DNA of 52,746 nucleotides from contig NZ_WJPO01000027.1 of the NCBI RefSeq assembly GCF_009649175.1, positions 1 to 52,746 on the forward strand, read 5' to 3'. The notes beneath the pieces are model-generated. The model saw only the letters and a program-made list of their open reading frames with translations, was not told the origin of the DNA and did no database searches. The stretch is from Rhodovulum strictum (GTDB taxonomy: Bacteria > Pseudomonadota > Alphaproteobacteria > Rhodobacterales > Rhodobacteraceae). This document shows, piece by piece, positions 1-52,746 of the stretch. Every line of letters starts with the position of its first letter. The first letter of the stretch is position 1. Position numbers and translations under genes: made by a program.

Positions 1-10
1 AATGCCCAAT

Positions 11-40
11 GTGGACCTCCCGTGGACCCGAATGTGGACC
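11..40. repeat. Three short GTGGACC direct repeats
   Basis: The heptamer GTGGACC occurs at 11-17, 22-28 and 34-40, a period of 11 to 12 bases; the first and third copies are preceded by AAT. The stretch lies at the window edge, 58 bases beyond the 3' end of the tRNA-Leu gene. I cannot assign it a role; it could be a regulator site for a gene outside the window or chance. Bases 41-98 show nothing I can support. Confidence 0.35.
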
Positions 41-98
41 CGAGGAGGCAGCTATCGGCCTGTTTGCCTTGAGAAATAGGGGGATGACAAGGGTGTAG

Positions 99-185
99 TG
101 GTGCCCAGGAGAGGACTCGAACCTCCACGGCCGTTAAGCCACTGGTACCTGAAACCAGCGCGTCTACCAATTCCGCCACCTGGGC
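99..185 (-). tRNA. tRNA-Leu (anticodon CAG)
   Basis: Read on the minus strand, the gene begins with acceptor strand GCCCAGG and ends with CCTGGGC, discriminator A and an encoded CCA (99-101). The anticodon stem CTGGT/ACCAG holds loop TTCAGGT, giving anticodon CAG, which reads CUG, a very common leucine codon in GC-rich genomes. The extra arm is long, as expected for a class II leucine tRNA, and the T arm contains GGTTCGAGTCC. At 87 bases including CCA the length is normal. Confidence 0.95.
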
Positions 186-322
186 AGGTGTCGTGAGGCG
201 GTCAATTACAGAGCGTCGCGGGTGGTGTCAACGGCGATTCTTGCATCTTCTGCACCGCGCCTTGCGGGACCGGGTTCGGCCCTATATTCGGGGCAGGGCC
301 ACAATCTGCGAGGAGGCATGCG

Positions 323-1309
323 ATGGCGCGGCTGGTGACCGTTTTCGGGGGCTCGGGCTTTGTCGGGCGCTATGTCGCACGGCGCATGGCGGAACAGGGC
401 TGGCGGGTCCGCGTGGCGGTGCGCCGCCCGAACGAGGCGCTGTTCGTGCGCACCTATGGCGCGGTGGGCCAGGTAGAGCCGGTGCTGTGCAATATCCGCG
501 AGCCCGCCTCGGTCGCCAGCGCCTTGCAGGGGGCGGACGCGGCAGTGAACTGCGTCGGCATCCTGAACGAGGTCGGACGCAACACCTTCGGGCTGGTGCA
601 GCATCACGGTGCGCGCCATATCGCCGAGGAGGCCGCGAAGGCATGGGTCGGGCGTCTGGTGCATGTCTCGGCGATCGGGGCCGATCCGGCGGCGCAAAGC
701 GCCTATGCCCAGACCAAGGGCGAAGGCGAAGGGGCGGTGCGCGCGGCCTTTCCGGCGGCGGTGATCCTGCGCCCCTCGGTCGTGTTCGGACCGGAGGATC
801 AGTTCTTCAACCGCTTCGCCTCGATGGCGCGGTTCGCGCCGGTGCTGCCGGTGACGGGCGGCAACACGCGGTTCCAGCCGGTCTACGTGGACGATGTGGC
901 GCAGGCCGTGGCGCTGGGTGTCACCGGCAAGGCCGCGCCCGGCATCTACGAGTTGGGCGGCCCCGAGGCGCGGACCTTTGCCGAACTGATGGAAAGCATG
1001 CTGGACATCATCGGTCGGCCGAACCGCCTCGTGCTGAACCTGCCGCTCTTTGCCTCGGCCGCGATGGGCACGGCCTTCGATCTGTTGCAGCGGCTGTCGC
1101 TGGGGGTCTTCACCAATTCGATCCTGACCCGCGATCAGGTGGTCAATCTCGCGCTTGACAATGTGGTGCGCGAGGGCGCGGCGGGCTTTGCCGAGCTGGG
1201 CATCGCGCCGGTCGCGATGGAGGCGGTGCTGCCGGAATACCTGTGGCGTTACCGGCCCGCGGGGCAGTTCTATGGCATCCGCGAGGCGGCAAAGGGGATG
1301 CGCCCCTAG
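323..1309 (+). CDS. NDUFA9-like NAD(P)-binding complex I-associated protein
   Basis: A 328-residue atypical short-chain dehydrogenase of the NDUFA9 subunit family. The N terminus carries the Rossmann dinucleotide motif GGSGFVGRYVARR, and a GVVFGPEDQFFNRF-like segment (VVFGPEDQFF) in the middle is typical of this family. In eukaryotes NDUFA9 is an accessory subunit of NADH:quinone oxidoreductase; bacterial homologues are assumed to assist the complex or act in quinone metabolism, which is inference here. The start is supported by AGGAGG at 311-316. Its TAG stop overlaps that of the convergent uppP within a CTAG tetramer, so no intergenic terminator exists between them. Confidence 0.88.
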   Translation: MARLVTVFGGSGFVGRYVARRMAEQGWRVRVAVRRPNEALFVRTYGAVGQVEPVLCNIREPASVASALQGADAAVNCVGILNEVGRNTFGLVQHHGARHIAEEAAKAWVGRLVHVSAIGADPAAQSAYAQTKGEGEGAVRAAFPAAVILRPSVVFGPEDQFFNRFASMARFAPVLPVTGGNTRFQPVYVDDVAQAVALGVTGKAAPGIYELGGPEARTFAELMESMLDIIGRPNRLVLNLPLFASAAMGTAFDLLQRLSLGVFTNSILTRDQVVNLALDNVVREGAAGFAELGIAPVAMEAVLPEYLWRYRPAGQFYGIREAAKGMRP

Positions 1310-2109
1310 CTGTAGGCGACGCCCAGCAGCACGAGGCCAAGCACCACCCGGTAGATCACATAGGGCGTGAAGCTGATCGACCGGGCCAGCCGCATCATCA
1401 CCGCCAGCGCCGCCAGCGCCGAGACAAAGGCAAGCCCCGCAGCCAAGGCACCGTCGCGCGCCATGGCAAGGTCGGCCTCGACGATCACCTTGCCGCCCAT
1501 CAGCACGCCCGAGGCCGCGATGGTCGGGATCGACATAAGCATCGACAGCCGGGCCGCGTCGGGCCGGTCATAGCCCAGCGCCCGCGCCCCGGTGATCGTG
1601 ATGCCCGAACGCGAGGTGCCCGGCAGCAGCGCGATCACCTGCCACAGGCCCATGATCGCGGCATGTTTCAGCGTCCATTGCGGTGCCTTGCGGATGCGCG
1701 GCGCGCGGGTGTCGACCCACCACAGCAGGATGCCGAAGACCAGCATCGTCCAGCCGATCAGGACGATACTGCGCAGCATTTCCTCGGCGCCTGCCAGCTT
1801 GATGATCGTGCCCGCGATCACGACAGGGATGGTGGCAACGATCAGGCAGAGTGCAAGAAAGGCGCCGGGCGTGTCGATCCGCCCGCGCACGAGCCGCCCG
1901 AACCCGGCAAGGGCCAGCGCCACATCCTTGCGGAAATAGAGGATCACCGCGCCCAGCGTGCCGACATGCACCGCGACGTCGATCACGAGGCCCTGGTCGG
2001 GCTGGCCGGTCAGATAGGGCAGCAGGATCAGGTGGCCCGAGGACGAGATCGGCAGGAACTCGGTGATGCCCTGGATCACGGCGATAAGGAATAGGTTGAA
2101 AAGTTCCAT
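1306..2109 (-). CDS. uppP: Undecaprenyl-diphosphatase UppP (BacA family)
   Basis: A polytopic inner-membrane phosphatase that dephosphorylates undecaprenyl diphosphate so the lipid carrier can be reused in peptidoglycan synthesis; overexpression gives bacitracin resistance in other species. The signature segments EFLPISSSGHLILL near the N terminus and LLPGTSRSGITIT in the second half hold the conserved acidic, histidine and arginine residues of the family. The chosen ATG at 2109 gives 267 residues, the usual length, starting MELFNLFLIAVIQG; the frame stays open upstream but that extension is not hydrophobic or family-like. The gene faces away from gltD across 225 bp that contain paired operator-like repeats. 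Confidence 0.93.
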   Translation of the reverse strand: MELFNLFLIAVIQGITEFLPISSSGHLILLPYLTGQPDQGLVIDVAVHVGTLGAVILYFRKDVALALAGFGRLVRGRIDTPGAFLALCLIVATIPVVIAGTIIKLAGAEEMLRSIVLIGWTMLVFGILLWWVDTRAPRIRKAPQWTLKHAAIMGLWQVIALLPGTSRSGITITGARALGYDRPDAARLSMLMSIPTIAASGVLMGGKVIVEADLAMARDGALAAGLAFVSALAALAVMMRLARSISFTPYVIYRVVLGLVLLGVAYS

Positions 2110-2177
2110 GGCACCCCGCCCGGTTCGGAATCGGCGCCAGCATACGGGCTGGGACTCGAATGGGAAGCGGCGCCATA

Positions 2178-2296
2178 GGTCATAATGAATGACCTTAAAT
2201 TGCGGCCATAGGGGCATTCCGCGGCCACTTGCCGGAAGATAATTCCGAATGGGTCATAATTTCTGACTTTTAATTGCGACGGAACGCCCGTATAGA
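2178..2296. promoter_or_regulatory. Two-copy operator-like repeat and possible -10 upstream of gltD
   Basis: Two 29-bp related sequences lie at 2178-2206 and 2252-2280. Each has the half-sites GTCA and TGAC separated by seven bases, followed by an A/T run and TTGCG. In the first copy the dyad is longer (GGTCAT-N5-ATGACC). Corresponding bases are 74 bp apart, close to seven helical turns, so the sites would lie on the same DNA face. A TATAGA at 2291-2296 could be the gltD -10, which would place the nearer copy over the -35 region. The regulator is unknown. Confidence 0.55.
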
Positions 2297-2334
2297 GGCG
2301 TCCGAAACCGGATCCGTGCCGCAGGGAGCCAGCC

Positions 2335-3768
2335 ATGTCGAAGCGCCAGATGCTTCAATTCGTCAGCACCGCCAAGGAGATGCCCCAGAAGCGGGACGCA
2401 GACTCGCGCGCGCATGATTTCGACGAAATCTATGCCGAGTTCGCCGCCGAGAAGGCCGCAGAACAGGCCAGCCGGTGCAGCCAATGCGGCGTGCCCTACT
2501 GCCAGACCCATTGCCCGCTGCACAACAACATCCCCGACTGGCTGCGCCTGACCGCCGAGGGGCGGTTGCAGGAAGCCTATGAACTGAGCCAGGCAACCAA
2601 CACCTTCCCCGAGATCTGCGGCCGCATCTGCCCGCAGGACCGGCTGTGCGAAGGCAATTGCGTGATCGAGCAGTCGGGCCACGGCACCGTGACCATCGGC
2701 GCGGTCGAGAAATACATCACCGATACCGCCTGGGAAAACGGCTGGGTTCCGGCCATCGCGCCCGCGGCGGAACGGCCCGAAAGCGTCGGCATCATCGGCG
2801 CGGGGCCGGGCGGGCTGGCGGCGGCGGATGTGCTGCGCCGCGCTGGGGTGCAGGTCACGGTCTATGACCGCCATGACCGCGCGGGCGGGCTGCTGACCTA
2901 TGGCATTCCTGGCTTCAAGCTGGAAAAGGACGTGGTGATGCGCCGCGTCGCGCAACTGGAACAGGGCGGGGTCGAGTTCGTCCTGAACTGCAATGTGGGC
3001 GTGGATATCAGTTTCGACGCGATCCGCGGCAAGCATGACGCGGTGCTGATCGCCACCGGCGTCTACCGCTCGCGCGGGATGCAGGCGCCGGGCGTTGGGG
3101 CGGCGGGGATCGTGCGCGCCATCGACTATCTGACCGCCTCGAACCGGGTGGGGTTCGGCGACAGCGTGGCCGAATACGACTCGGGCGAGTTGAACGCGAA
3201 CGGCAAGCGCGTGGTGGTGATCGGCGGCGGCGACACGGCGATGGATTGCGTGCGCACGGCGATCCGGCAGGGCGCGCAATCGGTGAAATGCCTCTATCGC
3301 CGCGACCGCGCGAACATGCCGGGCAGCCAGCGCGAAGTGCAGAATGCCGAGGAAGAAGGCGTCGAATTCGTCTGGCTGACCGCGCCCAGGGGCTTTGCCG
3401 GCGAGCCGGTCGAGGGCGTGATGGTGCAGCGGATGCGCCTGGGCCAGCCCGATGCCACCGGCCGCCAGAGCCCCGAGGTGATCGAGGGTGCGGATTATGT
3501 CGAACCGGCCGATCTGGTGGTGATGGCGCTGGGCTTCGAGCCCGAGGATCTGCCGACGCTCTGGGGCGAGGCGGCGCTGGAAGTGACCCGCTGGGGCACG
3601 ATCAAGGCCGATTTCCGCAGCCACGAAACCAGCCTGCCGGGCGTGTTCGCGGTGGGCGACATCGTGCGCGGGGCCAGTCTGGTCGTGTGGGCGATCCGCG
3701 ACGGGCGCGAGGCGGCGGACAGCATTCTGACCTATCTGAACCAGCCCGCGCAGGTCGCGGCGGAGTAA
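2335..3768 (+). CDS. gltD: Glutamate synthase (NADPH) small subunit
   Basis: The 477-residue beta subunit supplies electrons from NADPH to the large subunit in the GS-GOGAT ammonia assimilation pathway. The N-terminal cysteine-rich domain carries CSQCGVPYCQTHCP and CGRICPQDRLCEGNC, ligands for iron-sulphur clusters. An FAD-binding GAGPGGLAAADVLRR follows at about residue 155, and an NADPH-binding GGGDTAMD at about residue 300. The start has AGGGAG just upstream. gltB follows after 136 bp in the same direction, so the two are probably cotranscribed; a 12-bp palindrome GGGCATATGCCC (3867-3878) in that gap is of unknown meaning. Confidence 0.95.
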   Translation: MSKRQMLQFVSTAKEMPQKRDADSRAHDFDEIYAEFAAEKAAEQASRCSQCGVPYCQTHCPLHNNIPDWLRLTAEGRLQEAYELSQATNTFPEICGRICPQDRLCEGNCVIEQSGHGTVTIGAVEKYITDTAWENGWVPAIAPAAERPESVGIIGAGPGGLAAADVLRRAGVQVTVYDRHDRAGGLLTYGIPGFKLEKDVVMRRVAQLEQGGVEFVLNCNVGVDISFDAIRGKHDAVLIATGVYRSRGMQAPGVGAAGIVRAIDYLTASNRVGFGDSVAEYDSGELNANGKRVVVIGGGDTAMDCVRTAIRQGAQSVKCLYRRDRANMPGSQREVQNAEEEGVEFVWLTAPRGFAGEPVEGVMVQRMRLGQPDATGRQSPEVIEGADYVEPADLVVMALGFEPEDLPTLWGEAALEVTRWGTIKADFRSHETSLPGVFAVGDIVRGASLVVWAIRDGREAADSILTYLNQPAQVAAE

Positions 3769-3904
3769 CGGCGCAGGGGGCGTTTGCGCAGCAGACGGAC
3801 AGATCGGGACGCGACCGCAGTTCCCCCGGCCCGTTCGCCGACGCCCCGACCAGTGACACAGGAATAGGGCATATGCCCTGACCCATCAGAGAAGGGTTCC
3901 GACC

Positions 3905-6900
3905 ATGACGAAATTCGATGCCGAATGGGTGGCCCGCGAGGAAGCCCGGCGCGCCTTTGTCGCCGAGCACGGGCTTTACCGCCTCGATGACGAGCACGCC
4001 TCTTGCGGGGTCGGGCTGGTCGTTGCCATCGACGGCAAGCCCTCGCGCAAGGTCGTGGAAAACGGGATCGACGCGCTCAAGGCGGTCTGGCACCGCGGCG
4101 CGGTCGATGCCGATGGCAAGACCGGCGACGGCGCGGGCATCCATGTGCAGATCCCGGTGCCCTTCTTCTATGACCAGATCCGGCGCACCGGGCACGAACC
4201 GCATCCCGACCGGCTGATCGCGGTCGGTCAGGTCTTTCTGCCGCGAACCGATTTCTCGGCGCAGGAGGTCTGCCGGACCATCGTCGAGACCGAAGTCCTG
4301 CGGATGGGCTATCACATCTATGGCTGGCGCCATGTCCCGGTGAATACCGAGGTTCTGGGCGAAAAGGCCAATGCCACAAGGCCCGAGATCGAACAGATCC
4401 TGATCTCGAACGCAAAGGGCGTGGACGAGGAGACGTTCGAGCGCGAGCTTTACGTCATCCGCCGCCGGATCGAAAAGGCCGCCGCCGCGGCGCAGGTGCC
4501 GGGGCTTTACCTGTGCTCGCTGTCCTGCCGGTCCGTGATCTACAAGGGCATGATGCTGGCCGAACAGGTGGCCGAGTTCTATCCCGACCTGCTGGATCCG
4601 CGTTTCGAAAGCGCCTTTGCGATCTATCACCAGCGCTATTCGACCAACACCTTCCCGCAATGGTGGCTGGCCCAGCCGTTCCGCATGCTGGCCCATAACG
4701 GCGAGATCAACACGCTGAAGGGCAACCTGAACTGGCTGAAAAGCCACGAGATCCGGATGGCGTCGTCCGCCTTTGGCGATCTGGCCGAGGACATCAAGCC
4801 GATCGTGGCGCTGGGGTCTTCGGATTCGGCGGCGCTGGATTCCGTGTTCGAGGTGCTGGTCCGCGCCGGGCGCAACGCCCCGATGGCCAAGACCATGCTG
4901 GTGCCCGAAGCCTGGTCGCAGGCGGCGGTCGAACTGCCCAAGCCCTGGCGCGACATGTATGCCTATGTGAACTCGGTGATGGAGCCCTGGGACGGCCCCG
5001 CGGCGCTGGCCATGACCGATGGCCGCTGGGTCTGCGGCGGGCTGGATCGCAACGGGCTGCGGCCGATGCGCTATGTCGTCACCGGCGACGGGCTTCTGAT
5101 CGCGGGCTCGGAAATCGGGATGGTGCCGACCGACGAGTCCAGCGTGCGCGAAAAGGGCGCGCTGGGTCCGGGCCAGATGATCGCAGTCGACATGCGCGAG
5201 GGGCGGCTGTTCCATGACAGCGAACTGAAGGATCTGCTGGCCGCCAGCCAGCCCTTCGGCGACTGGCTGGAAAAGGTGCACGAGCTGGACGATACGCTGT
5301 CGGGCCTGGAGGAAGCGCCGCTGTTCGAGGGGGGCGAGCTGCGCAAGCGCCAGATCGCGGCCGGCTTCACCATCGAGGAGATCGAGACGATCCTTGCGCC
5401 GATGGCCGAGGACGGCAAGGAAGCCGTGGCCTCGATGGGCGACGACACGCCGTCGGCGGTGCTGTCCGAGAAGTACCGCCCACTCAGCCATTTCTTCCGC
5501 CAGAACTTCAGCCAGGTGACGAACCCGCCGATCGACAGCCTGCGGGAATACCGGGTGATGAGCCTGAAGACGCGGTTCGGCAATCTCAAGAACGTGCTGG
5601 ACGAGGATGGCAGCCAGACCCGGATCATCGTTCTGGAAAGCCCGTTCCTGGGCAATGCCCAGTTCGCGGCGATCGCGGCGCAGTTCACCTCGCCCATGAC
5701 CGAGATCGACTGCACCTTCCCGGCGGGCGCGGGGCCCGATGCGCTGCGCGAGGCGCTGGTGCGGATCCGGGCCGAGGCGGAGGACGCGGTGCGCTCGGGC
5801 GCTGGCCATCTGGTGCTGACCGACCAGCACCAGAACGAGGACCGGGTGCCGATGCCGATGATCCTGGCCACCAGCGCGGTGCATAGCTGGCTGACGCGTA
5901 AGGGGCTGCGGACTTTTACCTCGGTCAATGTGCGTTCGGCCGAATGCATCGACCCGCATTATTTCGCGGTGCTGATCGGCTGCGGCGCGACCACGGTCAA
6001 CGCCTATCTGGCCGAGGACACGCTGGCCGACCGGATCCGGCGGGGCCTGCTGGATTGCACGCTAAGCGAAGCGGTGGCGCATTATCGCAAGGCCATCGAC
6101 CTTGGCCTGCTCAAGATCATGTCCAAGATGGGCATTTCGGTGATCTCGTCCTATCGCGGCGGGCTGAACTTCGAGGCGGTGGGGCTGTCGCGCGCGATGT
6201 GCGCCGAATATTTCCCCGGCATGCACAGCCGGATCTCGGGGATCGGGGTTTCGGGCATCCAGCGCAAGCTGGAAGAGGTGCACCGCCAAGGCTGGCGCGG
6301 GGGCAGCGACGTGCTGCCCGTGGGCGGGTTCTACAAGGCGCGGCGCTCGGGCGAGAAACACGCCTGGGAGGCCAAGACCATGGCCCTGTTGCAGAAAGCC
6401 TGCGACAGCGCATCCTTCGAGATCTGGAAGCAGTTCTCGGCCGCGATGCGGGCCAATCCGCCGATCCATCTGCGCGACCTGCTGGACATCAAGCCGCTGG
6501 GCAAGCCGGTGCCGATCGAGGAGGTGGAATCGATCACCTCGATCCGCAAGCGGTTCGTGACGCCGGGCATGTCGCTGGGCGCGCTGTCGCCCGAGGCGCA
6601 CAAGACGCTGAACGTCGCGATGAACCGGATCGGAGCCAAGTCCGACAGTGGCGAGGGCGGCGAGGATCCGGCGCATTTCCACCCCGAACCGAACGGGGAC
6701 AACCCGTCGGCCAAGATCAAGCAGGTGGCTTCCGGCCGCTTCGGGGTGACGGCGGAATACCTGAACCATTGCGAGGAACTGGAAATCAAGGTCGCGCAGG
6801 GCGCCAAGCCCGGCGAGGGCGGCCAGTTGCCGGGCATGAAGGTCACCGAACTGATCGCGCGGCTGCGCCATTCGACCAAGGGCGTCACGCTCATCAGCCC

Positions 6901-8443
6901 GCCGCCGCATCACGACATCTATTCCATCGAGGATCTGGCGCAGCTCATCTATGATCTGAAACAGATCAACCCGCGCGCCAAGGTCTGCGTCAAGCTGGTG
7001 GCGTCTTCGGGTGTGGGCACCATCGCGGCGGGCGTGGCCAAGGCCAAGGCCGATGTTATCCTGATCTCGGGCCATAATGGCGGCACCGGGGCCAGCCCGG
7101 CGACCAGCATCAAATATGCGGGCCTGCCCTGGGAAATGGGCCTGACCGAGGCGCATCAGGTTCTGACCATGAACAACCTGCGCGAGCGGGTGACGCTGCG
7201 CACCGATGGCGGGCTGCGCACCGGGCGCGATATCGTGATGGCGGCGATGATGGGGGCCGAGGAATACGGCATCGGCACCGCGGCGCTGATCGCGATGGGC
7301 TGCATCATGGTGCGGCAATGCCAGTCGAACACCTGCCCGGTGGGGGTCTGCACGCAGGATCCCAAGCTGCGGGCCAAGTTCACCGGCAATGCCGACAAGG
7401 TGGTGAACCTGATCACCTTCTACGCCCAGGAAGTGCGCGAGATCCTGGCCCAGATCGGCGCGCGGTCTCTGGAGGACGTGATCGGGCGGGCGGATCTGCT
7501 GACCCAGATCAGCCGCGGTTCGGCGCATCTGGACGATCTGGACCTGAACCCGCTCTTGATCCAGGTCGATCCCTCGGACCGGCCGCAGCTTGACCGGTCG
7601 CGGCCGCGCAATGCGGTGCCCGACACGCTGGACGCCGAGATCCTGCGCGATGCGCATCGCTTCTTCGAGGATGGCGAGAAGATGCAGGTGAGCTATGCGG
7701 TGCGAAACACGCATCGCAGCATCGGCACGCGGGTATCGAGCCATATCGTCACGAAATTCGGGATGCGCAACAAGCTGCAACCCGATCACCTGACGGTGAA
7801 GCTGGCGGGCAGCGCGGGCCAGTCGCTGGGCGCGTTCGGTGCGCCGGGGCTCAAGATCATCGTGGCGGGCGATGCCAACGATTATGTCGGCAAGGGGCTG
7901 TCGGGGGCGACCATCGTCGTGCGCCCGCCGCATTACACCCCGCTGGACGCATCCGAGAACACGATCATCGGCAACACGGTGCTTTACGGGGCGACGGACG
8001 GCTATCTGTTCGCGCTGGGCCGGGCCGGTGAACGGTTCGCGGTGCGCAACTCGGGCGCCAAGGTCGTGGTCGAGGGCTGCGGCTCGAACGGTTGCGAATA
8101 CATGACCGGCGGCGTCGCGGTGATCCTGGGCCGGATCGGGGCCAATTTCGGCGCCGGGATGACCGGCGGCATGGCCTATCTCTACGATCCCGAAGGGACG
8201 GCCGGCGACCTGATGAACATGGAGACGCTGGTCACCTGCGGCGTCACCGTCCAGCATTGGGAAACCCAGTTGAAGGGCCTGATCACCCGCCATGCCGAGG
8301 AAACCGGCAGCCGCAAGGCGCGCGAGATCCTCGACAACTGGGATCTGGAAAAGGGCAACTTCCTGCAAGTCTGCCCGCGCGAGATGCTGCCGCACCTCAC
8401 CCACCCGCTGGGCATCGAGGAACGCGCGGTTCCGGCGGAATAG
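3905..8443 (+). CDS. gltB: Glutamate synthase (NADPH) large subunit
   Basis: The 1512-residue alpha subunit converts glutamine and 2-oxoglutarate to two glutamates. The N-terminal class II glutamine amidotransferase domain has its nucleophile at Cys34 in HASCGVGL, so the first 33 residues are probably a propeptide removed in maturation. The central and FMN-binding synthase domains follow; the [3Fe-4S] ligands are Cys1133, Cys1139 and Cys1144 (C-x5-C-x4-C). The C-terminal part is the glycine-rich beta-helix (GXXGXG) domain, ending with GGVAVILGRIGANFGAGMTGG-type repeats. The length is normal for bacterial GltB. A strong terminator follows the stop codon. Confidence 0.97.
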   Translation: MTKFDAEWVAREEARRAFVAEHGLYRLDDEHASCGVGLVVAIDGKPSRKVVENGIDALKAVWHRGAVDADGKTGDGAGIHVQIPVPFFYDQIRRTGHEPHPDRLIAVGQVFLPRTDFSAQEVCRTIVETEVLRMGYHIYGWRHVPVNTEVLGEKANATRPEIEQILISNAKGVDEETFERELYVIRRRIEKAAAAAQVPGLYLCSLSCRSVIYKGMMLAEQVAEFYPDLLDPRFESAFAIYHQRYSTNTFPQWWLAQPFRMLAHNGEINTLKGNLNWLKSHEIRMASSAFGDLAEDIKPIVALGSSDSAALDSVFEVLVRAGRNAPMAKTMLVPEAWSQAAVELPKPWRDMYAYVNSVMEPWDGPAALAMTDGRWVCGGLDRNGLRPMRYVVTGDGLLIAGSEIGMVPTDESSVREKGALGPGQMIAVDMREGRLFHDSELKDLLAASQPFGDWLEKVHELDDTLSGLEEAPLFEGGELRKRQIAAGFTIEEIETILAPMAEDGKEAVASMGDDTPSAVLSEKYRPLSHFFRQNFSQVTNPPIDSLREYRVMSLKTRFGNLKNVLDEDGSQTRIIVLESPFLGNAQFAAIAAQFTSPMTEIDCTFPAGAGPDALREALVRIRAEAEDAVRSGAGHLVLTDQHQNEDRVPMPMILATSAVHSWLTRKGLRTFTSVNVRSAECIDPHYFAVLIGCGATTVNAYLAEDTLADRIRRGLLDCTLSEAVAHYRKAIDLGLLKIMSKMGISVISSYRGGLNFEAVGLSRAMCAEYFPGMHSRISGIGVSGIQRKLEEVHRQGWRGGSDVLPVGGFYKARRSGEKHAWEAKTMALLQKACDSASFEIWKQFSAAMRANPPIHLRDLLDIKPLGKPVPIEEVESITSIRKRFVTPGMSLGALSPEAHKTLNVAMNRIGAKSDSGEGGEDPAHFHPEPNGDNPSAKIKQVASGRFGVTAEYLNHCEELEIKVAQGAKPGEGGQLPGMKVTELIARLRHSTKGVTLISPPPHHDIYSIEDLAQLIYDLKQINPRAKVCVKLVASSGVGTIAAGVAKAKADVILISGHNGGTGASPATSIKYAGLPWEMGLTEAHQVLTMNNLRERVTLRTDGGLRTGRDIVMAAMMGAEEYGIGTAALIAMGCIMVRQCQSNTCPVGVCTQDPKLRAKFTGNADKVVNLITFYAQEVREILAQIGARSLEDVIGRADLLTQISRGSAHLDDLDLNPLLIQVDPSDRPQLDRSRPRNAVPDTLDAEILRDAHRFFEDGEKMQVSYAVRNTHRSIGTRVSSHIVTKFGMRNKLQPDHLTVKLAGSAGQSLGAFGAPGLKIIVAGDANDYVGKGLSGATIVVRPPHYTPLDASENTIIGNTVLYGATDGYLFALGRAGERFAVRNSGAKVVVEGCGSNGCEYMTGGVAVILGRIGANFGAGMTGGMAYLYDPEGTAGDLMNMETLVTCGVTVQHWETQLKGLITRHAEETGSRKAREILDNWDLEKGNFLQVCPREMLPHLTHPLGIEERAVPAE

Positions 8444-8466
8444 GGTCTGATCCGGCCTGAAACCGG

Positions 8467-8500
8467 CCCCCGCGGCAGCGCCCGCGGGGGTCTTGCTTTT
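8467..8500 (+). terminator. Rho-independent terminator after gltB
   Basis: The inverted repeat CCCCCGCGG (8467-8475) and CCGCGGGGG (8482-8490) forms a perfect 9-bp stem with a six-base loop and is followed by TCTTGCTTTT. It lies 24 bases after the gltB stop, as expected for the end of the gltDB transcript. Confidence 0.85.
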
Positions 8501-8541
8501 CCGGCGATGGTCAAGCGGGCCGCACTGGGCTATCAGGCGCC

Positions 8542-9276
8542 ATGGCACGGCGAAGGACGTCGAAGAAGGTAAACCGCAAGGCGGGCGGCGGGCGGCGCTG
8601 GCTGCCTGCGCTGCCGCGCGTGCGCCTGTCGGCGGGCCGGGTGCTGGGCGGCCTTGTCCTGCTGATCGCGCTGGCGGTGGTTGCACCGGCCTGGCTGAAC
8701 CCGCCGACCACCTGGACCATGTGGTCCGAAACGCGGCGGCTGGGCAAGATCGAGCATCGCTGGGTCCCGATTTCGCAGGTGGCACCGGCGGCGCGCCGGG
8801 CCATCGTGGCGGCGGAGGATGCGAATTTCTGCCTGCATTGGGGGTTCGACATGCGCGCGATCCGCGGCGCGCTGGAGGCGGGCGGGCGCTATGGCGGCTC
8901 GACGATCAGCCAGCAGACGGTCAAGAATGTCTATCTTTGGCAGGGCCGAAGCTGGCCGCGCAAGGCGCTGGAGGCGGTGCTGACCCCGATGGTGGAACTG
9001 ACCTGGTCCAAGCGCCGCATCCTCGAAGTCTATCTGAACGTGGCCGAGTTCGGCGAAGGCATCTTCGGCATCGACGCCGCCGCGCGCCATTATTTCGGGG
9101 TCGCACCGGCCAGGCTGACCCCGGCCCAGTCTGCCGCGCTCGCCGTGATGCTGCCCGCCCCCAGGGCGCGCAACGCCACGAAACTGACGCCGACGCAGCA
9201 ACGCCGTGCCGCGCGCATCTCGGACGGGGCGGCAACGATCCGCGTCGATGGTCGGGCGGCGTGCTTCCAGAGTTGA
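8542..9276 (+). CDS. mtgA: Monofunctional peptidoglycan transglycosylase MtgA
   Basis: A 244-residue glycosyltransferase family 51 enzyme that polymerises lipid II into glycan strands. A basic N terminus precedes one membrane segment (about residues 33-52, LGGLVLLIALAVVAPAWL), which anchors the catalytic domain in the periplasm. Catalytic-domain motifs are visible in order: AAEDANFCLHWGFD with the active glutamate, GGSTISQQTVKN, and KRRILEVYLNVAEFGEGIFG. There is no transpeptidase domain, which separates it from class A PBPs. It follows the gltB terminator and is probably transcribed separately. Confidence 0.93.
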   Translation: MARRRTSKKVNRKAGGGRRWLPALPRVRLSAGRVLGGLVLLIALAVVAPAWLNPPTTWTMWSETRRLGKIEHRWVPISQVAPAARRAIVAAEDANFCLHWGFDMRAIRGALEAGGRYGGSTISQQTVKNVYLWQGRSWPRKALEAVLTPMVELTWSKRRILEVYLNVAEFGEGIFGIDAAARHYFGVAPARLTPAQSAALAVMLPAPRARNATKLTPTQQRRAARISDGAATIRVDGRAACFQS

Positions 9277-9330
9277 AAATCCGGGCCTGACGGGGCAAGA
9301 GGGGCGGCAGGTCAACTTCCGGTCGTGCCC

Positions 9331-9996
9331 ATGAACCGTCTCTATCACGTGCCCCTGTCGCCCTTTTGCCGCAAGGTCCGCCTGGTGCTGGCCGAAAAGC
9401 GGATCGAGGTCGAACTGATCGAGGAACGCTATTGGGAGCGCGAGGCCGATTTCATGCGCCGCAACCCGGCGGGCAAGGTGCCGGTGCTGCGGATGGACGG
9501 GCGCGTGATGTCCGAAAGCCAGGCGATCTGCGAGTATCTGGACGAGGTCTATCCCGAACCCCGTCTGCTGCCCGGCACCCCCGCCGAGCGCTGCGAGGCG
9601 CGACGGCTGTGCTTCTGGTTCGACGACAAGTTCCATGCCGAGGTGACCTCGAAGCTCCTGTACGAGCGGGTCAACAAGAAGGTGATGGGCCAAGGCTATC
9701 CCGAAAGCCGCGCGGTCAAGGCGGGCTCGCAGGCGATCAAGTTCCATCTCGACTACATGGGCTGGCTGCTGGATCAGCGGCGCTGGCTGGCGGGCGACGT
9801 GATGACGCTGGCCGATTTCGCGGCTGCCGCGCATCTGTCGAGCCTCGACTACATCTCGGATGTGGACTGGAACCGGAACGCGGTGGTCAAGGACTGGTAT
9901 GCCAAGATCAAGTCGCGCCCTGCCTTCCGCAATATCCTGGCGGATCAGGTGCCGGGCTTTCCGCCGCCCCGGCACTACGCCAATCTCGACTTTTGA
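9331..9996 (+). CDS. Glutathione S-transferase family protein
   Basis: A 221-residue soluble protein with an N-terminal thioredoxin-like domain ([24 protein letters not shown] and the [10 protein letters not shown] glutathione-contacting segment) and an all-helical C-terminal domain. The substrate cannot be told from sequence. I chose ATG 9331 over the GTG two codons upstream because homologues begin near this methionine. Its TGA stop overlaps the TTG that starts queG, suggesting translational coupling. Confidence 0.88.
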
Positions 9997-11036
9997 GCGG
10001 GGCGCTCAAGGACCGGCTGGCAGCGCAGGCCCGCGCCGAGGGCTTTGCCGCAATGGGGGTCTGCCGCCCCGATGCGATCCCGCAGGCCCCCGCTCGGCTG
10101 GCCGCCTTCGTCGAACGGGGCTGGCACGGTCAGATGGCGTGGATGGCCGAGCGGATGGGCTGGCGCGGCAACCCCGCGGCGCTGTGGCCCGAGGCGCGGT
10201 CGGTGGTGATGCTGGCCGAGCCCTATACGCCCGCCCATGACCCGCTGGCGGTGCTGGCGCGGCCCGATCGCGGCGCGATCTCGGTCTATGCGCAGAACCG
10301 CGATTACCATGACGTGCTGAAGGCGCGGCTGAAGCGGCTGGGACGCTGGCTGCTGGATCAGGTGCCGGGCGAGGCGATCAAGGTCTTTGTCGATACCGCG
10401 CCGGTGATGGAAAAGCCGCTGGCGCAGGCGGCGGGGCTGGGCTGGCAGGGCAAGCATACGAACCTCTTGGGCCAGGGTCTGGGCAACTGGTTCTTTCTGG
10501 GCGCGATCTTCACCACGGTCGAGTTGCCGCCCGACGCGCCGGGGGCCGAGCATTGCGGGTCTTGCACCGCCTGTCTGGACGCCTGCCCCACGGGCGCCTT
10601 TCCAGCGCCCTTTCAACTGGATGCGCGGCGCTGCATTTCCTATCTGACCATCGAGCACAAGGGACCGGTGGACGAGGGCCTGCGGCCGCTGATGGGCAAC
10701 CGGATCTATGGCTGCGACGATTGTCTGGGGGTGTGCCCCTGGAACAAGTTCGCGGTGGCCGCGCGCGAGGTGAAATATGCCGCGCGCCCCGACCTGATCG
10801 CACCGAAGCTGGCCGATCTGGCGGGGCTGAACGATGCGGGGTTCCGGGCGCTGTTCTCGGGCTCGCCGATCAAGCGGATCGGGCGGGATCGCTTCGTGCG
10901 CAATGTCTGCTATGCCATCGGCAATTCGGGTGACAAGACACTGATCGGGCCGGTGCAGAGACTGGTTTCCGACCCCGACCCCACTGTGGCCGAGGCTGCG
11001 CGCTGGGCTGTGGCGCGGCTGTCGCGGGCTCAGTAG
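9993..11036 (+). CDS. queG: Epoxyqueuosine reductase QueG
   Basis: A cobalamin- and iron-sulphur-dependent enzyme that performs the last step of queuosine formation in tRNA, reducing epoxyqueuosine. Two cluster motifs are present: [15 protein letters not shown] and [13 protein letters not shown], together supplying eight cysteines for two [4Fe-4S] clusters. No ATG or GTG occurs before the conserved [18 protein letters not shown] segment, so I take TTG at 9993, inside TTGA with the upstream stop; this gives 347 residues, normal for the family. The C-terminal part is a HEAT-like repeat region. Its stop overlaps the 3' end of convergent qhpG by seven bases. Confidence 0.92.
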
Positions 11037-12322
11037 GGCGGCGACGCCTCTTGCCGCAGGAGGTCGGGCAGATGTTCGGCCATCTGGCCCCAGCGGGCAA
11101 CAAGATCGGTCAGCGGAACGCGATCCTCAAGCGCCCGCCAGGCATCCGCCGCGGGGATCGTGCCGAACCAGGCGATGCCGCCGGGCGTGGCAGGGGTACG
11201 CAGGATCTCGCGTTCCTCAAGCAGGTTGTCCGCCACCACCACGGCACGGTCGATGCGAAAGCCCGCGCCGGGCGGGTGCAACGGCAGATCGTCGGGAAAA
11301 TCGCGGCGGCGCGCCCAGAAGGGCGCTGTGGCATGCTCTGCGATCTGGCGGGCGAATTCGCGGCCGACCCGGGCCTGATGAAAGAAGGTCTCGCTTTGCC
11401 GGTCCGACAGGAAACGCCGCGCCAGCGCCTCGGTCTCGGGGCCGGGACGGGCGGCCAGACTGCGGCGCACCGCAGTCGCGGCCAGCGCACCCGAAACCGC
11501 CCAGAACTGGCCATGCCCGGACAGGGGATCGCCCGCGGCGGCCGCGTCGCCGATGGGCAGAACGCTGAGATCGTCGGTAAAGGGCGGCAGCGCAGGGGCG
11601 CAATCGCGGATCACCAATGGCCCTTCGGGGGTCAGGGTCGGCAGCGGTGTCGCCTTTGCGGCGGCAGCAATGGCAGCGGCAAAGCGGTCGTCGGGCGAGC
11701 CGTCGGATTGCGCATCGGTGACGAACTGCACCCAGGCGCGATCCGGCCAGCCCTGCGCAATCCAGAGCCAGCCTTGCGCGACGGGCACCACCGTGACGGT
11801 ACGCGCAGCCCTCCCCTCGGCTGTCACCCAGCCCGAGATCGACAGCGTGGCGGGCGCGCGGCGCATGTCGCGAACGCCTGCATGGGCCTTGCGCCCGCGC
11901 GCGTCGAAAACCCGCGTTGCGGCAAGCAGTTCGCCCCCGGTCAGCAGCACGGTCGCGCCCTCGGGGCCAACCGCCTCGACCCGCCCCGTGGACGGGATCA
12001 GCCGCGCGCCTGCGGTCACGGCCGCCTGCCGCAGATGGTCGTCCAGCGCGGGACGGTGGACGATCCATTCGGCATTGCCGGTCGCGGGCAACCCGGCCCA
12101 ATGGCTGACGCGCGACAGCGGGCCGACCAGCCCGGCAAACCCAGCCAGCAGCCCCTGCCCCTCCAGCCAGCGATAAAGCCGCGGGCTCATCCCCTCGATC
12201 CGGTCTTCGGCGGCACAGGGGTCGATCAGCACCACGTCCAGCCCGTCACGCGCGGCCAGCCAGGCGGCAACCGCACCGGCTGGCCCGCCGCCCAGCACGA
12301 TCAGGTCATGGGGCTTCGTCAT
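11030..12322 (-). CDS. qhpG: Flavin monooxygenase QhpG for CTQ cofactor biogenesis
   Basis: A 430-residue FAD-dependent protein with an N-terminal [15 protein letters not shown] dinucleotide motif and a second FAD-contact region near [18 protein letters not shown], the arrangement of group A flavin monooxygenases and halogenase-like enzymes. In characterised qhp systems QhpG hydroxylates the tryptophan of the gamma subunit that becomes the tryptophylquinone. The assignment rests on family features plus position directly next to qhpADCBEF; alone I would call it only an FAD-dependent oxidoreductase. It is transcribed away from qhpA across a 221-bp shared regulatory region. Confidence 0.85.
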
Positions 12323-12400
12323 CCTGTTCCCTCGCTGCCCGTTTTCCCATCACAGGCGCCGGCAGCCTGGGCAGAGCATAGCCCAAATGCGGCCTCTTGG

Positions 12401-12488
12401 CGCTCCCGGCCTGCATCGGGAGCGAGGTTGTCCGGAAATGTCAAGAAATACAGGCGTGTTTGGCAAAGACTTGACCGACGCGGCAAAG
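12401..12488. promoter_or_regulatory. Candidate QhpR operator region between qhpG and qhpA
   Basis: Two features stand out in the 221-bp divergent spacer. GGCAAAG is repeated directly at 12462-12468 and 12482-12488, a 20-bp period like the two-turn spacing used by AraC-type dimers. Further toward qhpG, CGCTCCCG (12401-12408) and CGGGAGCG (12417-12424) form a perfect 8-8-8 inverted repeat. AraC-family QhpR is encoded at the far end of the cluster. The link between QhpR and either site is inference. Confidence 0.45.
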
Positions 12489-12543
12489 CGCCGCGCGACG
12501 CAACGTGCGCGATACCGAACACCGCAACAGGGAAACGCCACCG

Positions 12544-14094
12544 ATGAGCCGAATCGCCCCCGCCCTCTGGACCACCTGCGCCGCGCTGGCACTCGCGCTG
12601 CCTGCCCATGCGATGGAGCCGCAGGACATTCTGGACCGCGTCTGCACCACCTGTCACGCGCCGCGCGCCGATGGCAGCCTGCCGCGCATCGACGATGGCC
12701 GCCGCACGCCCGAAGGCTGGGACATGACGCTGGTGCGGATGATGCGCAATCACGGGGTCCGGATGACCGGCGAGGAACGCGCGACGATGGTGCGCCATCT
12801 GGCCGACACGCGCGGGCTGTCGGTCGCGGAAACCGAGGGCTGGCGCTACATCCTGGAACAGGAGCCGGTGGCGGTGGACGAGGCGCCGAACCAGGACATG
12901 GCCGAGATGTGCGCACGCTGCCATTCCTTTGCCCGGGTCGCGGTGCAGCGGCGCACGCGCGAGGATTGGGCGCACATGATCCATTTCCATCTGGGCCAGT
13001 TCCCGACGCTGGAATACCAGGCACTGGCGCGGGACCGCGACTGGTGGGGCATCGCGATGGGCGATGTGCTGGATTTCCTGGCCGAGAACTATGGCTATGG
13101 CGAGCGCGTGGCGTCATTGGCCGCCGATCTGTCGGGCGCCTGGACCGTGGCCGGGCGGATGCCGGGGCGGGGCGATTATGCCGGGACCATGCATGTGATG
13201 GCCGAGGGCACGGACTATGAGGTGCATCTGGATCTGGGCTTTGCCGATGGCAGCCACGCGCATTTCGACGGGCGGGGGCTGGTCTATGGCGCGGGCGAGT
13301 GGCGCGCGACGCTGTCCGATGGCGAGACCGAGATCCGGCAGGTGATGGCGCTGGGCGCGGATGGGGCGCTGTCGGGGCGCTGGTTCGATGCCGAAAGCGA
13401 CGTGATCGGGGCGCGGATGCTGGCCGCGCGCGAGGATGGGACGCCGCGCATCCTGGGCGTGAGTCCGGGCCATCTGCGGCTGGGCGAGGCGGCCGAGATC
13501 ACGCTGACCGGCGTGGGGCTGTCGGGCGCGCCGGTGCTGCCCGAAGGCGTCAGCGCCGAGCTGGTTTCGGAAAGCGCAACGCAGGTCGTGCTGCGCGTGA
13601 CGGCGGCGGCGGAGGCGGCGGTGGGGCCTGTCACGCTTGGGCTGGGGGATCTGGCCGCGCCGCTGGTTCTGTATGACCGGCTGGACCGGATCGCGGTGGT
13701 GCCCGAGGTCACGATCTCGCGCGTGGGCGGCAATGACGGGCCGATTGCCAAGGTGCCCGCGCAGTTCGAGGTGGTGGGCTATCTGAACGGTCCCGATGGC
13801 GCGCCGGGCACCGAGGATGACATCCTCGTGGGCCATTTCCCCGCCGACTGGAGCACCGAGGATTTCGACGAGGTGGCCGCGGCGATGGAGGATGCGCGCT
13901 TTGCGGGCGTGATCGACGGCGCGGGGCGGTTCACGCCGGGCGATGCGGGGCCGAACCCGGAACGGCCGATGACGACGAACAATGCGGGGAATCTGTGGGT
14001 GGTGGCCCGGCTTGAACAGGCGGGCGAGGTGCTGGAAGGGCGCGCGCAACTCTTTGCGACGGTCCAGCGTTTCGTCGATCCGCCGATAAGGTGA
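12544..14094 (+). CDS. qhpA: Quinohemoprotein amine dehydrogenase alpha subunit
   Basis: A periplasmic dihaem cytochrome c subunit that takes electrons from the tryptophylquinone gamma subunit and passes them to a soluble acceptor. The first 23 residues, ending in ALPAHA, are a Sec signal peptide. Two haem c motifs are seen: CTTCH at residues 34-38 and CARCH at 123-127. The remaining C-terminal two-thirds is beta-rich, consistent with the immunoglobulin-like domains of the known subunit. The start at ATG 12544 puts the signal peptide at the N terminus; a longer frame from 12505 would not. It leads a tightly packed operon. Confidence 0.93.
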   Translation: MSRIAPALWTTCAALALALPAHAMEPQDILDRVCTTCHAPRADGSLPRIDDGRRTPEGWDMTLVRMMRNHGVRMTGEERATMVRHLADTRGLSVAETEGWRYILEQEPVAVDEAPNQDMAEMCARCHSFARVAVQRRTREDWAHMIHFHLGQFPTLEYQALARDRDWWGIAMGDVLDFLAENYGYGERVASLAADLSGAWTVAGRMPGRGDYAGTMHVMAEGTDYEVHLDLGFADGSHAHFDGRGLVYGAGEWRATLSDGETEIRQVMALGADGALSGRWFDAESDVIGARMLAAREDGTPRILGVSPGHLRLGEAAEITLTGVGLSGAPVLPEGVSAELVSESATQVVLRVTAAAEAAVGPVTLGLGDLAAPLVLYDRLDRIAVVPEVTISRVGGNDGPIAKVPAQFEVVGYLNGPDGAPGTEDDILVGHFPADWSTEDFDEVAAAMEDARFAGVIDGAGRFTPGDAGPNPERPMTTNNAGNLWVVARLEQAGEVLEGRAQLFATVQRFVDPPIR

Positions 14095-14099
14095 GCGCG

Positions 14100-15530
14100 A
14101 TGGGAATGCTGGCCTTCATCCCCGAGAATGCCCACCGGGTCGAGGTAGACGGGCGCGCGATGCTGATGCATGTGCCCTCGACCGGGCTGTATGAAATGGA
14201 CGCGGTGGCGCGGGACGTGTTCGACCTGTTCGCGCGGGCGGGCGTGGCGGATGCCGCGGCGCTGCGTGCGGAACTGGGCGGGCGGCATGCACCGGGCGCG
14301 CTGGCCGATTGCGTGGCAAGTTTCGTGGCCCTCGACATCCTGCGCGATGCCGCAAGCCCCGCCGCCCCGATCCGGATTGCCCGGGTCGAGGATGTGCCGC
14401 TCTCGACGATCGTGCTGAACGTCAACACGGGCTGCAACCTCTCCTGCACCTATTGCTACAAGGAGGATCTGACGACCCCCGCCAAGGGCGAGAAGATGAC
14501 CCTGGAAACCGCGGTGGCGGCCTTCGAATTGCTGCTGCGGCAGGCATCGGGGCGGGATCGGGTCAATGTCGTCTTTTTCGGGGGCGAGCCGCTGACCAAT
14601 ATCGCGCTGATCCGGCAGGTGGTCGAGTACGCCGAGGCGCGGGTGGCCGAACTGGGCAAGAGCGTCGATTTCTCGCTGACCACCAACGGGATGCTGTTGT
14701 CAGAGTCGCTGGTCGACTGGCTGGATGCGCATCGCTTCGGGCTGACGGTGTCGATGGATGGCCCCAAGGCGCTGCATGACGTGAACCGGCGGACCGTGGG
14801 CGGGCGGGGAAGCTATGACACGGTGGCGCGGAATGTGCGGATGCTGCTGTCGCGCAATCGGTCGCGGCCCGTGGGTGCGCGCGTGACGCTGACCCGCGGC
14901 GTGACCGATGTGCTGGCGATCCATGACCATCTGCGACACGATCTGGGCTTTGCCGAGGTGGGATTTGGGCCTGCAACCTCCGGCCCGGTGTCGGTCTTCA
15001 ACCTGGAAGGCGCGGCGCTGGGGCGGGTGTTCGAGGACATGAAGACGCTTGGGCAACGCTATGTCGAGGCCGCGATACGGGGCGAGAATATCGGGTTCTC
15101 GAACATGCACCAGTTGCTGACCGACATCGCGCAGGGCACGAAAAAGGCGGTGCCCTGCGGCGCCGGGCTGGGGATGCTGGCGGTCGACAAGGCGGGCGAT
15201 CTGCATCTGTGCCACCGCTTTGTCGGGTCGGACCAGCCGACCTATGGCAATGTCGAGACCGGCATCGACGTGCCGCGCCTGGCGGGCTTCATCGAGGGGG
15301 CGCAGGATCGCAGCGGCTATGGCTGCCGGACCTGCCGGATCCGGTCGATCTGTGCGGGCGGGTGCTATCACGAGGCTTACGCGCGGCAGGGCGATCCGTT
15401 CGCGCCGGTCTATCATTATTGCGACCTGATGCGGGACTGGGTCGATTTCGGGATCATTGCCTATACCCGCATCATGCAGGCCAATCCCGATTTCTTCCGC
15501 CGCCATCTTCAGCCGAGGAGAGCCCAATGA
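14100..15530 (+). CDS. qhpD: Radical SAM thioether-crosslinking enzyme QhpD
   Basis: A cytoplasmic radical SAM/SPASM enzyme that installs Cys-to-Asp/Glu thioether bonds in the QhpC precursor. The SAM cluster motif is CNLSCTYC, followed by FFGGEPL. The C-terminal SPASM region has many cysteines ([37 protein letters not shown]) for auxiliary clusters. ATG 14100 has AAGGTG six bases upstream and gives 476 residues; a GTG nine bases earlier overlaps the qhpA stop and is an alternative start. Its stop shares ATGA with qhpC, so enzyme and substrate are coupled. Confidence 0.94.
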
Positions 15531-15874
15531 AACACCTGACCCCCGCCAATACCCGGGCCAAGGCGATGGACGAGGCCCTTGCGGCCGATCCCGCCGGTCC
15601 CGCAGAGGGCAGCGCCGAGGAAGTGCTGGCCATGAACGCGCTGGTAGGTTGCACCACCTCGTTCGATCCGGGCTGGGAAATCGACGCCTTTGGCGGTGTC
15701 GCCAACCTGTGCCAGCCGATGGAGGCCGATCTTTACGGCTGCGCCGATCCCTGCTGGTGGCCCGCGCAGGTGCCCGACACGATGACCACCTATCCGAACT
15801 GGACCGAGAACGCGCCCGCATCGGAAGCGGACTGGCGCCAGTTGCAATCGGTCTTTCCCCGGCTGAAAGGGTGA
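15527..15874 (+). CDS. qhpC: Quinohemoprotein amine dehydrogenase gamma subunit (CTQ peptide)
   Basis: A 115-residue precursor of the catalytic subunit. Every residue needed for the known crosslinks is present with the right spacing: Cys42-Glu51, Cys62-Asp68 and Cys76-Asp84 for the three thioethers, and Cys72-Trp78 for the cysteine tryptophylquinone. Against mature numbering as I recall it the offset is 35, which implies a leader of about that length, removed by QhpE. The leader is polar and not a Sec signal, consistent with export of the crosslinked peptide by QhpF. GAGGAG at 15515-15520 is a good ribosome site. Confidence 0.95.
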
Positions 15875-15879
15875 CGAGG

Positions 15880-16956
15880 ATGAGAACGCTGACCGCCCTG
15901 CTGGCCCCTGCCCTGCTGGCCGCCGCCGCGCCCGCGCAGGCCCGGGACTACCTGATCGCACCGACCCGGCCCGACCGGCTGGTGATCGTCGATACCGAGG
16001 CGATGGCGGTGGACAAGGTCATCACCATCGACATGGCCGCGCCGCTGCCCAGCCTGCCGGTGGTCAGCGCGGATGGCCGCCGCGCCTTTGTCATCGTCGC
16101 GCAGAACGAGGAAATCGTCGAGATCGACCTGGAAAGCGGCGAGGAAGTGCAGCGCCTGATCCTGGGCACCGAACAGGAACGGGTGAAGGCGCTGTTCGGG
16201 ATGGACCTGTCGCCCGATGGCACGACGCTGGCGGTCTATGAAAGCCCGGTGGGGCTTTTCAAGAACCATTTCGAGGTGCGGCCCACGCGGCTGTCGCTGT
16301 ATGATACGGCGACGGGCGCGCTGAAGGCCCGGGCCGAGGCGCCGCGGCAGGTCACCGTGATCGCCTATTCGAAGGATGGCAGCCGGATCTACGGCATGGG
16401 CCGCGAGATGCATGTCTTCGACGCCGCGACCGGGCAGAAGGTGGATGAATTGCCGATCCATGGCTGGGGCAAGGGCGAATATGTCCAGCCCGACGTTCTG
16501 GACGCCTGGTCGCAATTCGAGGTGGCGGGGATGGTCACGACGCCCTTCTACACCTTCCGCGAGGATGGCGATCCCGAAGACCCGGAGGCCTATCGCACCG
16601 GGCTGCTGACGCTGGATCTGGAGACCGGCGAGATGGTGATGAAGGACGCGGAGGCGACCGACATCTTCTATTTCTCGACCGTGGCCGATCCGGCGAAGCA
16701 GCGGATCTTCGGCGTCTACAACCAGTTGGCCAGTTTCGATCTGGAGACGCGGGCGCCGATCAAGCGGGTGAACCTGCCGCACAGCTATTACTCGGTGAAT
16801 GTCTCCAGCGATGGCAGCACGGTCTATATCGGCGGCACGCTGGGCAATATCGGGGTCTATGATGCCGACACGCTGGAGAAGAAGGGCCAGATCGACCTGC
16901 CGGACGGGCATTCGATGTCGCTGGCCTCGGTTCGGCTGTTCACGCGCGACGAGTAG
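15880..16956 (+). CDS. qhpB: Quinohemoprotein amine dehydrogenase beta subunit
   Basis: A 358-residue periplasmic beta-propeller subunit that packs over the gamma subunit and helps form the active site. A Sec signal peptide covers about residues 1-22 (LLAPALLAAAAPAQA). Repeated blade-like segments are visible, for example SADGRRAFVIV, SPDGTTLAVYES, SKDGSRIYGMG and SSDGSTVYIGGTLGNIGVYD, as in the YVTN/quinohemoprotein beta-propeller fold. It begins five bases after the qhpC stop, preceded by GACGAGG, and qhpE follows after three bases. Confidence 0.93.
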   Translation: MRTLTALLAPALLAAAAPAQARDYLIAPTRPDRLVIVDTEAMAVDKVITIDMAAPLPSLPVVSADGRRAFVIVAQNEEIVEIDLESGEEVQRLILGTEQERVKALFGMDLSPDGTTLAVYESPVGLFKNHFEVRPTRLSLYDTATGALKARAEAPRQVTVIAYSKDGSRIYGMGREMHVFDAATGQKVDELPIHGWGKGEYVQPDVLDAWSQFEVAGMVTTPFYTFREDGDPEDPEAYRTGLLTLDLETGEMVMKDAEATDIFYFSTVADPAKQRIFGVYNQLASFDLETRAPIKRVNLPHSYYSVNVSSDGSTVYIGGTLGNIGVYDADTLEKKGQIDLPDGHSMSLASVRLFTRDE

Positions 16957-16959
16957 GCG

Positions 16960-17628
16960 GTGGCGGGCCGCCCCCCGATCGTCGGCGTGATCGACAGCGG
17001 CGGTGCTGTCGACGATCTGGCGGGTGGGCGGCTGTTTCTGCCCGACGGCACATGGGTCGCGGCGCGGCCTGACCTTCTGGGGCATGGAACGGCGGTGGCC
17101 GGGGTGATCCGGCGCGGGGTGCCGGGCGTGCAGATCGTTCATGCGCAGGTGTTTCAGGATCGCCCGGTGACGACGGCAATCCAGGTCGCGGGCGCGCTGG
17201 ACTGGCTGGCGGGGCGGAAGGCGGATGTGATCTGCCTGAGCCTGGGGCTGGCGGCGGATCGCGCGCCGCTGCGCCGCGCGGCGCTGGCCGCGGTGGCGGC
17301 GGGGCGGATCGTGGTCGCGGCGGCGCCTGCCCGCGGGGGGCCGTGCTATCCGGCGGCCTATCCCGGCGTGATCGCGGCGACGGGAGATGCGCGCTGCGGC
17401 TGGGACGGGCTGTCGGTGCTGGCGGGCGGCGTGATCGGGGCCTGGTGCGGCTCGCCCGAACAGGGCGGGGCGGGTCAGGGCGGCGCGAGTCTCGCGGCGG
17501 CGCGGGTGGCGGGGCATCTGGCGGCGCGGATCGCTTCGGGGGCGGGCTTTGCCGATGGGGCGGCGGCGCGGGACGCGCTGGCGGGCGCGGCGCGGTTTCA
17601 CGGGCCCGAATGCCGGGGCTGCGCATGA
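16960..17628 (+). CDS. qhpE: Subtilisin-like leader protease QhpE
   Basis: A compact 222-residue S8-family serine protease without a signal peptide, consistent with action in the cytoplasm. The catalytic triad is visible: Asp in GVIDSGG, His in GHGTAVAGVI, and Ser in GGASLAAARVAGHLA. In studied systems it removes the QhpC leader after crosslinking. The start is GTG at 16960, three bases after qhpB. The stop overlaps the qhpF start in ATGA. Its third positions are almost all G or C, like its neighbours, so nothing suggests recent transfer. Confidence 0.92.
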   Translation: MAGRPPIVGVIDSGGAVDDLAGGRLFLPDGTWVAARPDLLGHGTAVAGVIRRGVPGVQIVHAQVFQDRPVTTAIQVAGALDWLAGRKADVICLSLGLAADRAPLRRAALAAVAAGRIVVAAAPARGGPCYPAAYPGVIAATGDARCGWDGLSVLAGGVIGAWCGSPEQGGAGQGGASLAAARVAGHLAARIASGAGFADGAAARDALAGAARFHGPECRGCA

Positions 17629-19370
17629 GCGGGGCGGCACGCTTCGGCCGGGGGGCGGCGCGGGTCTTCTTCGGGTCCTGCGCGGCGGGCTGGCTGGGGC
17701 CGGTGATCGCGCGGGCCTCGGGCGGCATCGCGGTCGTGCTGGCGGTGTCGCTGCTGGCGGTGGTGCTGGGGCTGGCCACACCGTGGCTGACCAAGCAGTT
17801 CATCGACGAGGGGCTGGTGGCGCGGGATGCGCAGGCGGTCTGGACCTGGGCCTTGGCGGCGTTCGGCGTGGGGCTGGCGGCGCTGGGGATGGGCGTGGTC
17901 AATGCGCTGCTGCATCTGCGGTTTTCGGCGCGGATGCTGGCCGATCTGCGCGGGCGGGCGATGCGGGCCAGCCTGCTGCGCGATCCGCTGGCGCCGCCCA
18001 AGCCCGTGGGCGAGATGGCGGCACGGATCGACGGGGATACGGCAGAGATCCAGCGCTTTGCCTTTGACGGGCTGCTGGCGGCCTTCGGGTCGATCCTGCG
18101 GCTGATGGGCGGCGGGGCGATGCTGATGGTGCTGGACTGGCGGCTGGCGCTGATCCCGATTCTGGCGGCGCCGCTGGAACTGGGCTTTCTGGTCTGGGCA
18201 CGCGGGCGCACCACGGCGCGGGCCGAGGATGTGCGCGAGATGCGCGGCGCGGTGTCGAGTTTCGTGATCGAAAGCCTGTCGAGCCTGCCGACGCTGCGCG
18301 CGCTGGGCGCGGGCGGTGCGCGGGCCGGGGCGCTGGAGCCGTTGCAGACAAGCCAGATCGCGGCGCTGGAGCGGCAGCGGCGCTGGCTGGAACTGGTGGG
18401 CGCGGTGCCGCAGGTAATCGCGGCGGCGGTGCGGCTGTCGGTGCTGCTGATCGGCGGACTGTGGGTGGTGCAGGGCGACTGGCAGATCGGCGCGCTGATC
18501 GCCTTTCTGGCCTATATCGGGATGCTGACGGGGCCGCTGCGCAATCTGCTGGGGCTGTATCATGCGCAGGCGCAGGCGCTTGTCTCGGCGGGGCGGCTGG
18601 CCGATCTGATGGAGGACGGGGCCGAGGAGGCATCGGGCCGGGCGCTGCCGCAGGGGGCGGCGCTGGGGTTCGAGGCGGCGCGGGCGGCAATGGCGGATCA
18701 CGCGCCGGTTACGACGACGATCCCGGCGGGGGCAAGGGTGCTGATCGACGGGGCCTCGGGCGCGGGGAAATCGAGCCTGATGCATCTGGCGCTGCGGCTG
18801 GCAGCCCCGGCGCCGGGGGGCAGGGTCACGCTGGACGGGTTGGATGTGCGCGCGCTTGACCCCGTGGCGCTGCGCCGGGCGGTGGCGCTGGTGCCGCAGC
18901 GCGGAACGCTGCTGGCGATGAGCCTGGCCGACAATCTGCGGCTGGCCGATCCGGGGGCGTTGGACGCACGGTTGTGGGATGTGCTGGAGCAGGCCGATCT
19001 GGCCGATTGGGTGCGGGCGCAGGGCGCGGGGCTCGATCTGATGCTGACCGAGACGGGGGCGAACCTGTCGGGGGGCGAGCGGCAGCGGATCGCCTTGGCC
19101 CGCGCGCTGTTGCTGCCGTTCCGGGTGCTGATCCTGGATGAAAGCCTGTCGGAGGTCGATGCGGCCTCGGCGGGGCGGATTCTGGCGACGCTGGACGCGC
19201 GTTACGCCGACCGAACGCGGATTTTCATTGCCCATGCGGGACCGGCGCGCGAGGGGCGGTTCGATCAGCGGATCACGCTTTCCTCGCGCCCGCCCGAGCG
19301 GCGCAATTCGCGGGGCGATTCGCCGAACCAGCGCGAAAACGCGCGGGAAAACGCGGTCTGGTCGGAATAG
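17625..19370 (+). CDS. qhpF: ABC transporter QhpF (fused permease-ATPase)
   Basis: A 581-residue half-transporter with an N-terminal membrane domain of about six helices (for example GIAVVLAVSLLAVVLGLATPWL) and a C-terminal nucleotide-binding domain. Walker A is GASGAGKSS, the signature is LSGGERQRIALARALLL, Walker B is VLILDES, and the switch histidine is in IFIAHAG. It is thought to export the processed gamma subunit to the periplasm. The last roughly 29 residues, after RITL, are rich in Arg and Ser and lie antisense to the end of qhpR, so they are probably a non-essential tail. Confidence 0.92.
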   Translation: MSGAARFGRGAARVFFGSCAAGWLGPVIARASGGIAVVLAVSLLAVVLGLATPWLTKQFIDEGLVARDAQAVWTWALAAFGVGLAALGMGVVNALLHLRFSARMLADLRGRAMRASLLRDPLAPPKPVGEMAARIDGDTAEIQRFAFDGLLAAFGSILRLMGGGAMLMVLDWRLALIPILAAPLELGFLVWARGRTTARAEDVREMRGAVSSFVIESLSSLPTLRALGAGGARAGALEPLQTSQIAALERQRRWLELVGAVPQVIAAAVRLSVLLIGGLWVVQGDWQIGALIAFLAYIGMLTGPLRNLLGLYHAQAQALVSAGRLADLMEDGAEEASGRALPQGAALGFEAARAAMADHAPVTTTIPAGARVLIDGASGAGKSSLMHLALRLAAPAPGGRVTLDGLDVRALDPVALRRAVALVPQRGTLLAMSLADNLRLADPGALDARLWDVLEQADLADWVRAQGAGLDLMLTETGANLSGGERQRIALARALLLPFRVLILDESLSEVDAASAGRILATLDARYADRTRIFIAHAGPAREGRFDQRITLSSRPPERRNSRGDSPNQRENARENAVWSE

Positions 19371-20230
19371 CCCAGCGCCAGCGCGATCTCGCTGAGGGGC
19401 AGCGCGGTGCGGGTCAGCATCGCGTGGCCGCAGGCACGGCGGCATTCGGCCAGCAATTCGGCGAAGCTGGTGCCCTCGGCATCGAGATGGCGGCGCAGGC
19501 TGCGGCGCGACAGGCCCAGTTGGCGGGCGATGGCGTCCTGATCGACGGGGGCGTGGCCGATCCGCTCGAAGATGGCGAAGCGCACGCGCGAGGACAGCCG
19601 TTCGGACCGGCGATGCTCGGCGATCGTGCGGTCGAGCATCCGCAAGGCTTCGGGGAAGGAACCGTCGCTGGCCGGGGCGCGGCGGTCGAGCATCTGGACG
19701 GGAAAGGCGATGGCATTCTCGGGCGCCCCCATCCGCGGCGGGCGGCGCAGGGCGGCGGCAAGGGGGGCGCTGCGCGCGCAGGGGGCATGTTCAAAGGCGA
19801 TGTCGCGGATGGCGGAGGTGGGGGTGCCGAACTGCCCGGCGATGCGGGCGATGAAGCCCAGCGTCAGTTCGGAATCGGCCCGGCGCGGCCAGATCCGGCA
19901 ATCGAGCACGCGATAGGTGAAGCGGGCCTGATCGCCCTCGACCTCGAACCGGGCGCTTGTGCCCGATTGCAGCGCGGGAAAGCCCTGCGCCAGACAGCGC
20001 AGCGCCGCGCCAAGCGTGTCGGCGCGGCCGACCGCCTCGCCCAGCGGACCCAGATCGGCAAAGGCAAGGGACCGGCCCTGCGACCAGGAGACCAGCGGAT
20101 CGGGGTTATCGGCGCGCATCCGTTCCAGCCTGGCGACGAAATCGGCCAGCGCCATGGCGGGCGGGGTGTCGGCGCAGGCGGGGGGCACCAGCGCGGTATA
20201 GGGGCGGCTGAGAATCCAGGACGCGTCCAT
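19265..20230 (-). CDS. qhpR: AraC-family transcriptional regulator QhpR
   Basis: A 321-residue regulator. The N-terminal half resembles the AraC-type ligand-binding domain found in OruR-like proteins, and the C-terminal 90 residues carry the double helix-turn-helix (DAIARQLGLSRRSLRRHL and LSEIALALGYSDQTAFSRAFSRWFG). Position at the end of the qhp cluster suggests it activates the amine dehydrogenase operon in response to an amine. I chose ATG 20230; a GTG eight codons upstream lacks a ribosome site. Its 3' end overlaps qhpF by 106 bases, tail to tail. Confidence 0.88.
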   Translation of the reverse strand: MDASWILSRPYTALVPPACADTPPAMALADFVARLERMRADNPDPLVSWSQGRSLAFADLGPLGEAVGRADTLGAALRCLAQGFPALQSGTSARFEVEGDQARFTYRVLDCRIWPRRADSELTLGFIARIAGQFGTPTSAIRDIAFEHAPCARSAPLAAALRRPPRMGAPENAIAFPVQMLDRRAPASDGSFPEALRMLDRTIAEHRRSERLSSRVRFAIFERIGHAPVDQDAIARQLGLSRRSLRRHLDAEGTSFAELLAECRRACGHAMLTRTALPLSEIALALGYSDQTAFSRAFSRWFGESPRELRRSGGREESVIR

Positions 20231-20332
20231 GGGGCTGACCTGTCGAGCGTTCACGAAGACGTTAACAGCAGGTCCGGCGGCGGCCTACGGATTTGTTGGC
20301 CTTGCGACAGGTATGCCGGGACAACCGAACGG

Positions 20333-20360
20333 AAAAGGGGCCCGCATCGCTGCGGACCCC
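20333..20360 (-). terminator. Rho-independent terminator of dctQMP
   Basis: On the minus strand a stem of GGGG, one mismatch and CCGCA pairs with TGCGG, mismatch and CCCC around a GCGA loop, then TTTTCC follows. It lies about 20 bases past the dctP stop, as expected for the last gene of the operon. Confidence 0.75.
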
Positions 20361-20380
20361 CGTTTCGCGAGTGGTAAGCG

Positions 20381-21469
20381 TCAGTTGGCGCAGGCGCGGA
20401 TTGCCTCGATATCGGGGCCGTTCGGCGTGCGGCCGAGGTTGAAGGGCGCCGAGGCGTCGCGCCATTTGGCGTAATCGGCCAGGTATTCGAGCTGGCTGAG
20501 ATAGACCTTGGCCGAGTTCGGGTTGGCACAGGCGGTTTCGACGATCACCTCGTTGGCGATTTCCTGCACGCGGGCCAGCGTCTCGTCGTCATAGCGGGTG
20601 ATCTCGACCGCTTCATCGAACTGGGCATAGGCTTCGGTCGCGCGCCGTTCGGTGAAGGCAAGCGACCACAGCAGCGTCGCATTGGCCGCCACGCGCAGCT
20701 TTTCCTGCGTCTCGGGGGACAGCGCATCCCAGGCCGATTTGTTGATCATCACGCCGAACAGCGAAGCCGACTGGTGCCAGCCGGGCGTGGCCCAGTATTT
20801 CGTCACCTGCTGGAAGCCGCCCGACCAGTCGACATTCGGGGTCGAGAATTCCGCACCGTCGATCACGCCGCGTTCGAGGGCCTGATAGATTTCGCCCCCT
20901 GCCATGGATACCTGGCTGCCGCCAAGCCGTTCGAGGATCTTGCCCTGTTCCAGACCCGACAGGCGCAGCCGCTTGCCCTGAAGATCCTCGAGCGAGCGGA
21001 TCGGAGAGTTGGTGCGGAAGCCGGATTCGTTGTTGGTCACGCCATAGGGCAGGTAGACCATTCCGTAATTGCCGTAGATCTCGTCATAAAGCGCCGCCCC
21101 GCCCCATTCGAGGATCCAGTTCACATAGTCGACGGCGTTGAACAGGCTGGCGGTGGTGGCCAGCGGCGAGAAGGCGGCATCGCGCCCGGCCCAATAGCCC
21201 GGCCAGTCGCCGCCGGCCTGGATCGTGTTGCTTTCGACCGCGCCGAACACCTCGCCCGCGGGCACCAGCGCGCCGCCCTCGTAGAAGTCGATGGTCAGAT
21301 CGCCCGCAGTCAGCTTGTTGGCGAGATTGACAAAATGGCGGTCGATCTCGATCAGTTCCAGCGACGAGGGCCAGGTGGTGGTCATGGTCCAGCTATCGGC
21401 GGCCAGCGCCGGGACCGACAGGCTTGCCGCCAGCGCGAAGCCTGCGAACAGGGTGGTCTTGGTCGTCAT
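20381..21469 (-). CDS. dctP: TRAP transporter substrate-binding protein (DctP family)
   Basis: A 362-residue periplasmic solute receptor with a 23-residue Sec signal peptide (FAGFALAASLSVPALA). The family features are present: the SWTMTTTWPSSLELI start, FYEGGALVPAGEVF, and GKRLRLSGLEQGKILERLGG with the arginine that usually binds a carboxylate. TRAP receptors of this group take organic acids, but the actual ligand cannot be read from sequence. GGAGGAG precedes the start. It is the last gene of dctQ-dctM-dctP, 27 bases after dctM. Confidence 0.92.
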   Translation of the reverse strand: MTTKTTLFAGFALAASLSVPALAADSWTMTTTWPSSLELIEIDRHFVNLANKLTAGDLTIDFYEGGALVPAGEVFGAVESNTIQAGGDWPGYWAGRDAAFSPLATTASLFNAVDYVNWILEWGGAALYDEIYGNYGMVYLPYGVTNNESGFRTNSPIRSLEDLQGKRLRLSGLEQGKILERLGGSQVSMAGGEIYQALERGVIDGAEFSTPNVDWSGGFQQVTKYWATPGWHQSASLFGVMINKSAWDALSPETQEKLRVAANATLLWSLAFTERRATEAYAQFDEAVEITRYDDETLARVQEIANEVIVETACANPNSAKVYLSQLEYLADYAKWRDASAPFNLGRTPNGPDIEAIRACAN

Positions 21470-21496
21470 GGTCTTTCTCCTCCGGTTTTGGTCTTG

Positions 21497-22819
21497 TCAG
21501 CGTCCGTAGAACTGCCCGGGCAGCCAGGTCACCAGTTGCGGGAACATGGCCACCGCCAGGCACATCAGCAGGATCAGCCCGATGAAGGGCAGCACCCCCA
21601 CGATGATCTGCGCGGTCCTGACGCTGGGGGGCGCGATCGCCCTGAGATAGAACAGCGCATAGCCGAATGGCGGCGTCAGGAACGAGGTCTGAAGCACCAC
21701 GGCCATCAGCACCACGAACCACAGCAGGTCGATGTTCAGTTCCTGCACGATGGGCAGGAAGATCGGGAAGGACAAGAGCACGATCCCGGTCCAGTCGAGG
21801 AAGGCGCCCAGCAGGAAGACGATGAACAGCAGCATCGCCATCAGCATCCAGGGTTCCATGTCGAGGGCGCGGATGATCTCCTGCGTGGCCCTGAGCCCGC
21901 CGGTGATGTTGAAGACCCCGGTAAAGGCCGTGGCGCCGATCACGATGAACAGGATCATCGCCGAGGTGCGCGCGGTTTCGATCAGCGCGCTGTAGAAGGT
22001 CTTCAACTCGAACTTGCGCCGGGCCACGACGATGCCGAGCGCCAGGAACACACCGATGGCCGAGGCTTCGGTTGCCGTCGCGATCCCGGCCAGCAGCGAG
22101 CCGAGGATGCCGAGGATCAGCAGCAGGGGCGGCACCGCTTCGAGCAGGAGCATGCGGAACAGCGCGCCGCGGCCGATCTTGTCGTCGGCGGGCACCGGGG
22201 GCGCCATGTCGGGGCGCACAAGCGCCACGAGGATGACCCAGACCGCATAGAGCAGGCCCAGCAGCACGCCGGGGATCATCGAGCCCGCGAACAGCTCGCC
22301 CACCGACAGCGGCGAATAGCTGGCCATCAGGATCAGCATGATCGAGGGCGGGATCAGGATGCCCAGACAGCCCGAGGCCGCGATCAGGCCCGAGGCCATG
22401 GTGGGGCTGTAGCCGTATTGCAGCATCGGGCGCAGCGCCATGAAGCCCATCACCGTGATCGAGGCGCCGATGATGCCGGTGGTCGCCGCCAGCAGGATCG
22501 AGATGAACACCACCGCCAGCGCCATCCCGCCCGGCAACCCCGCCAGCAGCAGGCGCAATGTCTCGAACATCTTGTCGGTGACGCCTGAATCCGACAGGAA
22601 TCGCGCCATCAGGATGAACAGCGGAATGGCGATCAGCGTGTAATTGTCCAGCACGTCGCCGAAGACGCGGTTGACCACGATCCCCAGCACCATCGGCTTG
22701 CCCGCCGCAAAGGCCCCGATCACCGCAGCGCCACCCAGAACGAAGGCCAGCGGGTGCCCCATGAACAGGCCCAGCAGCAGCAGGCCGAACATCAGAAGGG
22801 CGATCAGTTCAGGTCCCAT
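21497..22819 (-). CDS. dctM: TRAP transporter large permease subunit (DctM family)
   Basis: A 440-residue inner-membrane protein with about twelve hydrophobic segments. Characteristic features are the LFMGHPLAFVLGG start, LLAATTGIIGASITVMG, the SGCLGILIPPSIMLIL stretch, and a DWTGIVLLSFPIFLPIVQEL region near the C terminus. It catalyses sodium-coupled uptake with DctQ and DctP. Its start overlaps the dctQ stop by eleven bases. Confidence 0.94.
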   Translation of the reverse strand: MGPELIALLMFGLLLLGLFMGHPLAFVLGGAAVIGAFAAGKPMVLGIVVNRVFGDVLDNYTLIAIPLFILMARFLSDSGVTDKMFETLRLLLAGLPGGMALAVVFISILLAATTGIIGASITVMGFMALRPMLQYGYSPTMASGLIAASGCLGILIPPSIMLILMASYSPLSVGELFAGSMIPGVLLGLLYAVWVILVALVRPDMAPPVPADDKIGRGALFRMLLLEAVPPLLLILGILGSLLAGIATATEASAIGVFLALGIVVARRKFELKTFYSALIETARTSAMILFIVIGATAFTGVFNITGGLRATQEIIRALDMEPWMLMAMLLFIVFLLGAFLDWTGIVLLSFPIFLPIVQELNIDLLWFVVLMAVVLQTSFLTPPFGYALFYLRAIAPPSVRTAQIIVGVLPFIGLILLMCLAVAMFPQLVTWLPGQFYGR

Positions 22820-23309
22820 GGGGCGCTTCCGTCCGGTTGAACAGCAGTTTCAGCACTTCGCAGACGCCTTGCAGCAGCAAGAGCCCCGCCGCCACGCACA
22901 TCGCCGCCTTGAGCGGATAGACCGGCAGTTGCACCGCGCCATAGGTCGTTTCGCCCTGCGCCCAGGACCGCGCGGCGAATTCCCAGCTGCGGCGGAAGAA
23001 GATCCAGGCAAACGGGAAGAAGAAGACCAGATAGCCCGCGACATCGACCCAGCGCCGCATGCCGGGGCGCATGTGTTCGGTCAGCAGATCGACGCGCACA
23101 TGGCTTTGATGGCGCAGCGCATAGCCGCCCAGCAGGATGAAGTAGAAGCCGAACATCTGCTTGGTGACGTCGAACGCCCAGCGCGTGGGGCTGTTCAGCA
23201 CATAGCGCATGAAGACATCGTAGACGATGACCGTGGCGAAGCCGAGGGCCAGAACCGCGACGGTGCGGCCCACGATTTCGTTCAGCCCGTCGATGGCGCG
23301 GATCAGCAT
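22809..23309 (-). CDS. dctQ: TRAP transporter small permease subunit (DctQ family)
   Basis: A 166-residue membrane protein with four predicted helices, for example IVGRTVAVLALGFATVIVYDVFMRYV and AGYLVFFFPFAWIFF, the standard DctQ topology. The FMRYVLNSPTRWAFDVTKQ segment is family-like. The frame is open 62 codons further upstream, but ATG 23309 has GGGAGGG just before it and gives the normal N terminus. It is the first gene of the operon and lies downstream of a perfect palindrome. Confidence 0.9.
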   Translation of the reverse strand: MLIRAIDGLNEIVGRTVAVLALGFATVIVYDVFMRYVLNSPTRWAFDVTKQMFGFYFILLGGYALRHQSHVRVDLLTEHMRPGMRRWVDVAGYLVFFFPFAWIFFRRSWEFAARSWAQGETTYGAVQLPVYPLKAAMCVAAGLLLLQGVCEVLKLLFNRTEAPHGT

Positions 23310-23610
23310 GCGCGCCCTCCCCCGCAGCCCTGTCTGGCGCCGGGATTGGCCGAAAGTCGGATACCCGGCGCAGACCGCCGGTTCGCGGCCCCATGGGGCC
23401 TGTCGGTGTTCCTGCCGAGCATTCCCCCTCCCCGGAGTCCGCCACGTGGAAATGAACGTACGTTCAGAAAGAACCGTTTCGCAGGCCGCTGTCAACCGCC
23501 ACCCGGCGCGCCGCAGCCTGCCCGGGTTTTATGGCCTGCCACCGGTGCCCGGGTCAATGGCGGCCAGCCGCCCCGCCAAGGGCAGCCGGCCGGATCGCCG
23601 CAGGTCGTGC
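23310..23610. other. Intergenic region upstream of dctQ and downstream of ilvE
   Basis: About 300 bases without a supported gene. Apart from the palindrome at 23453-23466 it contains the dctQ leader and the ilvE 3' flank. CCCGGG hexamers around a short T run are present, but I do not see a convincing terminator. Confidence 0.6.
23453..23466. promoter_or_regulatory. Perfect 14-bp palindrome, probable TetR-type operator
   Basis: TGAACGTACGTTCA is a perfect palindrome 144 bases upstream of the dctQ start. The GAAC...GTTC arms around a central GTAC resemble sites bound by TetR-family repressors. No TetR-family gene is in the window, so the regulator must be elsewhere. Control of dctQMP is inferred from position. 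Confidence 0.55.
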
Positions 23611-24477
23611 TCAGGCGCGGACGAGTTTCTCGTAGGCGTCGACCATCTCGCGGGCCATCGTTCCGACCTCGAAATTGTAGTCGCCGATCTGGCCCACCGG
23701 CGTCACCTCGGCCGCGGTGCCGGTCAGCCAGCATTGCTGGAAGCCCTCCAGTTCATCGGGCATGATGTGGCGTTCATGGACCTTGATCTGGCGGTCCTTC
23801 AGCATGCCGATCACGGTCTGGCGGGTGATGCCGTTCAGGAAGCAGTCCGGTTTCGGGGTGTGCACCTGGCCATCCTTGACGAAGAAGATGTTGGCCCCGG
23901 TCGCCTCGGCCACATAGCCGCGATAGTCGAACATCATCGCATCCGAACAGCCCTTGGCCTCGGCCGCGTGCTTGGACATGGTGCAGATCATGTAAAGTCC
24001 GGCGGCCTTGGCCTGGCTGGGCGCGGTGGCCGGGTCCGGGCGGCGCCATTTCGAGATGTCGAGCTTCGCACCCTTGAGCTTGGCATCGCCATAATAGGCG
24101 CCCCATTCCCAGGCCGCGACCGCCACACGCACCGGGTTGCGGCGCGAGGCGACGCCCATATCCTCACCGGCGCCACGCCAGGCAAGTGCGCGGACATAGG
24201 CATCGGTCATGCCGTTGGCCTGCATCACCTGCGCCTTGGCCGCCTCGATCTCGTCGACCGAATAGGGGATCTCGAAGTCGATCAGGTTGGCCGAGGTCTT
24301 CAGCCGCTCGGAATGCTCGCGCGACTTGAAGATCCTGCCGCCATAGGCACGCTCGCCCTCGAAGACCGACGAGGCATAGTGCAGCGCATGGGTCAGCAGA
24401 TGCACATTGGCCTCGCGCCATGGCACCAGTTTGCCATCCATCCAGATAAAGCCGTCGCGGTCGTCATAGCCAGTCAT
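23611..24477 (-). CDS. ilvE: Branched-chain amino acid aminotransferase
   Basis: A 288-residue fold-type IV PLP enzyme catalysing the last step of leucine, isoleucine and valine synthesis. Family motifs include HALHYASSVFEGERAYGG, AYVRALAWRGAG, the probable PLP lysine near residue 157 in SQAKAAGLY, and GYVAEATGANIFFVKDG. The chosen ATG at 24477 has AGAGGA upstream; the frame is open another 31 codons but that extension is basic and not family-like. The gene diverges from petP. Confidence 0.93.
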   Translation of the reverse strand: MTGYDDRDGFIWMDGKLVPWREANVHLLTHALHYASSVFEGERAYGGRIFKSREHSERLKTSANLIDFEIPYSVDEIEAAKAQVMQANGMTDAYVRALAWRGAGEDMGVASRRNPVRVAVAAWEWGAYYGDAKLKGAKLDISKWRRPDPATAPSQAKAAGLYMICTMSKHAAEAKGCSDAMMFDYRGYVAEATGANIFFVKDGQVHTPKPDCFLNGITRQTVIGMLKDRQIKVHERHIMPDELEGFQQCWLTGTAAEVTPVGQIGDYNFEVGTMAREMVDAYEKLVRA

Positions 24478-24590
24478 GGCGCGTCCTCTTCGCTTGCCCC
24501 TCGGGGCGGTCCATTTCCGAATGTTGCGCGCTTTAGGTCCGGTTCGGACATAATATTGCGCCAAATTCACGGCTCGCTACCAGTTGAGTC

Positions 24591-24645
24591 TTGGAAAGTC
24601 AACAAGGCTGACATAAGATCACCCAAGGAGTGGACAAAGCTGACA
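24591..24645 (+). promoter_or_regulatory. Predicted petP promoter with repeated ACAARGCTGACA
   Basis: A sigma-70-like promoter fits TTGGAA (24591-24596), a 17-base spacer and TAAGAT (24614-24619). The 12-mers ACAAGGCTGACA (24602-24613) and ACAAAGCTGACA (24634-24645) are directly repeated 32 bases apart, about three helical turns. The first lies between -35 and -10 and the second lies just past the probable transcription start, positions suited to repression or autoregulation by the MarR-type product. This is inference. Confidence 0.5.
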
Positions 24646-24659
24646 GGGATGGGGGCGAC

Positions 24660-25175
24660 ATGGCGCAGGGCGCATCCGCGGTCGCGCAGAAAGGCGGCGA
24701 AAGCCTGCTTTTCCTGACCGACGAACAGCTTCGCAAGGGGATCGAGGCGATGTTCTTCGCCTATCGCGGCTTCACCGCCGATCCCGACCGCATTCTGGAA
24801 GAACACGGCTATGGCCGGGCGCATCACCGGGCGATCCATTTCATCCACCGCGCGCCCGGAACGACGGTCAACAACCTGCTGTCGATCCTTGGCGTCACCA
24901 AGCAGTCGCTGAACCGGGTGCTGCGCGCGCTGGTCGAGGATGGGCTGGTCGAGGCGCGCGTGGGCCATCGCGACAAGCGCGAGCGGCATCTCTACCTGAC
25001 CGAGTCCGGCGCCGCGCTGGAACAGCAGCTTTCGGATGCCCAGCGCGAACGGATGCGCGCGGCCTATCGCGCGGCGGGGCCGGTGGCGGTGGCGGGCTTC
25101 CGGCAGGTGCTGGAGGCGATGATGGATCCCGAGATCCGGCGCCATTTCGACAGGCTGACGGAAAGCGGCCGATGA
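24660..25175 (+). CDS. petP: MarR-family regulator, PetP-like
   Basis: A 171-residue winged-helix protein. The DNA-binding part is NNLLSILGVTKQSLNRVLRALVEDGLVEARVGHRDKRERHLYLT in pieces matching the MarR fold, with the DKRERHLYLT wing. In Rhodobacter capsulatus the equivalent MarR gene petP precedes petR and both are needed for cytochrome bc1 expression. Here the pair is present but petABC is about 9 kb away, so the name rests on pairing and sequence type. ATG 24660 with GGGGG upstream is preferred over GTG 24630. The stop overlaps petR in ATGA. Confidence 0.8.
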   Translation: MAQGASAVAQKGGESLLFLTDEQLRKGIEAMFFAYRGFTADPDRILEEHGYGRAHHRAIHFIHRAPGTTVNNLLSILGVTKQSLNRVLRALVEDGLVEARVGHRDKRERHLYLTESGAALEQQLSDAQRERMRAAYRAAGPVAVAGFRQVLEAMMDPEIRRHFDRLTESGR

Positions 25176-25879
25176 CCGTCGAGACAGGGATTCACCTGTT
25201 GATCGTCGACGACGACGCCCGGATCCGCGATTTGCTGCGCAAGTTCCTGTTGCGAAACGGCTTTCTGGTCAGCACCGCGCGCGATGCCGGGCATGCGCGG
25301 CGGCTGCTGGGGGGGCTCGATTTCGACCTGATCGTGATGGACGTGATGATGCCGGGCGAGGACGGGGTGTCCTTTACCCGGTCGATCCGGCACGAGATCG
25401 CGACGCCGATCCTGTTGCTGACGGCGCGGGGCGAAACCTCGGACCGGATCGCGGGGCTGGAGGCGGGGGCCGACGACTACCTGCCCAAGCCCTTCGAGCC
25501 CAAGGAATTGCTGCTGCGGATCAACGCCATCCTGCGCCGCGCCCCGCCCGCCCGCGCCCCTGCCGAGGATCTGCCCAAGGTGCTGCATCTGGGGCTGGTG
25601 CGCTATGATGTGGGCCGGGGTGAGTTGTGGGCGGGCGATGCGCGGGTGCGGCTGACCGCGACCGAGGCGCAATTGATGCGCATCTTTTCGGCCCGGCCCG
25701 GCGAGGCGGTCAGCCGCACCCGGCTGGTCGAGGAGCTGGGCCGCGACGGCGATCAGGCGCAGGAACGCGCGGTCGATGTTCAGATCACCCGGCTCAGGCG
25801 CAAGATCGAGGCCGACCCGCGCCAGCCGCGCTATCTTCAGACCGTGCGCGGCGAAGGCTACATGCTGGCGCCCGATTGA
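25172..25879 (+). CDS. petR: OmpR-family response regulator, PetR-like
   Basis: A 235-residue regulator with a receiver domain (DDD near residue 13, phosphoacceptor Asp in FDLIVMDVMMPGEDG, LTARGET, and Lys in YLPKPF) and a C-terminal winged helix (LTATEAQLMRIF and VDVQITRLRRKIEADP). No histidine kinase is adjacent, as for R. capsulatus PetR, which controls the bc1 genes. Translational coupling to the MarR gene via ATGA supports joint function. Confidence 0.84.
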   Translation: MTVETGIHLLIVDDDARIRDLLRKFLLRNGFLVSTARDAGHARRLLGGLDFDLIVMDVMMPGEDGVSFTRSIRHEIATPILLLTARGETSDRIAGLEAGADDYLPKPFEPKELLLRINAILRRAPPARAPAEDLPKVLHLGLVRYDVGRGELWAGDARVRLTATEAQLMRIFSARPGEAVSRTRLVEELGRDGDQAQERAVDVQITRLRRKIEADPRQPRYLQTVRGEGYMLAPD

Positions 25880-25918
25880 GCCTTGCCGGGCCGCGCCCTG
25901 CCCCCTAGCCTTCGGGCC

Positions 25919-26854
25919 ATGACAACCGCGCTCATCACCCATCCCGACGCCCTGACCCATGTCACGCCCCCCGGCCATCCCGAACGGGTGGCCCGGATCG
26001 AGGCCGTGAACGAGGCGCTGACCGCGCCCGAATTCACCTTTCTGATCCGCGAGCCCGCGCCCCTGGCCGACGCATCGCAGGCGCTGCGCGGCCATCCGCA
26101 GGGCTATATCGACAAGCTCAGGGCGGCGGTGCCGGTCTCGGGCGAGGTGGCGATCGACCCCGACACATGGTTGTCGCCGGGGTCGTGGCAGGCGGCGCTG
26201 CGTGGCTTGGGCGGGTGCCTGCGCGCGGTGGACATGGTGCTGGGCGGCGAGGCGACGAATGCCTTTGTCGCGATGCGCCCGCCCGGCCACCATGCCGAAG
26301 CGCGGCGCGCGATGGGGTTCTGCCTGCTTTCGAACGCGGCAATCGCGGCGAAATACGCGCTGGACCATCACGGGCTGGAACGGGTTGCGGTGGTGGATTT
26401 CGACGTGCATCACGGCAACGGCACGCAGGACATCCTGTGGGACGAGCCGCGCGCGCTGTTCGTCTCGACCCACCAGATGCCGCTTTACCCCGGCACCGGC
26501 GCCCCCGAAGAACGCGGCGCGCATGACAACATCCTGAACCTGCCCCTGCCGCCCTATTCGGACGGCGCGCGTTTTCGGGCCGAGATAGAGACGAAAGCGC
26601 TGCCCCGGCTGGACGCCTTTGCGCCGGAACTGGTGATCGTGTCGGCGGGTTTCGATGCGCATCGGGCCGACCCGCTGGCGCAGCTTGATCTTGAAACCGG
26701 GGATTTCGCCTGGGTCACGGAACGGCTCTGCGACATCGCGCAGGCCCATTGCAGCGGCAAGGTGGTCTCGACACTGGAGGGCGGCTATGATCTGGATGCG
26801 CTGGCCGCGTCCGTCGCGGCGCATGTCAAGGTGCTGATGGAGCGGGGCGCATGA
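25919..26854 (+). CDS. Histone deacetylase-fold amidohydrolase
   Basis: A 311-residue zinc hydrolase of the arginase/deacetylase superfamily (class II HDAC, AcuC or acetylpolyamine amidohydrolase-like). Visible motifs are HPERVARIEAV, MRPPGHHAEARRAMGFC with the catalytic histidine pair, VDFDVHHGNGTQ and SAGFDAHRADPL supplying metal ligands, and LEGGYDLDAL with the C-terminal tyrosine. Substrate is unknown. ATG 25919 gives the normal N terminus (TALITHPDALTHVTPPGHPE). Its stop overlaps xseB in ATGA, so it heads an xseB-ispA-dxs run. Confidence 0.88.
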   Translation: MTTALITHPDALTHVTPPGHPERVARIEAVNEALTAPEFTFLIREPAPLADASQALRGHPQGYIDKLRAAVPVSGEVAIDPDTWLSPGSWQAALRGLGGCLRAVDMVLGGEATNAFVAMRPPGHHAEARRAMGFCLLSNAAIAAKYALDHHGLERVAVVDFDVHHGNGTQDILWDEPRALFVSTHQMPLYPGTGAPEERGAHDNILNLPLPPYSDGARFRAEIETKALPRLDAFAPELVIVSAGFDAHRADPLAQLDLETGDFAWVTERLCDIAQAHCSGKVVSTLEGGYDLDALAASVAAHVKVLMERGA

Positions 26855-27093
26855 CCGGAAAGCCGGTATCCGAGATGAGTTTCGAAGAGGCCATGGCGGC
26901 GCTAGAGGCGGCCGTCACGGCGCTGGAGCGGGGCGACGTCCCGCTGGAGGAATCGATCACGCTGTCGGAACAGGCTGCAACGCTGAAGCGGCATTGCGAG
27001 AAGAAGCTGAAGGAAGCCGAGGAAAAGGTCGCCCAGATCGTGCTGGACGCGAACGGCAACCCGACCGGCACCACCCCCGTCGAAGGGATGTGA
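26851..27093 (+). CDS. xseB: Exodeoxyribonuclease VII small subunit
   Basis: An 80-residue, strongly helical, acidic protein, the usual size for XseB. The family signature is recognisable in SFEEAMAALEAAVTALERGDVPLEESITL and LKRHCEKKLKEAEEKV. With XseA it forms the nuclease that degrades single-stranded DNA from either end; xseA is not in the window. Linkage to ispA and dxs is common in proteobacteria. Confidence 0.94.
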   Translation: MTGKPVSEMSFEEAMAALEAAVTALERGDVPLEESITLSEQAATLKRHCEKKLKEAEEKVAQIVLDANGNPTGTTPVEGM

Positions 27094-27094
27094 C

Positions 27095-27964
27095 ATGCTT
27101 CAGACACGGATGAAGGGCGCCGCCGCGCTGATCGAGGCGCGGCTGATCGAGGCCCTGTCGGGCGCCGCCGACCAGCCGGTGACCCATGCGATGCGCTATG
27201 CGGTCGCGGGCGGCAAGCGGCTGCGGGGTTTTCTGGTGATCGAGGGGGCGGCGCTTTACGGCGTTCCGGCCGGTCAGGCCGTGCATGCGGCCGCCGCCAT
27301 CGAGGCGATCCATGCCTATTCGCTTGTCCATGACGACATGCCCTGCATGGATGATGACGATCTGCGCCGGGGCCTGCCCACGGTTCATCTCAAGTGGGAC
27401 GAGGGCACCGCGCTTCTGGTGGGCGATGCGTTGCAGACGCTGGCCTTCGAGATGCTGGCCGACCCCGCCTGCCATCCCGACCCGGCCGTGCGGATCGACC
27501 TTGTGGCCGCGCTGGCGCGGGCCTCGGGCATCGACGGCATGGTGCTGGGGCAGGCGCAGGACATAGCCGCCGAAACCGCCGGACGGGCGCTGAGCCTGGC
27601 CGAGATCACCGAGTTGCAGGCCAACAAGACCGGCGCGCTGATCCGCTGGTCGGCCGAGGCCGGGGCGCGCCTGGGCGGCGCCGATATCGCGCCGCTTTCG
27701 GCCTATGCAACCGCGCTGGGGCTGGCCTTCCAGATCGCCGACGACATCCTCGATGTCGAGGGCGACGTGGAAAAGACCGGCAAGCGCGTGCAGAAGGATG
27801 CCGATGCGGGCAAGGCGACCTTTGTCTCGCTGCTGGGGCTCGACGGCGCCAAGGCACGGGCGCAGGCGCTGGTCGACGAGGCCTGTGCCGCGCTCGATCC
27901 CTTCGGCGCGCGGGCAGACCTGTTGCGGGACACCGCCCGCTTCGTCATCTCCCGCGATACCTGA
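27095..27964 (+). CDS. ispA: Polyprenyl (farnesyl/geranylgeranyl) diphosphate synthase
   Basis: A 289-residue trans-isoprenyl diphosphate synthase that condenses isopentenyl and allylic diphosphates. The two aspartate-rich motifs are [15 protein letters not shown] and [12 protein letters not shown], and [14 protein letters not shown] carries basic substrate-binding residues. Product chain length cannot be fixed by eye; farnesyl diphosphate is most likely because of the xseB-ispA-dxs setting. It starts one base after the xseB stop. Confidence 0.92.
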
Positions 27965-27996
27965 AACGCGCAATCCGCCCCGGGAGGGCAGACCCC

Positions 27997-29931
27997 TTGA
28001 CCCACCGTCCGCCTACGCCGCTGCTCGACCGCGTCACCAGCCCGACCGACCTCAAGGGCCTGTCCGATGCCGAACTGATCCGGTTGGCCGACGAATTGCG
28101 GCAGGAAACCGTTTCCGCCGTTTCCGTGACCGGCGGGCATCTGGGGGCGGGGCTGGGCGTGGTGGAACTGACCGTGGCGCTGCATGCGGTGTTCGACACG
28201 CCGCGCGACCGGCTGATCTGGGATGTCAGCCACCAATGCTATCCGCACAAGATCCTGACCGGACGGCGCGACCGCATCCGCACCCTGCGCCAGAAGGACG
28301 GGCTGGCGGGGTTCTGCAAGATGAAGGAAAGCGAATACGACGCCTTCGGCGCGGGCCACTCCTCGACCTCGATTTCCGCCGCGCTGGGCTATGCGGTGGC
28401 GCGCGATCTGGGATCCTCGCCCGAGGCGGGCGTGGGCGATGCGATTGCCGTGATCGGCGACGGGTCGCTGTCGGCGGGCATGGCCTATGAGGCGCTGAAC
28501 CATGCCGGGCATCTGAAGACGCGACTGTTCGTCATCCTGAACGACAACGAGATGTCCATCGCGCCGCCAGTCGGTGCAATGTCGAGCTATCTGAACCGGC
28601 TTTACGCGGGTGCGCCGTTCTAGGAATTCAAGTCGCTGGCCAAGGGGGCGGTCGGTTTCCTGCCCCCGGCCTTTCAGGAGGGGGCCAAACGCGCCAAGGA
28701 TCTGATCAAGCAGGCCGCATTGGGCGGCACGCTGTTCGAGGAACTGGGCTTTTCCTATGTCGGGCCGGTCGATGGGCACGATCTGGAACAGCTCCTGCCG
28801 ATCCTGCGCACGGTCAAGGCCCGTGCCACCGGGCCGATGCTGATCCATGTCATCACGAAAAAGGGCAAGGGCTATGCCCCCGCGGAAAACGCACCCGATT
28901 GCGGGCATGGGGTCAGCCCCTTCGACGTTGCGACCGGCGAACAGAAAAAGGCGGTGGCCAATGCGCCCAGCTATACCAAGGTGTTCGCAAATGCCCTGAT
29001 CGCCGAGGCGCGGACGGATCGCAAGGTGGTCGCGGTGACCGCGGCCATGCCGGACGGCACCGGGCTGAACCTGTTTGCCGAACGCTTTCCCGAACGCACC
29101 TTCGATGTGGGCATCGCCGAACAGCATGCCGTGACCTTCTGCGCCGGGCTGGCGGCGGGCGGGCAGAAGCCCTTCTGCGCGATCTATTCGACCTTCCTGC
29201 AACGCGGCTATGACCAGATCGTGCATGACGTCGCGATCCAGCGGCTACCCGTGCGCTTTGCCATCGACCGGGCCGGGCTGGTTGGGGCCGACGGGCCGAC
29301 GCACGCGGGCGCCTATGACACCGCGTTTCTGGCGAACCTGCCCGGTTTCGTGGTGATGGCCGCCGCGGACGAGGCCGAGCTGGTGCATATGGTGGCAACC
29401 GCCGTGGCGCATGACGAGGGGCCGATCTCGTTCCGCTTCCCGCGCGGCGAAGGCGTGGGGATCGAACTGCCCGAAAAGGGCACCCCGCTGGAAATCGGCA
29501 AGGGCCGCATCATCGCCGAGGGCGAGCGCGTGGCGCTTCTGAATTTCGGCGCGCGGCTGAAGGAGGTGCGCGAGGCGGCACAGGCGCTGGCCGCCCATGG
29601 CATCCGGCCCACCATCGCGGATGCCCGCTTCGCCAAGCCGCTGGACGAGGACATGATCCTGCGCCTTGCCCGCACGCATGAGGCGGTGATCACCATCGAG
29701 GAAGGCGCGGTGGGCGGCTTCGGCAGCCATGTGGCACAGCTTTACGCAGACCGGGGGGTGTTCGATCGCGGGCTGAAATTCCGTTCGATGGTGCTGCCCG
29801 ACATCTTCATCGACCAGGCGAGCCCGGCAGACATGTACGCGGTCGCCCGGATGAACGCGCGTGACATCGAGGCCAGGGTGATCGAGGTTCTGGGCGCCTC
29901 GGGGCTGGCGATGCGGCAGGCCGGGGCCTAA
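27997..29931 (+). pseudogene. dxs: 1-deoxy-D-xylulose-5-phosphate synthase interrupted by an amber codon
   Basis: The frame encodes a full-length DXS (about 644 codons), the first enzyme of the non-mevalonate isoprenoid pathway, but codon 209 is TAG (28621-28623). The frame continues intact on both sides: before it [10 protein letters not shown], after it [17 protein letters not shown]. Most homologues have Gln here, so one C-to-T change of CAG explains it. The N-terminal part holds the thiamine diphosphate motif [18 protein letters not shown]...N; the C-terminal part holds the Pyr domain ([16 protein letters not shown]). TTG 27997 is the likely start, with GGGAGG at 27982-27987. Pseudogene, amber suppression or sequencing error are all possible. 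Confidence 0.88.
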
Positions 29932-31031
29932 CCGATCCGGCCCCGCACCCCGCCGGTCTGACCGCGATCAAGCAGCAGGTGGTCGAGGATCACGCAGGCC
30001 ATCATCGCCTCGCCCACCGGCACGGCGCGGATGCCGACACAGGGATCGTGACGCCCCTTGGTGACGATCTCGGTTTCCTCGCCCGCGCGGGTGATGGTGC
30101 GCCGCGGCGTCAGGATCGACGAGGTCGGTTTCACGGCAAAACGCACCACCACATCCTGCCCGGTCGAGATGCCCCCCAGAATCCCGCCCGCATGGTTCGT
30201 CGAGTAGACCGGCTGGCCATCCGCGCCCAGCGTGATCTCGTCGGCATTCTCGACACCGGTCAGCGCGGCGGCGGCCATGCCCTCGCCGATCTCGACCGCC
30301 TTGACGGCGTTGATGCTCATCATCGCGGCGGCCAGATCGGCGTCGAGCTTGCCATAGACCGGCGCCCCCAGACCCGCGGGCACGCCCTGCGCGACCACCT
30401 CGACCACGGCGCCGACGGAATTGCCCGACTTGCGCATCTCGTCCAGATAAACGGCCCAGTCCTCGGCGGTGCGGGCATCGGGGCACCAGAACGGATTCGT
30501 CTCTATCTCGGCCCAATCGAAGCGTTCGCGGTCGATCAGATGCGGCCCGATCTGCACCATGTAGCCAGTGATCCGGATATCGGGCGCCAGCATCGCCAGC
30601 GCGGCGCGCGCAATACCGCCCGCCGCAACCCGCGCCGCGGTTTCGCGCGCCGAGGACCGGCCGCCGCCACGATGATCGCGGATGCCGTATTTCTGCCAAT
30701 AGGTGATGTCGGCGTGCCCCGGCCGGAAAGCCTGGGCGATCTCGCCATAATCCTTCGACCGCTGGTCGGTATTGCGGATCATCAACTGGATCGGCGTGCC
30801 GGTGGTCCGCCCCTCGAACATGCCCGACAGGATTTCCACCGCATCGGGTTCCTGGCGCTGGGTGGTAAAGCGGTTCTGCCCCGGCCTGCGCCGGTCCAGC
30901 CAGTGCTGGATCATCCCCTCGTCCAGCGCCACGCCCGGCGGGCAGCCATCGACGGTCGCCCCCAGCGCGGGCCCGTGGCTTTCGCCCCAGGTGGTGACGC
31001 GGAACAGGTGGCCGAAACTGTTCAGGCTCAT
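29928..31031 (-). CDS. aroC: Chorismate synthase
   Basis: A 367-residue FMN-dependent lyase converting EPSP to chorismate, the end of the shikimate pathway. Signatures include the [20 protein letters not shown] start, [20 protein letters not shown], and [12 protein letters not shown] near the C terminus. Length is standard. It converges on dxs; the two stop codons overlap (TAA and the complementary TAG share two bases), leaving no terminator between them. Confidence 0.96.
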
Positions 31032-31125
31032 GCGGGCTCTCCTCGTGGCGCGTTTGGCATAGCGGGCGGGCGCCGCCCCCTCAAGAGCTTTGCCTTGCGG
31101 GCGGGGCTATGGGGCGTTAGCGTTG

Positions 31126-31219
31126 GTTCTACCTCGGGGTGCCCCGTCATGGGGCTGAGATGCGGAAAGGCCCGCGAACCCGTCGAACCTGACCCGGTTA
31201 GAACCGGCGGAGGGAAGGT
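31126..31219 (+). ncRNA. TPP riboswitch (THI element)
   Basis: The conserved THI-box blocks are present: CTCGGGGTGCCCC, GGGGCTGAGA, CGTCGAACCTGACCCGG and GCGGAGGGAAGG. It lies about 50 bases upstream of the thiamine transporter gene. CCTCC at 31230-31234 can pair with GGAGG at 31209-31213 inside the aptamer, or with GGAGG at 31260-31264, the thiB ribosome site. This suggests control of translation: ligand binding would free CCTCC to cover the ribosome site. No T-run terminator is visible. Confidence 0.92.
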
Positions 31220-31270
31220 GACTGGACAACCTCCACCCTTGCCCGACCGCCCCGCAAACGGAGGATGACC

Positions 31271-32260
31271 ATGCGACTGCCGATCATCGCCGCGGGGATC
31301 CTGTGTGCCACGACTGCCGTGGCCGAGACCCCCGTGCTGACCGTCTATACCTATGACAGCTTCGTCTCGGACTGGGGTCCGGGGCCGAAGATCGAGGCCG
31401 CGTTCGAGGCCGTCTGCGGCTGCGACCTGCGCCTTGTGGCGGCGGGTGATGGCGCGGCGCTGCTGGCGCGGCTGCGGCTGGAAGGCGCGCGGACCGAGGC
31501 CGATGTGGTGCTGGGGCTCGACACCAACCTGACGGCGGCAGCGGCCGAAACGGGGCTCTTCGCACCGCATGGAATCGAACCGCCCGCGCTGGATCTGCCG
31601 GTTGCGTGGGACGACACCACCTTCCTGCCCTATGATTGGGGCCACTTCGCCTTTGTCTACGACAAGACCCGCCTGCCCGAACCGCCCGACAGTTTCGAGG
31701 CACTGATCGCCGCCGAGGGGCTCAAGATCGTCATCCAGGATCCGCGCAGTTCGACGCCGGGGCTGGGCCTGCTGATGTGGGTCAAGGCCGCCCATGGCGA
31801 CCGCGCGCCCGAGATCTGGGCAGGGCTTGCCCCGCGCATCCTGACCGTGACCAAGGGCTGGTCCGAAGCCTATGGCATGTTCCTGCAAGGCGAGGCCGAC
31901 ATGGTGCTGAGCTATACCACCTCGCCCGCCTATCACCTGATCGCCGAGGGCGACGACAGCAAGGCCGCCGCCGGGTTCGCCGAAGGCCATTACCTTCAGG
32001 TCGAAGTCGCCGGCCGCGTCGCCTCCTCGGACCAGCCGGAACTGGCACAGGATTTCCTGCGCTTCATGCTGTCGGATGCGTTCCAGTCGGTGATCCCGAC
32101 GACCAACTGGATGTATCCCGCCGTAACGCCCGAAGCCGGGCTGCCCGAGGGGTTTCAGACCCTGTTCCGGCCCGAAACCTCGCTTCTGCTGCCGGCGGAC
32201 AGGGCCGCGGCGGTCCGTGACGCGGCACTGGCCGAATGGCGCGACGCGCTCAGCCGCTAG
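31271..32260 (+). CDS. thiB: Thiamine ABC transporter, substrate-binding protein
   Basis: A 329-residue periplasmic thiamine/TPP-binding protein with a signal peptide (IIAAGILCATTAVAE). Family features include VLTVYTYDSFVSDWGPGPKIEAAFE, DLVGLDTN-like VVLGLDTNL, and TTSPAYH. ATG 31271 is six bases after GGAGG (31260-31264); the ATG at 31265 directly abuts that site and is less likely. It is controlled by the TPP riboswitch and is followed by thiP with a 25-base overlap. Confidence 0.93.
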   Translation: MRLPIIAAGILCATTAVAETPVLTVYTYDSFVSDWGPGPKIEAAFEAVCGCDLRLVAAGDGAALLARLRLEGARTEADVVLGLDTNLTAAAAETGLFAPHGIEPPALDLPVAWDDTTFLPYDWGHFAFVYDKTRLPEPPDSFEALIAAEGLKIVIQDPRSSTPGLGLLMWVKAAHGDRAPEIWAGLAPRILTVTKGWSEAYGMFLQGEADMVLSYTTSPAYHLIAEGDDSKAAAGFAEGHYLQVEVAGRVASSDQPELAQDFLRFMLSDAFQSVIPTTNWMYPAVTPEAGLPEGFQTLFRPETSLLLPADRAAAVRDAALAEWRDALSR

Positions 32261-33807
32261 GGCTTGCGCTGCCCGCGGGGCTGGCCGCGGCGGGCGCGAT
32301 GCTGGGGCTGAGCCTTGGCACGCTTGCCGCGGTCGCCTGGCGGGCCGAGGGCGCATCGACGCTTGGCCCAGCCGATTGGGCGGCGGTGCGCTTCACGCTG
32401 ACCCAGGCGCTGCTGTCGGCGGCGCTGAGCGTCACGCTGGCGGTGCCGGTGGCCCGGGCGCTGGCCCGGCGCCGGTTTCCGGGCCGCGGGCTTCTGATCA
32501 CGCTGCTCGGCGCGCCCTTCCTGCTGCCGGTGATCGTCGCGGTGCTGGGGCTTCTGGCGGTGTTCGGGCGTAGCGGGCTGATCTCGCAGGCGCTGGCGCC
32601 GCTGGGGCTGGGGCCCATCGACATCTACGGGCTCCGAGGCGTGGTGCTGGCGCATGTGTTCTTCAACCTGCCGCTGGCAACGCGGCTGATCCTGCAAGGC
32701 TGGCTTGCAATCCCGGCCGAACGGTTCCGGCTGGCGGCCTCGCTTGGCTTTACTGCGCACGATGTGGCGCGGCGGCTGGAATGGCCGATGCTGCGCAGCG
32801 TGCTGCCCGGCGCATTCCTCGTGATCTTCCTCATCTGCATGACCAGCTTCGCGGTGGCGCTGACGCTCGGCGGCGGGCCGCGGGCGACGACCGTGGAACT
32901 GGCGATCTACCAGGCTTTCCGGTTCGAATTCGATCTGGGCCGCGCCGCCCTTCTGGCCCTGATCCAGTTCGCGCTTTGTGCCGGGGCCGCGGCGCTGGCC
33001 TTTGCGGTGGCGGTGCCGGGCGGCTTCGGCGCGGGGCTCGACCGGCCGCTCGCGCGCTGGGATGCGGGCGGGGTCTGGCTGCGGGTACTGGACGGGATGT
33101 GGATCGCGCTGGCGGCGCTGTTCCTGCTGGTGCCGCTTGCGATGATCGTGGCGCGCGGGCTGGCGGGGGTCACCGACCTGCCGCCCTCCGTCTGGCAGGC
33201 TGCAGGGCGCTCGCTGGCCGTGGCGCTGGGCTCGGCGGCGCTGACGCTGGCGCTGGCCTTGCCGATTGCGTTGGCGGCGGTGCGGCTGGGCGGGCCGCGC
33301 GGGGCAGCCTTGCAGGCGGCGGGGCTGATGGCGATTGCCGCCTCGCCGCTGGTGATGGGCACCGGGCTTTTCATCCTGCTCTTTCCGCTGGCCGATCCGG
33401 TCGCGCTGGCGCTGCCGCTGACCGCGTTGGTGAATGCGGCGATGAGCCTGCCCTTCGCCCTGCGCGCCCTGACCCCCGCCATGGCCGAGGCCGAAGCGGG
33501 GTTTGGACGGCTCGCCGACAGCCTGGGGCTGCGCGGCGCCGTCCGGCTGCGGCTGGTGCTGCTGCCCCGGCTGCGGCGGCCCATCGGGTTCACGCTGGGG
33601 CTCTCCGCTGCGCTCTCGATGGGCGATCTGGGCGTCATCGCCCTGTTTGCCGATCCGGGCCAGGCCACGCTGCCCTTGCAGCTTTACCGGCTGATGGCCG
33701 CCTACCGGATGGAGGCAGCGGCAGGCGCGGCACTTCTGCTGCTGGCGCTCAGCCTGGGGCTGTTCTGGATCTTCGACCGCGGAGGGCGCGTCAATGCTCA
33801 GGCTTGA
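32236..33807 (+). CDS. thiP: Thiamine ABC transporter, permease
   Basis: A 523-residue membrane protein consisting of two homologous permease halves, about twelve helices in total. Each half carries the cytoplasmic EAA-type loop (ERFRLAASLGFTAHDVARRLEWP and EAEAGFGRLADSLGLRGAVRLRLVLLPRL). This fused arrangement is typical of ThiP. It overlaps thiB at its start and thiQ at its end, so the three are translated together. Confidence 0.93.
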   Translation: MARRAQPLGLALPAGLAAAGAMLGLSLGTLAAVAWRAEGASTLGPADWAAVRFTLTQALLSAALSVTLAVPVARALARRRFPGRGLLITLLGAPFLLPVIVAVLGLLAVFGRSGLISQALAPLGLGPIDIYGLRGVVLAHVFFNLPLATRLILQGWLAIPAERFRLAASLGFTAHDVARRLEWPMLRSVLPGAFLVIFLICMTSFAVALTLGGGPRATTVELAIYQAFRFEFDLGRAALLALIQFALCAGAAALAFAVAVPGGFGAGLDRPLARWDAGGVWLRVLDGMWIALAALFLLVPLAMIVARGLAGVTDLPPSVWQAAGRSLAVALGSAALTLALALPIALAAVRLGGPRGAALQAAGLMAIAASPLVMGTGLFILLFPLADPVALALPLTALVNAAMSLPFALRALTPAMAEAEAGFGRLADSLGLRGAVRLRLVLLPRLRRPIGFTLGLSAALSMGDLGVIALFADPGQATLPLQLYRLMAAYRMEAAAGAALLLLALSLGLFWIFDRGGRVNAQA

Positions 33808-34486
33808 GCGGCTGGAAATCGTTCAGGGCGCGTTCCGCCTCTCGGCCGACCTCGCCATCGAGACCGGCAGGATCATCGCGCTGCTCGGCCCTTCGGGCGC
33901 CGGGAAATCCACGCTTCTCGACGTGATTGCGGGCTTCCTGCCGCCGACATCGGGCCGGGTGCTGTGGAATGATGCCGATCTCGCCCCGCTGGCGCCGGGC
34001 GCGCGGCCGCTCTCGATGCTGTTCCAGGACAACAACCTCTTTCCGCATCTGAGCGCGGCGCAGAATGTCGGCCTTGGCCTGCGCCCCGACCTGCGACTGT
34101 CCGCCGATCAACGCCGCGCGGTCGATCTGGCATTGGCCCGGGTCGGGCTGGAGGGTCTCGGCGCACGCAAGCCTGCGGAACTGTCGGGCGGCCAGCGCAG
34201 CCGGGTGGCGCTCGCGCGGATGTTGCTGCGCGGCCGCCCGCTGATGCTGCTGGACGAGCCCTTCGCCGCCCTTGGCCCCGCGCTCAAGGCCGAGATGCTG
34301 GGGCTGGTCGCGGACCTGGCCCGGGAAACCGGCGCAACGGTCCTGCTGGTGACGCATGACCCGGCCGATGCAGGCGCCATTGCAGACGAGACCGTTCTGG
34401 TTGCCGACGGGATCGCCCATCCCCCGCGCCCGACCCGCGCGCTTCTGGCCGACCCGCCCGCGGCGCTGAGCGCCTATCTGGGCTGA
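33794..34486 (+). CDS. thiQ: Thiamine ABC transporter, ATP-binding protein
   Basis: A 230-residue ABC ATPase. Walker A is GPSGAGKSTL, the Q-loop is in LFQDNNLFPHLS, the signature is LSGGQRSRVALARMLL, Walker B is PLMLLDEPF, and the switch histidine is in VLLVTHDP. It energises thiamine uptake by ThiBP. The downstream hairpins at 34526-34594 probably end this transcript. Confidence 0.93.
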   Translation: MLRLERLEIVQGAFRLSADLAIETGRIIALLGPSGAGKSTLLDVIAGFLPPTSGRVLWNDADLAPLAPGARPLSMLFQDNNLFPHLSAAQNVGLGLRPDLRLSADQRRAVDLALARVGLEGLGARKPAELSGGQRSRVALARMLLRGRPLMLLDEPFAALGPALKAEMLGLVADLARETGATVLLVTHDPADAGAIADETVLVADGIAHPPRPTRALLADPPAALSAYLG

Positions 34487-34525
34487 TCCGCATCCTTCTT
34501 CTGGCCGGAAATATCCTCGGGGGGT

Positions 34526-34549
34526 CCGGGGGGCAGACGGCCCCCCCGG
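34526..34549. repeat. GC-rich hairpin downstream of thiQ
   Basis: CCGGGGGG (34526-34533) and CCCCCCGG (34542-34549) form an 8-bp stem with an eight-base loop, preceded by AAATATCCTCGGGGGGTCC. There is no T run. Similar G-run hairpins downstream of genes are, from memory, frequent in this bacterial family and may be a dispersed palindromic repeat. It may protect or help end the thiBPQ mRNA. Confidence 0.45.
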
Positions 34550-34560
34550 CGCCGACACCT

Positions 34561-34594
34561 GCAAAAGGAAAAACGCGCCCCGAAGGGCGCGTTT
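34561..34594 (-). terminator. UUCG-loop terminator of petABC, possibly bidirectional
   Basis: AAACGCGCCC (34571-34580) and GGGCGCGTTT (34585-34594) form a perfect 10-bp stem. On the minus strand the loop is TTCG closed by C-G, the very stable UUCG tetraloop, and the stem is followed by TTTTTCC and TTTT. It ends petABC 20 bases after the petC stop. On the plus strand the stem is also present downstream of thiQ but the T run is only three bases. Confidence 0.88.
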
Positions 34595-34613
34595 CCCGTC
34601 GATCCCGATGGGA

Positions 34614-35402
34614 TCAGACCTGTTTCTTGGGCTTGTAGGGCGCCCAGAGCCGCTTGTTCGTCAGGTAAAGCAGAACCGTCAGCACGGTCAGGAACATCAC
34701 CGAAACAAAGCCCGCCTGCTTGCGCGCCATCATCCCCGGCTCGGCCGCCCACATCAGGAAGGCCGCAACGTCCTTGGCCTCCTGCTGCATGGTGGCCTCG
34801 GTGCCGTCGGCATAGGTCACGTCATCGCCGTAAAGAACCGGGGCCATCTGCACCCAGTTGGTCGGGAAGACGTGGTTGTAGTAGAAGAACGACCCTGCCT
34901 CTTCCTTCACGTCATCCGTGAAACCGGTCAGGTAGGAGGCGATGTATTCCGCCCCGCCCATGCCCTTGAAGAGCTGGTTGAGACCGGTGCCGTTCGGCCC
35001 GTGGAACCCGGCCCGCGCCTTGGCCATCAGGCTGAGGTCGGGTGCGTTCGGGTCCATCGACTCGGGGAAGTGGTCGGTCGGCCCGGCCGGACGCCAGTCT
35101 TCCAGCTCTGCGTCGAACACCTCGAAGGTGGCGGCGTATTCGCGCATCGCATCCGGGCTCAGGCTGGGGCCGCCCGGATCGGCAAGCGTCCGGAAGGCCA
35201 CCAGTTCCAGCCCGTGGCAGGCCGAACAGAGCTCGGTATAGACCTGAAGACCACGTTGCAGCTGGGCCTGATCGTAGCGGCCGAAGGGCCCCTCGAACGA
35301 GAACTTGTAGTCGGTCACATGCCCCGAGCCGCCGGCGGCGAGGGCGCCGCCCGCCCCGAGGGTCAGGGCGGTCAGCGCGGTGATCGTGAGTTTCTTGAAC
35401 AT
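34614..35402 (-). CDS. petC: Cytochrome c1 of the bc1 complex
   Basis: A 262-residue precursor of the membrane-anchored cytochrome that passes electrons from the Rieske protein to soluble cytochromes. A Sec signal peptide ends near ALAA (about residue 23). The haem motif is CSACH at residues 59-63, and the distal methionine is in WVQMAPVL. A single C-terminal anchor ([24 protein letters not shown]) holds it in the membrane. ATG 35402 is chosen because it gives the signal peptide; the frame is open far upstream through antisense coding of petB. It is last in petABC, 17 bases after petB. Confidence 0.95.
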
Positions 35403-35419
35403 TCTTCCGATCCCTTCTC

Positions 35420-36763
35420 TCACTCGGCGGGGCTGGTGGCGGCTTTGCCGCTGGCTGCACCGTCGCCGTAGTGGGCGTTGAAGTCTTCCTCGATCGTGTC
35501 CGGCTGCGGCAGCGGCTTCTCGATCACACCGAGCACTGGCAGGATCACCAGGAAATAGGCGAACCAGTAGGTCGACCCGATCAGCGCGACCGTGGTGTAG
35601 ATGCCCTCGGCCGGCATGGCCCCCGCCCACATCAGGACGAAGAAGTCGATCACGAGCAGCCAGAACGCCACCTTGAACATCGGACGGTAGCGGCCCGAGC
35701 GGACATTCGAGGTGTCGAGCCAGGGCAGCAGCGCCATCACCAGGATCGAGCCGAACATGGCCAGCACCCCGAAGAACTTGGCATCGACAATACCCAGCGT
35801 CAGCCAGTCGGTCAGCGCGACCGCCCAGACTTCGGCATCGAAGGCCCGCAGGATCGCGTAGAAGGGCAGGAAATACCATTCGGGCACGATATGCGCCGGG
35901 GTCGCCAGCGGATCGGCGGGGATGTAGTTGTCGGGATGGCCGAAATAGTTCGGCATGAAGCCGACGATGGCAAAGAACACCACCAGAACCACGCCCAGCG
36001 CGAACAGATCCTTGATCACGAAATAGGGCCAGAACGGCAGGGTGTCGCGGTCGGCTTCGTCACGCGAGGTACGGCGCACCTCGACCCCGGTGGGGTTGTT
36101 GTTGCCGGTCGTGTGGAAGGCCCAGACATGGACGATGGACAGGCCAAGGATCACGAAGGGCAGCAGGTAGTGCAGCGAGAAGAAGCGCGTCAGCGTCGGG
36201 CTGTCCACGGCCGGGCCGCCCTGCAACCAGGTCAGAAGGTCGCTGCCGATGAACGGAATGGCACCGAAAAGCCCGGTGATCACGGTCGCGCCCCAGAACG
36301 ACATCTGTCCCCAGGGCAGCACGTAGCCCATGAACGCGGTCGCCATCATCGCGAGGTAGATCAGGATGCCGATGATCCAGGTCAGTTCACGCGGCGTCTT
36401 GTACGAGCCGTAATACATGCCGCGGAAGATGTGCAGGTAGACCGCGACGAAGAACAGCGAGGCGCCGTTCATGTGCAGGTAGCGGATGAAGTCGCCGCCA
36501 TTGACGTTGCGCATGATGTGCTCGATCGAGGCAAAGGCCATGTCGGCATGCGGAACGTAGTGCATCGCCAGCACGATGCCGGTGACGATTTGCAGCACCA
36601 GCGTAAAGAACAGCACGACGCCCCAGATCCACATCCAGTTGAGGTTCTTGGGGGTCGGAATCATCAGGGTGTCGTAGACAAGGCCGACGATCGGCAGGCG
36701 CCGATGCAGCCACATCTCGGAGCCCGATTTCGGCTCGTAGTGATCGTGAGGAATACCGGACAT
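35420..36763 (-). CDS. petB: Cytochrome b of the bc1 complex
   Basis: A 447-residue integral membrane protein with eight helices and two b haems. Haem-binding histidine pairs are seen in [21 protein letters not shown] (shortened) and [20 protein letters not shown]. The quinol-site PEWY motif is in [18 protein letters not shown]. Length and ordering are standard for alphaproteobacterial fbcB/petB. It starts eleven bases after the petA stop. Confidence 0.97.
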
Positions 36764-36774
36764 CGGGTGCTCCC

Positions 36775-37332
36775 TTAACCGAGTTGGATGGTCGTCTCGT
36801 CCACGAAGGACGCGACCGGGATGTGGAGGTTCTGGGGAGCCGGCCCCCGGCGGATACGGCCAGCGGCATCATAGTGCGAGCCGTGGCAGGGGCAGAACCA
36901 GCCGCCGTAATCGCCCGACTGGTTGCCGATGGGCACGCAGCCCAGATGGGTGCAGACGCCGGTCATCACCAGCCACCGCCCCTCGTCGTCCATGGTGCGG
37001 TTCTGGTCGGTCGCCTGGCCCGGCTTGTTGGGGTTGCGCGAGTCGGTATCGACCAGATCGCTCAGCGCCACGGAACGAGCGTTGTCGATATCCTCCTGCG
37101 TGCGCAGGCGGATGAAAACCGGCTTGCCCAGGAACTTGACCGTCAGCTGCTGGCCTTCGACGACCGACGAAACATCGATCCGGATCGAGCTGAGCGCCTG
37201 CACGTCGGCAGAGGGGTTCATCTGATTGATCAGCGGCCAGATCGCCGCCCCGGCGGTCACGACACCAGCGCCCGCCGTCGCGTAGTAAAGGAAATCGCGG
37301 CGGGTACCGTCGTGATCTTCTGCGTGCGACAC
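36775..37332 (-). CDS. petA: Rieske iron-sulphur protein of the bc1 complex
   Basis: A 185-residue protein that carries electrons from quinol to cytochrome c1. The [2Fe-2S] ligands are in CTHLGC and CPCHGSH. The N terminus has [19 protein letters not shown], an uncleaved twin-arginine type membrane anchor. GTG 37332 has GGAGAA six bases upstream and matches known N termini; the frame is open 20 codons further but without support. It is the first gene of petABC, with a 7-2-7 palindrome just upstream of its ribosome site. Confidence 0.94.
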
Positions 37333-37634
37333 GAGAAATTCTCCTTTCCATGACCGGATGTCCGGTCGGTTCGAAATCGGGCCGCGGGGCAAACCCCGGC
37401 CTTTTCCCGGACTTACCTAGCCCCCGTTAACTCTTGCGTCCAGCGGACATAGTCGCGCAGCAAGGGGGATGGGCCCGGTCGAACTCCGGTCGACTGTCGT
37501 ATACCCGGCACATCCTGCGTCAGCCAGCGGAATCTGGGTACTTAGAGCAATTCTGAGACGTTCGACCGCAGCCCCAAGGTACGAATCGGTCTTTTTCAAG
37601 GCACGCCTGAACTTGCTGGCTGTTTCGCGGGATC
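37333..37634. other. Leader and promoter region of petABC
   Basis: About 300 bases with no supported gene. It must hold the petABC promoter on the minus strand and the 3' flank of the downstream-facing GST gene. I see no sigma-70 pair that I would defend. The recognisable elements are the palindrome at 37352-37367 and a GGGG-CAAA-CCCC hairpin near 37386-37397. Confidence 0.55.
37352..37367. promoter_or_regulatory. Palindrome in the petA leader
   Basis: GACCGGATGTCCGGTC is a perfect inverted repeat of seven-base arms with a two-base centre, about 20 bases upstream of the petA start codon and just upstream of its ribosome site. It could be a protein operator or, in RNA, a small hairpin next to the ribosome site. 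No partner is known. Confidence 0.5.
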
Positions 37635-38243
37635 TCAGCCCGTCGGGGCGGTCTGCGCCATGGACGCACGGCGGGCGAATCCGGCCTCCCATGCGGCAAG
37701 CGAGTCGCGGCCCTGCCGCCAGTTGCGCGCGCCATGGCGTAAATCGAGATAGCCCAGCGCACATCCCAGCGCGATCTGCGCCATGTCCAGCGGCCCGGCA
37801 AGCTGGCTGATCCAGCGCGCCTCGATCGCGTCAAGCGCGCGGACGACCTTGTTCCATTGCCCCTCGACCCAGGGCGCGCTGCGCTCGGCCTCGGGACGGC
37901 AGCGGGTTTCATAGACCATCAGGATCGCGGCATCCATGATGCCGTCGGCGGTGGCCTCCAGCGTCAGCACTTCCCAAAGTCGGCTGGGGGGATAAAGCCC
38001 TGCCCCCGCCCGCGCATCAAGATAGCGGCAGATCACCCGGCTGTCGTACAGCGCAGGCCCCTCGGGGCGGACCAGCACAGGGATCTTGCCCAGTGGATTC
38101 TCGGCCAGCGGCATCTGGCCGGGGTCAAGTGCCGTGCCCGCGGCGGGCAGAATCTCGACGGCGTCGATCTGGCCGGTCTCGATCAGAAGCACGCGCACCT
38201 TGCGGCAGAAGGGCGAAACCGGGTTGTCGAAAAGCTGCATCAT
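37635..38243 (-). CDS. Glutathione S-transferase family protein
   Basis: A 202-residue protein with an N-terminal thioredoxin-like domain ([31 protein letters not shown], and the DSRVICRYLD glutathione-contact segment) and a helical C-terminal domain. The substrate is not predictable. The ATG at 38243 overlaps the stop of the preceding small gene in ATGA, so the two are coupled; the second ATG three bases later is an alternative. It is a different subfamily from the GST at 9331-9996. Confidence 0.87.
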   Translation of the reverse strand: MMQLFDNPVSPFCRKVRVLLIETGQIDAVEILPAAGTALDPGQMPLAENPLGKIPVLVRPEGPALYDSRVICRYLDARAGAGLYPPSRLWEVLTLEATADGIMDAAILMVYETRCRPEAERSAPWVEGQWNKVVRALDAIEARWISQLAGPLDMAQIALGCALGYLDLRHGARNWRQGRDSLAAWEAGFARRASMAQTAPTG

Positions 38244-38518
38244 ACCCGGCGAAAGCGGATCCGGCCCAGCGCGCTTGCGTCGATCTCGATGCCGGGACCG
38301 GCCGGGCCGACGCGGAACGTGCGCTTCATCCGCGCGGCGCCGTTGACCTGATCCTCGGCCCGGCGGAACTGCACGCCCTCGTGCAACTCGTCCATCGCAT
38401 CCTCGCTGCGCTGGTCGCGGCGCAGCGGCGCGCTGTAGCGCGTGATGGCATAGGCGGCCAGCGCCAGCGCGCCATAGCGCAGCGCCACACCGGCAATCGG
38501 GGCAATCGGCAGAGGCAT
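38240..38518 (-). CDS. Small membrane-associated protein of unknown function
   Basis: A 92-residue protein. The N terminus has one hydrophobic helix (IAPIAGVALRYGALALAAYAI), followed by a charged cytoplasmic-type domain with VQFRRAEDQVNGAARMKRTFRVG. I recognise no functional family. GAGAGGAA precedes ATG 38518, supporting the start and the reality of the gene, as does the ATGA overlap with the GST that follows. Confidence 0.72.
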   Translation of the reverse strand: MPLPIAPIAGVALRYGALALAAYAITRYSAPLRRDQRSEDAMDELHEGVQFRRAEDQVNGAARMKRTFRVGPAGPGIEIDASALGRIRFRRV

Positions 38519-38603
38519 CGCTGTTCCTCTCACATTTTGCACGAAGGATAGGCCAAGGCAGGGCGGCTGTCCATTCACGCGTCACGGCGCGCCGATTCAG
38601 ACC

Positions 38604-39872
38604 CTATTCCGCCTGAAGTCGCCCGTTTTCATACCCGGTGACGGTCGCGGTCACGATCCGGCCCTCGGAGCGGTCGCTGGCCAGATCGACCTCGGCGAAT
38701 TGTTCGGTCCGGCCCATCCGCGGGCTTTCCATCAGGATGCGGTGGCGGCGGCCGACCTGCGCGGCCAGATGCGCGGCAACGGCCGCCTCGCCCGCCGCGC
38801 GCAGCCGGGCGGCACGGTCACGGATCGCGGCGCCGTCAACCTGGGGCATCCGGGCGGCGGGCGTGCCGGGCCGCGGCGAATAGGGGAAGACATGCAGCCA
38901 GGTCAGGCCGCATTCCTCGACCAGCCGCAGGCTGTTCTCGAACATCGCCTCGGTCTCGGTCGGGAAACCGGCGATGATGTCGGCGCCAAAGGTCATGTCC
39001 GGACGCAGCGCGCGCGCCTGCTGACAGAAGCGGATCGCGTCCGCGCGGGAATGGCGCCGCTTCATCCGCTTGAGGATCAGATCGTCGCCCGCCTGCAAGG
39101 ACAGGTGCAGATGCGGCATCAGCCGCGATTCCTCGGCGATGGCCCGCATCAGCGCCGGATCGGCCTCGATGGAATCGATGGACGAGATGCGCAGCCGCGC
39201 GAGCCCCGGCACCAGTCGCAGGATTCGCGCCACCAGATCGCCCAGCCGCGGCGTCCCCGGCAGATCGGCGCCCCAGCTTGTCAGGTCCACCCCGGTCAGC
39301 ACCACTTCGTTATAGCCGCGATCCACCAGCCGGCCGATCTGGTCCACCACCACGCCCGCGGGCACCGACCGGGAATTGCCCCGGCCGAAGGGGATGATGC
39401 AGAAGGTGCAGCGGTGATCGCACCCGTTCTGCACCTGGACATAGGCGCGCGACCGCGTGCCGAAACCGTCGATCAGGTGGCCCGCGGTTTCCCGCACCGA
39501 CATGATGTCGTCGACCATCACGCGCTCGGTTTCGCCGATGAAATCGGGGCCGCCAGCCAGCCGCGCCCAGGTTTCGGCGCGCATCTTCTCGGCATTGCCG
39601 ATCACCAGGTCGACCTCGTCCATCGCGGCAAAGGTCTCGGGCTCGGTCTGGGCAGCGCAGCCCGTCACCACGATCTTCGCCAGCGGGTTCTCGCGTCGCA
39701 GACGGCGGATCTCCTGGCGGGCCTTGCGCACGGCCTCCGATGTCACCGCGCAGGTGTTCACGATCACCGCATCATCCAGCCCCGCGCGCGCGGCCAGTTC
39801 CTTCATCGCCTCGGTCTCATAGGCGTTCAGGCGGCAGCCAAGCGTAGTGAATCGGGGCGCGGCGCGATCCAT
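38604..39872 (-). CDS. mtaB: tRNA t6A37 methylthiotransferase MtaB
   Basis: A 422-residue radical SAM enzyme that converts t6A37 to ms2t6A37 in tRNAs reading ANN codons. The N-terminal cluster-binding domain has FTTLGCRLNAYETEAM, NTCAVTSEA and VTGCAAQ; the radical SAM motif is CDHRCTFC; a C-terminal TRAM-like domain follows. Missing MiaB-specific features and the LNAYE signature favour MtaB over MiaB or RimO. Its start codon directly abuts the dapF stop, with no gap. Confidence 0.93.
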   Translation of the reverse strand: MDRAAPRFTTLGCRLNAYETEAMKELAARAGLDDAVIVNTCAVTSEAVRKARQEIRRLRRENPLAKIVVTGCAAQTEPETFAAMDEVDLVIGNAEKMRAETWARLAGGPDFIGETERVMVDDIMSVRETAGHLIDGFGTRSRAYVQVQNGCDHRCTFCIIPFGRGNSRSVPAGVVVDQIGRLVDRGYNEVVLTGVDLTSWGADLPGTPRLGDLVARILRLVPGLARLRISSIDSIEADPALMRAIAEESRLMPHLHLSLQAGDDLILKRMKRRHSRADAIRFCQQARALRPDMTFGADIIAGFPTETEAMFENSLRLVEECGLTWLHVFPYSPRPGTPAARMPQVDGAAIRDRAARLRAAGEAAVAAHLAAQVGRRHRILMESPRMGRTEQFAEVDLASDRSEGRIVTATVTGYENGRLQAE

Positions 39873-40709
39873 CTAGAGCGTCCCCAGAAAGGCAGGGGTC
39901 AGCTCCCCGTCAAAGACATGCGCAGTCGGCCCGGTCATCCAGACGCCATCCGCGCGCCAGTCGATCATCAGCGTGCCGCCATCCAGATCGACGGTCACGC
40001 GTCGCCCGGTCAGCCCCCGCCGGGCCGCCGCGACCGCGACCGCACAAGAGGACGAGCCCGACGCCAGCGTGATCCCCGTGCCGCGTTCCCACACCCGCAT
40101 CCGCAGCCGGTCGGGGCCCGTCACCTGCACGACCTGAACATTGGTGCGCTGCGGAAAAAGCGGGTGATGTTCATGGGCGGGACCGAAAACGGTCAGGTCG
40201 ATCGCGTCCACATCCGGCACGAAAAAGGTGCAATGCGGGTTGCCCATCCCCGTCGCCACTGGATCGCCCGGAATCGGCAGGTGCAGGCTGTCCATCGGTT
40301 CGGCAAGCGGAATATCGGCCCAGTCCAGCAAGGGCGGCCCCATATTGACCGAGGTAAGCCCGTTCCCCGCATCGCTTGCCGCAAGCACGCCCCGCTCGGT
40401 GACCAGCGTCAGCGCGGTTCTGCCCGACTCGTCCATCAACCGGCGCGCGATGCAGCGGGTTGCGTTACCGCAGGTGGCCGAGGGCGAGCCATCGGCATTG
40501 AAGAACACCAGCCGCGCATCGGCCCCGTCCGCGGGTTCGATCACCGCCAACTGGTCGAACCCCACGCCCCGGTGCCGGTCGGCGATGGCCGCGACAAGGC
40601 CGGGCGTCAGCGGCACCCCGCCCGCCCGCGCGTCGATCACGACGAAATCATTGCCCAGCCCGTGCATCTTGGCGAAGGGCAGGCCCTGGGTGCTGTGTTT
40701 CCTGACCAT
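39873..40709 (-). CDS. dapF: Diaminopimelate epimerase
   Basis: A 278-residue PLP-independent epimerase converting LL- to meso-diaminopimelate for lysine and peptidoglycan synthesis. The two catalytic cysteines are in SATCGNATRC and SGSSSCAVAVAA; KMHGLGNDFVVID at the N terminus and MGNPHCTFFV are family signatures. The second-cysteine motif usually reads GTGACA or SGSSAC, so SSSC is a mild variant. It is transcribed ahead of mtaB. Confidence 0.95.
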   Translation of the reverse strand: MVRKHSTQGLPFAKMHGLGNDFVVIDARAGGVPLTPGLVAAIADRHRGVGFDQLAVIEPADGADARLVFFNADGSPSATCGNATRCIARRLMDESGRTALTLVTERGVLAASDAGNGLTSVNMGPPLLDWADIPLAEPMDSLHLPIPGDPVATGMGNPHCTFFVPDVDAIDLTVFGPAHEHHPLFPQRTNVQVVQVTGPDRLRMRVWERGTGITLASGSSSCAVAVAAARRGLTGRRVTVDLDGGTLMIDWRADGVWMTGPTAHVFDGELTPAFLGTL

Positions 40710-40819
40710 GGGGCCGCCCTATACTCCCGCCGCCGCAACGAATCCAGCACCACCGTACAACAGCGCCGTTTTTGCCCTTGACCGCCTGCTGCGCATTTCC
40801 TACAGAGCGGGCCTCAAGT

Positions 40820-40895
40820 GGGCCGTTAGCTCAGTTGGTAGAGCAACTGACTTTTAATCAGTGGGTCGCAGGTTCGAATCCTGCACGGCTCACCA
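40820..40895 (+). tRNA. tRNA-Lys (anticodon TTT)
   Basis: A 76-base cloverleaf. Acceptor GGGCCGT pairs with ACGGCTC (one G-T pair), the D arm is TAGCTCAGTTGGTAGAGCA, the anticodon stem ACTGA/TCAGT holds loop CTTTTAA with anticodon TTT, and the T arm is GCAGGTTCGAATCCTGC. CCA is encoded at 40893-40895. It marks the left edge of the accessory region, though I found no duplicated 3' end of the tRNA at the other side. Confidence 0.97.
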
Positions 40896-40905
40896 CTTGC
40901 CAGAT

Positions 40906-40949
40906 GTGTGAAACGTCAGATGGTTGTTCCATTTGCGTCACGCTTTTTT
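40906..40949 (+). terminator. Terminator of tRNA-Lys
   Basis: GTGTGA (40906-40911) pairs with TCACGC (40938-40943), with an inner ATGG/CCAT stem around TTGTT, and TTTTTT follows at 40944-40949. It starts eleven bases after the tRNA 3' end. Confidence 0.65.
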
Positions 40950-41053
40950 CCAATTATGGTCACGAAGTCTTTCCATCGGGCGCGGGAAGCCGCGCGCGGG
41001 CTCGGAAAGCGCCCCGACTGACGGCCGAGGGCGTCGCGGCGCCTGAGCCGCGC

Positions 41054-41360
41054 TCAGCGGCCTTTCGCCCGCGGCTCGGAGTCCTGCCAGTGCCCGTTGA
41101 CCGGCAGGCCGCGCGCCCGGCCAGCAGCGTCGCGGAAGGCCGCCGGCGCATGGTCCCACACATCCACGCCCAGGTTCACCGCGTTCGCGCTGCCCCGCCA
41201 GTTGCCGTGGACATGGCCGAAAAGGTGCAGCGCCCCCTTCCGGGCGTGGTTCCAGGTGATCATCGGGTAATGGCAGAGCGTCACCGGCCGCTCGGCCTCC
41301 CCGTCCGCCACCTCGGCCATCGGCGCGACGCTGTCCCCGGACAGCGCCAGCTCATCCTTT
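41054..41360 (-). pseudogene. C-terminal fragment of a metallophosphoesterase
   Basis: About 100 codons matching the end of a calcineurin-like phosphoesterase: CHYPMITWNHARKGALHLFGHVHGN, with the histidines of the C-terminal metal-binding motifs (CHYP and GHVH), then VNLGVDVWDH. The N-terminal metal ligands (DxH, GDxxD, GNHD) are missing because the frame runs into an IS3-type end at 41375-41396. A short protein could start at ATG 41320 but would lack half the active site. It looks like a gene cut by mobile-element activity. Confidence 0.7.
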
Positions 41361-41374
41361 GAGCGTTCTACTCT

Positions 41375-41520
41375 CCGGTCAACCCGGGGCGGTTCAGCTC
41401 GAGCCGATCGGGAACATCCCGCCCGCAGAAGCCGAAGCCAACTTCTACGCCGCTCTGGAAACTGAACCCATGGCCGCGTAACTAAACGAAATAAGCCCCC
41501 GGTAAACCCGGCGCGGTTCA
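41375..41520 (+). mobile_element. IS3-family remnant with two copies of a right-end sequence
   Basis: Bases 41395-41481 encode QLEPIGNIPPAEAEANFYAA and a short tail before TAA, the C terminus of an IS3-family OrfB transposase. The expected end CCGGTAAACCCGGCGCGGTTCA-type sequence lies at 41499-41520. A second copy, identical at 20 of 22 positions, lies in the same orientation at 41375-41396, exactly where the transposase fragment begins. The region is therefore a join of two related elements, each almost wholly deleted. Confidence 0.75.
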
Positions 41521-41559
41521 GAAAGTGGGTAGGTCGAGCAGGAAAGTGATGCGCGTCTG

Positions 41560-44500
41560 ATGGCAGTTGGTTCGGAAAATGTGCTCCGTTACTGGCGCAC
41601 GTCGCTTGCTGACGGTGCGCTGGGCGAGGGGAAGTTCACGCAAGCCGACCGGAAGCGGTTCGTCGACGTGCCGGGCGAGTCGCTAAAGACCGGCGTATTG
41701 CCGGGTGAGGCCGTGGAGCGCGTGTTTCGCGGTCAAGCATCGGCCAAGGCGATGGGCATTCGGTTTCGGCCCTTGGTGATGGCGCGGAAGTCCTCGCATG
41801 GGGCAGCACGCGCAGGCGGCCTGCCAGAAATCGTCGCGCCCGTGGTGACAGAGGCGACAGTTGATCGGGCCGGGCGGATCACCCCCACCCGAAACGCCCT
41901 GGCGCGCGATCTCCTGACCCCATTGCCCTCGGGCGAGTTTGCCATTGGATCGGTTGACGGGTTGGACTCGTTTCTGACCGAAAGCCCTCTGCCCGAAATG
42001 ACAGGCGAAGGCGCCTGGCAGGACTATCTCGGCCATTGCCGCAAGATGGTCGATGCGGTTTCGCAGGGCTGGCCGCGTGGTGATGCGGATTACCAGCCGA
42101 TCGGGGCAGGGTTTCTTGAACTCGCCGAAGATGCCAACGCCACGGTGCGCGGCATCCTTGATCTCTACGACAAGCTCCTTGCTGAAAAACCCAGTGCGCC
42201 GCTGCTTGGGCAGATCGCGCAGCCCCGAAAGGTCACGGGTAACCTGGACCATCGGATCGAGCGGGAATTCGCGCGGCGTCTTGGTCATTCGAACGCGACC
42301 TTCTCGCTTGCAGAGCATCAGAGGCAGGTCTTGGCTTGGCTGGACGCGTCCTCGCCTGGCGAGGTCATTGCCGTCAACGGCCCGCCGGGTACTGGCAAGA
42401 CGACGATGCTGCTGTCGGCTGTTGCCGGGCTCTGGGTGCGTGCTGCTTTGCGTGGCGACGATCCGCCGGTGATTGTGGCCGCCTCGTCGAACAACCAGGC
42501 CGTGACGAACATTATCGACGCCTTCGGGAAGGACTTCGGCAAAGGGAAGGGGCCGTTCGCCGGGCGGTGGCTTCCCGAAGTGGAGAGCTTTGGGATGTTC
42601 CTCGCGTCGCATTCACGGCGCCTCGAAGCGGCACGTCGCTACCAGACCGAAGAGTTCCAGACCGAGCGAGAAACGGTTGCCTACGTCCAGCGCGCGAAGG
42701 AAGCCTACCTGCTGGCCGCCAAGGAAGCCTTTCCTGAAATGCCGAACCCAGATTTGGCGTCGGTAGTCTCTGCCCTGCAAAAGCGGATGATATCCGAGGT
42801 TGAGAAGCTATTGCGCATCGATCGGGCAACCAACGCACGCCACGCCGCAACTGAAGCCCTCCAAGCGCAACTTGGCCCAGACCCGGAAGCAATGGAGGCA
42901 CGACGGACAGAAGAGGTCGTCGAGCGTACCGCCGCGCTCGAGAAGCTGCGAGCGGCCAGGGCGGCGCTCGACCTGCATCTGGCTTCGGAGTCCTCGCTCA
43001 CCGCGGTCGTGGGATTTCTTTCGTCGGTCAAGGAGAAGCGCGCGTTGCGGGCCCGGCTGGCGATTGGCGACCTGTTACCCGGCTTGGATACTGCAACGCG
43101 TGTCAGTGAAATCGAGGACCGTGTCAGGACCGAACTGGGATCAGCAGAGGACGCGCTAAAGGCGGCTGAACAGGCACTGGCAAAGACGAGGGCCCTGCGC
43201 TGCGATTTCCTTGAGGCGGAAAGAAACTGGGTAGCCGCTGCATCAGCCGTTGGCGGTGGCGACGATCTTGCCGAACTGGAACGCCGCGCAGACCTAGAAA
43301 CCCGCTTCCCGCTGTTTCTTCTGGCGACGCACTACTGGGAAGGGCGCTGGCTTCTGGCGATGGAGGCCGACCTCGCCGGGATCGTCGCTGCGAAAGGGAA
43401 GAACGGCAAGGCGACCGTCATACCTCGGTGGCACCGGCGGATGATGTTGACGCCTTGCGCCGTGGCCACCTTCGCCAGCTTGCCCGGAAAGATGACATAC
43501 ACTCGGCGCGATGGCGGGAAGTGGGCGACCGAATACCTCTTCGACTTCATTGACCTGCTAATTGTCGACGAAGCCGGTCAGGTTCTGCCCGAAGTCGCAG
43601 GGGCATCGTTCGCCCTCGCGAAACGCGCCCTTGTCATCGGTGATGCGCAGCAGATCGAACCGATCTCGTCAGTGCCGCGCCCCGTTGACGTCGGCAACCT
43701 GCGAAGCTGCGGGCTTCTGGGCGGCGAGGCTGACATCGATGCGCTTGCCGCTCGCGGAATTTGCAGCACCAGCGGCAGTGCCATGCGCCTCGCGCAGGAG
43801 GCTTGCCGTGTGTCGCCCTATCCTGATCTTGAGAAGGGGCTTTACCTCTTCGAGCATCGACGGTGCTACGACGAGATCATCAGCTTCAGCAACGCCTTGT
43901 GCTACAAGGGAAAGCTCCGGCCACTGAGGGGAAAGGCGCCTTCGGATGCAGGGCTTCCTGCGCTTGGGTATCTTCATGTCGATGGCCGGGCGGTGACCTC
44001 GGGCGGCAGTCGTGCCAATTTGCTGGAGGCCCAGACAATCGCCGCCTGGCTCGATGCCAGCCGCGCCGGGCTGGAAGCCCGTTACCGCACCCCTCTCGAA
44101 CAGATCGTCGGGATCGTCACGCCCTTTGGCCGACAGGTGCGCGAAATCCGCGATGCCTGTGCCGACCGGGGGATTTCCGTCGATGGCCGCAACGGCATGA
44201 CCATCGGCACGGTCCACGCCCTTCAGGGTGCCGAGCGGCCGGTGGTGATCTTTTCCCCCGTCTATTCCAAGCATGCCGACGGTAGCTTCATCGATGCATC
44301 GCCCAGCATGCTTAATGTCACGGTCTCTCGGGCCAAGGATAGCTGCCTCGTCTTCGGCGACATGGATGTCATGGCCGCGGCCAAGACCGGATCGCCCCGT
44401 TCGATCTTGGCTGAATTTCTCTTTGCTTCAGAGACCAACGCGCTTGCGTTCGCAGCCGAGCCCCGGACGGACCTGAAGCAAGGAAGTGGCCAGATCCAGA

Positions 44501-44958
44501 TGCTAAGGGATGCGGCCGGGCACGATGCCTTCTTGCTGGACGCACTTTCTGCGGGTGGGCGGCGCTACACGATCGTCAGCCCCTGGGTGATCGCGGGCAC
44601 GATGGAGCGCGTCGGGCTGATCGCCGCCTTCGAAGGGGCTATCCGCCGAGGGGCGGAGATCGACGTCTTCGCCGACCCATTGCTTAACGAGGGCCCGGCC
44701 GCCGGTGGTCTGACCCAAATGGAAGCGGTCGAGAAGCTCTTTGCCAAGATCGGGATCCGTCTCCACAAGCTTCCGAAGTTGCACAGCAAGATCGTGGCGA
44801 TCGACAACGACCAACTGTGCATCGGATCCTACAACTGGCTTAGCGCCGATCGGCAGGGTCAGTACGCGCGGCATGAGACGTCATTCGTCTACCGCGGCCA
44901 GCACCTCGAGGACGAGATACGCACGATAGTCGACAGCTTGAAGCGCAGGGAGAAATAG
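41560..44958 (+). CDS. mkoC: SF1 helicase-PLD nuclease, type II Mokosh-like anti-phage protein
   Basis: A 1132-residue fusion. Residues about 250-320 hold helicase motif I (GPPGTGKTT, 274-282) and Ia; motif II DEAGQ is at 670-674, GDAQQ at 694-698, EHRR at 765-768, and motifs V-VI (HALQGAE 886-892, VSRAK 922-926) follow. Between Ia and II is a long charged helical insert (about 360-560), likely coiled coil. The C-terminal PLD-type nuclease has one HxKx4D motif (His1075, Lys1077, Asp1082) then GSYNWL. A COG1112-type helicase joined to a PLD nuclease in one chain is the definition of type II Mokosh. It sits alone between IS and recombinase remnants. The start ATG lies 12 bases after AGGAAAG. 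Confidence 0.8.
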   Translation: MAVGSENVLRYWRTSLADGALGEGKFTQADRKRFVDVPGESLKTGVLPGEAVERVFRGQASAKAMGIRFRPLVMARKSSHGAARAGGLPEIVAPVVTEATVDRAGRITPTRNALARDLLTPLPSGEFAIGSVDGLDSFLTESPLPEMTGEGAWQDYLGHCRKMVDAVSQGWPRGDADYQPIGAGFLELAEDANATVRGILDLYDKLLAEKPSAPLLGQIAQPRKVTGNLDHRIEREFARRLGHSNATFSLAEHQRQVLAWLDASSPGEVIAVNGPPGTGKTTMLLSAVAGLWVRAALRGDDPPVIVAASSNNQAVTNIIDAFGKDFGKGKGPFAGRWLPEVESFGMFLASHSRRLEAARRYQTEEFQTERETVAYVQRAKEAYLLAAKEAFPEMPNPDLASVVSALQKRMISEVEKLLRIDRATNARHAATEALQAQLGPDPEAMEARRTEEVVERTAALEKLRAARAALDLHLASESSLTAVVGFLSSVKEKRALRARLAIGDLLPGLDTATRVSEIEDRVRTELGSAEDALKAAEQALAKTRALRCDFLEAERNWVAAASAVGGGDDLAELERRADLETRFPLFLLATHYWEGRWLLAMEADLAGIVAAKGKNGKATVIPRWHRRMMLTPCAVATFASLPGKMTYTRRDGGKWATEYLFDFIDLLIVDEAGQVLPEVAGASFALAKRALVIGDAQQIEPISSVPRPVDVGNLRSCGLLGGEADIDALAARGICSTSGSAMRLAQEACRVSPYPDLEKGLYLFEHRRCYDEIISFSNALCYKGKLRPLRGKAPSDAGLPALGYLHVDGRAVTSGGSRANLLEAQTIAAWLDASRAGLEARYRTPLEQIVGIVTPFGRQVREIRDACADRGISVDGRNGMTIGTVHALQGAERPVVIFSPVYSKHADGSFIDASPSMLNVTVSRAKDSCLVFGDMDVMAAAKTGSPRSILAEFLFASETNALAFAAEPRTDLKQGSGQIQMLRDAAGHDAFLLDALSAGGRRYTIVSPWVIAGTMERVGLIAAFEGAIRRGAEIDVFADPLLNEGPAAGGLTQMEAVEKLFAKIGIRLHKLPKLHSKIVAIDNDQLCIGSYNWLSADRQGQYARHETSFVYRGQHLEDEIRTIVDSLKRREK

Positions 44959-45063
44959 GGACCGGGCGGCCAGGGCGGAGTTTGCGGGTCAACAATAGGT
45001 CAACCGGGCGACCGACCTCGTTCACCGTTTGGGCCAGCTGTTTGATCCCGGATGATCGCATAG

Positions 45064-45198
45064 ACCCTCGCCGATCTGACGAAAGCCGTGGGGCTTGCCG
45101 AACGCCATGTCAGCCGACAACTGCGGCTCGCCTACCTCGCGCCGGGGGTTCTCAAGCGCCTGGTCCACAAGCGCGAGGCGCCCGCCGTGACCCTGTTG
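45064..45198 (+). pseudogene. Serine recombinase C-terminal remnant
   Basis: About 45 codons read TLADLTKAVGLAERHVSRQL, RLAYLAPGVLKRL and then a basic tail, matching the helix-turn-helix near the C terminus of large serine recombinases (GL-x6-R-x-LRLA-x-LAP). A TAG precedes it in frame, and it is cut on its right by an IS1182-like end. A ParB-type helix-turn-helix is a less likely alternative. Upstream, 44959-45063, I see no supported feature. Confidence 0.5.
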
Positions 45199-45314
45199 AA
45201 ACTGGCGAAGATCTTTGCCGCGCCGCAGCAACCACAAAAAGCCTGACAAGAAAGGCACCTGCGCCAATCACGAGCGCCAAGATCCTGCGCTCGCGAACGG
45301 GTGTTTTGCAACAG
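45199..45314 (+). mobile_element. IS1182-like end, left copy
   Basis: The plus strand encodes LLKLAKIFAAPQQPQKA and a TGA stop (45244-45246), the C terminus of an IS1182-family transposase, followed by about 70 bases ending GGGTGTTTTGCAACAG. Bases 45204-45320 match 49879-49993 in inverted orientation at about 92 percent. Only this terminal piece of the element remains; it interrupts both the recombinase remnant and the nikA-containing frame. Confidence 0.75.
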
Positions 45315-45777
45315 AATCGGCTTGCAGCCCCGCGATCTCGTCGCGCAGCAAGGCCTCGTCCCATTCGCCCATGGCATCGACCACCGCCACACTGTCGATG
45401 GCGTCGATCAGCCCCAGCCAGGCATGACGCTGGGCATTGGCCAGCACGGCATCGAAGTTCTTCTTGACCACGGCGGCATCGAACGGCTCGCCATTCGAAA
45501 AGGTCACCCCCGGCCGCAGCGCGAAGGTAAAGGTCCGCCCGTCCTCGGACACCGTCCAGCTTTCGGCCAGCCAGGGGGCGACGCTGCCATCGGCCTGATA
45601 TTTCACCAGGGGCTCATAGACCATCGACTGCGCGAACATCTGGTTCGGCGAATAGAGATGCGGGTTCAGCGGTCCGACATTCAGCGGCCACGAGAAATCC
45701 AGCGTCTGGGCCGGAGCCGCAAGCGGGGCGGCCAGCCCAAGCGCAAGCGCCAGCATGGCAAGAAGGCGAGTGGTCAT
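45315..45777 (-). pseudogene. nikA: Truncated nickel-binding protein gene nikA
   Basis: The first 135 or so codons are a clear NikA: a signal peptide (LALALGLAAPLAAPAQ) and NVGPLNPHLYSPNQMFAQSM, VYEPLVKYQADG and NGEPFDA, close to the E. coli nickel receptor of NikABCDE. At about 45375 the NikA match stops. The next 19 codons (GEWDEALLRDEIAGLQADS) resemble the ParB-like N-terminal domain of phage DNA methyltransferases, then the frame enters the IS1182-like end. Three-quarters of NikA is missing, so it cannot function. GAGGGA precedes the start. Confidence 0.82.
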
Positions 45778-45790
45778 GCAGTCCCTCGAT

Positions 45791-45805
45791 TGTTATAGTA
45801 TAACA
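45791..45805. promoter_or_regulatory. Zur-like palindrome upstream of nikA
   Basis: TGTTATAGTATAACA is a perfect 7-1-7 palindrome immediately upstream of the nikA ribosome site. It equals the core of the Zur box described for gammaproteobacteria (TGTTATANTATAACA). It is also A/T-rich enough to contain overlapping -10 sequences on both strands. Zinc control is inference. Confidence 0.55.
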
Positions 45806-45868
45806 TTTATTGGCTGGACGATCCGCATCACCTTGGCAAGCCGCCAGAGGAGCATCGTGGCGCGATTC

Positions 45869-45896
45869 GTATGAATCTTGAGAAAGATTTTCATAC
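45869..45896. promoter_or_regulatory. NikR operator
   Basis: GTATGA (45869-45874), 16 bases, TCATAC (45891-45896): an exact match to the E. coli NikR operator GTATGA-N16-TCATAC. It lies between nikR and the truncated nikA, 92 bases upstream of the nikA start, where it would control nikA. Confidence 0.85.
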
Positions 45897-45969
45897 GTTC
45901 GCCCCGCGAGCAACGACATTCATCGCCCCGCCCGGCAAGGGCGGCGCGCATCAACGGGGCTGGTGCTGG

Positions 45970-46443
45970 CTAGAACCCCTGCCGCACCCGCAGATGGGCA
46001 TGGCTGTGCGGTTCCTCGTCCTCGTGGGCGTGGGTCTCGTGATGCTCGTCGATCGGGATCAGCCCGGCCGTGCCGTGCCGGATGCCGCGCTCCAGGAACA
46101 GCCGGGCGGCATAGTCCGACACCCGCGCAAAATTGTCCTTCATCACCACGATGTCGATGGTTTCCTGATGGTTGATCGGAATGCTGGTGTGGAACAGCAT
46201 CCCGTCATGGCGCGTCTGACGGCCTTCGCGCAGGCGCCGGGCCAGCCCCGGCATGGTCTGGTCCACCGCGCAGGAAACCACGCCGAAACAGCCCTGATCG
46301 GGCTGCGCCTCGGGCTCGACCGCCAGCCCGCGCCGGATCAGGTCGCGGATCGCCTCGGACCGGTTGCCCCCCGGCGAGCGGGCGATGTAGGCGTCGAGCT
46401 GCGCGGCCAGTTCGTCGTCAAGCGTGATGGTGGTGCGGATCAT
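45970..46443 (-). CDS. nikR: NikR-like ribbon-helix-helix regulator with altered metal site
   Basis: A 157-residue protein with an N-terminal ribbon-helix-helix (IRTTITLDDELAAQLDAYIA, GNRSEAIRDLIRRGL) and a C-terminal ACT-like metal domain (ETIDIVVMKD, ERGIRHG). It aligns without gaps to E. coli NikR, but the four high-affinity nickel ligands are replaced: His76 by Gln, His87 by Ser, His89 by Pro and Cys95 by Thr. Instead it has a 24-residue His/Glu-rich tail (HHETHAHEDEEPHSHAH). ATG 46443 is the family start. It precedes the truncated nikA and an exact NikR operator. It may sense another metal or use the tail. Confidence 0.85.
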   Translation of the reverse strand: MIRTTITLDDELAAQLDAYIARSPGGNRSEAIRDLIRRGLAVEPEAQPDQGCFGVVSCAVDQTMPGLARRLREGRQTRHDGMLFHTSIPINHQETIDIVVMKDNFARVSDYAARLFLERGIRHGTAGLIPIDEHHETHAHEDEEPHSHAHLRVRQGF

Positions 46444-46593
46444 GCCGGGCCCTTGGCTTGGGGGCGCCGCCCGTTCTGGCGAATCCCTGTCAGGTTCGGG
46501 GCGGGATCGCAAACCCCGCTTGCACCCCGGCCCTGCGACTCGCGTGGCGGCCTTTGCGCCAGCCTGCCCGAGTGCTGCGGCCCGGCGCAAGGC

Positions 46594-48684
46594 TCATGCC
46601 TTCCGACGCGGGTCCATCGCCAGCAGGCGCATGGCGTTGGCGGTGACCAGCACGGTTGCCCCGGTATCGGCCAGCACCGCCATCCACAGCCCGGTCAGCC
46701 CGGTGACCGAGGTCACCAGGAACACCGCCTTGAGCCCCAGCGCGATCGCGACGTTCTGGCGGATGTTGCGCATGGCCGCGCGCGACAGCCGGATCATGGC
46801 GGGCAGGTCGGTCAGGCGGTCGCGCAGGATCGCGGCATCGGCCGTTTCCAGCGCGACATCGGTGCCGCCGCCCATCGCCACGCCCACGCTCGCCGCCTTG
46901 AGCGCGGGGGCGTCGTTGATCCCGTCGCCCAGCATCACCACCCCGCCCGCTCCGGCCAGCGCGCGGATCTCGGCCAGCTTGTCCGCGGGTTTCAGCCCGG
47001 CGCGCGCCGCGATGCCCAGCCCGGCCGCGATGGCCCCGGCCGCGCGCGGGTTGTCGCCGGTCAGCATCACCGGGCGCAGGCCGAGCGCCGCGATCTGGCG
47101 CAGCGCCTCGGCGGCTTCGGGGCGGGGCTCGTCGCGCAGCGCGATCAGGCCCAGGCTCTGGCCCGCGCGGGTCAGTTCGACCACGGTCTTGCCCTCTTCC
47201 TCCAGCGTTCCGGCCGCGGCCGAGTGGGTGGGCTGGCCCAGCCGGATCAGCGCGCCGCCGATCCGCGCCTCGACCCCGGCGCCGGGCCGCACCCGGGCGT
47301 CGCGCGCCGCGGGCAGGGCAAGGCCGCGGGCCGATGCCTCGGCCCGGATGGCGCGGGCTAGCGGGTGGCTCGACCCGGTTTCGGCGGCCGCGGCCAGGGC
47401 CAGCAGGCTGTCGGCCTCGACCCCCGGGGCGGGGCGGAGATCGGTGATCTGCGCGCGACCCGGCGTCAGCGTGCCGGTCTTGTCCAGCGCCACATGGGTC
47501 ACGCCCGCCAGCGCCTCGACCACCGCGCCGCCCTTGAGAAGAAGCCCCCGCCGCGCGCCGCTGGACAGCGCCGCCGCGATCGCCGCCGGGACCGAGATCA
47601 CCAGCGCGCAGGGGCAGCCGATCAGCAGAAGTGCCAGCGCGCGATAGACCCACTCGCCCCACACCCCGCCCATGGCCAGCGGCGGCACGATGGCCACCAG
47701 CACCGCCGCCGCGACGATGGCGGGCATGTACCAGCGGGCGAAACGGTCGATGAACCGCTCGGTGGGCGCGCGCGCGGCCTCGGCCTCGGCGATCATGCGG
47801 GCGATGCGGGCCAGCGTGCTGTCAGCGGCCGCGCGAGTGACGCGGATGCGCAACAGCGCCTCGGTATTGATGCTGCCCGCGATCACCACCGCCCCCGGCC
47901 CCCGCGTCACCGGCAGGCTTTCGCCCGTCACCGCGCTTTCGTCGAGACCCGAGACCCCCTCGACGATCTCGCCATCCACGGCCAGCCGGTCGCCGGGGCG
48001 CAGCCGCAGGATCTGGCCCGGGCGCAGGCTGTCGGCGCCGACCTCGTGGACGTGATCGCCATGTTCCAGCAGCGCGGTCGCGGGCGTCAGCCGGGCCAGC
48101 GCGCGGATGCCGTCGCGGGCGCGGTTGGCGGCGATCCCCTCCAGCAACTCGCCCACGGCGAACAGGAAGACCACCACCGCCGCCTCGGCGGTTTCGCCGA
48201 TCACCAGCGCGCCGGTCGCGGCCAGCGTCATCAGCATCTCGATGGTAAAGGGCAAGCCCGCGCGCAGCGCCGCAACGGCCCGGCGTGCCACCGGCAGCAG
48301 CGCGATCAGGCAGGCCAGCGCAAAGACCCAGGGCACCAGAGGGCCGGGCGCGGCAAGGGCAAAGACCCAGCCCGCCGCCAGCACCGCGCCCGAAACCAGC
48401 ACCAGCCGCCCCCTGGGGCCGAGCGCCCGGCGCGGGGCCGCTTGCGGGGCGGGGCCCGTGCGCGCGATGCCGAACCCCAGTGCGCGCACCGCCTCCTCGA
48501 TCCTTGCGGGCGGGGTCAGGTCGGGCGCCAGATGCAGCCGCAGCCGTTCGTCCATCAGCGCGATTTCGATGCCGCCGGTGCCCGGCAGCCGTTCCAGCGC
48601 GGTGCGAATCCGGGCGGCGCAGGACGCGCAATCCAGCCCGGTGACATGCCATTCCATCGTTTCGGAACGGGAAAACTCTTTCAT
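46594..48684 (-). CDS. zntA: P1B-type Zn/Cd/Pb-exporting ATPase, ZntA-like
   Basis: A 696-residue heavy-metal pump. The N-terminal metal-binding domain has GLDCASCAARI; the transmembrane metal site has LLIGCPCALVIS; the phosphorylation motif is DKTGTLTPG; the actuator has TGES; the hinge motif is GDGINDAPAL; and the last helix carries LADTGATVLVTANAMRLL, whose Asp marks the P1B-2 (Zn, Cd, Pb) group. It faces a MerR regulator across 90 bp with a typical MerR promoter, so it should be induced by metal excess. It lies 150 bases upstream of nikR in the same direction. Confidence 0.92.
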   Translation of the reverse strand: MKEFSRSETMEWHVTGLDCASCAARIRTALERLPGTGGIEIALMDERLRLHLAPDLTPPARIEEAVRALGFGIARTGPAPQAAPRRALGPRGRLVLVSGAVLAAGWVFALAAPGPLVPWVFALACLIALLPVARRAVAALRAGLPFTIEMLMTLAATGALVIGETAEAAVVVFLFAVGELLEGIAANRARDGIRALARLTPATALLEHGDHVHEVGADSLRPGQILRLRPGDRLAVDGEIVEGVSGLDESAVTGESLPVTRGPGAVVIAGSINTEALLRIRVTRAAADSTLARIARMIAEAEAARAPTERFIDRFARWYMPAIVAAAVLVAIVPPLAMGGVWGEWVYRALALLLIGCPCALVISVPAAIAAALSSGARRGLLLKGGAVVEALAGVTHVALDKTGTLTPGRAQITDLRPAPGVEADSLLALAAAAETGSSHPLARAIRAEASARGLALPAARDARVRPGAGVEARIGGALIRLGQPTHSAAAGTLEEEGKTVVELTRAGQSLGLIALRDEPRPEAAEALRQIAALGLRPVMLTGDNPRAAGAIAAGLGIAARAGLKPADKLAEIRALAGAGGVVMLGDGINDAPALKAASVGVAMGGGTDVALETADAAILRDRLTDLPAMIRLSRAAMRNIRQNVAIALGLKAVFLVTSVTGLTGLWMAVLADTGATVLVTANAMRLLAMDPRRKA

Positions 48685-48734
48685 GCCAGCCTCTTGCCTG
48701 TTCCTGACGGGGCCTTGCGGCGATCCATGACAGG

Positions 48735-48765
48735 ACGCTAATCTCTCTAGCGGCTAGAGGTTCAA
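48735..48765 (-). promoter_or_regulatory. MerR-type promoter and operator of zntA
   Basis: On the minus strand TTGAAC (48765-48760) and TAGCGT (48740-48735) are 19 bases apart, the over-long spacer that MerR-family activators untwist. Within it CTCTAGC and GCTAGAG form a perfect 7-1-7 dyad (48745-48759), very like known ZntR and CadR operators. Confidence 0.85.
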
Positions 48766-48774
48766 GGGGGTTTC

Positions 48775-49269
48775 ATGCTGAGCATCGGGAAACTTGCCGA
48801 GGTGACCGGCGTCAAGGTGCCGACCATCCGCTATTACGAACAGATCGGCCTGATGCCCTGCCCCGGCCGCAGTTCCGGCAACCAGCGGCTTTACGGCCCG
48901 GCCGAGCGGCAGCGGCTGGCCTTTATCCGCCATGCCCGCGATCTGGGCTTTCCGTTGCAGGCGATCCGCGAATTGCTGGCGCTGACCGACCGGCCGGAAA
49001 CCTCGTGCGAGGCCGCCGACCGCATCGCCCGCGCGCAACTGGCCGAGGTCAATTCGCGCATCAGCCGGCTGATGGCACTGCGCGCCGAACTCGAACGCAT
49101 GCTTGAGCGCCATTGCGCGGGGCGCGTGGCAGACTGCCGGGTGATCGAGGTACTGGGCGATCACGGGCTTTGCCTGCATCACGACCGACCGGTTATGGGC
49201 GATATCGCTGTCAGCGATGCGCCAGATAATCCGCCGAAACGTAACCCGAGATACCGGGCTTGTCGGTGA
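48775..49269 (+). CDS. MerR-family metal-responsive regulator (ZntR/CadR-like)
   Basis: A 164-residue activator. The N-terminal winged helix (SIGKLAEVTGVKVPTIRYYEQIGL) is typical, followed by the dimerisation helix and cysteines at ETSCEAAD, HCAGRVADC and HGLCLHH, consistent with a thiol metal site for Zn, Cd or Pb. It diverges from the zntA-like pump and presumably controls it. The final 20 residues lie antisense to the next gene and are not family-like, so the functional protein may end earlier in homologues. Confidence 0.88.
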   Translation: MLSIGKLAEVTGVKVPTIRYYEQIGLMPCPGRSSGNQRLYGPAERQRLAFIRHARDLGFPLQAIRELLALTDRPETSCEAADRIARAQLAEVNSRISRLMALRAELERMLERHCAGRVADCRVIEVLGDHGLCLHHDRPVMGDIAVSDAPDNPPKRNPRYRACR

Positions 49270-49489
49270 GGAAGACCCTGCACCAGACCTTGCCATTGTT
49301 TGTCACGCAGTTCTGACGGGTGAGGCGCGTTCCGTCAGGCAGCCCGATTATGATTCTGTGGTTGAGACCCGGGCCTTCGCGAAGCTTCAGGAGATCATCT
49401 GGCCCGGCACCTTTTACGACGGCACCAGTACCGGCCGTGCATCCGGTAGCGATCAAGAGGGCGAGGAGAGCCGCAAGATGAGTACGCAT
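49211..49489 (-). CDS. SH3-domain lipoprotein
   Basis: A 92-residue protein with a lipoprotein signal peptide (LAALLALLIATGC, lipobox cysteine at about residue 18) and a bacterial SH3-like domain (LLKLREGPGLNHRIIIGLPDGTRL, WCRVFL, GISGYVSADYL). It should be exported and lipid-anchored; such domains usually bind cell-wall peptides. ATG 49489 is chosen for the signal peptide. It converges on the MerR gene and overlaps it by 59 bases. Confidence 0.78.
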   Translation of the reverse strand: MRTHLAALLALLIATGCTAGTGAVVKGAGPDDLLKLREGPGLNHRIIIGLPDGTRLTRQNCVTNNGKVWCRVFLTDKPGISGYVSADYLAHR

Positions 49490-49884
49490 TATCCGTCCTG
49501 AATCGTTTCGCCCTCCATAAGACATCATCACGCCAAATGACAGCCGGCAGAAAACGGACGCGGATAGTCAGCGCGGCAAAGCCAGCTCCGCGGAAATGGC
49601 ACCCCCAACCTCTCGCGGCAGCCTGCTTGAGCGGCAGCTTCGGAAAAGCCGCATCAACGGTCGAACGACAGCCTCGGCCGACCTTGCTGGTTCGCCCTGC
49701 TCGGTGGCGCCCAAGTGCGCCGGTCGGTCCCTGCTCGGTGCTGTCGCTCGGGCCGTCGCGGCCATGGCTCAGGCCTTGTGTCGCGACATGAAAACCAGTG
49801 CTCCGATGTCTCGGAAATGTCGGCCTTTCGCGGTCTCGCTGAACGCGGCTCGCATACGCGGCGAAGGTCCAGAGTCCGCCGATC
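49490..49884. other. Region without a supported gene
   Basis: About 395 bases between the lipoprotein gene and the right IS1182-like end. Open frames exist on both strands, but their composition (Arg-, Ser- and Ala-rich with no domain pattern) looks like chance frames in GC-rich DNA. It may be left over from the mobile-element events that shaped the flanks. Confidence 0.5.
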
Positions 49885-50287
49885 CTGTTGAAAACACCCG
49901 TTCGCGAGCGCAGGATCTTGGCGCTGGTGATTGGCGCAGGTGCCGTTCTTGTCAGGTTTTTGCGGTTGCTGCGGTGTGGTAAAGATCTTCGCCGGCTTCC
50001 GGAGGTTCCGGGCGGTGGCGGCGAGCAAGAATTCGTCATTTGCGCCACATGGGCCACATAGTCGGAGCCTTCCGAGGCCGAGGATGCGCTTGAGGTGCAC
50101 TAAGAGCATCTCGACTTTCTTCCTCAGCTTCATCGAGACCCCGTATTGTCTGGTCTTCGCGATGTCCCGGGCGACTTGACGAGCGTCTTCGTGTTCCTCG
50201 CGGGTGATGGATCGGAAGTCCATGTTCGGGCAGCAGCGCGACTTCGAGCGGCAGGCTTGGCAGGTGACCGTGCCTGTCGGCGAGGTG
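49885..50287 (-). mobile_element. IS1182-like transposase remnant, right copy
   Basis: Reading on the minus strand from about 50287, the frame gives CQACRSKSRCCPNMDFRSI and then KKVEMLLVHLKRILGLGRLR and EFLLAATARNLRK, the zinc-finger-like segment and C terminus of an IS1182-family transposase. It then reaches an end CAACAG at 49885-49890. Compared with the left copy, one base is missing in the CAAAAA run near 49956, so the normal stop is lost and the frame reads on. It starts directly after the histidine kinase stop; the N-terminal two-thirds of the transposase are gone. Confidence 0.78.
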
Positions 50288-51640
50288 TCAGAGTGCCGGG
50301 TCTTCGGCCCTGGGGACCGACAGGCGTGCCTCGAGACCCGGGTCGGCGGGGTGCAGCGTCAGGCTGCCGTCCAGTGCCTCGGCGATGTCGCGGGCGATGG
50401 CCAGGCCAAGGCCGCTGCCGGATGTGTCGGCGCGTGCGCCACGGGCCATCAGCGCGTCGATCCGGTCGGGCGCAATCCCCGGCCCGTCATCGCGAATGGC
50501 GATCTCGACCCGCGCGCCCGCCCGACGGGCCGCCACTGTCACGCGCGCGTCGGCGAAGTGCGCCGCGTTCTCGATCAGCGCCCCCAGCGCCTCGGCCAGA
50601 TCGTCGGGGTCGGCCGCGGCGATCAGTCCTTCGGGCACCTCTTGCCGCCAGTCGAGCGCGGCGCCCGCCCGGGTGCGGCCGATCACCCGGATCAGTCCCG
50701 CGACCACCTGCCCGACATCTGCGCGCGCGGCCCGGCCCTGCATCGCGACGCGGCTGCGCGCAAGTTCGCGCTCGACATGGGCGCGCATGGCCCCGGCGAT
50801 CTCCTCGATGGCATCGGCGGCTTCGGTGCGGCCGCCAGCGCGCAGCCGCCCGGCCTCGCCCATCAGCGCCTGAAGCGGCGTCTTGAGTCCGTGCGCCAGA
50901 TCGCCCGCCCGCGTCCGCGCCCGGGCCAGTTCCGCCTCGCGCGCTGCGAGCAGCGCATCGACCTCGGCAGCCAGCGGGCGTACTTCGGCCGGGAATTCCT
51001 CGCCCAGCCGCGCTGCCCGGCCGGTGCGGACGGCCGTCACCCGGTCGCGGATTGCGTGCAGCGGGCGCAGGCCCACCGCGATCTGCGCCCAGCCAGCGGC
51101 CATCAGCGCCAGCGCCAGCACGGCCGAATAGGGGGCCAGATCGCGCAGGAACGCGGTGCGCGCCTCGGCCAGTTCCGCGCGGTCCATGGCCACCGCCGCG
51201 CGCAGCGTCACGGCGCCCAGACGGGCGGGCAGGGTGACGCTGCGCTCGACGGCCAGCAGTTCGCCGCCCTCGGGGCCGGGCAGACGGTGGACATGCGCGG
51301 CCCCGTCATGCAGCAGATCGGGCGGCAAGGGCAGGTCGTAATCCCACAGCGAGCGCGAGCGCAGCCGTTCCCCCGCAGCGTCGAGTTGCCAGTAGAGCCC
51401 GCCATAGGGGTGCTGAAAGCGCGGATCGGCGGGCGCGGTGGCAAGATCCAGCGCCCCCGCGGCATCGCGCTCGATCCCGGCCAGCACCTGGTCAAGCTGT
51501 ACCGACAGTTCCGCAACCGCGCGCCGCTCGACATGGGCGGCGAACAGGGCGGCCAGCCCCAGCGAGGCCAGCGCGATCGCCAGCGTCACCGCGCCCGCAC
51601 CGGCCAGCGTCAGACGCAGCCGCAGCGAGAGCCGGTTCAT
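50288..51640 (-). CDS. Sensor histidine kinase
   Basis: A 450-residue membrane kinase. Two N-terminal helices (VTLAIALASLGLAALFAAHV and AVLALALMAAGWAQIAVGL) flank a periplasmic sensor domain of about 120 residues; a HAMP-like linker follows. The phosphoacceptor is in DLAHGLKTPLQALM, the N box is EALGALIENAAH, and G boxes are DDGPGIAP and GSGLGLAIA. The HG-L-K-T-P H box is of the PhoQ/QseC type. Its start overlaps the response-regulator stop in ATGA. The signal is unknown; a PepSY partner suggests envelope or metal sensing. Confidence 0.9.
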   Translation of the reverse strand: MNRLSLRLRLTLAGAGAVTLAIALASLGLAALFAAHVERRAVAELSVQLDQVLAGIERDAAGALDLATAPADPRFQHPYGGLYWQLDAAGERLRSRSLWDYDLPLPPDLLHDGAAHVHRLPGPEGGELLAVERSVTLPARLGAVTLRAAVAMDRAELAEARTAFLRDLAPYSAVLALALMAAGWAQIAVGLRPLHAIRDRVTAVRTGRAARLGEEFPAEVRPLAAEVDALLAAREAELARARTRAGDLAHGLKTPLQALMGEAGRLRAGGRTEAADAIEEIAGAMRAHVERELARSRVAMQGRAARADVGQVVAGLIRVIGRTRAGAALDWRQEVPEGLIAAADPDDLAEALGALIENAAHFADARVTVAARRAGARVEIAIRDDGPGIAPDRIDALMARGARADTSGSGLGLAIARDIAEALDGSLTLHPADPGLEARLSVPRAEDPAL

Positions 51641-52308
51641 GCCGGTTCGTCCTCCGATTCGAGGAAATAGCCAAAGCCCCGCCGCGTGCCAATCACGCCC
51701 GGCCCCAGCTTGCGCCGCAGCCGTGCCACCAGCGCCTCGAGCGCGTTCGCCTCGCGTGCATCGTCGTCGCCATGGAGATGTTCGAGCAGTTCCGTCGGCG
51801 GCACCACCCGGTCGCGATTGAGCATCAGATAGGCCAGCATCCGGTATTCCAGCGCCGTCACCGGCACCGGCACGCCGCGCAGCGCGACCGTCATGCGGTT
51901 GGCGTCGAGCGACAGCGCGCCCGCGGTCTGGAGCGCGCTGCCCCGTCCCGCCGCGCGGCGCACCAGCGCGCGGGCGCGGGCCACCAGTTCCTCCATCCGG
52001 AAGGGTTTGGGCAGGTAGTCGTCGGCGCCCGCGTCGATGCCTTCGACCCGCTCCATCCAGGTGCCGCGCGCGGTCAGCACCAGAACCGGCATCTCGCGCC
52101 CGTTCGCCCGCCAGCGTTTCAGCACGCTGAGCCCGTCGAGCCGCGGCAGGCCCAGATCCAGAACGATCAGGTCATAATCCTCGGTATCGCCCAGAAACCA
52201 CGCCTGTTCGCCATCGCCGCACAGGTCCACGCGAAACCCGGCCGCCCCCAGCGCCGCGGCCAGGTCGGCGGCGATGCGGGGCTCATCCTCGACGGCCAGC
52301 GCGCGCAT
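51637..52308 (-). CDS. OmpR-family response regulator
   Basis: A 223-residue regulator with a receiver domain (ALAVEDE start, phosphoacceptor Asp in DYDLIVLDLGLPRLDG, LTARGTW, YLPKPF) and a winged-helix domain (VTALEYRMLAYLMLN and ANALEALVARLRRKLG with GTRRGFGYFL). It pairs with the adjacent kinase. Its start overlaps the PepSY stop by one base (TGATG), so all three genes are coupled. Confidence 0.92.
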   Translation of the reverse strand: MRALAVEDEPRIAADLAAALGAAGFRVDLCGDGEQAWFLGDTEDYDLIVLDLGLPRLDGLSVLKRWRANGREMPVLVLTARGTWMERVEGIDAGADDYLPKPFRMEELVARARALVRRAAGRGSALQTAGALSLDANRMTVALRGVPVPVTALEYRMLAYLMLNRDRVVPPTELLEHLHGDDDAREANALEALVARLRRKLGPGVIGTRRGFGYFLESEDEPA

Positions 52309-52625
52309 CAGTCGTCCTCGATTTCGGTGTCCAGGATCGCGCCGGTGGCGGCATCGACCTCGATCTCGACGATCCGGCCTTCGGGCGTGATGAGCTTCAG
52401 CTCATAGACCAGCCGGCGCTTTTCACGTTCGAGTTCGACCTTGATGACGCGCCCGCCGAACTGCGTTTCCAGATCGGGCAGGATGGCATGCAGCGGCAGG
52501 ATCTCGCCCCGGATCAGCGCCTCGCGGGCGCGGTCATGGTCGCGGTCGCGGTCGGCCGCGGCGGGCAGGGCCAGCCCGGCCGAAAGCCCCAGACAGACCA
52601 GCAGGAAGACAGAGATCGGTTTCAT
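52308..52625 (-). CDS. Exported PepSY-domain protein
   Basis: A 105-residue periplasmic protein with a signal peptide (ISVFLLVCLGLSAGLALPAAA) and one PepSY domain (GEILPLHAILPDLETQFGGRVIKVE, then LITPEGRIVEIEVDAATGAIL). PepSY proteins next to two-component systems are common and are thought to modulate the sensor. ATG 52625 has AGGGA at a good distance; ATG 52631 is too close. It is the first gene of the operon. Confidence 0.87.
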   Translation of the reverse strand: MKPISVFLLVCLGLSAGLALPAAADRDRDHDRAREALIRGEILPLHAILPDLETQFGGRVIKVELEREKRRLVYELKLITPEGRIVEIEVDAATGAILDTEIEDD

Positions 52626-52648
52626 GGCCATTCCCTATCCTGCCGCGC

Positions 52649-52688
52649 CTGACAGGAGGCTGACAAGCGCGGTCAGGCCAGCGTCAGG
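52649..52688. promoter_or_regulatory. Tandem 11-bp repeats upstream of the PepSY operon
   Basis: CTGACAG (52649-52655) and CTGACAA (52660-52666) are 11 bases apart. GTCAGG at 52672-52677 and 52683-52688 is also repeated at 11 bases but in inverted orientation to the first pair. Direct repeats of 11 bp are the standard footprint of OmpR-family dimers, so this is probably an autoregulatory site, 24-63 bases upstream of the first start codon. Confidence 0.55.
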
Positions 52689-52735
52689 GCGGGCGTGCCA
52701 GAACGGGGCCACATCGGCCGACAAGGCCCCCAACC

Positions 52736-52741
52736 AAGGAG
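52736..52741 (+). promoter_or_regulatory. Ribosome binding site at the window edge
   Basis: AAGGAG at 52736-52741 is followed by five bases before the window ends, the right distance for a start codon just outside. It suggests a plus-strand gene divergent from the PepSY operon, sharing the 11-bp repeat region. The gene itself cannot be seen. Confidence 0.35.
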
Positions 52742-52746
52742 ACGAC

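Follow-up and report, generated by a model that had tools for sequence, protein, structure and literature searches.

Loss of the canonical nickel ligands in an alphaproteobacterial clade of NikR-fold repressors with a His-rich tail

A NikR fold with other residues at the ligand positions

NikR is the textbook metal-dependent repressor, and its four nickel ligands are taken as its hallmark. What, then, does a NikR respond to when all four are gone? The question is raised by a gene at 45970–46443 (minus strand) in a 52,746-nucleotide stretch of Rhodovulum strictum DNA, the whole of which is called the window here. The gene encodes 157 residues, with an RHH domain, a NikR_C domain and a His-rich C-terminal extension. 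Residues 1–131 align with residues 1–131 of Escherichia coli NikR (1q5v) without a gap (phmmer E 9.8e-19). In E. coli, according to the review PMC7055735, one subunit supplies the ligands His87, His89 and Cys95, and the adjacent subunit supplies His76. At positions 76, 87, 89 and 95 the window protein has Gln, Ser, Pro and Thr, as the original prediction stated, and an alignment slip is excluded as the source of the missing ligands because the alignment is gapless over 131 residues. The INH (residues 90–92) and ERGIRHG (118–124) segments do remain, as was also claimed. The loss extends beyond the four ligands noted earlier to His62; codon 62 (46258–46260, minus strand) specifies Gln, where all 45 canonical proteobacterial relatives have His. 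The four replaced positions lie in codons 75–95 (46159–46221, minus strand), a segment that begins with an Arg75 invariant among the variants described below.

The protein scores above the cut-offs for Pfam RHH_1 and NikR_C and for NF002815 (93.8 versus 83 bits), and below that for TIGR02793 (88.3 versus 175.45). An AlphaFold model of the monomer, built on a 40-row alignment, has a mean pLDDT of 90.5 and a pTM of 0.70. Its best Foldseek match is nickel-bound E. coli NikR, its C-terminal domain fits 1q5y at 1.1 Å, and further structural comparisons returned only NikR and ACT folds. Relative to E. coli NikR (1q5v, 2hza, 3od2), the window protein shares the fold, the 131 gapless residues, the operator sequence, Glu30 and Asp34, and a nickel importer as the target, whereas all four ligands and His62 are replaced and a His-rich extension of 26 residues is added. 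The fold is likewise shared with Helicobacter pylori NikR (6mrj, 2caj, 3pht), which uses the canonical site. The structure of an H74A mutant of the H. pylori protein has been solved (3pht), and its His74 is presumably the counterpart of E. coli His62.

The variant clade and the residues it keeps

Relatives were gathered by whole-genome searches and one scan of GTDB genomes (80 of 565 confirmed matches). Merging identical sequences left 119 relatives, or 120 distinct sequences with E. coli NikR. By their ligand patterns, 79 are HHHC, 35 have Ser87-x-Pro89 without Cys95, and 6 are of other kinds; the set is biased towards relatives of the window protein, and the share of 35 in 120 should not be read as a frequency. 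When genomes were drawn evenly, the variant occurred in 5 of 16 genomes of the genus, 11 of 295 of the family and 17 of 390 of the order, and the draw of 385 genomes from the class held none apart from the window's own genome. Six weak partial matches covering fewer than 90 model positions (L142, L161–L165) were left unclassified. Five others (L013, L132, L135, L136 and L138) are listed as matches with internal stop codons, and for these the open frame was classified.

The 35 variants make up one side of a branch with a support of 98/100. In a second tree, from which columns 62, 75, 76, 87, 89 and 95 were removed and L139, L140, L141 and L084 omitted, they form one clade at 100/100; the grouping is thus not forced by the ligand columns. 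The original prediction had proposed a broad family alignment as a check on whether the substitutions define a subfamily with the tail, and they do mark a real one, with the His-rich tail motif in all members. A lone mutant or a sequencing error is excluded, the pattern being common to 35 distinct sequences. The named hosts include Fuscovulum, Rhodovulum, Salipiger, Ancylobacter, Kaistia, Methylorubrum, Martelella, Cohaesibacter and Pannonibacter, which we take to represent Rhodobacterales and Hyphomicrobiales. An extra variant, outside the 35, is carried on a plasmid of Roseomonas marmotae. In the genus, family, order and class draws, each genome gave a single match at E <= 0.001, with up to nine candidates per genome scored in the order and class draws; within this scope, an additional canonical NikR alongside the variant is unlikely. 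We found no description of a NikR without the nickel ligands in the open-access literature; subscription journals fell mostly outside that search, and one may be in print there.

Partly altered ligand positions together with His-rich tails also occur outside the clade, in Roseicella (L043, HQQR) and Marinobacter (L044 and L049, HQHC). These resemble the variants in both features but have other residues at the ligand positions and other places in the tree, and are not clade members. In three very divergent NikR-like proteins on long branches (L139, L140 and L141), the ligand positions read RQPY, RHHT and SHFS.

Within the clade, Arg75, Ser87 and Pro89 are invariant, and none of the 37 tailed canonical relatives has them at these positions. 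Position 76 is Leu in 18 variants, His in 9 and Gln in 8, and position 95 varies among Ala, Ser, Thr and Met. His62 is lost in 33 of the 35 and kept in 2. Three other invariant residues, Leu115, Arg119 and Phe157, are also found in some canonical proteins. Residues 3, 5 and 7, which we take to be the DNA-contacting strand, are Arg, Thr and Thr/Ala/Ser. Glu30 and Asp34, the side chains of the K+ or low-affinity site, are both present in the window protein and in 34 of the 35 variants; PMC7055735 has them holding K+ in the NikR–DNA complex.

In close pairs of variants, the core dN/dS is about 0.02–0.17, which shows that purifying selection acts on them. Together with the invariant Ser87 and Pro89, these ratios make drift unlikely as the cause of the clade's ligand loss. 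The window protein against that of F. blasticum gives a core ratio of 0.28, a rough figure at a dS of 0.50. Distant pairs, with dS of 0.49–0.59, range from 0.25 to 1.07, a spread that we ascribe to saturation of silent sites.

The operator and the nickel-importer regulon

The original prediction placed an exact E. coli-type NikR operator near nikR. There is indeed one, GTATGA-N16-TCATAC with no mismatches, at 45869–45896. It is the only match at up to two mismatches in the window (shuffle mean 0.20) and the only match at zero or one mismatch in the 3.8-Mb genome, where two-mismatch matches are at background (10 versus 7 for the reversed pattern). It lies 92 bases upstream of a nikA remnant (45268–45777, minus strand), a 169-residue frame whose homology covers positions 6–117 of the 501 of TIGR02294 and ends near 45370. 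No other nikA piece of similar identity was found, the five other matches being 27–33% identical. Between the operator and the remnant is a perfect 15-base palindrome, TGTTATAGTATAACA (45791–45805), resembling a Zur box. Compared by eye with the Zur sites of P. denitrificans in PMC5387054, it matches at 12 of 15 bases, and one of those sites governs a nickel/peptide-class transporter. The window's nikA may once have been under joint nickel and zinc control.

Next to the break in nikA is a fragment resembling the end of an IS1182-family element (45182–45321, plus strand), and a second copy lies in inverted orientation at 49878–50015 (minus strand). Both are 75–80% like IS1182-family ends on plasmids of Rhodobacterales, and between them are the nikA remnant, nikR, a zinc-type P-type ATPase and merR. 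On a Thioclava plasmid (L218), an IS1182 transposase adjoins a heavy-metal P-type ATPase. Because the only operator fronts a truncated nikA, control by NikR probably no longer serves a purpose in the genome of the window. The locus being decayed, the relatives are the better guide to the variant.

There is one exact operator per genome in 23 of 32 variant genomes (15 of 23, 7 of 8 and the window's own). The gene next to the site is nikK (DUF4198) of a NikKMLQO-type operon in 13 cases, nikA in 3 and nikR in 7. The three nikA genes, which are of the TIGR02294 type, are the window's remnant and those of G302 and G986. The seven sites adjoining nikR have a more distant binding-protein importer alongside, except that G088 has only a piece of a permease/ATPase cluster; the five importers tested score 88–102 as nikA against a cut-off of 393 bits. 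Five of the 23 sites are at nikK or nikA but not near nikR (G051, G951, G955, G302 and G979).

Among the nine variant genomes without an exact site, one-mismatch sites are found at nikA in G307 and at nikR beside a binding-protein gene in G233 and G177, and in G046, G765 and G182 sites at nikR have two mirror-image changes. G853 has three one-mismatch sites, the same as its control, G980 has only one-mismatch sites, and in G083 no operator was found genome-wide at up to one mismatch. For comparison, the exact operator is present in 7 of 19 genomes with a canonical NikR and in none of 11 genomes of the same genus that lack NikR, although a one-mismatch site occurs in two of these. The plasmid-borne nikR of Roseomonas is transcribed divergently from NikKMLQO, with urea and urease genes close by, and the best operator-like site there has two mismatches, which is not above chance. 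Urease genes were found near none of 28 other stretches, and urease is present in the window genome. Across the clade, the retention of the target and of the nickel-importer regulon is well supported by these sites and their neighbours.

This bears on the suggestion, made in the original prediction, of a switch away from nickel. Since the operator is kept across the subfamily at the promoters of nickel importers, whether NikKMLQO or nikA, or at nikR with related importers, such a switch is unsupported. NikKMLQO is described as a nickel ECF importer in PMC2667541, which proposes cobalt as the substrate of some NikK1ML1QO copies controlled by B12 riboswitches. Nine loci with NikKMLQO at nikR are free of cobalamin riboswitches. 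Such riboswitches do lead NikK-M-L-Q operons elsewhere, at 4499–4707 of L118 in the window genome and at 11986–12199 of L014 in F. blasticum. These operons are probably cobalt importers of the nickel-importer type, and the operator is absent from both at up to two mismatches.

The tail and how nickel may be sensed

The tail (residues 133–157; 45973–46047, minus strand) was described in the original prediction as 24 residues rich in His standing in place of the ligands. It is His-rich; its length is 26 residues past E. coli position 131, and historically it is no stand-in for the ligands, being present in many canonical relatives. His138, His140, His148 and His150 are in all 35 variants and His146 in 83%. 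All 35 variants have the corresponding HxH..HxH motif, whereas among the canonical proteins of the same large group it is in 27 of 45. The tail therefore predates the ligand loss and did not arise as a replacement for the ligands. The tailed canonical proteins (L031, L012 and L030, for example) share the motif and a predicted hairpin, and differ in keeping His76, His87, His89, Cys95 and His62 and in lacking Arg75. From the distribution, the tail seems to be dispensable only with the core site intact.

In the AlphaFold monomer, the tail is modelled as a beta-hairpin of strands 121–138 and 146–153 (block pLDDT 88–90), which takes in His138 at the end of the first strand, His140, and His146, His148 and His150 on the second. 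Since side chains along a strand point to either side in turn, His146, His148 and His150 would all lie on one side of it, as reasoned from the monomer rather than a tetramer. Much the same hairpin is predicted for the canonical L031, and it may accordingly serve another role. In four Rhodovulum-type genes, the tail has no amino-acid change, yet silent changes are present. Two other close pairs do have tail changes, L007/L023 with 3 amino-acid versus 1 silent, and L016/L028 with 2 versus 4.

We consider it about an even chance that these are NikR-fold repressors without the inter-subunit nickel site, with the fold, the K+-site residues, the operator and the nickel-importer regulon kept, and that they sense nickel through the C-terminal hairpin. 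The evolutionary form of the proposal, in which an alphaproteobacterial clade moved its sensing by abandoning that site and letting a pre-existing His hairpin read nickel while fold, operator and regulon stayed unchanged, we hold somewhat more tentatively. Sensing through the hairpin is itself a guess. By this scheme, the clade would have given up the site made of His76 of the neighbouring subunit, His87, His89 and Cys95 with the nearby His62. Plentiful nickel would bind the hairpin at His138, His140, His148 and His150, and at His146 where present, perhaps with the help of residues conserved in the core, for instance His79 or His92. The loaded hairpin would favour the DNA-binding form, and nickel import would be repressed.

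The main rival is an active form free of metal, with Arg75 filling the old site, and we judge it unlikely while rating it above the other alternatives. Arg75 and Ser87/Pro89 would replace the nickel bridge and hold the tetramer in its DNA-binding form, with the tail tuning or buffering. It draws on Arg75, present in 35 of 35 variants versus 0 of 45 canonical relatives and adjoining the cross-subunit ligand position 76, on the invariance of Ser87 and Pro89, and on the core having gained no new metal ligand. However, a permanently active repressor of a nickel importer would gain the cell little, and the tail motif is retained in every variant. It is less likely again that the core has kept its nickel sensing, at a site rebuilt from His79, His92, His123 and Cys52, with His76 in 9 of 35 and the tail as an auxiliary. 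The first four residues are in all 35 variants, but they are also in 73–97% of canonical relatives, and so none of them arose together with the ligand loss.

That the regulator responds to another metal, zinc or cobalt, appears more doubtful still. The window's Zur-like palindrome and its zinc-type exporter with merR would fit it, as would the Zur-controlled nickel/peptide-class transporter of P. denitrificans (PMC5387054) and the cobalamin riboswitches close behind nikR at 8507–8693 of L014 and 8888–9099 of L025. The zinc features offered in the original prediction as a hint are not seen at the relatives, though: the exporter with a MerR gene is in none of 28 other stretches, and the palindrome, at up to two mismatches, is in 1 of 30 other loci (L118, from the window's own genome), far from any operator. 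Cobalt is countered by the nine riboswitch-free NikKMLQO loci and by the operator-free operons of L118 and L014 described above. Very improbable is simple decay, by which nikR would be a leftover in this organism and its ligand loss meaningless. The sole exact operator does front a truncated nikA beside insertion-sequence fragments, but the window gene is intact, its core ratio against F. blasticum is that rough 0.28, and the ligand loss is common to a clade with invariant Ser87 and Pro89.

The window protein passes one automatic model for nickel-responsive NikR, and the Roseomonas variant is so annotated in the public record. Yet a whole clade is without the hallmark ligands while controlling nickel import, as judged by its operator and neighbours. 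It opens the question of whether the nickel allostery of NikR is tied to one site, or whether the site is movable within the fold.
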